From a virus: DNA of 26,866 nt. The notes beneath the pieces are model-generated. The model had not been told where the DNA came from, did not search any database, and saw only the letters and a list, made by a program, of their open reading frames with translations. This document shows, one piece after another, positions 1 to 26,866 of this stretch. Each line of letters starts with the position of its first letter. Positions within the stretch are counted from its first letter, which is position 1. The stretch is from positions 1 to 26,866 of the IMG/VR virus record IMGVR_UViG_3300033273_000738, one strand, 5' to 3'. The translations under genes were made by a program, and so were the position numbers.

Positions 1-183
1 GGTACTCCATCATCACCTGGTGGTCCTGGTGGACCTGGTACTCCATCATCACCTGGTGGACCTGGTACTCCATCATCACCTGGTGGTCCTGGTGGACCTG
101 GTACTCCATCATCACCTGGTGGTCCTGGTGGTCCTGGTTCTGTTGAAGCTGGACCTGGTGGACCTGGTGGACCTGGTGGTCCT
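1..183 (-). repeat. Collagen-like Gly-Pro-Pro coding repeat
   Basis: Tandem units of 24 or 36 bases encode [12 protein letters not shown] and the shorter GPP-GDD-GVP, preceded by a plain GPP run. Gly occupies every third position except in one interruption (PASTEP). Proline is frequent in the Y position, as in collagens. The array continues past the left edge, so its full length is unknown. Confidence 0.9.
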
Positions 184-1958
184 GCTGGAAGATCTGCAGG
201 ATTCATCCATGCTGGTTTTGTATTACTATTATCCCATTTTAAGAGATAACCATCACCAGATGCTCCGGGATCTGCCAAAAATGTTGTGGAATTTGGACCA
301 TCTTGATATACAAGATCTCCTGCGGTTCCACCAGCAAGATCATCTGCTACTATATCGGCATACAAATTACCACCAACATAAAGATCTCCACCAATTGTTG
401 TGATACCACCAGCAGCGGCAAGTGTTACCGCAATACCAGCAGAAGGTCCAGTGAATGATACTGCACCACCTACATTTAAATCTAGTCCAATATTTACACT
501 TTTTTCTACACCAATACCACCCTCAGTAATAATAGAACCACTATCTTTACCTGCAGATTCCGTGATTACATTTATAAGTAATTGGTCATCAATCTGAACA
601 ACACCATTCTCATCAACCGCATCAAGAATTAAATTTCCTGTTCCTGATTTGGCGCTTATAGTGTTTGTATCTACTACAACATTAGCAAGAGTTGAAATTC
701 CAGTAACTGTCAAATTACTAAGTTGAAGTATATTAAGATCAAGTGTTCCTACAGTGGCAACACCAGAAACTCTAAGGTTCTGTGCTGTTATTGCAGCACC
801 AACCGTCAAATTTTTATCAATACCAACTCCACCATCAATTTGAACGGCACCAGTGTTACTGTCACCTAAAATGTTATTGTTTATATTAGTAAACTTTGCC
901 GTATCTGAAACATTAAGTATATCTAAGTCTGTTGTTCCATCTACATCTAAATTAAAATTGGCAACAATATTATTATTAAAAGTTGCAATTCCAGCAACAT
1001 ATAGTTCGTCTAAATCTGATAAACCATCTACTGTTAGTTTTTGATCAACGTCTAAATCGTTTTCAAATGTTGAAATTCCAGTTACAGTTAGATTATCAAT
1101 AAAAACACCACCACTAAATGTAGATATACCAAGAACATCTAATAATTGTGTTGGTATTGTGCTTCCGATACCAACCCTATTATTATTGAAATCAAAATAG
1201 AAATTTTCTGCACCATCTACAAGACCAGCAGTATTATGAAACTGAATTTGACCTATAGTTCCACCAGCACCTGACTGAACAGAATTTGCATTGACCCACA
1301 AAAGACCACCGGTTGAATTTTTTACCAGTATGTCATTAGTACCTCCTGGTTGATTTAAAGAATCATAAATCGTCCCTGTGATTCTAAAATCACCATTTAA
1401 ATGTAATCTTTCAGTAGGATCTGTTGTTCCGATACCAACTGAACCAATACCAGTTGTTGTAATTACTGTACCACCGGTGCCTACAGTAATCCTATCTCCA
1501 GCAGTAAAGAACCCATCATCAAAAGTAAATCTACTATCTGTAGCAAAATCATTATTATTTTTGAATAATACAGAATTATTATCTCCAGGAGGTGCAACTG
1601 TGATTGTTACTGCAACACCTGGTTGTGGTAATTGAATACCTTCTGCAGTAATTGCATTACCTTCAAAATTTAGTTGTGTTGTACTGCTCAGACCACCAAC
1701 AAGTTCATTTTCCTCAAATACACTAATTGAACCAGGAATAATACCACCTTGGTTCGGAATCCAAAATCTTTCTCCCGGTCTATCAATAAAACCAACAACA
1801 ATATACTGTTGTCCTGCTGGTAAGTTTGGAGAACCGCTAATATTGGGAGGATCTCCAAGGTTTGGTTCGGCATCACCTGGAGACAAATATCTATATCTAT
1901 CGGAAGTTAATCCCGATTGTGGGGTTTTTTTATAGCGACCTGAAATATATTTGGACAT
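1..1958 (-). CDS. Collagen-like, fibre-type virion structural protein (3' end beyond window)
   Basis: Open frame from an ATG at 1958 running off the left edge (652 codons visible, no stop), so the C-terminus is missing. The N-terminal part (about residues 1-150) is unique. The middle has short beta-rich motifs of the type [16 protein letters not shown], familiar from marine T4-like phage fibres. Around residue 570 comes a GYLLKWDNS segment, and from about residue 592 a collagen-like Gly-X-Y tract built from [12 protein letters not shown] units continues to the edge. The frame is intact through the repeat. It begins 6 bases after the stop of the upstream structural gene, so the two are probably co-transcribed in the late structural operon. 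The likely role is a tail or baseplate-attached fibre or another exposed virion protein. The fibre-like architecture is seen directly; the exact virion position is inference. Confidence 0.8.
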
Positions 1959-1964
1959 TTCTTA

Positions 1965-2636
1965 TCAAGTAGTACTGTTCTCTAAGATGCTCATAATAAA
2001 TTCCATTTGCAATGGAGCAACTTGCCCTCCACTAACATATGTATGTGCGATTCCGGCAACGACACCAGTATTAGTAGTAAACGTAAGAGAAGTTCCAACA
2101 GGACCGGTAATACTATCAACAATAAAAGATTTTTGTGGATCTGGGAAAATGGATGTAGTTATACCACCAACGTAAGAACCACAACTAAATTCAATTCCAC
2201 TCATTGTGATCTCATCATTTGTCTCAAATCCATGAGGTGTTGATGTTTCTACAGTTGTAATACCTGTATTGTTATCATATTGAACGGTGCTTATTGCAAC
2301 AACACCACTCTGAACTCCTTCAATTACAACAGAATCTTGCACCAATGCCGATCTTTCTAATACTAATCTACCATCAACAATAACTAATGTATCTTGTGGT
2401 GGTATTTCACCATTTCTAATAACTCTAATATTTCTAGTGTTGCCCGATGTCTTATTTGCAGTACTCTTTCTTCTATGCGTAAAAGTAACCGTTGGATAAG
2501 TATTCACTCCAACATTAGCAACAGATGCATAAAGAACAATAGATGAAACTCCAGTTGGTGCAGTATAGACAGTTTGTTCTCCTGGTGCTACAGGAACTGC
2601 AATTGTAATAAACTTATTAAGTGGTGCGATTGCCAT
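1965..2636 (-). CDS. Putative virion structural protein (223 aa)
   Basis: Starts MAIAPLNKFITIAVPVAP and is rich in Val, Thr and Ile with few charges. It looks like an all-beta protein, and I see no transmembrane segment or enzyme motif. The segment around residues 10-45 (GEQTVYTAPTGVSSIVLYAS) resembles the small beta-sandwich virion proteins found next to fibre genes in T4-like cyanophages. It sits 1 base after the stop of the 1002-residue fibre-type protein and 6 bases before the collagen-like protein, so it is translated as part of the same late operon. Its role is probably a fibre- or neck-associated virion component. That is inferred from position and composition; I do not recognise a named family. 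Confidence 0.7.
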   Translation of the reverse strand: MAIAPLNKFITIAVPVAPGEQTVYTAPTGVSSIVLYASVANVGVNTYPTVTFTHRRKSTANKTSGNTRNIRVIRNGEIPPQDTLVIVDGRLVLERSALVQDSVVIEGVQSGVVAISTVQYDNNTGITTVETSTPHGFETNDEITMSGIEFSCGSYVGGITTSIFPDPQKSFIVDSITGPVGTSLTFTTNTGVVAGIAHTYVSGGQVAPLQMEFIMSILENSTT

Positions 2637-2637
2637 A

Positions 2638-5600
2638 TTATCTCAACGCAAGTATTAGTGGTGTAACTTCTGCCTGAATTGCTTTACTAAAGTCCCTTCC
2701 TCTAACTGTAGATGTGGTTTGATCGACTTGAATTCCCTCACCGATATCAAAGTTTCCTTTTTGGTCTGTTGAAGTGAATGGAATTTGAGCTCCCTTACTA
2801 GCAACAACCTCATTCGCTTTTATTGGAAGAGCGCCTTGGAAAGGTAGTGATGTATTTATGCTAGTACCCGAACCAACATATTCAAAAGAATGAGAACTGG
2901 TTAGGATACGACTAATTCTTTGTAAGGTAAAGGGGTCATCCTCAAATAGTTCGTAAGGAACAAATTCATTAAAAGTCATTGTAGTTATTCCAGTCGTGTT
3001 CTCTGTTGCTTCAGAGATTGTAAAATAAATTGGTTTCATAACTGCAGTTGCAATTCCCGTATTACCATCCACATCTACTACAATATTTTGAGTAGGTAGA
3101 TAGTTTCTTCCAGAATTAATAACATCAATTTCGGTTAAAATTCCATCTTCATTAACAGTAGCACTTGCTTCTGCAACGATACTCTGTGGTCCTTTTGGAA
3201 TAAGAGTTCCATCATTATCTCTAATAATAACTGATGGTGGAGATGTAGGAGAAAATCCTCCTGGAGAACCAATAACTTTAATGCTTGAAAGTTCTTGAAG
3301 TGGTGCTGTTATTCTTCCAGTTGCTTGTTCTGCTGTAGGAACATCTGGATAGTTTGATAAGTCAATTTGGAAGTATAATGCTTGTCCATCAAAAGGTCTT
3401 CTTGGATTATTGTTCGTATCTGTAACTCCTTTACCAACAACTACATCAGAATTATCTCCAGGAATAACTCCAGCATTTACTTTACCAGTAAATTGTGTTG
3501 CACCAAGACCAACAGCAACTAGTCCAAAATTACCAAACGATGAGTTGGAGTTTGTAAGATCGCATTGTGCTCCAGTATCGGCATAGATTGCAATATCATT
3601 ATTGATTGTGAAGATAGAAACCAACTGAGCGTATGCATTGTTGGTCAGAGATACACCTATACCATTTTCATTATATTGTGTGAATGAATCACAAACCATT
3701 GATTTTAAATCTGCTCCAGGAATTACTGTTCCTGAATAATTTGCTACTGCATCATCACCATTAATCCTCATACCAATACTCTTGGTCATGAAGTTGGTAC
3801 AGTTTCTAACGTATGGAGATCTCCAACGATTTGTGGGACCTTCATCTGCTGGACCAGCGGCAGTATATCCACTGTTTGCAGTTACTCCAGTTATTGGGAA
3901 TGCAACTGCACCTGCACCAGTATGAGCAACACCAACAGTTTCACCAGCAAAATTTAAATTCTCAATCAGACATCCTCTTCTGACCCAGAAAACATCCAAA
4001 GTTGGATTTTGTGGTTCAATAGTGACTAGTCTTAAATCCTCTCCAGTAATTGATACATCTCTTTGAAGACCAATTGGATTATTTTCAACATATCTTCCAG
4101 GACGAATCTTAATTGTATCTCCAGGTTGAGCAATCGCTGCCGCAGCTCCAACAGTTGCTTTAGCATCACCTTCCAATAATCCAGTGTTTGAATCATCACC
4201 ATCTTTAGATACCCAAATCGTATTCTCTGTTTCTACACCAGATGGTCTCCAAGATACACCAGCACCAACAGACGCTAAACGATAATCTTTTCCATTAACT
4301 CCAGTTTGTTGATTTATATCAATTATTGCATTCTCAAGTTCTAATGTATTTTCTAACTTAGTTTCTTGACCAACAAAGAGTTTTTCACCAATAGCAGTAC
4401 CACCGACCACCTGTAATGCTGCTACGGCATTAGAGGCAGTTGCTCCAGTAGTAGATTCTACTTTAGTATCATTACCAACAAAGAGTTTTTCACCAATAGC
4501 AGTACCGCCAACAACTTGTAATGCTGCTACGGCATTAGAAGCAGTTGCTCCAGTAGTAGATTCTACTTTAGTATCATTACCAACAAAGAGTTTTTCACCA
4601 ATAGCAGTACCACCGACCACTTGTAATGCTGCCGTAACACCTGATCCTACAGCTCCAGTAGTAGATTCTACTTTGGTATCTTTACCAACAAATAACCTCT
4701 TAACAATTCCAACACCACCATCTACGTGAACAGATCCATTCGCTGAACTTGTAGCATCAAATGGGTCATTAAATGTTGCTAATTCATTAACATTTAATGT
4801 TCCATTTACATCTAGATCAAACCCTGGATTATTTGTTTTTATTCCAACTTGGGTCATCCTATAGATTGGAGCACTATTACCAGTTCCTACATATCCCCAC
4901 AAGTCCTGTGTTTGTATTCTTACAATTTCTATGGGATTACCGATATCAGCGATTGGAATGGTTGTATCTGTTCCTAAACCAAGACTATTAATCTGTCTAT
5001 AATTAAATACTGTAAATGACTGCGCTGCACCAACATAAGGATCTGCCGGATCAGTGGAACTTGATATGTAACGACCCTCATCCTGAACAAAAATACCTTC
5101 AGAGAATGCTGGTTCAAATGTTACCCAGCGAATACCATATTCATCACGGTTTAGGAACGCACCATTATCACCATGAGAACCGGCAGAATCATAAATGTTT
5201 CTTCTTACTGATAGAGTTTCTAAATCAAGACTTAATTTTCCCTGCGTAGAATTGTTGAAATCAGTAATTCCAACTCCAGGATTTGTGGTTCCTATACCAA
5301 CAGTGCCTAGACCGGTAATTACAACTGTATTTTCCTCTTCAGAATTAAATTGAAACTTTTGTACGGGTGTTGCCGTGAATATACCAACTCTATCTGTTCT
5401 AGTATCAGCAGTAAATACAGTTCCACCAACACCAACATCAAAAGATATTTTTGCAGTAAGAAAATCAACATCTAAGTTTCCTTCGATAGTTACATCTTTC
5501 TTGAAGGTCGCATTCTCATAAAAGAGTGCCTCTCCTGTAATATCAATTCCATTTAGGCAAGTTTTTCCCCATATGGTTACATTTTCAAGTACTGAATCAC

Positions 5601-5646
5601 CAGACCTAGTAAATGTTATGTTTGATGGTACGGGACATTGTGCCAT
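2638..5646 (-). CDS. Large fibre-type structural protein with internal repeats and beta-helix-like domain (1002 aa)
   Basis: Starts MAQCPVPSNITFTRSGDS. Residues 1-280 carry beta-strand motifs such as VGIGTTNPGVGI and VGIKTNNPGFDLDVNG, typical of marine phage fibre proteins. Residues about 285-425 are four tandem copies of a 35-residue unit (core ALQVVGGTAIGEKLFVG). From about residue 476 a segment beginning IWVSKDGDDSNTG and continuing with GDTIKIRPGRYVENNPI resembles the right-handed beta-helix (pectate-lyase-like) domains used by phages for receptor binding or glycan cleavage. No catalytic residues can be assigned by eye. The C-terminal part has GSPGGFSPTSPPSVII-like strands. Short gaps to both neighbours (9 bases upstream, 1 base downstream) place it in the late structural operon. 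A fibre or baseplate-attached role is inferred. Confidence 0.8.
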   Translation of the reverse strand: MAQCPVPSNITFTRSGDSVLENVTIWGKTCLNGIDITGEALFYENATFKKDVTIEGNLDVDFLTAKISFDVGVGGTVFTADTRTDRVGIFTATPVQKFQFNSEEENTVVITGLGTVGIGTTNPGVGITDFNNSTQGKLSLDLETLSVRRNIYDSAGSHGDNGAFLNRDEYGIRWVTFEPAFSEGIFVQDEGRYISSSTDPADPYVGAAQSFTVFNYRQINSLGLGTDTTIPIADIGNPIEIVRIQTQDLWGYVGTGNSAPIYRMTQVGIKTNNPGFDLDVNGTLNVNELATFNDPFDATSSANGSVHVDGGVGIVKRLFVGKDTKVESTTGAVGSGVTAALQVVGGTAIGEKLFVGNDTKVESTTGATASNAVAALQVVGGTAIGEKLFVGNDTKVESTTGATASNAVAALQVVGGTAIGEKLFVGQETKLENTLELENAIIDINQQTGVNGKDYRLASVGAGVSWRPSGVETENTIWVSKDGDDSNTGLLEGDAKATVGAAAAIAQPGDTIKIRPGRYVENNPIGLQRDVSITGEDLRLVTIEPQNPTLDVFWVRRGCLIENLNFAGETVGVAHTGAGAVAFPITGVTANSGYTAAGPADEGPTNRWRSPYVRNCTNFMTKSIGMRINGDDAVANYSGTVIPGADLKSMVCDSFTQYNENGIGVSLTNNAYAQLVSIFTINNDIAIYADTGAQCDLTNSNSSFGNFGLVAVGLGATQFTGKVNAGVIPGDNSDVVVGKGVTDTNNNPRRPFDGQALYFQIDLSNYPDVPTAEQATGRITAPLQELSSIKVIGSPGGFSPTSPPSVIIRDNDGTLIPKGPQSIVAEASATVNEDGILTEIDVINSGRNYLPTQNIVVDVDGNTGIATAVMKPIYFTISEATENTTGITTMTFNEFVPYELFEDDPFTLQRISRILTSSHSFEYVGSGTSINTSLPFQGALPIKANEVVASKGAQIPFTSTDQKGNFDIGEGIQVDQTTSTVRGRDFSKAIQAEVTPLILALR
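4366..4790 (-). repeat. 105-bp tandem repeat inside the fibre gene
   Basis: The block CAACAAAGAG recurs at 4371, 4476 and 4581, with a diverged copy at 4686, so the spacing is exactly 105 bases (35 codons). The first three copies are nearly identical in DNA sequence, with only a few mostly silent changes, and the fourth is more diverged. This indicates recent unit duplication inside the coding region. The frame is preserved throughout. Confidence 0.92.
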
Positions 5647-5655
5647 TTTTAATCT

Positions 5656-6255
5656 TTATATGAAGTTTATATCTAAAATATTACTCTCACCACCAACAAT
5701 AGTACTAACTGCAGAAGAAACTGGTGATGCCGACGCAGCTATTGCCAAATCTGAGACGAGTGTTCCTGTGAATGCTTTGATCATTGTACTGGATAATAAT
5801 GAATCAGCAAGAGATCCTTTTTTTGACTTAATATCGACTTCTTGTCCAATAATTTTTACATCTTTAGTTTTATTTTCTTCTTCATATCCAATTCTAATTT
5901 TAGGAGATTGGATTACAATTTCACGACTTGCCTCAAGAACTATCTGTTTTCCACTTATTCTTACTGCTCCCTTTTCTGCATTAACTGTACAATCACCTTT
6001 ATGTGCGATAAAGGAAAATGCAGTTCCACTCTTAGATGCTAAATTAGGATGAGATCCTGCTTCAAATTGCATGAACCCTTCACTGTAAAATTTTGTAAGA
6101 CCACTCTCAGTATGTGCCTGAACAAATTTCACATTAGAATCAGTTGTTGACATTAAAGAGAACGATGCTCTTCCAGGAGTTCCCATTACAGGATTTCCTG
6201 TTTCTATTTGAAGTTTTGGTCCATATCCATCAAAAACTCTAGTTTCTTGTGCCAT
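5656..6255 (-). CDS. Putative spike/needle-like structural protein (199 aa)
   Basis: I use the ATG at 6255 (MAQETRVFDGYGP), which lies two bases after the upstream stop. A TTG six bases earlier is a less likely start. Residues about 85-145 alternate hydrophobic and polar residues in short strands (CTVNAEKGAVRISGKQIVLE, then IVIQSPKIRIGYEE and VKIIGQEVDIKSKKG). This resembles the beta-helical spike repeats of T4 gp5 and VgrG proteins. The C-terminus is Ala/Ser-rich. It sits in the baseplate gene run downstream of the gp27-like and gp5-like genes, so a membrane-piercing spike or a spike-associated protein is plausible. The fold assignment rests on strand pattern only. Confidence 0.65.
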   Translation of the reverse strand: MAQETRVFDGYGPKLQIETGNPVMGTPGRASFSLMSTTDSNVKFVQAHTESGLTKFYSEGFMQFEAGSHPNLASKSGTAFSFIAHKGDCTVNAEKGAVRISGKQIVLEASREIVIQSPKIRIGYEEENKTKDVKIIGQEVDIKSKKGSLADSLLSSTMIKAFTGTLVSDLAIAASASPVSSAVSTIVGGESNILDINFI

Positions 6256-6257
6256 AA

Positions 6258-7748
6258 TCAACTACTAATACAATCAATAACTTTAATGATCTCGGATGGT
6301 GGAGGAGTGGTTGTCATTATTGGTCTCAATATTGCTCCACTAATATTTAGAGTGGGTAATCCATTGTATGCAAATGGTTTCGGAGTTGCTCTTATAACTC
6401 TTCCATTTTCAATTTCAAGATCTACTCCCTCAATTCCTCCATCTCTCTCAATTCTTTCAATTTCTTCTTCAGTGATGTCACTACCAGGATCTTCAATAAT
6501 AATTTCTCTAATAAAGAGTGGCAATTCATCAATTTCTGCAGGATAATTTGCACCTTCACTTGTCATGACAACGGCAGTGATTTGACCAAAAGTCGGTGAT
6601 GTTGGAACCTGATCAATAATTGCTCTACCATATGCACCATAACCCTTATTACAACTATCCTGGAATGTTACAATAGGTGCTTCAGTATATCCAACTCCAG
6701 GATCGGTCAATTCAACTCCAACAATACTTCCAATCTTTAGAACATCTCCAACAGCATCTTCTGTATCTACATTATTAATTATACCTCCAAGCAGTGCATT
6801 TCCTGCTCCACCAATACCATCACCACCAAAGAAACTTACAGTGGGAAGACCACACTTAGTAACGTTACCAAAATTACATGGTTCTAATGATGATGATTCA
6901 CCAAGTGGTGATCCAAAAATATTCCACTTACCATATGCTCTTTCAAAATCATTTGATAAATTGGCAGCACCTTGTGATATTGCCGTACCACTAAGAACGG
7001 TGTTCCATATACTATCTTGATCTTCTTCACTTAAGTCCTTGAGTGGTCCCTGATCAATCTTATATTTACTCGTGGCAGGACAAATTTTTTCATCATCACA
7101 ACTGAATAAGTTTTGAATTTTTCTTGCCAGACTAATTCCAGTAAGAAGAAAATCTTTTACATTGAAATTGAAAATTCCACCAGTGAAAGCATTTAAAATG
7201 TTACTAATTGGTTCAATTAATGGTCCGGCAATTGAATCGACAATATTAACTACATTATTAGTAAAGGCACCGACAATTTCTTGTGCAACACATGCCGTAC
7301 CACTCAGAACATTTTTTGCGGCAGCAGTAATAATATCGGTAAAGGCATCCTTTGCACCATTCATTACCTTTGTTGCGGCACAGAATAGACCATCAAACAG
7401 GGTCTGAACCAAAGGAATAAGTGGTGTCTCAATTGCAATAATTTCAGGAATTGTCCTTCCTATACTTGCTAGAAATTTCTCCAGTAATTTTATCCCAATA
7501 GGTATTAGTTTGGCAAGTTCATCTTGAAGACCACCAAGCATTGTATTAATAAGTCCGTTGGCAGTATCACCAACTATGTTTACAACATCATTTATTTCAT
7601 TTGGGAGATTTAATACTGCAGAGTCAATTCTTCCAATACGATCAAAAAAGTTTTCTGTATATGCTTCTATTTTTGCAAGAGTATTGTCCTTACAAGGATC
7701 TGCCATGAAGACTGTTGTTCCAGTCGTTAATGATGCACAAGTAGCCAT
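6258..7748 (-). CDS. Putative virion structural protein (496 aa)
   Basis: Begins MATCASLTTGTTVFMADPCKD behind a strong Shine-Dalgarno (AGGAGG, 8 bases before the ATG) and a late-promoter-like motif. Residues about 25-215 form long amphipathic or hydrophobic helices (for example GLINTMLGGLQDELAKLIP and NVLSGTACVAQEIVGAFTNN). Residues about 340-400 contain the VELTDPGVGYTEAPIVTF motif seen in marine T4-like phage structural proteins. The C-terminal tail is acidic, then proline-rich. Nine or so cysteines are scattered along it. The strong initiation signals suggest an abundant virion protein. The exact role is unknown; its place between the gp5-like gene and the spike-like gene suggests baseplate or tail. 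Confidence 0.7.
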   Translation of the reverse strand: MATCASLTTGTTVFMADPCKDNTLAKIEAYTENFFDRIGRIDSAVLNLPNEINDVVNIVGDTANGLINTMLGGLQDELAKLIPIGIKLLEKFLASIGRTIPEIIAIETPLIPLVQTLFDGLFCAATKVMNGAKDAFTDIITAAAKNVLSGTACVAQEIVGAFTNNVVNIVDSIAGPLIEPISNILNAFTGGIFNFNVKDFLLTGISLARKIQNLFSCDDEKICPATSKYKIDQGPLKDLSEEDQDSIWNTVLSGTAISQGAANLSNDFERAYGKWNIFGSPLGESSSLEPCNFGNVTKCGLPTVSFFGGDGIGGAGNALLGGIINNVDTEDAVGDVLKIGSIVGVELTDPGVGYTEAPIVTFQDSCNKGYGAYGRAIIDQVPTSPTFGQITAVVMTSEGANYPAEIDELPLFIREIIIEDPGSDITEEEIERIERDGGIEGVDLEIENGRVIRATPKPFAYNGLPTLNISGAILRPIMTTTPPPSEIIKVIDCISS

Positions 7749-7756
7749 TTATATTA

Positions 7757-7777
7757 CCTCCTTAGTTCGTATTTATC
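7757..7777 (-). promoter_or_regulatory. Late-type promoter motif and strong RBS
   Basis: On the minus strand GATAAATA (7777-7770) matches the T4-like late promoter core NATAAATA in seven of seven fixed positions. It is followed by TAAGGAGGT, a near-perfect Shine-Dalgarno, 8 bases before the ATG at 7748. The element lies just upstream of, and slightly within, the end of the preceding gene. Confidence 0.55.
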
Positions 7778-8375
7778 AAAATAATCCGGATAATCTAGAT
7801 ATTACCTTTGGTGGTTTTAAGAATTGACCTATTTTATTTTCGGTGTCACCTAAACCAAACTTAGAAAACAAATCTTCTTTTTTCTTCGCAGGAACAGTCT
7901 TATCTTTATTAGTGCATTTGGGTGTTGTTTCAGGAGTTTCATGTCCTGCATTTTCACTAAATTCTTGATTACTTCCAAATAATCCTTTTGCTTGTAAACT
8001 TACATAATAACCAGTCTCCGTATCAAATCTACCTGGACCAAATACTGTATTTTTGGTTCTTGGAATTATTCCAGTAATAAATGCTATTCCTCTTTTTCCA
8101 CCATATTTGAGTCCTATCACAGTATCTCCCTGAGAAATTCTCATAGACCTACGACGATCTGCTCCACCAGAACCATCACTATTTGAAGCAACTGCAATCG
8201 CATATTCAATATCAGCATCATCAATATCAGATTCTTTTGAAGAGTAAGTGTCAAAAATTGCGACTTTATATCTCCATCCCCAACCACCACCTTTTACTTG
8301 ATCTTCTTGCTTTTCAAAACCTACTACCTTACCCATAAAAAAGATGGGTGGTTCTTTACTTAAATTATTAGTCAT
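7776..8375 (-). CDS. gp5-like OB-fold baseplate hub protein without lysozyme domain (199 aa)
   Basis: Residues about 10-130 look like the OB-fold N-terminal domain of T4 gp5: FFMGKVVGFEKQEDQ, then WRYKVAIFDTY, SQGDTVIGLKYGGKRGIAFI and TGIIPRTKNTVFGPGRFDTE. T4 gp5 is 575 residues with OB, lysozyme and beta-helix parts; this protein stops after the OB domain plus a lysine-rich tail. The ATGA overlap with the upstream gp27-like gene suggests translational coupling and fits the gp27-gp5 partnership in the baseplate hub. The lysozyme-like and spike-like domains appear to be encoded separately nearby. The assignment is by motif and context and could be a different hub OB protein. Confidence 0.6.
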   Translation of the reverse strand: MTNNLSKEPPIFFMGKVVGFEKQEDQVKGGGWGWRYKVAIFDTYSSKESDIDDADIEYAIAVASNSDGSGGADRRRSMRISQGDTVIGLKYGGKRGIAFITGIIPRTKNTVFGPGRFDTETGYYVSLQAKGLFGSNQEFSENAGHETPETTPKCTNKDKTVPAKKKEDLFSKFGLGDTENKIGQFLKPPKVISRLSGLF

Positions 8376-9631
8376 AGTTTTTTATTTTTTTGAGTATATT
8401 TTCCAAACGAATCACGAACAAGAGTTAAAGAAGTAAAAGATCTCTTAGGATCAAAATGATGACATAAATCTAAAATCAAATAATTTCCACTTTGATTTAT
8501 ATCAAAAGGATTTGCTTCTTTCTTATCTGTGAGTTTTTCAAATTCACATTGTATTATATCACCGGCAAGTAGATTTAAATTACATGGTACTGTTATATCT
8601 ATGATTTGACTCATCAATAAATTATATCTCATTGCTGCCTTGGCAATATATTCTCTTGGATCATTATTTACATTTACATCAATATTAGGAGACAATAGTC
8701 CAACATCTAATACGAATTGATTTGTTCTAGAATAAGAATTATTCGTTTTTACTGGTTTATAATCAATGTCTCTACCCAAACTAGTCTGCAGTTCTTCATT
8801 TTCAATTTTAAATATAATTTCAGAGAACTCTGCCGTCAATGGATTAAAGAATATATTTCTAGACTCATAAACACCAGACTTCATGGCATTTATAATGTTC
8901 TGATTTTTTCTAATAGAAAATGAAGCAATTTTAAAATTATTGCGATCATCCTCGACTCCAGAAGTCAATGCACCATAATAGTAATATGTCTCTTTTGGTT
9001 CCTGTTTGATTAGATTATCAATTGCTCTATATTTAAATCCCTCTCTTGTTTGATAAAAGAAGAATCCGGGATTTCCTTTATTTGGCACCGACTTTGATGC
9101 AAGTTCAATTATTAAATCAAATGGTGTATCATTTGCACCGACAAAAGAATATGCATTTGAACTTTCATCAAAATTTGGTGATTCGGAATCTATATCTATA
9201 TTGAATGAATCTTTTAAGATTTTTTTCACAGAATTTGTTATTTTTCCATTATATTTTTTGGAGTTGGCAATATTATAATTTTCCAATCCTTCTCTAGAAA
9301 TCAAACTCATCATTACAGATTCTCTCTGTGACTCTTGGTTCAAATTAATAGCAGCATTGTTTAATAAAGTTCCTTCAAGTTTTCCTATCTTATACTTAAT
9401 TTCTTCTCCACCCGTAATTGGTAAGGTATTATAAATTGAACCTTGCAAGTTCCTTTTTTCATCTTTGAGGGAAAACCCGGTATCGACGAAGGATAAAGTT
9501 GCTGTTACATTTGGAGATAATAAACTTTCAAAGTAATCAAATCCAACAGTTTTTCCTGCAAGATCGACTTCTCTGTCATTCTTTGTAATGGTTAGTTTTT
9601 CGTATATTGAACTACTTGCCGTATTTGCCAT
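8372..9631 (-). CDS. gp27-like baseplate hub protein (419 aa)
   Basis: Starts MANTASSSIYEKLTITKNDR. It has the look of phage hub proteins of the gp27/gpD type: an N-terminal tube-like beta domain (residues 10-130), a middle domain with APF-type text (NAYSFVGANDTPFDLIIELA, then FFFYQTREGFKYRAIDNLI), and a C-terminal beta domain (ITVPCNLNLLAGDIIQCEFE, then NYLILDLCHHFDPKRSFTSL). The length is close to T4 gp27 (391 aa). It directly abuts the lysozyme-domain gene upstream and overlaps the gp5-like gene by four bases downstream. The hub trimer would hold the spike and connect it to the tail tube. Sequence similarity to T4 gp27 itself is too weak to be certain by eye. Confidence 0.6.
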   Translation of the reverse strand: MANTASSSIYEKLTITKNDREVDLAGKTVGFDYFESLLSPNVTATLSFVDTGFSLKDEKRNLQGSIYNTLPITGGEEIKYKIGKLEGTLLNNAAINLNQESQRESVMMSLISREGLENYNIANSKKYNGKITNSVKKILKDSFNIDIDSESPNFDESSNAYSFVGANDTPFDLIIELASKSVPNKGNPGFFFYQTREGFKYRAIDNLIKQEPKETYYYYGALTSGVEDDRNNFKIASFSIRKNQNIINAMKSGVYESRNIFFNPLTAEFSEIIFKIENEELQTSLGRDIDYKPVKTNNSYSRTNQFVLDVGLLSPNIDVNVNNDPREYIAKAAMRYNLLMSQIIDITVPCNLNLLAGDIIQCEFEKLTDKKEANPFDINQSGNYLILDLCHHFDPKRSFTSLTLVRDSFGKYTQKNKKL

Positions 9632-10981
9632 TTATTGTACTAATACTGGTTGTCTTGCTAGAATGACAGTTGTTGAACCATCTCCATCTATATTAGTATT
9701 TAACGTAGATATTTGTTTATCTTTATTACCTGTGTTGGGTGTTATTTTTGGTTGTGGTTTTGATTTTTTGATTAAATCTAGAAGGTTCTCATATGCCCTA
9801 TTAATACCATCAGTATCATATACACCGCTGCCACTTGTGGTTTTGAGAGATGCAAATTGACCTGCAAGTCTATCGTTGAATTGTTCTGCAGTAATTCTAC
9901 CATTAATGAATTGCTGATATCCAGCCATATTCAAATAGTAATCTGCCATTCTATCCTGATTTTCTTTATTAAATTTTGCTGTCAAAGGAACACCTGTTTT
10001 ACTTGCTGCAACTTCTGGATATAACATTTGATATGCACCAACAGCAGCACTTCTTTGCGTTTCAGGAATACCAAGTCTTCTTTGATGTGCAATGTAATCT
10101 TTTTGATATTGAACAACTTGATTAATACTCATATTTGTTATATCTTCATTTCTTCTTGAGAATCCATCCAGATATGCTCTGAAAGTTGCTCCATAATCAT
10201 TACCAGATTCTGCTCTCCTAATTGCTGTCTTTAGATCTGGAGCAGAACTGGTGGGTGATGTAGATTGACCTCTTACAGATTCTTGTAAAGCAGCGTTTTC
10301 TGCAGCATCTTCACGGAATGATGCCATACCACTTCCACGTTCTGTTTGTCTGACCAATTCTTCTCTTGATGGTGTAGGTGTAGATGGTGCAGCATCTGTT
10401 TTAAACATATTACCCGCAGTTCCTTTTCCACCCAATGCCTTATCGATACTATTAATCAGATCACCAAAACCATCAAAAGTATCTTTTACTGTTTTTAAAA
10501 CTCCTCCGGTTAGTTCTCCAGTGTTCGGATTAAATTTTGCAATATCATCAAAAGCTCCTTCCTCAGATTCTGGACCTGTCATTGAATCAAATAAACTAGT
10601 CGCAAAGTTTTTTATATCAGTTAAAGTATCAGTAACAGCACTTATTACTTTTTTATTTTCTTCTTTGAATTCATCAACTTTTTCTTTTATTGCCGGAAGA
10701 GCATTTATTAATACACCAGTAAGTAAAATTGATCCAAGATTTATGGCTTTATCAAAAAGACCCATGCTAGGAGATGCAATCTCCGTTACTGAAGAAAGTG
10801 GAGATGTTTTTGGTGATATTTTTTCTACCTTTGATTCTTTTTCTTTTATTCTACTTTTTTTAATTTCTTGATCAGACAGTGCGTTATTACTTTTTTTAAG
10901 ACCAATATATTTCTTATTAGACTCCTTAAGGAAACTGTTGATATTGGTTACATTTAATTTAAGTTGCTGAACTTGTTTCAT
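9632..10981 (-). CDS. Tail protein with lysozyme/lytic-transglycosylase-like domain (449 aa)
   Basis: Residues 1-60 are lysine-rich. Residues 72-130 contain a hydrophobic helix (LGSILLTGVLINALPAI) followed by a coiled stretch, as in tape-measure proteins. A low-complexity Ser/Thr/Pro linker precedes residues about 250-380, which resemble phage muramidases of the lambda-R/COG4678 type: IRRAESGNDYG with candidate catalytic Glu258, SAAVGAYQM (312-319), then NQDRMADYYL and RLAGQFASLK. Tail-borne peptidoglycan hydrolases open the cell wall during injection. Its place between a tape-measure-like gene and the hub genes agrees. It starts 9 bases after the upstream stop. The enzyme family is inferred from motif order. 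Confidence 0.65.
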   Translation of the reverse strand: MKQVQQLKLNVTNINSFLKESNKKYIGLKKSNNALSDQEIKKSRIKEKESKVEKISPKTSPLSSVTEIASPSMGLFDKAINLGSILLTGVLINALPAIKEKVDEFKEENKKVISAVTDTLTDIKNFATSLFDSMTGPESEEGAFDDIAKFNPNTGELTGGVLKTVKDTFDGFGDLINSIDKALGGKGTAGNMFKTDAAPSTPTPSREELVRQTERGSGMASFREDAAENAALQESVRGQSTSPTSSAPDLKTAIRRAESGNDYGATFRAYLDGFSRRNEDITNMSINQVVQYQKDYIAHQRRLGIPETQRSAAVGAYQMLYPEVAASKTGVPLTAKFNKENQDRMADYYLNMAGYQQFINGRITAEQFNDRLAGQFASLKTTSGSGVYDTDGINRAYENLLDLIKKSKPQPKITPNTGNKDKQISTLNTNIDGDGSTTVILARQPVLVQ

Positions 10982-10990
10982 TTTTATATC

Positions 10991-12349
10991 TTATACGTAT
11001 ATTCCATAAATTTCTGGAGTTTTCATTCTCCACAAGTCAGCACTATTTGTAGATGAAATTTGAGGAACTTTTGGTGCCGGTGGAGTTGGACCCGGTTTCC
11101 CTTTATTCATTTGTATCGGGGGAAGATCCATGGTTAAAAAATTAACTTTTCCTTTATTTTTGGAACCATTTAAAATAGTTTGAGTTCTTTTATTATTAAT
11201 GATAGTTCCATCAATTCTTGGAACAAATATTTCGGCAGTTTCTAGTCCCCTCTCATCGCCAACAATATAAGGTCTTCCTGCTATTACAGGACCACCAATT
11301 TTTCTTGTCTCTATTCCTGATACGATACCAGGAATTTGTACTGAATATTGAAGTTTAATTTTTTGTCTTTCCGTATCATCCTCAACACCCTCTAAAGCAG
11401 CGTCTCTATTTTTTTGGAGAGTGCGTAATTGTTTTCTTTTGGATACGACAGATTGATATATTTTTTCCTGCTCTTCACTTCTACCACCTCTTCTACCACT
11501 ACCTCTCCTAGATCTTTGTTGTTGATTTAAATCACTAACATCCCCACCCATTCTATTCATTCCAGCTTCAAATAATCTTCGATCGAGAACTTTATGTGCC
11601 GCATTATATTCTTTTCCTCCTGCCTGAGCATCACTAATAAAGTCAAATGCTGCCTTACCTGCAAGTAATAATCCTGCACCTGCTAAAAATCCTAAAACAA
11701 TTGGATTTGCCAGAAAAGAAAGAACCGTTCCGATTGTTGCTATTGCACCTGCTACTTTTAGTGCCAGACCAGCACCAATAATAACTCCAAGTATATTCCT
11801 CAAAAGTTTCCAATTTGCTGTTAATATTTTGAAAAATGTCCCTATTTTTTTTCTATTTTCTTCGTCTTCAAACCATGTAAGAACGGCATTTGCTCCAATA
11901 CCTAATCCAAGTGTCGTTATAAACTCTAAAATTTTATCAAAAAATCCTGATACTGGAGCAGCGACTACTGCTGCTGTCTTCTTAATTACTCCACCAATTT
12001 TTTTAATACTTTCTATACTACTTTCTTTTGATATAAGTTTTTTTCTAGATTTTTCTTCCTTAAATCTTTTATTTTTTTCTTCTTCATCAGCAATTCTCAT
12101 TGCAAAATCCAGAGCAAGTTGCTTTTGAATTTCTACAAGAATTGCATTTGTTTCTGATAATGTATTTTCTATTGATGATTGTGCTTCTAATGCAGGAGAA
12201 CTTATTGTTCTCCTACCTTGAAACATCATTCTATTTACTCTTAATTTTGGAGCAGCCTTAGTAATTTTTGATGCACCAGAAGACAATGGGGAAGAAATAT
12301 TTCCTTTCCCTATCTTTGGTGCCGTAAAAATTTGACTACTAAATGCCAT
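10991..12349 (-). CDS. Tape-measure-like tail protein (452 aa)
   Basis: A charged coiled-coil region (residues 55-125) is followed by several hydrophobic helices (140-235, including LRNILGVIIGAGLALKVAGA and NPIVLGFLAGAGLLLAG) and a basic Gln/Arg/Gly-rich segment (270-330). Residues 352-377 read GGPVIAGRPYIVGDERG followed by ETAEIFVP. This matches the GGPV-AG-PY-VGE-GPE-FVP signature common near the C-terminus of tape-measure proteins. It is short for a myovirus tape measure, so length control may be shared with the neighbouring lysozyme-domain protein. The start overlaps the end of the gp51-like gene by 11 bases, indicating coupled translation. The role in tail-length determination or DNA-injection pore formation is inferred. 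Confidence 0.6.
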   Translation of the reverse strand: MAFSSQIFTAPKIGKGNISSPLSSGASKITKAAPKLRVNRMMFQGRRTISSPALEAQSSIENTLSETNAILVEIQKQLALDFAMRIADEEEKNKRFKEEKSRKKLISKESSIESIKKIGGVIKKTAAVVAAPVSGFFDKILEFITTLGLGIGANAVLTWFEDEENRKKIGTFFKILTANWKLLRNILGVIIGAGLALKVAGAIATIGTVLSFLANPIVLGFLAGAGLLLAGKAAFDFISDAQAGGKEYNAAHKVLDRRLFEAGMNRMGGDVSDLNQQQRSRRGSGRRGGRSEEQEKIYQSVVSKRKQLRTLQKNRDAALEGVEDDTERQKIKLQYSVQIPGIVSGIETRKIGGPVIAGRPYIVGDERGLETAEIFVPRIDGTIINNKRTQTILNGSKNKGKVNFLTMDLPPIQMNKGKPGPTPPAPKVPQISSTNSADLWRMKTPEIYGIYV

Positions 12350-12518
12350 TCTGTTGTTGTGCCTTTAGGTTTTCTTCTTCAATATATTGTTCGAGAAGAG
12401 CAAGATAAATTTCTTTCTCCCACGGAATCATATTTTCTATTTCTGTTAATGAGTATTTATGATGCTGAATCAAGGCAAAATTAATCTTATAGTATGACTC
12501 AAGATTCGTATGAGCCAT
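12339..12518 (-). CDS. gp51: gp51-like baseplate hub assembly protein (59 aa)
   Basis: A small frame read directly from the sequence: MAHTNLESYYKINFALIQHH, then KYSLTEIENMIPWEKEIYLA and LLEQYIEEENLKAQQQNGI. The MIPWEKEIYLALLEQYIEEE core is the pattern seen in small tail-assembly proteins annotated as baseplate hub assembly catalyst gp51 in T4-like cyanophages, where it follows gp26 as here. It begins 2 bases after the gp26 stop and its end overlaps the start of the tape-measure-like gene. T4 gp51 itself is longer, so the label is by synteny and core motif. The helical, acidic C-terminus fits a chaperone-type assembly factor that is not in the virion. Confidence 0.6.
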   Translation of the reverse strand: MAHTNLESYYKINFALIQHHKYSLTEIENMIPWEKEIYLALLEQYIEEENLKAQQQNGI

Positions 12519-12520
12519 AC

Positions 12521-13243
12521 CTAACTGAAAAAACTTGCTAACCCTTCAAGAACAACTTCAGACTCAACACCAGTCTCTGGATTTTTCACAGAAATTGTAT
12601 GAGACAGTTTTGGCATTGTAGTAAAGAAAGATTCAATCTGCTTGAATTGTTTACTATTCAATTGATCTACAAAATCAGTCAATTCTTTTTTAGAGCAATC
12701 AGAAGCATTCCAACTTTCTTCCTTATCATAAACCATATCAATACATGAAGTAATCATACTCAGTGATTGATTAACATCACTAACTTCTCCACCTACTTCA
12801 AAGTTAGTATCAATGAATTGATCGAATGAAGGGTACTTCAACTTCATTGAGTATGTATCATCTAATTTAATGATATTTTTATGGTTTTTGTTCTTTTGAA
12901 CTTTAATTGAGTCAATTTCAATTTCCATTGTAACTGTTGTTTCATCATCATCAGGACAGGTGATGTTTACTTCTACAGTTTCTCCGACAGATTTTGCACG
13001 AACATTTAAGAAAAGATATTCAATATCAAAGGTTGCAAGGTTTTGAACCTTAACTCCTCTCGTTATAATACAGTCATTGAGAATCTGAACAATGCCATTA
13101 GAAATTTGTTTTGGATCTTCAGATTCTAATGCCATTAATAAGATTTTTTCTTCTTTCACCAAGAATGGACGATATTTAATCTTCTTTCCAGTAGAGGGTA
13201 ATTCCAACTCATAGGTTGGGGTATTAATTTTTGGTAATGGCAT
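12521..13243 (-). CDS. gp26: Baseplate hub subunit gp26 (240 aa)
   Basis: The N-terminus (MPLPKINTPTYELELPSTGK, then KIKYRPFLVKEEKILLMALE) matches the T4 baseplate gp26 family (T4_baseplate, PF12322 from memory). The rest is of normal length for cyanophage gp26, with an acidic C-terminal half and ending EVVLEGLASFFS. gp26 takes part in hub assembly in T4. A CTAAATA late-promoter motif lies 29 bases upstream of the ATG, so this gene probably starts a transcript that continues through gp51 and the tail genes. Confidence 0.85.
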   Translation of the reverse strand: MPLPKINTPTYELELPSTGKKIKYRPFLVKEEKILLMALESEDPKQISNGIVQILNDCIITRGVKVQNLATFDIEYLFLNVRAKSVGETVEVNITCPDDDETTVTMEIEIDSIKVQKNKNHKNIIKLDDTYSMKLKYPSFDQFIDTNFEVGGEVSDVNQSLSMITSCIDMVYDKEESWNASDCSKKELTDFVDQLNSKQFKQIESFFTTMPKLSHTISVKNPETGVESEVVLEGLASFFS

Positions 13244-13271
13244 AACAACCCATTATAATGTCAGTTGTGAT

Positions 13272-13278
13272 TATTTAG
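13272..13278 (-). promoter_or_regulatory. Late-promoter-like motif CTAAATA upstream of gp26
   Basis: Minus-strand CTAAATAATC ends 28 bases before the gp26 ATG at 13243, the spacing expected for a T4-type late promoter (a single -10-like element without a -35 box). The motif recurs in front of other structural genes in this window. Confidence 0.5.
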
Positions 13279-13285
13279 ATGGTTA

Positions 13286-13351
13286 TTCTATAACTGTTTC
13301 TATACTTCTTCCAGTATCATCAGCAAGTGCTTGGGCATCTGTATTATCTTT
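13286..13351 (-). other. Coding-like in-frame extension after the tail-tube stop codon
   Basis: The tail-tube gene ends in TAA (13354-13352). The same frame then stays open for 22 codons to a second TAA (13285-13283), reading KDNTDAQALADDTGRSIETV then IE. Its composition is protein-like rather than random AT-rich intergenic text. It could be a former C-terminus cut by a nonsense change, a rare readthrough product, or chance. Confidence 0.35.
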
Positions 13352-13960
13352 TTATGCAACTTTCTTAACTCTAGTAGCACGTTTAGGACTCATAACATAT
13401 CGATCATAATTAAATGTCACATTTACTTTTAATAAATCAGCAGCACCATAAGAAACCGGAATGGCAGTTATTGATTTTGGAAAAACATTTCTAAACTGAT
13501 ATACTAGTTCATTCTTATAATCCTTTTCAAACTTTGTGATATACATGGTATTGCATTTGTAAGTATCAGGATATTTAAATCTTCGATGATAAAGATTAGA
13601 ATTTTCATTCAGTCCACTTCCACTTGAAATATAATCCATCCATCCTTCAAATATTTTTAAATTTTTATAATCATTATCAACATAAAAAGTAAAATCAACA
13701 TCAGTATATAATCTCGTATGAGCAAATTCTTGTGGAATGCCCATGAAATCACCTTTTACCTCTGCTGTGGCAAAACCACTAGTTGGTAAAGATGCTTCGG
13801 AGCACAAAATTCCAGATTTTCGAGAAACAAAACTTCTTACATCACTAACACCAAACCTCTTTCTAATATGCTGTGTCACTGGATTTGTTAATTCTGAAAA
13901 ACTAACAACATAATGATTTGATTGAGAAATTCTGCCAAAAATATCTTTGGCATCACTCAT
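13352..13960 (-). CDS. Tail tube-fold protein (gp19/gp54-like, 202 aa)
   Basis: I prefer the ATG at 13960 (MSDAKDIFGRISQSNHYVVS) over a GTG ten codons upstream. The protein has the T4 gp19 tail-tube pattern: NHYVVSFSEL near the N-terminus, CSEASLPTSGFATAEVKGDF in the middle, then DVDFTFYVDNDYKNLKIFEG and a C-terminal YGAADLLKVNVTFNYDRYVM. In T4-like phages the main tube gene gp19 usually lies near the sheath and capsid genes. This copy sits beside gp26, gp51, gp48 and gp53, so it may instead be the tube initiator (gp54 function), which shares the fold. It has a late-promoter-like CTAAATA upstream and is divergent from the plus-strand cluster. Confidence 0.65.
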   Translation of the reverse strand: MSDAKDIFGRISQSNHYVVSFSELTNPVTQHIRKRFGVSDVRSFVSRKSGILCSEASLPTSGFATAEVKGDFMGIPQEFAHTRLYTDVDFTFYVDNDYKNLKIFEGWMDYISSGSGLNENSNLYHRRFKYPDTYKCNTMYITKFEKDYKNELVYQFRNVFPKSITAIPVSYGAADLLKVNVTFNYDRYVMSPKRATRVKKVA

Positions 13961-14023
13961 TGTAATTATTTTTGATATAGGACTTGGCACTCTAAATACC
14001 TATACGACTACTTTATTATTAGT

Positions 14024-14030
14024 TATTTAG
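14024..14030 (-). promoter_or_regulatory. Late-promoter-like motif CTAAATA for the tail-tube gene
   Basis: Minus-strand CTAAATAACT at 14030-14024 lies 63 bases before the preferred ATG at 13960 and 33 before the alternative GTG at 13990. It is one of three such motifs in this 90-base divergent region; a plus-strand CTAAATA is at 13992-13998 and a plus-strand TATAAATA at 14049-14056. Confidence 0.45.
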
Positions 14031-14048
14031 ATGTCATATAAGGGATTT

Positions 14049-14056
14049 TATAAATA
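14049..14056 (+). promoter_or_regulatory. Consensus T4-type late promoter TATAAATA
   Basis: A perfect TATAAATA octamer, followed by ATATAG, starts 32 bases before the ATG at 14081. This is the classical T4 late promoter core and would drive the plus-strand cluster (NUMOD3 protein, gp4, gp48, gp53). Confidence 0.6.
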
Positions 14057-14080
14057 ATATAGAATAGCAAGTTCTTCGGT

Positions 14081-14653
14081 ATGAGAAAAGAATATACTTG
14101 GAATACAAAAAATCTTAATACGATACTTGGAATAGATTCTAATATTGAGATAATTTCAGAATCATATGAAATTGAATCTAATAGTGGTTGTGATGGAGTA
14201 AATAATGGTTTTTATGGAAAAAAGCACACAGAAGAAACTAAAAAAATATTAAGAGAAAAAACATTAGAACTATGTAAAGATGAAAAATTCAAAATGACAA
14301 GGGCAAATTTTGGAGAAAAAAATGGAATGTATCAAAGTGCCCGATTTGGTGAATTAAATCCTATGTGGAATAAAAAACATTCAGAAGAAACAAAATTAAA
14401 ACAAAGCAACAAAAGAAAAGAATGGTTTAAAAATAATGAAAATCCTATGAAAGGAAAAAAACTTTCCAAAAAACAAAAAGAGCAAATATCGGAAAGAAAC
14501 AGTAAAGAATACACATTAATAAACCCTAATGGCGAAATGGTAAAAATAAAAAATCTTACCAAATTTGCCAGAGATAATAATTTGAGTATTGGGTGCTTAC
14601 AACAACTCGTTGCTGGAAGAAATAAGACGCATAGGGGATGGAAAAATGCCTAA
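14081..14653 (+). CDS. NUMOD3-repeat homing-endonuclease relative without a visible nuclease domain (190 aa)
   Basis: Three NUMOD3-type DNA-binding repeats can be read: FYGKKHTEETKKILREK (residues 44-60), NPMWNKKHSEETKLKQS (93-109) and NPMKGKKLSKKQKEQIS (121-137). A C-terminal IENR1/NUMOD1-like module follows (about 143-188: YTLINPNGEMVKIKNLTKFA, then LQQLVAGRNKTHRGW). These are the DNA-binding parts of GIY-YIG and HNH homing endonucleases. Residues 1-42 hold no GIY-YIG or HNH motif that I can find, and no remnant is visible upstream. The AT-rich, Lys/Asn-rich composition differs from gp4. Its last 8 bases overlap the gp4 start codon. It may be a degenerate free-standing homing gene, or a DNA-binding protein reused by the phage. 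Confidence 0.75.
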   Translation: MRKEYTWNTKNLNTILGIDSNIEIISESYEIESNSGCDGVNNGFYGKKHTEETKKILREKTLELCKDEKFKMTRANFGEKNGMYQSARFGELNPMWNKKHSEETKLKQSNKRKEWFKNNENPMKGKKLSKKQKEQISERNSKEYTLINPNGEMVKIKNLTKFARDNNLSIGCLQQLVAGRNKTHRGWKNA

Positions 14654-15089
14654 AAAAGAATATCTACAAGGTAAATATAAACCATCAAATCCAGAGAAGT
14701 ATAGAGGAGATGTTTGCAATATAATTTATAGAAGTAGTTGGGAAAGAAAATTTCTCTACTATTGTGATATGAATAAAAATATTATAGAATATTCTAGTGA
14801 GGAGGTTGTTATTCCCTATCGCTCACCAGTTGATAACAGATATCATAGATACTTCCCAGATTTTTATATCAAATATAAAGATAATAACGGGAAGATTAAA
14901 AAGTCAATTATTGAAATCAAACCATATAAGCAGTGTATTGAACCCAAAGTTCAAAAGACAAAAACAAAGGGTTATATCTATGAAGTTATGGAATATGCCA
15001 AGAATCAGGCAAAGTGGGATGCTGCCAAGGAATGGTGCCTAGATCGTGGTTATGAATTTAAGGTTCTTACAGAAAACGAACTTTTTTAA
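14646..15089 (+). CDS. gp4: Head completion protein gp4 (147 aa)
   Basis: I choose the ATG at 14646 (MPKKEYLQGKYKPSNPEKYR) because the family starts there and the length equals that of T4 gp4 (about 150 aa). A 19-codon upstream extension lies inside the NUMOD3 gene. The core NIIYRSSWERKFLYYCDMNK, then IIEYSSEEVVIPYRSP, HRYFPDFYIKYK and KSIIEIKP is typical of gp4, which has a TnsA/PD-(D/E)XK-like fold (candidate acidic residue in FPDFY and the IIEIK motif). In T4 gp4 (also called gp50/gp65 locus product) is needed to finish packaged heads before tail joining. An AGGGG sequence about 10 bases before the ATG can act as ribosome-binding site. Confidence 0.85.
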   Translation: MPKKEYLQGKYKPSNPEKYRGDVCNIIYRSSWERKFLYYCDMNKNIIEYSSEEVVIPYRSPVDNRYHRYFPDFYIKYKDNNGKIKKSIIEIKPYKQCIEPKVQKTKTKGYIYEVMEYAKNQAKWDAAKEWCLDRGYEFKVLTENELF

Positions 15090-15092
15090 CCA

Positions 15093-15485
15093 ATGCCAAG
15101 AAAAACTCTCAAACAAAGAAGAAACCCAACAGATGATAATGAGAATCGTGTGCGTGGTGTGATTAATGATCTTGTTGGGGTCGAAACTCCCGATGATATT
15201 ATGGAGAACTTGATAGGAGTTTTATCCGAAGGTTCTAAAATTCCCACGGCAGGTAATTATTATACCTTCTTTTATACTGCCAAGACACCAGGAATACAAT
15301 ATGATGAATATCCTCTCGTAGCAGTTACAGATGTATTCTCTTGGGGATTCCGTGGAATCAACTTTCACTGGGGTGACAGAAGGCAATATGATTACAATCA
15401 AATCGTTGGTGGACTGTATGAAGTATACCCAGAAGAGATGAATGATGTCATAGAACTCGGTTTTGCGAAAGTTCGCTCTAAATAG
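15093..15485 (+). CDS. Unassigned protein of the gp4-gp48 interval (130 aa)
   Basis: Starts MPRKTLKQRRNPTDDNENRV with a basic N-terminus. The second half contains YYTFFYTAKTPGIQYDEYPL, then VAVTDVFSWGFRGINFHWGD. This aromatic-rich pattern (a short F-Y-x-x-K segment, then YPL, then GF-G-N-H) I have seen in several T4-like phage proteins of uncertain function. It starts 3 bases after the gp4 stop and precedes gp48, so it belongs to the late head/tail completion transcript. No enzyme motif, membrane segment or signal peptide is visible. A virion or assembly role is inferred from position only. Confidence 0.65.
   Translation: MPRKTLKQRRNPTDDNENRVRGVINDLVGVETPDDIMENLIGVLSEGSKIPTAGNYYTFFYTAKTPGIQYDEYPLVAVTDVFSWGFRGINFHWGDRRQYDYNQIVGGLYEVYPEEMNDVIELGFAKVRSK
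15477..15484 (+). promoter_or_regulatory. Late-promoter-like motif TCTAAATA before gp48
   Basis: TCTAAATAGTTAG overlaps the last codons of the preceding gene and starts 24 bases before the gp48 ATG at 15501. It has one mismatch to TATAAATA and is the same CTAAATA form found before other structural genes in the window. Confidence 0.45.
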
Positions 15486-15500
15486 TTAGAAAAAAGATAG

Positions 15501-16394
15501 ATGCCAAACGTATATCGATATCCAAATCAAGAGATATATGAAGACACAGACTATTTGCGAATAGCAATAGTTAACTATACTCCTGTGGGACAAGACTTAA
15601 CTGTACGAAGAGATGAAGGGAGGAAAAAAACATCTGCAAAAGAAAGAATTGCAACCGTTCTCTTGCCTATGCCATCTAATCTCGTAGATAATAATGCAGT
15701 GAGTTACACTGATGATTCATTGAATGCTTTAGCAGGAGCACTTGCTAGCGGAAGTATTACAGCAATGGAACAACTTCCTAAAGCTTTGGCAACCGGAGAT
15801 TTCTCAGAACTTGGGAATGACCTGAGTAGACAGATAGGAAACACCGGACTTACTTTAGGATCCGCAAAAGACTTAATTACAAGACAACTTGGATCACAAG
15901 CAGCAGCTATCTTTGGTGGTAATGTTTCTCTTAATCAAATACAAGCACGAACAGATGGAACAATATTCAATCCAAACATGGAACTTTTATTCAATGGACC
16001 TACTTTGAGATCTTTTAAATTTCAATTCAAAATGACTCCTAGAAATGATAATGAAATGAAAGAAATTAAAAGTATTATAAGATCTTTTAAGAAAAATATG
16101 TCACCTAAAACACTTCCAACTAAAGAAAATACTGCCGGAACTCTTTACCTAAAAACTCCAAGTATTTTTGAATTAACTTATATGCAGGGAAGTAAAAAGC
16201 ATGATTTCCTGCATAATTTTAAACAGTGTTTCTTGGAAAATATGTCAGTTAATTATACTGGTGAAGGAACTTATGCAACTTATGATGATGGAACACCAAT
16301 TTCTATGATTATGGATTTGCAATTCAAAGAAGTTGAACCAGTATATGATTCTGATTATGATGACACAGAAGGAAAATCGGGGGTAGGATACTGA
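15501..16394 (+). CDS. gp48: Baseplate tail tube cap gp48 (297 aa)
   Basis: Starts MPNVYRYPNQEIYEDTDYLR. The order of features fits the T4 gp48 family: an N-terminal strand-rich segment (LRIAIVNYTP), a central helical Ala/Gly-rich part (residues 75-145) and a C-terminal tube-like domain (NPNMELLFNGPTLRSFKFQF, KMTPRNDNEMKEIKSIIRSF, then FLENMSVNYTGEGTYATYDD and a closing LQFKEVEPVYDSDYDD). gp48 caps the baseplate and starts tube polymerisation together with gp54. The gp53 gene follows one base after the stop, as in other cyanophages. The length is near that of T4 gp48 (364 aa) but shorter. Confidence 0.8.
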   Translation: MPNVYRYPNQEIYEDTDYLRIAIVNYTPVGQDLTVRRDEGRKKTSAKERIATVLLPMPSNLVDNNAVSYTDDSLNALAGALASGSITAMEQLPKALATGDFSELGNDLSRQIGNTGLTLGSAKDLITRQLGSQAAAIFGGNVSLNQIQARTDGTIFNPNMELLFNGPTLRSFKFQFKMTPRNDNEMKEIKSIIRSFKKNMSPKTLPTKENTAGTLYLKTPSIFELTYMQGSKKHDFLHNFKQCFLENMSVNYTGEGTYATYDDGTPISMIMDLQFKEVEPVYDSDYDDTEGKSGVGY

Positions 16395-16395
16395 A

Positions 16396-17058
16396 ATGGG
16401 ATACTTTAGAGAACTACCGGATGTAGAATATCAATCTTTTCTATCCGATGCAATTTCATCAAAAGAATATTTAAAGGTCAAAAACTTATTCAGAAGAAAT
16501 AAGTTACGTGATGATTTACAGAGTGCTTTTACGGTTTTTGATAAGTATGAGATCGTAGAGGGTGCTAGACCCGACACTGTGGCAGAAGAATTTTATGGTG
16601 ATGCTGAACTTGATTGGGTTGTTCTAATGACTGCCGGTATAATCAATGTAAGAGATGAATGGCCACTATCAAACTATCGATTATATGAGTATGCCGAACA
16701 CAAATATGGCATTTTAGAATTAAATGATATTCGTTATTACGAAACAAAAGAAATCAAAGATTCCAATGACAGATTAATTCTTCCTGCAGGAAAAATTGTT
16801 GATGAAGATTTTGTTTTAAATTATAGTGACAATGGAAATAAAGTTTCTCTATCAGGTAGTAACGTAAGAAGAGGTATTTCAAATTGGGAATACGAAACTA
16901 TTGAAAACAATAAAAAATCCTCGATTTATTTGCTAAAACGAGGATATTTACAACAATTTTTAAATGATATGAGAGAGATTATGACTTATGGTGTATCATC
17001 TGAATATGTAAACGAATCTCTAATTCGCACTGAAAATACCAAAGTCACAATCACTTAA
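16396..17058 (+). CDS. gp53: Baseplate wedge protein gp53 (220 aa)
   Basis: The start is MGYFRELPDVEYQSFLSDAI. The conserved gp53 N-terminal region is clear: LRDDLQSAFTVFDKYEIVEG, ARPDTVAEEFYGDAELDWVV, and LMTAGIINVRDEWPLSNYRL (residues about 35-95). The family has a LysM-like C-terminal part and is usually about 195-230 residues. gp53 completes the wedge arms and lets six wedges join around the hub. It lies one base after gp48, behind the Shine-Dalgarno-like GGTAGGA. It ends the plus-strand late cluster and faces gp32 across a short hairpin. Confidence 0.88.
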   Translation: MGYFRELPDVEYQSFLSDAISSKEYLKVKNLFRRNKLRDDLQSAFTVFDKYEIVEGARPDTVAEEFYGDAELDWVVLMTAGIINVRDEWPLSNYRLYEYAEHKYGILELNDIRYYETKEIKDSNDRLILPAGKIVDEDFVLNYSDNGNKVSLSGSNVRRGISNWEYETIENNKKSSIYLLKRGYLQQFLNDMREIMTYGVSSEYVNESLIRTENTKVTIT

Positions 17059-17088
17059 ACAATAACCCATAGTAAGTAGCAATAACCA

Positions 17089-17109
17089 AGAGGGTCAAAC
17101 AGACCCTCT
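17089..17109. terminator. Hairpin between convergent gp53 and gp32
   Basis: AGAGGGTC and GACCCTCT form an 8-bp stem with a five-base loop (AAACA). It sits in the 67-base gap between the convergent ends of gp53 and gp32. Neither side has a strong T-run, so it is a plausible but weak bidirectional terminator or mRNA-end stabiliser. Confidence 0.5.
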
Positions 17110-17125
17110 CATAGGTCCATCTCAT

Positions 17126-18076
17126 TTAGTCTGCTGCGAGTGCTGCGAAGTATGAGAGGGTATCATCATCGTCATCCTTAGATGTCGGAGTGATATCAGG
17201 ATCGTTGAAACCACCACTAGACAGGGAGTTCAGTTCTTCCTTCATGGATTGAGGCATAGGATTGCTCTCACCACGATTCTGACGACGGAACTCTTCTTCC
17301 TCTTCAACAGTCTCTTGATCCTGGAACTTAGGAGTACCCTTGATACCAAGAACGTAGTCCAGACGCTTCTTCAGATCATCATAGGACTTGAACTGGTCGG
17401 GAGCAACAAACTCTTCTAGAGAATATTGCTTCTTCCAGATTGCCTCCATCGCATCATCATCGTCAAGCAGTGCATCCTGACGTGAAAACTCTGAAGAGTC
17501 ATAGTTACGATAACCAGCAACATTCTTTGCCTTCAATTTGAAGTTAGCACCTTGCCAGAAATCAAAGGGATCAATTGCTTCTTCGTCCTCAAACTCAGGT
17601 TGCATTGCTGCAGTAATCTTATCAAAGATCTTCTTACCGAACTTGTACAGCATCACCTTGCCTTCGTTAGCAGGGTTAGCAGGGTCTTTGACAACATAGA
17701 TGTTGGCAATGTAAGTCAGTTTGCGTTTCTGCTTACGTGCGGCATCCTTACCAGCATCGGTGCCGTTGTTCCACAGCATCGTGTTGTATTCAGACACAGG
17801 ATCCTTCTGACCCAGAGTGGTCAGAGAGTTTTCAATGTACCATCCACCAGGACCCTGGAAGGCATGGGAGTACAGTTTGACAAAAGGAAGGTCTTCACCT
17901 TCAGGAGCAGGCAGGAAACGAATAACGGCATAACCGTTACCACCTTTGTCTACTTCCAGTTTCCACAGACGATCATCGCCTGAACTACCTGCATTATTCA
18001 TTTTTTCGACTTCCTTGACCAGTTTTTGGGTCAGGGAGCCCAGTTTGGATTGCTTCTTAAGATCAGCAAAAGACAT
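17126..18076 (-). CDS. gp32: Single-stranded DNA-binding protein gp32 (316 aa)
   Basis: I choose the ATG at 18076 (MSFADLKKQSKLGSLTQKLV); the longer frame starts inside the promoter. The OB-fold core is recognisable (RLWKLEVDKGGNGYAVIRFL, SHAFQGPGGWYIENSLTTLG, KLTYIANIYVVKDP, GKVMLYKFGKKIFDKI). The C-terminus is acidic (SKDDDDDTLSYFAALAAD), as in T4 gp32, where it binds partner proteins. The region matching the T4 zinc site keeps the His, but the Cys positions read Ser, Asp and Glu, so no zinc finger is expected. Base composition and codon use are more GC-rich than in its neighbours, as for a highly expressed gene. It coats single-stranded DNA in replication and recombination and works with gp59. 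An own sigma70-type promoter lies upstream. Confidence 0.93.
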   Translation of the reverse strand: MSFADLKKQSKLGSLTQKLVKEVEKMNNAGSSGDDRLWKLEVDKGGNGYAVIRFLPAPEGEDLPFVKLYSHAFQGPGGWYIENSLTTLGQKDPVSEYNTMLWNNGTDAGKDAARKQKRKLTYIANIYVVKDPANPANEGKVMLYKFGKKIFDKITAAMQPEFEDEEAIDPFDFWQGANFKLKAKNVAGYRNYDSSEFSRQDALLDDDDAMEAIWKKQYSLEEFVAPDQFKSYDDLKKRLDYVLGIKGTPKFQDQETVEEEEEFRRQNRGESNPMPQSMKEELNSLSSGGFNDPDITPTSKDDDDDTLSYFAALAAD

Positions 18077-18120
18077 TCGGATTACCTCGGATTGGTTGGA
18101 TTTGGGAGATTTACTCAGAT

Positions 18121-18149
18121 AGTATAACAGTGGTCGTCTCAAGTGTCAA
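18121..18149 (-). promoter_or_regulatory. gp32: Sigma70-type promoter of gp32
   Basis: Minus-strand TTGACA (18149-18144), 17-base spacer, TATACT (18126-18121), with a TG one base before the -10 (extended -10). The expected start is near 18114, giving a leader of about 38 bases to the gp32 ATG. It lies across the last codons of the upstream DUF1825 gene. This is the best -35/-10 pair in the replication block and should allow separate strong expression of gp32. Confidence 0.75.
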
Positions 18150-18471
18150 TGTAATCCTTGAGAGATTTGATTGTAGCACTCATACTATTGAATAAGAATT
18201 GCATATCAGTCTCTGGTGGGAAACCCATCATTGCGACTGATTTGCGAAGGTTCTCTTTCATTTCGACCGCTTGTGGGTCATCTGAAAGAGAGAGTCTAGT
18301 ATACATCACTCGCTGCTTTTCCAGCAAGTCTGTCAGCAAATCAACGTGTTCAATTTTTTCGTCACGGGACATTGAACCGAAAGTCAAAAGACTTCCATAG
18401 ATTTTTTCTTGCATTCTATTAATCTCATTCAATTCTTCTTGAATGATTTCGGATTCGAAAAACTCACTCAT
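18139..18471 (-). CDS. DUF1825 family protein (110 aa)
   Basis: MSEFFESEIIQEELNEINRM at the start and SMSRDEKIEHVDLLTDLLEK in the middle match the DUF1825 family as I remember it from cyanobacteria (small helical proteins starting with a G/S-FFDSEIVQ-type motif) and T4-like cyanophages. It is all-helical and acidic, with no catalytic motif; the function is unknown. It overlaps the end of gp59 by 8 bases and contains the gp32 promoter near its 3' end. Presence of this family is one reason to read the host as a cyanobacterium. Confidence 0.75.
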   Translation of the reverse strand: MSEFFESEIIQEELNEINRMQEKIYGSLLTFGSMSRDEKIEHVDLLTDLLEKQRVMYTRLSLSDDPQAVEMKENLRKSVAMMGFPPETDMQFLFNSMSATIKSLKDYIDT

Positions 18472-19060
18472 CTAATATTTCCCGTAAAATCTTTTTAAAT
18501 TTGAATACGTCAATATTTAGGAAAGGATTATACTTTTGAATTTTCAAACTGACGGTTTCCCACACAGGATCAGTCAGTTTCTTATCAAACCTTTTCCTAA
18601 ACGAAAAGATCCTATCATAGATGACCATCGTCTCAAGACTTACGTTTCCACCAAGAAACTTTTTTAATAGGATTGGGTGTCCTTTCGAACAATCGAATAG
18701 ACTCTCTAATTCGTTGTTCGAGAGTAATTCGTTGCTTTGTTCTTTGAACAAGTAAGTCGAACTCTGTTTCCTCTTTTTCCAATCGGCGTAAGTTCTTTCG
18801 CCAGAATTGATAATTTCCCCAATCCATAGGTTTTGCGGGTTGTCGGCAGCAGTGAAATTAGATACAAGAAAATCTACGACTTCTTCATCAGAGTATTTGC
18901 GTGAAGTTTTTTCGAACCAGTATTTGTCCTTTCTTTTATTGAAGGATGTCATACTAGCACGGGTCTTCGCACCATACTTAAAAAAGTCGTATTTTGGATT
19001 TGTGAAATGATTTTTGAGTGACAAATAATGTTGGTAGGTATCAAATGGAGTCACTTTCAT
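18464..19060 (-). CDS. gp59: Helicase loader gp59 (198 aa)
   Basis: The ATG at 19060 (MKVTPFDTYQHYLSLKNHFT) overlaps the gp33 stop as ATGA; a longer frame from 19117 would lie inside gp33. The pattern NPKYDFFKYGAKTRASMTSF, KRKDKYWFEKTSRKYSDEEV, VDFLVSNFTAADNPQNLWIG and the C-terminal half with LGGNVSLETMVIYDRIFSF matches T4 gp59 in order and length (217 aa in T4). gp59 loads the replicative helicase gp41 onto gp32-coated forked DNA, which fits its position between gp33 and gp32. Confidence 0.85.
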   Translation of the reverse strand: MKVTPFDTYQHYLSLKNHFTNPKYDFFKYGAKTRASMTSFNKRKDKYWFEKTSRKYSDEEVVDFLVSNFTAADNPQNLWIGEIINSGERTYADWKKRKQSSTYLFKEQSNELLSNNELESLFDCSKGHPILLKKFLGGNVSLETMVIYDRIFSFRKRFDKKLTDPVWETVSLKIQKYNPFLNIDVFKFKKILREILDE

Positions 19061-19317
19061 AAAGGCAATTTTGCTCTCGAAGTTCGTTTCATAAAGTTGA
19101 GTCTCGTAGCATCCCACTTCAATTTTTCTTTCAGTGGTTTGGATACAAGTTTAGTCACCGATTCTACCTCAAGTTCATTGAGTTCGCAATAGTGTACGAT
19201 AGCATCAATGTAATTGATTTTTTCTTCGGCAACAATCTTTTCAATTTCGATTGCAAACTTAGAAGGTGTCAAAAATTTACTTTGAATTGCCTGCTCTAGT
19301 TCTTTATTTGGTTCCAT
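19057..19317 (-). CDS. gp33: Late transcription co-activator gp33 (86 aa)
   Basis: The ATG at 19317 (MEPNKELEQAIQSKFLTPSK) gives the usual length for cyanophage gp33. A longer frame from 19422 would overlap the exonuclease gene by 119 bases. The core FAIEIEKIVAEEKINYIDAI, then VHYCELNELEVESVTKLV and the end RTSRAKLPL resembles T4 gp33 (EKMVEEFGMSYLEATTAFLE) and cyanophage relatives. gp33 bridges RNA polymerase and the sliding clamp to activate late promoters; the CTAAATA/TATAAATA elements in this window are the expected targets. It overlaps the exonuclease gene by 14 bases and gp59 by 4, indicating coupled translation. Confidence 0.78.
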   Translation of the reverse strand: MEPNKELEQAIQSKFLTPSKFAIEIEKIVAEEKINYIDAIVHYCELNELEVESVTKLVSKPLKEKLKWDATRLNFMKRTSRAKLPL

Positions 19318-19984
19318 AGAGTTCCAGTTTATCTCTAACAAACTTTCTAATGTATTCGGTAAGAAGTTTGATGTACTTTGATTTGTCTCGCTCTTCATAG
19401 ACGACGCATTCTCCATTTTCACAAGCCATAATGATTACAAGTTTTTTAACTGAAATACCAGTCAGTTCGTACAGCATACAACCATATGCCATACACTGTA
19501 CAAAATAGTGGTCGATCCACTCTCGTGGTTTCGGTTTTGCTGATGTTTTAAAGTCAATTATTGCTAACTCACCCTCGTATTCTGCAATACAATCGACAGT
19601 GCCCGCAATCCCTAACTGTTTACTATATAGGGAACCTTCAAGGGCATGAATATTATTTATATTCTTTAATTTATGTTTAGAGATTTTAAACAAAAAGTCA
19701 GAGATAGGTTGAACCTTAGGAAGTTCTTCATTCTTCAAAAAGTGTTCGGTCAGAGTGTGCATATCCGTACCACGACTAGTGGCACGTTTTGTGATACGAT
19801 CTGCCTCTTCATTACCAACTTTCTTTCTCCAATTAACAAAAATTTCTTTATTAAAATGACTGGTCACCGAAGTAATGGAGACCAGTCGGAGAAGTTCTTC
19901 TTCATCGGGGACAGAGTAATATCTCACCCCATCAATAGTCTCCCTCTCAAGTTGAGGGAGATTGATATCAACATGATTAAACAT
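19304..19984 (-). CDS. PD-(D/E)XK exonuclease, RecB/Cas4-like (226 aa)
   Basis: The nuclease motifs can be read in order: GTDMHTLTEHFL (about residues 72-83), Glu116 in ALEGSLYS, Asp131 in AGTVDCIA, then IIDFKT (142-147, Asp144 and Lys146) and HYFVQCMAYG (159-168). This is the layout of RecB-type and Cas4-type exonucleases often found in T4-like cyanophages. The likely role is DNA end processing in recombination or breakdown of host DNA. The start codon overlaps the PhoH stop by one base (TAATG). The motifs support a nuclease; the exact substrate is not known. Confidence 0.82.
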   Translation of the reverse strand: MFNHVDINLPQLERETIDGVRYYSVPDEEELLRLVSITSVTSHFNKEIFVNWRKKVGNEEADRITKRATSRGTDMHTLTEHFLKNEELPKVQPISDFLFKISKHKLKNINNIHALEGSLYSKQLGIAGTVDCIAEYEGELAIIDFKTSAKPKPREWIDHYFVQCMAYGCMLYELTGISVKKLVIIMACENGECVVYEERDKSKYIKLLTEYIRKFVRDKLELYGTK

Positions 19985-20748
19985 TAAAAACCTGATTCCA
20001 TTTTTGCAGTGAGATATTCTTTGACAAGACCGGAACGAACAATATCATCAATCCCAAATTCGATTATATCAAAAGATGGCATTTTACGCAATACGTTCAT
20101 AAAGTCTACGATACCGTTTCTCTCATTTGATTTATTTAAATCTGATTGTCTGGCATCACCACAGAAACAGATTTTAGTATTCTCACCAACACGAGTGATA
20201 ATACTATCAAGTTCATGAAAGTTGAGATTCTGAAACTCATCGACAATCACAATAGAATTGTCAAGTGTGGTTCCACGAAGGAAAGAAGTGGACCAAAACT
20301 TAATCGTTTCTTGTGCCTTGAGATTACCATACAGCATCTCAAAGTCAGCATCACTCGGCATCTGGAACATATACTTCACCATATTCTTATAAGGAATCTG
20401 GTAGATGTCTGCCTTATCCTCATGAGAACCAGGGAGGAAACCAATCTCTCTGGTTGCTACAAGAGAACGAACAAGATAAATGCGTTCATATGGTGTATAT
20501 TCATTCAGTACATCTTTCAATGCATTAAATAAAGTAATAAAAGTTTTACCCGTTCCTGCACATCCATACGCAACAATATGTTTTTGTTCCGCATATGACT
20601 CAAATAATCTTTTCTGATTATCAGTAAGTGGATCAATATCCACCAAGTAATTAGAACTCAGTGGTTTTTTTCTTTTCATCTGCTTCGTCGTCAGACCAAC
20701 TCCAATTGGTTGATCATCCTTTGCAGATGCTCTTTTTCTTCTTGCCAT
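19984..20748 (-). CDS. phoH: PhoH-like ATPase (254 aa)
   Basis: Walker A is GCAGTGKT (residues 62-69), Walker B is IVIVDEFQN (166-174), and FCGDARQSDLN (195-205) is the sensor-like motif typical of PhoH. The N-terminus is basic (MARRKRASAK). PhoH is widespread in marine phages. Its role there is not settled; it has been linked to phosphate stress in bacteria and to RNA or nucleotide handling. A two-base gap separates it from the FmdB-like gene, and it overlaps the exonuclease gene start. Confidence 0.93.
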   Translation of the reverse strand: MARRKRASAKDDQPIGVGLTTKQMKRKKPLSSNYLVDIDPLTDNQKRLFESYAEQKHIVAYGCAGTGKTFITLFNALKDVLNEYTPYERIYLVRSLVATREIGFLPGSHEDKADIYQIPYKNMVKYMFQMPSDADFEMLYGNLKAQETIKFWSTSFLRGTTLDNSIVIVDEFQNLNFHELDSIITRVGENTKICFCGDARQSDLNKSNERNGIVDFMNVLRKMPSFDIIEFGIDDIVRSGLVKEYLTAKMESGF

Positions 20749-20750
20749 GG

Positions 20751-20999
20751 TTAAATCTTTTTAACAGTTGCTTTTGGTGCTTTCGATGCTTTGTTGAGGA
20801 CTTCATTCCATCCTGGATGTTTATTGACAAGTTTGTCTCTCCACTCACCAACATCTGTTGCCATCGGAGCAGTAGATGGATCAGACCAATCCCGATGCCA
20901 ATCAGGATTGTCTTCTAACCATTTATTCCAGTCATGAATACTCATACTCACTTCTTTCTGCTCACCGGTTTCCTTATGTATTACTGGATACGTTGCCAT
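20751..20999 (-). CDS. Small FmdB-related hypothetical protein (82 aa)
   Basis: MATYPVIHKETGEQKEVSMS, then IHDWNKWLEDNPDWHRDW and a C-terminal GWNEVLNKASKAPKATVKKI. This layout (short beta hairpin, an MS-x-x-E/W helix, a DNP motif, then a W/FxEVL helix) is that of small T4-like phage proteins related to the FmdB zinc-ribbon family. The zinc-binding CxxC pairs are absent here. It lies between ThyX and PhoH in the replication block. Function unknown. Confidence 0.7.
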   Translation of the reverse strand: MATYPVIHKETGEQKEVSMSIHDWNKWLEDNPDWHRDWSDPSTAPMATDVGEWRDKLVNKHPGWNEVLNKASKAPKATVKKI

Positions 21000-21020
21000 T
21001 GTTATAATCTCAAGATGAAA

Positions 21021-21027
21021 TATTTAG
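21021..21027 (-). promoter_or_regulatory. Late-promoter-like motif CTAAATA before the FmdB-like gene
   Basis: Minus-strand CTAAATATTT at 21027-21021 overlaps the thyX stop region and ends 21 bases before the ATG at 20999. It suggests that the FmdB-like/PhoH part of the operon may also be transcribed late. The match to the late motif is good, but the role is not proven. Confidence 0.35.
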
Positions 21028-21659
21028 ACCCACTCCAGAGCTTCCGCACAAGTCGGGAATTGTTCCACAAAGATCTCCTTACATGCCTCTGCAATATCCA
21101 TATGCTCTTTCTGGGTGCCATTGGCAGATCTAAGTGTGATGTAATGCACCCACGACCGAACAGATCCTGACATGTATAGACGAGTAGGAGTTGCCAATGG
21201 AAGAACGAATCTACAGCACTCTTTAGCAATACCTTCATCCAACATCTCCCGATATAGATCCATAGACCTAGTAAAAAGTTGCTGCATCTTCATCTCATAC
21301 TTCTGTTTGACAAAGGGATCAATATCATCAATAGAATTCTGACGATTCTTGGTATCTTGACGACGAAGTTCTGGAAGAGGAATCTTCTCCGAGAGTAGAG
21401 AAGAGTCAGCATATCGTTGTGAAAATTCTTGATATGTGAAGCTCCTATGGCGCAGTATTTGAGCTGCCAGACCTCTCGTAGTTTCAATCTCAAGAGTCAT
21501 AAATGCTTGCTCAAACACAGACCAATGATTGTGCTTGATACAATAACCCAACAGTTTTGCATAGTTGGGGTTTTCCTGATTTTTTGGATTTGACACTCTG
21601 GCAACATAGGCCATCATTTTCTCCGCATCGGGAGTTACACTTACCAGTTTTACACTCAT
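21024..21659 (-). CDS. thyX: Flavin-dependent thymidylate synthase ThyX (211 aa)
   Basis: The signature [14 protein letters not shown] (residues 70-83) fits the ThyX motif RHR-x7-S. The C-terminal [20 protein letters not shown], then [10 protein letters not shown] (about 147-176) contains the conserved Arg residues and helix of the active site. The length is normal for phage ThyX. It makes dTMP from dUMP using FAD, NADPH and methylene-tetrahydrofolate, supplying dTTP for phage DNA synthesis. The start overlaps the previous stop as ATGA. It is common in cyanophages. Confidence 0.95.
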
Positions 21660-21829
21660 TTACCGAATCCTTTAGAATTTTCCTTTTCAATATCAGCAAT
21701 CTGCTGTTTTACTGCACGTAATTGGGATTTCATCTCTTTGAGATTTTCTTCACTATAGAGATGATCTTGCTTGATTAGACGTTCAAGCAACTTTATAAGT
21801 TCTTTTGCTTTTTTAGTCTGGGTATCCAT
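21656..21829 (-). CDS. Small helical hypothetical protein (57 aa)
   Basis: I use the ATG at 21829 ([20 protein letters not shown]), which overlaps the end of the upstream gene by 17 bases. The rest ([20 protein letters not shown], then [17 protein letters not shown]) is one long charged helix, probably a coiled coil. The ATGA overlap with thyX couples the two. I know similar small proteins in cyanophage genomes, but no function. Confidence 0.65.
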
Positions 21830-21995
21830 CGTCATCATTAAATACTTCGTCGTAATCACCATAATATTGTGGAGGGTCATCAAAATTCTCCCTCTTATTC
21901 ACATAGGCATTCGGATCTGAATATACTTCTGCCTTCAATGAGTCAACAAGCAATTCAAGATTTCTTACAATTAGTTTAAGTCGTTCTTTCTCCAT
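21813..21995 (-). CDS. Small acidic hypothetical protein (60 aa)
   Basis: The ATG at 21995 (MEKERLKLIVRNLELLVDSL) follows an extended -10 promoter by about 15 bases of leader. It has an N-terminal helix and then an acidic, aromatic tail ([17 protein letters not shown]). It is the first gene of the replication transcript that runs through ThyX, PhoH, the exonuclease, gp33, gp59 and gp32. Function unknown. Confidence 0.65.
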   Translation of the reverse strand: MEKERLKLIVRNLELLVDSLKAEVYSDPNAYVNKRENFDDPPQYYGDYDEVFNDDDGYPD

Positions 21996-22016
21996 AATAC
22001 TATGATGTTTCACTAT

Positions 22017-22026
22017 ATTATAACAT
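22017..22026 (-). promoter_or_regulatory. Extended -10 promoter of the ThyX-gp59 block
   Basis: Minus-strand TGTTATAAT (TGnTATAAT) lies directly behind the terminator of the upstream mini-operon. The -35 region (TTTCAT, 17 bases upstream) is poor and falls in the terminator loop, so the promoter relies on the extended -10. The expected start is near 22010. Confidence 0.6.
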
Positions 22027-22052
22027 AAAAAAAGAGGGGATGAAACCCCTCT
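22026..22052 (-). terminator. Strong intrinsic terminator of the riboswitch mini-operon
   Basis: On the minus strand AGAGGGG, six-base loop TTTCAT, CCCCTCT, followed by a run of seven T residues. It starts 5 bases after the stop of the 30-residue peptide and is the clearest rho-independent terminator in the window. Confidence 0.85.
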
Positions 22053-22056
22053 GTGA

Positions 22057-22149
22057 TTATTTGGAAAGAACTTTAATCTCTCCGTATATCAGTGATAGAA
22101 ATGCTACAGAACTTAGGGATACGATCCCGGCAATTTGTAGTGCTCCCAT
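22057..22149 (-). CDS. Putative single-span membrane peptide (30 aa)
   Basis: MGALQIAGIVSLSSVAFLSL, then IYGEIKVLSK. The first 22 residues form one hydrophobic helix; the end is short and basic. It starts one base after the DUF4278 stop, so it could be translated by re-initiation, and it ends 5 bases before the terminator stem. Its size and form are like small photosystem or NDH/cytochrome subunits, but it matches none that I know. A chance open frame cannot be ruled out. Confidence 0.42.
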   Translation of the reverse strand: MGALQIAGIVSLSSVAFLSLIYGEIKVLSK

Positions 22150-22150
22150 A

Positions 22151-22315
22151 TCACTTTACATAAGTGCGACCACGATAGCAGAAGGTGCCGTGAATTTCTT
22201 CACCAGTTTGCTTGCACTCATGCTTTACACCACGATAGGTGGTATGAAGAATTTGTGCATCGTGCAGTGCTGCTGCTTTGTCAATCTGCTTCTTGATCAG
22301 GTTTAAGGTGTTCAT
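22151..22315 (-). CDS. DUF4278-like small protein (54 aa)
   Basis: MNTLNLIKKQIDKAAALHDA, QILHTTYRGVKHECKQTGEE, IHGTFCYRGRTYVK. The two YRG motifs (TTYRGVKHE and FCYRGRTYVK) are the hallmark of DUF4278, a family I know from cyanobacteria and cyanophages. A good Shine-Dalgarno (CAGGAG) lies 7-8 bases upstream. It is the second gene behind the glutamine-riboswitch-like leader. Function unknown. Confidence 0.75.
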   Translation of the reverse strand: MNTLNLIKKQIDKAAALHDAQILHTTYRGVKHECKQTGEEIHGTFCYRGRTYVK

Positions 22316-22360
22316 TTGTCTACTCCTGAAATACTAGGGTGAATTTAATCTCCCGTTCCT

Positions 22361-22528
22361 TCAGTCGTTTGCGTCCCAGTACCAATCACAACCTGGAGTT
22401 GAGTCCCTTACGGTTTCAACTAATTCAAGTTTTAGTTCATCATCTAGATACTTATTTGTTATAATCCGAAACATGATTGCATCGGATTGTTGGCAACTAA
22501 GTGTGGTATAAAGTAGAAATTCTACCAT
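22361..22528 (-). CDS. Small acidic protein directly behind the riboswitch (55 aa)
   Basis: MVEFLLYTTLSCQQSDAIMF, RIITNKYLDDELKLELVETV, RDSTPGCDWYWDAND. Acidic with a Trp/Asp-rich end. Similar 55-60 residue proteins with the FLLYTT-SC...DSTP-C-W-DAND pattern occur in T4-like cyanophages as far as I remember, so this is a real gene. It is the downstream peptide of the leader described at 22529-22615. Unlike the glutamine synthetase inactivating factors IF7/IF17, which are basic, it is acidic, so direct homology to them is unlikely. Function unknown; a role tied to nitrogen status is inferred from the riboswitch. Confidence 0.72.
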   Translation of the reverse strand: MVEFLLYTTLSCQQSDAIMFRIITNKYLDDELKLELVETVRDSTPGCDWYWDAND

Positions 22529-22615
22529 GGGATGAACGCTCCGTTCCGCGACTTACTTGCGTCCAGAGGTGTCTTTCTATGCTATGTGCCTAGCGACTGC
22601 CTCTTGGATGAACGT
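22529..22615 (-). promoter_or_regulatory. Glutamine riboswitch, Downstream-peptide type (candidate)
   Basis: The leader begins about where transcription should start. It shows the conserved blocks of the glutamine-binding glnA/Downstream-peptide RNAs in order: CGTTCATCC (22614-22606), a long hairpin, GGACGCAAGTAAG (22564-22552) and GGAACGGAGCG (22547-22537). P1 pairs CGTTC (22614-22610) with GAACG (22546-22542). The inner stem pairs TCC-A(A)GAGG (22608-22600) with CCTCT-GGA (22569-22562), and GCTA/TAGC forms a small hairpin inside. A second CGTTCATCC copy (22538-22530) lies just before the ATG and can also pair with GAACG, giving an alternative fold around the GGAG ribosome-binding site. Family recognition is from memory. 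Confidence 0.75.
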
Positions 22616-22621
22616 AGGTCT

Positions 22622-22650
22622 ATTATAGACCGTTGCAATTATTTAGTCAA
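22622..22650 (-). promoter_or_regulatory. Sigma70 promoter of the riboswitch mini-operon
   Basis: Minus-strand TTGACT (22650-22645), 17-base spacer, TATAAT (22627-22622). The start is expected near 22615, exactly at the riboswitch. The -35 box overlaps CTAAATAATT (22648-22639), the late-promoter-like motif, so the same spot might be read both early and late. Confidence 0.75.
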
Positions 22651-22703
22651 GCGACCCTACAGACCAATTTTTTCCTGGAAATTTTTTTGCCCCTTTTTTG
22701 AAA

Positions 22704-22964
22704 TCACTTTCGCTTTTTGGTTTCGGGTGCCTTTGCACCATATAGTTTGGGGTTGATCCTACCCTCAGTTTGATTCATGGTCACGAAACCCTTCTTATAC
22801 TTGTCATAGTAGTGATCAAAAATTTCAGATTGCTTTGCTGCTGCCGCAATATCATACGAACTGGAAGCACCTTCATCAACTTTATATTCAACTAGGAATG
22901 AATTGTTGGGCAGTTCACGATCATCTGCCCTTTCTGGATCACAGTTTTCAAACAAAATTTTCAT
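22704..22964 (-). CDS. Conserved small hypothetical protein (86 aa)
   Basis: I use the ATG at 22964 (MKILFENCDPERADDRELPN), six bases after the upstream stop. It has a beta-rich start (SFLVEYKVDEG), a central helix (AAAAKQSEIFDHYYDKYKKG) and a basic C-terminus (GAKAPETKKRK). It follows the DUF6433-like gene closely, as in other cyanophages that I remember. Downstream lies an A/T-run region without a clear terminator, then the riboswitch promoter. Function unknown. Confidence 0.65.
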   Translation of the reverse strand: MKILFENCDPERADDRELPNNSFLVEYKVDEGASSSYDIAAAAKQSEIFDHYYDKYKKGFVTMNQTEGRINPKLYGAKAPETKKRK

Positions 22965-22969
22965 AAGAT

Positions 22970-23551
22970 TCACGAACGTCCTCCCCATTGAATGTCAGGA
23001 TATGCTTCTGCAACAATTTCTTTTGTAATTTTATATCTGTCAGATAATTTCTTGTCTTTACATAAGCAAAGAATTTCTGCCTCTAATGGATGAAGACCCT
23101 CAAGAATATTGATAAACATTGTCTCACGACGGACGGCACTCAGTCCATCGTTTCCACCCTTAATAAAGTGATAGAAGTTCTTATATTCTCTACGGATTGA
23201 TGTATGTCCATTCCTATCACTAGAACCCATAGAAAATGAATCCGTTTCATACATTCTACGAACAGATTCATCAATCTTTGTAGAAAGAGTTCCATTATGT
23301 GATGCCTGATCCTCAAATCCAGAATAAGGAACATCTCCCTCTGGAAGCATTGACTTCACACTTTCATCAAAGTTCCAGATAAACAGTGCCTTGAGAGAAA
23401 TGTGTTCAAACTTTTTGAGCACCTCAACTTTTTTTACTTTACTCCTTTGCTTGGAAACAAGATCCAAAACTTCAAAAGCAAATGGATTATTTGGAAGATC
23501 TAATGATGCTGTTTTAGTCTTCGTCGTTTTCTTCTTCGTTGTCGTACTCAT
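22970..23551 (-). CDS. DUF6433-like conserved phage protein (193 aa)
   Basis: The ATG at 23551 (MSTTTKKKTTKTKTASLDLP) follows a weak ribosome-binding site inside the upstream gene. A basic tail is followed by NNPFAFEVLDLVSKQRSKVK, then KVEVLKKFEHISLKALFIWN, FDESVKSMLPEGDVPY, RREYKNFYHFIKGGNDGLSA, and the ending AEAYPDIQWGGRS. This is a core protein of T4-like marine phages that I know under DUF6433. Its role is unknown; a DNA-replication or transcription accessory role is guessed from its usual neighbours. It overlaps the membrane protein gene by 38 bases. Confidence 0.75.
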   Translation of the reverse strand: MSTTTKKKTTKTKTASLDLPNNPFAFEVLDLVSKQRSKVKKVEVLKKFEHISLKALFIWNFDESVKSMLPEGDVPYSGFEDQASHNGTLSTKIDESVRRMYETDSFSMGSSDRNGHTSIRREYKNFYHFIKGGNDGLSAVRRETMFINILEGLHPLEAEILCLCKDKKLSDRYKITKEIVAEAYPDIQWGGRS

Positions 23552-23741
23552 AATTTTCAAAATTAAATGCGATTACTTCATCAGGTATTAAGTTACCTTG
23601 CTGGTCAAACATTTCTGGATGTGGTCTAGGCACTTCCCGATAGTTCATCATGTATTCTCTAGCAGTCCAACCACCTATTAGTCCCACGATAAGAAATAAA
23701 ACGGTTAGGAATGAACCAAAAACTAAACTAGCTGCTAACAT
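23514..23741 (-). CDS. Small membrane protein (75 aa)
   Basis: An N-terminal transmembrane helix (MLAASLVFGSFLTVLFLIVG, then LIGGWTAREYMMNY) is followed by HPEMFDQQGNLIPDEVIAFN and an acidic tail (ENYEYDNEEENDED). The HPEM(F/Y)D-x-x-GN(L)IPDEV motif recurs in small cyanophage membrane proteins that I remember. It is probably a host-membrane protein with a cytoplasmic acidic tail. GGAG nine bases before the ATG is the ribosome-binding site. The 3' end overlaps the next gene by 38 bases. Function unknown. Confidence 0.7.
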   Translation of the reverse strand: MLAASLVFGSFLTVLFLIVGLIGGWTAREYMMNYREVPRPHPEMFDQQGNLIPDEVIAFNFENYEYDNEEENDED

Positions 23742-23932
23742 TTTTTTTTCTCCGGGATACTACTTGTCTTTTCCGTGTTTTGATGGAAAATTCGAAATAG
23801 ATGGTAACCTCCCGTCTTAGAAAGCAAACCATCTTTTCGAAGATGATATGAAATGGTTGAACTTGCTTTCTTTTACCTCCATTAAGTAGGAAATCAACAC
23901 CACGATTTCTGTGGTCCTTGTTTTTATTTATG
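23742..23932 (-). other. Ambiguous 191-bp stretch: structured RNA or small gene
   Basis: No ordinary gene fits. One frame is open across the whole gap and reads RGVDFLLNGGKRKQVQPFHI, then IFEKMVCFLRREVTIYFEFS, ending at 23728, but its only ATG starts (24006 and nearby) lie inside the glutaredoxin gene. The DNA can also fold well: GAAAGCA/TGCTTTC (23820-23826 with 23864-23870) with AACCAT/ATGGTT stacked inside, a rival hairpin CATCTT-CGAA-AAGATG, and ACCAC/GTGGT near the right end. A short protein with a non-standard start or a structured leader of the membrane-protein gene are both possible. Confidence 0.35.
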
Positions 23933-24175
23933 TTAGGACTTGATGACTTGTCGTTCTCTGAGAAATTTGATTGTATCAACACACCCTCCCAATTTTTCAT
24001 CATCACAAATTACTTGAGGAAAAGTAGATCCCTCCCCAAACTTAGCATAAAACTCCTCTCGCGTAAAGTCTTCACCGAGAGTTTGAGTTTCAAAACTACT
24101 GCCCGTCATTTCCAATACTTGTTTGACCTTATAGCAATAGGGGCAGTTTTGTTTTGAATATACAGTAAAATTCAT
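23933..24175 (-). CDS. grx: Glutaredoxin (80 aa)
   Basis: MNFTVYSKQNCPYCYKVKQV carries the redox motif CPYC at residues 11-14. TFPQVICDDEKLGG has the cis-proline and the GG turn of the thioredoxin fold, and CVDTIKFLRE the last helix. The size is normal for phage and bacterial glutaredoxins. It probably reduces ribonucleotide reductase or other disulphides, as T4 NrdC does. A sigma70-type promoter with extended -10 lies upstream. Confidence 0.92.
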   Translation of the reverse strand: MNFTVYSKQNCPYCYKVKQVLEMTGSSFETQTLGEDFTREEFYAKFGEGSTFPQVICDDEKLGGCVDTIKFLRERQVIKS

Positions 24176-24199
24176 AAAAAATCTTTTTCTTTTTTATGT

Positions 24200-24227
24200 A
24201 TCATAGCACATCTTGACAAAAAGACAA
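24200..24227 (-). promoter_or_regulatory. Sigma70-type promoter of glutaredoxin
   Basis: Minus-strand TTGTCT (24227-24222), 16-base spacer, TATGAT (24205-24200), with TG one base before the -10 (TGCTATGAT). The start is expected near 24193, 18 bases before the ATG. Confidence 0.55.
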
Positions 24228-24241
24228 AATACAAGTAGACT
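24213..24241 (+). promoter_or_regulatory. Possible sigma70-type promoter of the plus-strand oxygenase
   Basis: Plus-strand TTGACA (24213-24218), 17-base spacer, TAGACT (24236-24241). The -35 is perfect and the -10 has four of six matches. It overlaps the glutaredoxin promoter on the other strand, so the two polymerases would compete. The leader to the ATG at 24311 is about 62 bases and shows no clear ribosome-binding site. Confidence 0.42.
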
Positions 24242-24310
24242 ATCTTTGTTAAGGTTGAAGGATAAGATATAAGATTATAGAATACATAGTAATATCTGAT
24301 ACTAATAACT

Positions 24311-24889
24311 ATGAGTACTTTTGCAAAAAAAGGATGGCATTATCTTCCAAAGATTATCAGTAAGGAAGAAGCAATACAAATTAAATATAAAAACCTAATG
24401 GGTGCAGTGCAGGATCTTGGAGGTCTTAAAACTCATTATGATCCTGAAAGGGGAAATGTAATGACTTGCTATGCACCACCATCATCAACTTTTGTAGTTC
24501 ATAGAGTCAAACCAATTTTAGAAGAACTATTAGATGAAGAATTAATTCCATCTTATTGGTTTACAACAATTTATCATAACAAAGGATGGATGAATTGTCA
24601 TACAGACAGACCATCTTGCGAAGTATCAGTAACTATGAATATTTCTGGTGATGCAGAATGGCCTATTAAACTTAAAGATCTTACAGGAAAGAGAAGAGAA
24701 GTTGTAACACCTATGGGTGATGGTGTTGCATACTTAGGAAATATTGTTCCTCACTGGAGAAGTCCTTTGAGAACTCATGAAAATGATAGATTTATGCAAT
24801 TATTTTTACATTATGTAAGAAAAAATGGTCCTTATGCTGATTATGCCTTTGATAGAAATCAAAAATGTTATGACTTACTCAACAAGTAA
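24311..24889 (+). CDS. 2-oxoglutarate/Fe(II)-dependent oxygenase-like protein (192 aa)
   Basis: MSTFAKKGWHYLPKIISKEE at the start. The iron-binding facial triad can be read as HTD (His97, Asp99) in WMNCHTDRPSCE and His148 in NIVPHWRSP, with Arg160 (NDRFMQLFLHYV) as the likely 2-oxoglutarate anchor. The strand-rich text between them (VSVTMNISGDAEWPIKL, then GDGVAYLG) fits the double-stranded beta-helix fold. Such oxygenases are frequent in T4-like cyanophages; the substrate is unknown. It is the only plus-strand gene in this part, and its end overlaps the convergent chaperone gene by 15 bases. Confidence 0.78.
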   Translation: MSTFAKKGWHYLPKIISKEEAIQIKYKNLMGAVQDLGGLKTHYDPERGNVMTCYAPPSSTFVVHRVKPILEELLDEELIPSYWFTTIYHNKGWMNCHTDRPSCEVSVTMNISGDAEWPIKLKDLTGKRREVVTPMGDGVAYLGNIVPHWRSPLRTHENDRFMQLFLHYVRKNGPYADYAFDRNQKCYDLLNK

Positions 24890-25606
24890 ACTTTCTGATT
24901 CGGGCAATGCTGGAAGAGTGTCATTAATTAATACAATAGATCTTAATTTTTGAGAATAATTTTTAGTGATATTTGCATCAACTTCAACAGAAGATGGAGA
25001 AGCAGGGAAAACATCCGTTGTTATTCCAACCGATGGTAAATCTCTTAAAGACTGTCTCCAGTTCTTAAATTCCTCTGTTAAGACACTTCCATCTTCTATT
25101 GACTTTGCAGTAATCCAATCAGTTTCTTTTAAAACTTTATTTCTAATTATTCTTATTTCATCATATCTTTTTTGAGTTTGCCTTGCATCATAATTAGAAA
25201 TTTCAGTATCCCATTCTTCTTGAGTTAAAATTTCAATTCCATCATTTTCTACGATAGTATTTGTTTCTCTGTAAGTTACGTCATGTACAGTTACTGTGGT
25301 TGTTTCTCCTGTTTCTTCTCCAGTTTCTTCATTTATGACTGGAGTTTCAACCTGTCTTTCTGTAGAACTTACTACAGTGATACTTGAATCACTCTGATAC
25401 TCTGCTAAGACTGCTGGAGTTACAGTTTTTGAATACTCAAAATACTCCGGAACTCTTGATAAGCAAATATGATCTCCATTCGCATCAGTTAAACGATAGA
25501 CAATTTCCAAACCTTTTAATTTTGGAAATACATATCCTCTTATATCACCTCTTATCCATTCTCCAGTATCTCTATCCACTAAAAAGTGTTTAATTAATTG
25601 AGACAT
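24875..25606 (-). CDS. Tail fibre assembly chaperone-like protein (243 aa)
   Basis: Residues 1-75 read as a beta-rich cap (MSQLIKHFLVDRDTGEWIRG). A Thr/Glu/Val-rich low-complexity stretch follows (about 75-115), and then a C-terminal domain RYDEIRIIRNKVLKETDWIT, then EFKNWRQSLRDLPS (residues about 145-193). The R(D/N)-x-L-x-x-TDW ... W-x-x-xRQ-LRD(L/I)P pattern is the signature of phage tail assembly chaperones (Phage_tail_APC). These proteins help fibres fold and trimerise. It lies six bases behind the hydroxylase-like gene and downstream of the kelch-repeat fibre gene, a fitting place for a fibre chaperone. Confidence 0.75.
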   Translation of the reverse strand: MSQLIKHFLVDRDTGEWIRGDIRGYVFPKLKGLEIVYRLTDANGDHICLSRVPEYFEYSKTVTPAVLAEYQSDSSITVVSSTERQVETPVINEETGEETGETTTVTVHDVTYRETNTIVENDGIEILTQEEWDTEISNYDARQTQKRYDEIRIIRNKVLKETDWITAKSIEDGSVLTEEFKNWRQSLRDLPSVGITTDVFPASPSSVEVDANITKNYSQKLRSIVLINDTLPALPESESLLVE

Positions 25607-25612
25607 TTTTTA

Positions 25613-26275
25613 TCAGTACACATTTATATTGTATTTATCTGATATCTCTTTATCAATATCTGCTTTCGTAGGCATACCTTGAACAGTCATCCAATTTACC
25701 ATCGCATAACGAGTTCCTGAGATAACTGGTTCTACTTTATGAAGATAAAACTGTGAAGATGGAAAAGCAACTAACAATCCTGGTTCTGGTTTGATACGAA
25801 CTCTAAGATCTGGAAATACAAATTCTCCACCTTCAAAATCATCATTCAAAAAAAGAATTGTAGATAAATCTCTATCTACAGATTTCTTCCAGATGATAGA
25901 ACCATCAGGGTTTTTCCACCTTGATACTGCATCATAATGAGACTTATAGTGTCCTCCTGGTTCATATACAAGTAACTGAGGAAGTTCACTATCTCTTATC
26001 TTAAATTCATAAAAAGGATTGATTACATGATGAACAATATTATCATAAAGTTCTTTAACTTCACCAATAATTTTTGAAATATCAGAACAATCTACATTTC
26101 TTACATTCAAATCAACCTTTGATGGATGACCTTCTTTATTTTCATTTGCCTTATCTCCATCAAACACACCCATTTTATCTTTGGGTGCTTTTTTTGCATG
26201 GTTAATTAAAAAATCAATTCCTTCCTTTGATACAACTTTTGGTTGAATTAAAACATTTCTAAGTATATCATTCAT
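25613..26275 (-). CDS. Prolyl 4-hydroxylase-like 2OG-Fe(II) oxygenase (220 aa)
   Basis: The P4Hc domain can be read: LLVYEPGGHYKSHYDAVSRW with His113 and Asp115, then RDLSTILFLNDDFEGGEFVF, PEPGLLVAFPSSQFYLHKVE with His179, and GTRYAMVNWM with Arg189. This is the His-x-Asp...His...Arg/Lys arrangement of prolyl hydroxylases. Residues 1-90 form a helical N-terminal part. The family is common in cyanophages, with no proven substrate. It is flanked by the kelch-repeat fibre gene and the fibre chaperone gene on the same strand, which suggests that a structural protein is modified. A late-promoter-like motif lies upstream. Confidence 0.85.
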   Translation of the reverse strand: MNDILRNVLIQPKVVSKEGIDFLINHAKKAPKDKMGVFDGDKANENKEGHPSKVDLNVRNVDCSDISKIIGEVKELYDNIVHHVINPFYEFKIRDSELPQLLVYEPGGHYKSHYDAVSRWKNPDGSIIWKKSVDRDLSTILFLNDDFEGGEFVFPDLRVRIKPEPGLLVAFPSSQFYLHKVEPVISGTRYAMVNWMTVQGMPTKADIDKEISDKYNINVY

Positions 26276-26298
26276 ATTTTAATAATCTAAAGGTATTT

Positions 26299-26305
26299 TA
26301 TTTAG
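26299..26305 (-). promoter_or_regulatory. Late-promoter-like motif CTAAATA before the hydroxylase
   Basis: Minus-strand CTAAATAAAA at 26305-26299 lies between the fibre stop (26308) and the hydroxylase ATG at 26275 with a 23-base gap. The spacing and sequence are as before gp26 and gp48. Confidence 0.45.
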
Positions 26306-26307
26306 TT

Positions 26308-26866
26308 TTAGTTTGAGACTGCTGCTAAACTATATCTTGGTTGAGGTAAAGTAGCAGTTACTGGTGATGTAGTATCATTAGAGAAATCAATACGGTCTAT
26401 TGTGTCAACAGCAGATGGAGTACCACCACCAAAATATCCATAAGAACTACTTGAGACTGCTGCTAAACTATTTCTTCCTTGAGGTAGAGTAGCAGTTACT
26501 GGTGATGTAGTATCATTAGAGAAATCAATACGGTCTATTGTGTTAACAGAAACAAAACCACCACCAAAATAACCATAAGAACTACTTGAAAGTGCTGCTA
26601 AACGAGTTCTTGTTTGAGGTAGATCATTACCTGGTGCCGATGTAGTTTCATTAGAGAAATCAATACGGTCTATTGTGCGAACAAAAGGTGGAGACTCACC
26701 ACCACCAAAGTATCCATAAGAACTACTTGAGACTGCTGCTAATCTATCTCTTGGTTGAGGTAGATTATTACCTGGTGCCGATGTAGTTTCATTAGAGAAA
26801 TCAATACGGTCTACTACTGCAGGACCACCAAAGTATCCATAAGAACTACTTGAGACTGCTGCTAAA
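26308..26866 (-). CDS. Kelch-repeat tail fibre protein (C-terminal part, 5' end beyond window)
   Basis: Open frame of 185 codons ending in TAA at 26310-26308 and entering from the right edge. It consists of repeats of 41-47 residues with the pattern LAAVSSSSYGYFGGG, a variable 5-8 residue part, DRIDFSNDTTSP (or NETTSAPG), then LPQ-x-R. These are kelch-like beta-propeller blades as seen in many marine phage fibres, where the propeller probably binds the host surface. The protein ends abruptly after a partial repeat (LAAVSN). The chaperone and hydroxylase genes follow on the same strand. The start and full blade number lie outside the window. Confidence 0.88.
   Translation of the reverse strand, partial: LAAVSSSSYGYFGGPAVVDRIDFSNETTSAPGNNLPQPRDRLAAVSSSSYGYFGGGESPPFVRTIDRIDFSNETTSAPGNDLPQTRTRLAALSSSSYGYFGGGFVSVNTIDRIDFSNDTTSPVTATLPQGRNSLAAVSSSSYGYFGGGTPSAVDTIDRIDFSNDTTSPVTATLPQPRYSLAAVSN
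26315..26866 (-). repeat. Tandem kelch-coding DNA repeats
   Basis: The block GAGACTGCTGCTAAA (with variants) occurs at 26315, 26453, 26588, 26729 and 26852, giving unit lengths of 138, 135, 141 and 123 bases. Long parts such as AGAGAAATCAATACGGTCTA are identical between units. The differences cluster in the short loop after the FGGG motif, which would be the exposed, variable part of each blade. Confidence 0.9.

Follow-up and report, generated by a model that had tools for sequence, protein, structure and literature searches.

A riboswitch is usually thought of as sitting upstream of the gene under its control, and open reading frames (ORFs) in the peripheral loops of a folded RNA are familiar from self-splicing introns. 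For the glutamine riboswitches of cyanobacteria, DUF4278 genes are known partners (PMC6316151), and genes of this type are switched ON by these RNAs (PMC6316151, PMC11288750). Glutamine riboswitches in cyanophages have also been published earlier (PMC9964418, PMC9602691). In the T4-like cyanophage S-CREM1, a 99-nt match of 44 bits to RF01739 (glnA RNA, type I) is reported as a single glnA RNA (PMC9964418). For the Downstream-peptide RNAs (type II, RF01704), an associated conserved amino acid sequence is reportedly noted in the supplement of Weinberg 2010. We also observed type I glutamine riboswitches in genome contigs of SAR116, SAR86 and other proteobacteria (eight loci), where they precede apparent ammonium-transporter and glutamate-synthase genes (identified by reading of the sequences); the class is thus not confined to cyanobacteria.

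The locus described here lies in a 26,866-nt stretch of viral DNA (IMG/VR record IMGVR_UViG_3300033273_000738), referred to as the window. The contig carries T4-like cyanophage genes (tail fibre, PhoH, ThyX), and its virus is a virus of ocean cyanobacteria, a T4-like cyanophage. An initial annotation, made from the letters alone, had proposed a minus-strand unit with a promoter, a glutamine riboswitch of the Downstream-peptide type, three tiny genes and a terminator; the parts themselves were all confirmed (minus strand throughout). The sigma-70-like promoter TTGACT-N17-TATAAT (22650-22622) matches the consensus at 11 of 12 positions, and in the 143 distinct upstream regions listed from relatives the pattern TTGNNN-17-TANNNT was counted 104 times. 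The leader blocks CGTTCATCC (22614-22606), GGACGCAAGTAAG (22564-22552) and GGAACGGAGCG (22547-22537) are present, as are the genes for proteins of 55 aa (22528-22361; phrog_504, E 3.3e-24), 54 aa (22315-22151; phrog_545, E 1.7e-31) and 30 aa (22149-22057). The intrinsic terminator (22052-22026) consists of a hairpin with a 7-bp stem (22052-22033) and a T run. The 30-aa product is a hydrophobic peptide with homologues in 45 cyanophage records, and the 10 of these records that were listed carry no annotation for it. A perfect dyad, GGTCTA-TAA-TAGACC (22631-22617), overlaps the -10 element and lies directly 5' of the aptamer. Its arms vary between relatives while complementarity is kept (mean stem 5.87 versus 3.81 for shuffled arms in the 143 distinct upstream regions listed), and it may act as an operator or form a 5' RNA hairpin, the latter in transcripts from a late-type promoter (CTAAATA) that overlaps the sigma-70-like one.

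Over the whole window, no Rfam family reached its gathering score (35 bits for RF01739 and 33 bits for RF01704). The expectation that the leader would be recognized by Rfam therefore failed in its literal form: at a relaxed threshold, RF01739 matched 22616-22538 with 15.2 bits. Relatives with short loops do pass the cut-off of this family (42.9 bits in L074, 40.3 bits in L057 and 38.4 bits in L044), and in all three the match sits on the outer aptamer defined below. The RNA is nearer to glnA (type I) than to the Downstream-peptide type originally proposed; RF01739 was the sole family listed in the window, RF01704 was not listed there at E 10, and in relatives the latter scored 21.6-26.4 bits, below its cut-off, with one single copy at 34.0 bits in L044. 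The window has the type I features of a P1 helix CGUUC/GGAACG and a P2 helix ending in GACG; an E-loop AGUA...GAA with P3 between its halves is found only when two copies of the aptamer are taken together. The division of the aptamer over two copies and its interruption by an ORF are the likely reason for the low RF01739 score of the window. With a covariance model of our own, R1, made from short-loop relatives, the match in the window was confined to copy 1 (20.7 bits) and did not extend across the 155-nt ORF. What stands of the original proposal is that a cyanophage has a cis-regulatory RNA of the glutamine riboswitch kind with a DUF4278 gene behind it; the type, the copy number and the placement of the genes had to be revised. 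The ligand of the leader RNA is probably glutamine.

Two copies of the aptamer are present where a single one had been assumed. Copy 1 (CGTTC…GGACGCAAGTA…GGAACG) spans 22614-22542. The 5' half of copy 2 (CGTTCATCCC, 22538-22528) starts immediately ahead of the ATG of the 55-aa gene, and its 3' half (22378-22354, with GGGACGCAAACGACTGAAGGAACG at 22377-22354) spans the 3' end of this gene and beyond. The gene, which had been placed merely downstream of the switch, sits within the P2 loop of the second copy. In the loci listed, GGAACG is followed by a second CGTTCATCC and then, about 15-21 nt or about 130-200 nt further on, by the 3' half GGACGCAAACGACTGAAGGAACG; the second 5' half was seen in 114 of 124 first-scan loci (among the matches listed). 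A plain single aptamer upstream of a gene is ruled out by this second half-aptamer.

The strands of the two copies are best arranged as follows. CGUUC of copy 1 (22614-22610) and GGAACG of copy 2 (22359-22354) form the 5' and 3' strands of an outer P1 helix (P1a), as indicated by RNAalifold on 28 short-loop relatives and by the RF01739 matches above cut-off. P1a is followed by the P2a arm (UCCAAGAGG ... CCUCUGGA, 22608-22562), which is closed in the minimum-free-energy (MFE) fold, covaries in relatives and has no ORF in its loop in this phage; by the conserved junction GACGCAAGTA (22563-22554; J2/3 with the AGUA half of the E-loop), kept in the aligned relatives and present in the RF01739 consensus; and by the P3 5' strand AGUCG (22553-22549). 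GGAACG of copy 1 (22547-22542) and CGUUC of copy 2 (22538-22534) then form an inner hairpin (P1b), seen with RNAalifold and in the MFE folds of the window and of L057. The P2b 5' arm UCCCA (22532-22528) overlaps the first base of the embedded AUG and pairs across the ORF with the 3' arm UGGGA (22378-22374) in the MFE fold. The second conserved junction, GACGCAAA (22375-22368), and the P3 3' strand CGACU (22367-22363), which pairs with AGUCG of copy 1, complete the RNA. In the 28 short-loop relatives, RNAalifold recovered CGUUC1/GGAACG2 and GGAACG1/CGUUC2 along with both P2 stems; for this full structure 96.7% of the cells were paired and the covariation was 0.252 versus 0.081 in shuffled controls (0/500), a type of control that leaves the shared ancestry of the loci in place. 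An inner P3-like hairpin, CGC[GGAACGGA]GCG, corresponding to the type II pseudoknot topology, was considered and rejected, being inconsistent across classes. In L089 (6502-6828) we observed three half-repeats in succession: first a copy-1 type element, next an ORF-bearing P2, and last a short double aptamer that is complete and scores 60.4 bits with R1.

The same blocks can be read as two separate tandem glutamine riboswitches that are pseudo-cooperative, each with a P1 helix of its own (CGUUC1/GGAACG1 and CGUUC2/GGAACG2) and with the small gene between them or within the second. Doublets of glutamine riboswitches are common, with 157 reported (PMC9481103), both CGUUC and GGAACG are present in each copy, and single copies are scored best by RF01739 in L021 and L030; L021 belongs to the AGCCGACUC class, which has regular C-A mismatches in P3. 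Covariation does not distinguish two separate P1 helices from the interlocked pairing, as neither the P1a nor the P1b strands vary. However, the E-loop is divided in the phages, with AGUA but no GAA in copy 1 and GAA but no AGUA in copy 2, whereas the cellular type I aptamers that were retrieved, with a search pattern to which the phage form would conform as well, carry both within one copy. In addition, the P3 strands covary between the copies (AGUCA/UGACU, GGUCG/CGACU, AGUUG/CAACU, AGCCGACAC/AUGCCGACU and others), and the interlocked pairing is the one chosen by RNAalifold and by the above-threshold RF01739 matches. We consider the tandem reading rather unlikely; tandem pairing remains as a rival or as an alternative state, and the gene would even then lie inside the P2 loop of the second aptamer. 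By comparative sequence analysis the leader is a two-copy aptamer, with pairing across the ORF, and we are highly confident of the nested two-copy architecture. In the explanation that we favour, the copies interlock and the P2 loops are slots for small protein genes.

The 55-aa ORF fills the space between the two halves of copy 2 and is thus the loop of the second P2 helix. In relatives, the second half-aptamer brackets an ORF in at least 74 loci (at least 72 distinct P2b ORFs), and the start codon lies 10-11 nt past CGTTC2 in all. Members of the long class have one ORF of 49-67 codons filling the space, and in most loci its stop codon is the UGA or UAA within CUGAAGG/CUAAAGG; the window has the UGA at 22363-22361, within CUGAAGG of the aptamer core. 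The P2b stem across ORFs measured 5.81 bp for real and 5.18 bp for shuffled partners (0/2000; listed loci, with shared ancestry remaining), and the MFE fold of the window closes P2b across its ORF. The P2a loop holds an ORF in at least 38 distinct cases among the relatives, including S-TIM54, S-CAM1 and S-8S56, where the first P2 helix encloses a 66-aa ORF as well; the 38 listed belong to several families (phrog_6471, a MTKALLLLAWVP group and others). For P2a, the stem across ORFs was 5.61 versus 4.00 when shuffled (0/2000), with UA, AU, CG and GC all occurring at one pair. Where the arms are UCUUAUG/CAUAAGA, CAU is the pairing partner of the start codon and UUA that of the stop codon UAA. The loci listed comprise at least 30 with short P2a and P2b loops, at least 75 with a short P2a and a long P2b loop, at least 11 with an ORF in P2a and a short P2b loop and at least 28 with an ORF in P2a and a long P2b loop, with another 12 unresolved; the counts are of loci retrieved and not population frequencies. 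The first pattern scan of viral contigs, which gave at least 120 loci, admitted only short P2a loops.

Differences between relatives at codon positions 1/2/3 numbered 461/207/818 for the P2b ORFs and 538/361/1088 for the P2a ORFs, from which it follows that the loop ORFs are protein genes under coding selection. The loop gene family has two invariant Cys, and the 55-aa protein is predicted to be a helical hairpin (pLDDT 78.5). Several loop proteins appear, on reading of their sequences, to have signal-peptide-like N-termini. No significant match was obtained for the loop proteins in Pfam or for the 55-aa protein with Foldseek against the PDB, and no consistent Shine-Dalgarno (SD) sequence precedes the embedded gene across loci. 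In the phage records OP053362.1, HQ634177.1 and OQ504984.1, the nested loop genes appear as ORFs labelled hypothetical proteins (e.g. UYE97314.1, SXBG_00104), and the examined stretches of these three records carry no riboswitch annotation.

The 3' end of the embedded gene also belongs to the RNA, as the junction GACGCAAA doubles as the codons for D-A-N. Where the motif lies, Asp-Ala is encoded as GAC GCA in every one of 69 ORFs, whereas the same ORFs elsewhere use GAC in 44/212 and GCA in 96/241 cases. The motif is retained where the ORF stops just short of it (L060, L085) or ends before it (S-TIM54, S-CAM1), and where the ORF crosses GACGC in another frame (L089). One could suppose that the phages carry a decayed, host-derived riboswitch whose blocks persist by descent, with the second half kept mainly as the C-terminus WDAND of the protein and nothing being switched. 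The WDAND end is indeed conserved as protein in most ORFs, and the window scores far under the Rfam cut-off. The protein sequence WDAND alone is nevertheless ruled out as the cause of conservation by the frozen synonymous sites, the other frames and the early stops; moreover, conservation continues past the stop codon, the identical RNA is found in ORF-less relatives, and compensatory changes in P2a, P2b and P3 go together with covariation at the SD of the next gene (see below). Decay is thus highly improbable. Taking the relatives together, the conservation of the ORF end is attributed to the RNA and not to the protein, and this segment is, on comparative grounds, dual coding.

The 54-aa protein encoded downstream has invariant YRG motifs. 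Its assignment to DUF4278 holds at the level of the family: 33 of 33 relatives match PF14105 with E values of 0.1 or less, the best being 2.3e-7, and the window protein alone scores 15.7 bits, under the curated cut-off of 25.3. DUF4278 is the family of the N-terminus of IF17, the glutamine synthetase inactivating factor. The IF7-like C-terminal inhibitory domain of IF17 (GifB) is absent from the 54-aa protein, for which DUF4278 was the only family reported with E 1 as the limit. Its predicted fold starts with a helix, after which come two beta hairpins, and Foldseek against the PDB gave no significant match. The link to nitrogen status suggested initially is well founded, because DUF4278 genes partner cyanobacterial glutamine riboswitches (PMC6316151). 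The presence of such a riboswitch in a cyanophage is not new, as it has been reported before (PMC9964418, PMC9602691); what is new here is the architecture.

The SD sequence AGGAG of the DUF4278 gene (22327-22323) lies 7 nt ahead of its ATG. Adjoining it, UUUCAG (22331-22326) can pair with CUGAAG of the aptamer core (22364-22359), so that the anti-SD element extends over 22364-22326; the initial annotation had overlooked this pairing. In the listed loci, CU[A/G]AAG of copy 2 faces UU[U/C]AGGAG with A-U in 26, G-C in 26, G-U in 15 and A-C in 0 cases (Fisher p 4e-8, a value that overstates independence because the loci share ancestry). By this comparison the core segment of the aptamer and the SD region are shown to covary, as would be expected if the core masked the SD in the open aptamer. 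Published work on glutamine-ON control of DUF4278-type genes in cyanobacteria is in keeping with this. Separately, seven loci have a conserved insert, ACGGATC-hairpin-AAGGTT, between the second GGAACG and the SD; in L004, Rfam at E 1 listed nothing at this insert.

The position of the stop codon allows a different account, in which the embedded gene is translated regardless of ligand, ribosomes stopping at UGA/UAA block the CURAAG-SD pairing, and the DUF4278 gene is translationally coupled with the aptamer only modulating. The stop codon falls exactly in CURAAG in most listed loci, and P2 brings start and stop together. On the other hand, at least 30 units are ORF-less in both loops and at least 11 have an ORF only in P2a; units without a P2b ORF keep the anti-SD pairing (7 cases only); and the stop precedes the core in L060, L085, S-TIM54 and S-CAM1. 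Coupling as the main mode of control is, in our judgement, unlikely.

We favour a scheme in which ligand and ribosome act on the nested double aptamer. With plentiful glutamine, the outer aptamer would close (P1a, P2a, E-loop and P3) and keep CURAAG off the SD region, allowing translation of the DUF4278 gene; in this closed state P1b and P2b would bury the start region of the loop gene and lower its translation. With little glutamine, the aptamer would open, CURAAG would mask the SD of the DUF4278 gene and the loop gene would become readable, and ribosomes that cross the loop gene and stop in the aptamer core would hold the aptamer open. A single RNA could thereby have opposite effects on two genes, and the DUF4278 product, a relative of the IF17 N-terminal domain, would adjust nitrogen assimilation in the host. 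We infer from the sequences that the RNA binds glutamine, in which direction it switches and that the nested gene is translated. Glutamine-ON control of the DUF4278 gene appears fairly probable, and the same may be said of the nested two-copy architecture together with glutamine-ON control; opposite control of the loop gene by the same RNA is put forward tentatively. As a possible generalization, held with some reserve, marine T4-like cyanophages would use a novel type of regulatory RNA, an interlocked double metabolite aptamer with hairpin loops that are interchangeable slots for whole genes, and the ligand would fold the RNA around a gene, pair its start and stop regions and switch nested and downstream genes oppositely.

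In 415 Synechococcus and Prochlorococcus phage records we found all or part of the unit that runs from the 3' half of copy 1 as far as the DUF4278 gene, and the leader blocks were found again in more than 100 viral contigs by pattern scans; the unit is therefore not a chance match, which the covariation rules out as well. In hundreds of abundant marine phages the aptamer itself incorporates genes, and a single regulatory slot can be shared by several small genes that are unrelated to one another. The architecture would explain how Rfam can miss cyanophage glutamine switches and offers a directly testable case in which translation may be coupled to ligand sensing, and the DUF4278 (IF17-related) protein would link phage infection to the nitrogen state of the host. 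In the searchable literature, outside of which key subscription papers fall, we found no description of a riboswitch with genes in its loops; an earlier partial notice is possible.

Compared with the type II (Downstream-peptide, RF01704) RNAs, the phage unit shares the ACGCA junction, a short protein gene nearby and the DUF4278 association seen in picocyanobacteria (PMC6316151), but the peptide gene lies inside the RNA and not after it, and relatives score mostly below the cut-off. The S-CREM1 glnA riboswitch (PMC9964418) is also from a T4-like cyanophage, and at 99 nt it is as long as a double aptamer with short loops should be; the passages of that report that were consulted mention neither two copies nor nested genes. 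Self-splicing introns similarly combine a folded RNA with a protein gene in a loop, but they are ribozymes whereas the phage RNA is a putative metabolite sensor, and the phage loop genes have no Pfam family. The type I glutamine riboswitch (glnA RNA, RF01739) has the same CGUUCA-P2-GACGNAAGUA-P3-GAAGGAACG core with a DUF4278 gene downstream, and short-loop relatives pass its cut-off; in the phage, however, the core is built from two copies, the P3 arm holds the inner copy and a protein gene takes the place of one P2 loop. Like the tandem glutamine riboswitches (PMC9481103), the phage unit has two copies ahead of one gene, but these copies share P3, split the E-loop and carry genes in their loops; unlike a tandem of complete aptamers, neither copy is complete alone, the E-loop halves being divided between them.

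Follow-up and report, generated by a model that had tools for sequence, protein, structure and literature searches.

The minus strand of the window (the whole stretch of viral DNA that was analysed, 26,866 bases) carries the nine-base sequence CGTTCATCC exactly twice, at 22614-22606 and 22538-22530, and nowhere else, and the question raised by this locus is what the two copies pair with. Shuffled sequences give an expectation of 0.17 matches, and two were reached in 1 of 100 shuffles. A preliminary description read the repeat as a switch within a glutamine-type aptamer: GAACG (22546-22542) would pair with CGTTC in the 5' copy when glutamine is bound, and otherwise with CGTTC in a second copy just before a start codon, so that aptamer formation would turn translation on. 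The positions that it gave for GAACG, for the GAG loop (22541-22539) and for the ATG (22528) are accurate. It overlooked a third strand, GAACG at 22358-22354, which is part of GGGACGCAAACGACTGAAGGAACGGG, where the small gene ends. On the comparison of related sequences, the locus is very probably a composite glutamine-I-type riboswitch whose third arm carries a second junction, with a complete gene in the loop of the inner hairpin.

The four strands are named a (22614-22610), b (22546-22542), c (22538-22534) and d (22358-22354), all on the minus strand. Nested pairing joins a to d and b to c, tandem pairing joins a to b and c to d, and the proposed switch has a-b alternating with b-c. The features of the locus are as follows.

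22622-22650, minus strand: sigma-70-type promoter, TTGACT (22650-22645), 17 bases, TATAAT (22627-22622)
22610-22614, minus strand: 5' strand of P1 (strand a, the 5' copy of the preliminary description), pairing with 22358-22354; a/d covariation, RNAalifold
22562-22608, minus strand: P2 hairpin, UCCA (22608-22605) with UGGA (22565-22562); two-sided changes
22554-22561, minus strand: J2/3, CGCAAGTA; C22559 makes the long-range pair with G22353
22549-22553, minus strand: 5' strand of P3, AGTCG, pairing with 22367-22363; covaries
22542-22546, minus strand: 5' strand of P4 (strand b); b/c covariation
22539-22541, minus strand: loop of P4, GAG, which with G22542 forms the ribosome-binding site GGAG; G22541 may pair with C22371
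22534-22538, minus strand: 3' strand of P4 (strand c, the second copy of the preliminary description); b/c covariation
22528-22532, minus strand: 5' strand of P5, UCCCA, running into the start codon; P5 pair statistics
22361-22528, minus strand: nested gene, 55 amino acids, phrog_504; its stop codon TGA (22363-22361) lies within P3 and J3/1
22374-22378, minus strand: 3' strand of P5, UGGGA, within the last codons of the gene; P5 pair statistics, lowest-energy fold
22368-22373, minus strand: inner junction strand CGCAAA, conserved in relatives
22363-22367, minus strand: 3' strand of P3, CGACT; covaries with the 5' strand
22353-22358, minus strand: 3' strand of P1 (strand d, GAACG 22358-22354) and G22353, the long-range partner
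22151-22315, minus strand: downstream gene, 54 amino acids, phrog_545 (PHROG E 1.7e-31), DUF4278-like

For the comparison, the regions upstream of 41 related genes were read and viral sites were then fetched by patterns; the rows are related to one another and the sample is not exhaustive. Counts for strands b and c (158 sites) come from sites gathered before the use of a pattern that fixes these strands and a GAT loop, and loop counts come from loci fetched without a loop constraint. One fetch pattern fixes strand d, and the loci L047 and L119 were obtained with a different one. Partners in P2 were chosen by pairing, so the first three P2 pairs are selected, and partners in P5 were chosen by the CGC...AACG motif alone. 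Among the matches listed there are 284 sites, 274 with a P2 partner and 272 with a P5 partner of three or more pairs; where the flank was sufficient, three sites lack a P2 partner (CGTTC is present and the pairing is interrupted) and six lack a P5 partner. Helix statistics are based on 266 rows with both partners, 247 of them distinct, again among the matches listed. Two blocks characterize the marine relatives: GGACGCAAGTAAGTCGCGGAACGGAGCGTTCATCCCATG, which is near-constant, and GGGACGCAAACGACT(G/A)AAGGAACGG, found about 150-190 bases on, after the small gene. None of 268 antisense windows and none of 630 displaced ones matches the second block, and in gene-free relatives such as L054 the two blocks stand side by side.

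Strands b and c are GAACG/CGTTC in 144 and CAACG/CGTTG in 14 of 158 sites, and never change on one side only (among the matches listed). The repeat was rightly said not to be chance, since all 158 parsed sites among the matches listed have GAACG or CAACG, three to five bases and then the matching CGTTC or CGTTG. The GAACG-GAG-CGTTC hairpin, which holds the GGAG of the nested gene, is likewise real and is conserved with compensatory change (14 of 158 sites, among the matches listed); the second copy was kept wherever the block was found, with no loss of it from a conserved aptamer. Two of those 14 loci, L047 and L119, also vary in P1, with CGTTT as strand a and AAACG as strand d, and in every other row among the matches listed a is CGTTC and d is GAACG. 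Where the strands vary, GAACG thus follows the second copy, and the 5' copy follows the far strand d, leaving a and b mismatched. All 190 distinct gene-carrying rows pair without a mismatch when read as nested, whereas tandem pairing is mismatched in 14 of the 190 on each helix (both among the matches listed). Covariation with GAACG, suggested as a check for both CGTTC copies, is present for the second copy and absent for the 5' copy.

The other helices fit the same arrangement. P3 is kept through changes from AGTCG/CGACT to AATCG/CGATT and AGTCA/TGACT, with a C.A mismatch as its third pair in 77 of 251 rows among the matches listed, and the pairs of P2 (UCCA/UGGA) are changed on both sides in relatives. 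The first four pairs of P5 are made in fractions of 1.000, 1.000, 1.000 and 0.995 of 190 distinct gene-carrying rows (among the matches listed), and in 0.959, 0.974, 0.890 and 0.683 after shuffling. A long-range pair between the outer J2/3 and the base after strand d, read in the nested arrangement, is C:G in 211, G:C in 41 and C:A in 2 of 254 relatives among the matches listed; read as tandem, the same positions become G.G or C.C in 41 of these 254 rows. The two C:A cases are L029 and L061, where strand d is followed by A, and both loci have a further diverged element of like kind (ACGCAAGTAGAGCATAAGGGAACGG...) about 790 nt past the first block. In the inner junction, the corresponding C:G combination (in the window G22541, which may pair with C22371) is kept in 254 of 254 rows among the matches listed. 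The core on the side of P3 reads CGCAAGTA in 209, CGGAAGTA in 41 and TGCAAGTA in 1 of 251 rows, and the RAAG position reads GAAG in 178 and AAAG in 73 of the same number (among the matches listed). At the level of sequence comparison, P1, P2, P3, P4 and P5 are established.

In 38 gene-free relatives, 97.2% of 27 nested pairs are made and 12 are changed on both sides, and none of 500 shuffles scored as high, either on pairs made or on two-sided changes. RNAalifold, with no structure supplied, recovered P1, P2, P4 and P5 from these relatives in the nested arrangement. The long-range pair is made in 100% of the 38 rows when read as nested and in 60.5% when read as tandem, which is broken in 15 of the 38. 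P1 and P4 show no variation within the 38 relatives and do not separate nested from tandem pairing there, so what tells the two apart is P3, the tertiary pair and the 14 gene-carrying rows, P1 being changed as well in two of these rows.

Assignment to the glutamine riboswitches is supported by this architecture, as the preliminary description had supposed: the glnA consensus is present and its helices are nested. The window has no Rfam match at the gathering threshold; at a lax threshold it matches RF01704 with 15.7 bits and RF01739 with 15.2 bits, against gathering thresholds of 33 and 35, respectively. From the first CGTTC to the last GAACG, RF01739 matches 11 of 27 gene-free loci scanned (7 plus 20) with 38-47 bits (L054 43.6, L103 42.9, L084 40.3, L071 39.6, L076 38.4, L182 46.8, L169 41.4, L167 41.0, L295 40.7, L233 40.2 and L281 40.2). 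The features of RF01739 are found in the element, namely a three-way junction of P1, P2 and P3 (by covariation and nesting), the core CGUUCA, CGGAAGUA and GAAGGAACG (with CGC for CGG in the window) and a long-range pair closing P1, as in known glutamine folds (PMC6698751).

Like Glutamine-I (RF01739), the element has CGUUC/GAACG as P1, a P2, CG(C/G)AAGUA and RAAG around P3, a long-range pair, a cyanobacterial or cyanophage setting and a DUF4278-like downstream gene. Unlike Glutamine-I, its P3 has an extra inner junction (P4, P5), whole genes can be held in P5 or P2, and the window scores below the RF01739 threshold. With Glutamine-II (RF01704) it shares CGUUCA-UCC...GGA-CGCA, GGAACGG, the C:G polarity of the long-range pair and a small peptide gene nearby. 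However, no clear P2 helix of that class was seen (the RF01704 alignment of the window, at 15.7 bits against 33, has non-standard pairs in the P2 part), and the peptide gene of Glutamine-II is downstream of the aptamer, whereas here the gene is inside it.

The nested gene (22528-22361) encodes a 55-residue protein of phrog_504, a family of unknown function, and a Pfam search with this protein gave no match. Relatives were found in 308 phage records, each of which is named as a Synechococcus phage, a Prochlorococcus phage or a cyanophage; one phrog_504-like nested gene, detected by tblastn in PV340854 (L304, 601-765), is unannotated in phage Sf-FP1. In 205 of 207 gene-carrying sites the start codon lies four to six bases past strand c, and in 196 of 207 the stop codon is at the identical place, five bases before strand d (both among the matches listed). 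In the 55-residue class, differences between similar ORFs number 7981, 3369 and 11723 at codon positions 1, 2 and 3; they fall mainly at third positions, and the nested ORFs therefore look translated. Their last six codons have about three to six times fewer changes and no third-position pattern, and unrelated nested proteins share a C-terminal tail of DAND, DAHD or DAKAD (22378-22361 in the window), which suggests that the aptamer RNA imposes these codons. Among the matches listed from loop-unconstrained loci, a GAG, GAGC or GAGT loop is found at 91 of the 101 sites that have an inner gene and at none of the 8 that lack one, tying GGAG to the nested gene. The motif is not essential, since four gene-carrying sites among the matches listed have a GTTC loop and no GAG-type motif.

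The outer P2 loop is also gene-sized in 65 of 247 distinct rows among the matches listed (e.g. L003 and L009), and some RNAs of this type carry two genes. In the P2-loop genes (L003, L009, L012, L050, L063, L101 and others), the start region pairs with bases at the stop, for example CGTTCATCTTATG...CATAAGACGC. Gene-free loci, among them L103, L182 and L193, often have one near-palindrome, TTCGCTATTCGCAAATAGCGAA, as P5 and sometimes also as P2, which looks like the insertion of a single hairpin cassette into both loops. The virus contig of L182 also contains a group I intron match (3805-4007, 87.9 bits), and in L281 a strong manA RNA (175.6 bits) lies between two glutamine-type matches, the whole spanning about 600 bases (1194-1802).

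The promoter in the window ends seven bases before strand a, and its RNA would begin near the first CGTTC; in 210 of 259 related sites among the matches listed, a -10 element agreeing with TATAAT at five or six of six positions stands immediately before the first CGTTC. Downstream, the protein of 22315-22151 matches Pfam DUF4278 with 15.7 bits, under the cut-off of 25.3, and in 244 of 260 testable sites among the matches listed the element is followed, mostly 31-37 bases past strand d, by a DUF4278-like gene that has a YRG-like motif and is preceded by a ribosome-binding site. Across 205 distinct leaders, the longest complement to the downstream ribosome-binding site averages 4.99 bases, against 4.16 in shuffled sequences, and reaches at least six bases in 36%. 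Such a blocking complement is strong in loci with CTCTTTA directly after P1; in the window, no clear blocking partner for the site was found, the longest complement being 4 bases. Shortly downstream of the element is a ThyX-type thymidylate synthase gene (21659-21024, minus strand; Pfam Thy1, E 1.9e-47).

Both halves of the element are present in 12 of 12 named phage records, S-RIM2, S-SM1, Syn33, S-MbCM7, S-SZBM1, Sf-FP1, S-P4, ACG-2014f (gene-free), P-RSM6, S-H9-1, S-SSM7 and S-SSM5, which were picked from similarity matches and so give no rate. One pattern scan of host genomes returned three contigs, none labelled as a cyanobacterium. The block was seen in L296, L297 and L298, on contigs labelled Nonlabens xiamenensis and Euryarchaeota archaeon TMED129, and may be cyanophage sequence in other assemblies.

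The duplicated CGTTC was correctly recognized in the preliminary description, and both copies belong to one composite RNA; a two-way alternative fold as the reason for the duplication did not hold up. That glutamine-bound RNA would pair strand b with the 5' copy and thereby turn on the nested gene is improbable. All four strands are mutually complementary in most relatives, the GGAG does lie at the hairpin loop, and known glutamine riboswitches are reported to be ON switches (PMC6316151). Folded without constraints, 22614-22354 takes the nested structure as its energy minimum, at -65.6 kcal/mol (a modest result relative to shuffles, with z -1.94 and 6 of 200 as good), and forcing a-b gives -64.3 kcal/mol, a cost of only 1.3; with such small margins a second state is possible, and a minor alternating state is conceivable energetically. 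However, translation-ON of the nested gene requires an a-b pairing that covariation does not support: strand b changes with c in 14 of 158 sites among the matches listed, and a does not follow. The hairpin also persists in compact, gene-free relatives with no start codon beside it, and a complete glnA consensus requires that the first CGTTC be joined to the last GAACG. On these comparisons the hairpin is P4, a single helix within a larger RNA of the glutamine type that encloses a gene, and not one side of a stand-alone two-way switch; P4 is most likely permanent.

Tandem glnA RNAs are known (PMC2864571), and two aptamers in series (a-b and c-d), with the gene in the P2 loop of the second and a steeper response, would explain why the two halves repeat each other in sequence. 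It would also give half-element Rfam matches of the kind seen, in which RF01739 matches only the inner half in L187, L194 and L232 and RF01704 matches one half in L076, L248 and L281. This arrangement too has little probability. Two independent P1 helices were not found, both helices being mismatched in the 14 of 190 distinct gene-carrying rows described above (among the matches listed); the long-range pair fails in the 41 of 254 rows (among the matches listed) and is made in 60.5% of 38 gene-free rows; and P3 covariation is left unexplained. Tandem folding of the window element gives -62.9 kcal/mol, and of 44 gene-free sites all 44 fold better nested, by a mean of 3.2 kcal/mol, the unconstrained fold being nested in 29 and tandem in none. 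As a sole fold, tandem pairing is contradicted by the covariation in L047/L119 and by the long-range pair. Least probable, and very doubtful, is a recombination cassette at the DNA level, with the blocks as exchange sites for small genes and RNA structure incidental. The blocks are near-identical, and different small genes do lie between the same blocks, in P5 or in P2 (gene-sized in 65 of 247 rows, among the matches listed). Compensatory changes in five helices, including across the gene, argue against it, as do the agreement of the block with glnA aptamers in order and spacing, the upstream promoter and the DUF4278-like gene that follows in 244 of 260 testable sites (among the matches listed). 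Gene shuffling and RNA function are compatible and can both be true.

For the composite riboswitch with a nested gene, ligand binding and the direction of switching are inferred. In line with known glutamine riboswitches, glutamine would bind the outer junction. Once folded, the RNA would hold GGAG at the three-base loop of P4 and the edge of the start codon in P5, so that the nested gene would be OFF when the RNA is folded, a direction that is likelier than translation-ON. A ribosome reaching the stop codon would open P5 and P3, sit beside P1 and keep the sensor open, which would make translation of the nested gene and formation of the sensor mutually exclusive; nutrient sensing and synthesis of the nested protein probably interfere. 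The DUF4278-like next gene probably keeps the ON response reported for glutamine riboswitches. A more elaborate version, which is possible but rather unlikely, is a gene-carrying riboswitch with two pockets, outputs of opposite sign (the nested gene closed and the DUF4278-like gene opened) and DAND/DAKAD tails imposed by the core. The inner junction (P3, P4, P5) would then be a circularly permuted glutamine junction sharing P3, perhaps a domain-swapped tandem, with its own long-range C:G pair (the one kept in 254 of 254 rows among the matches listed), and the ligand would close off the beginning of the nested gene by holding it against the stop region of that gene.

An ORF in the loop of a structured RNA is familiar from group I introns and HEARO-type RNAs, where the ORFs are endonucleases of mobile elements. 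Here, in contrast, the loop ORFs encode small proteins of unknown function within a sensor RNA. Mobile regulatory cassettes of T4-type phages consist of a repeated block of promoter and stem-loop beside exchangeable small genes; here too a block stands beside exchangeable small genes, but the block is an aptamer. A description of glnA and Downstream-peptide RNAs, with tandem forms among them, dates from 2010 (PMC2864571), and PMC9964418 lists glnA RNAs in cyanophages such as S-CREM1, where the published match of 99 nt is about the size of the gene-free form. PMC9602691, another paper on cyanophages, also mentions glnA RNAs, and PMC9004378 lists them in a methylophage. Cyanobacterial glutamine riboswitches are presented in PMC6316151 as mainly associated with DUF4278 genes. 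Among the open-access papers listed in literature searches, none mentions a gene inside this aptamer in its title or abstract opening.

If the composite reading is right, one RNA houses both a metabolite sensor and a protein gene, with aptamer helices that include the start region and the last codons of the gene, and there would be physical competition between sensing and translating. Marine cyanophages, which shape the flow of carbon and nitrogen in the ocean, commonly have this pattern, and since the gene interrupts the aptamer, standard RNA searches overlook it. Such an element would allow the reading of host glutamine by phages during infection to be tested directly.
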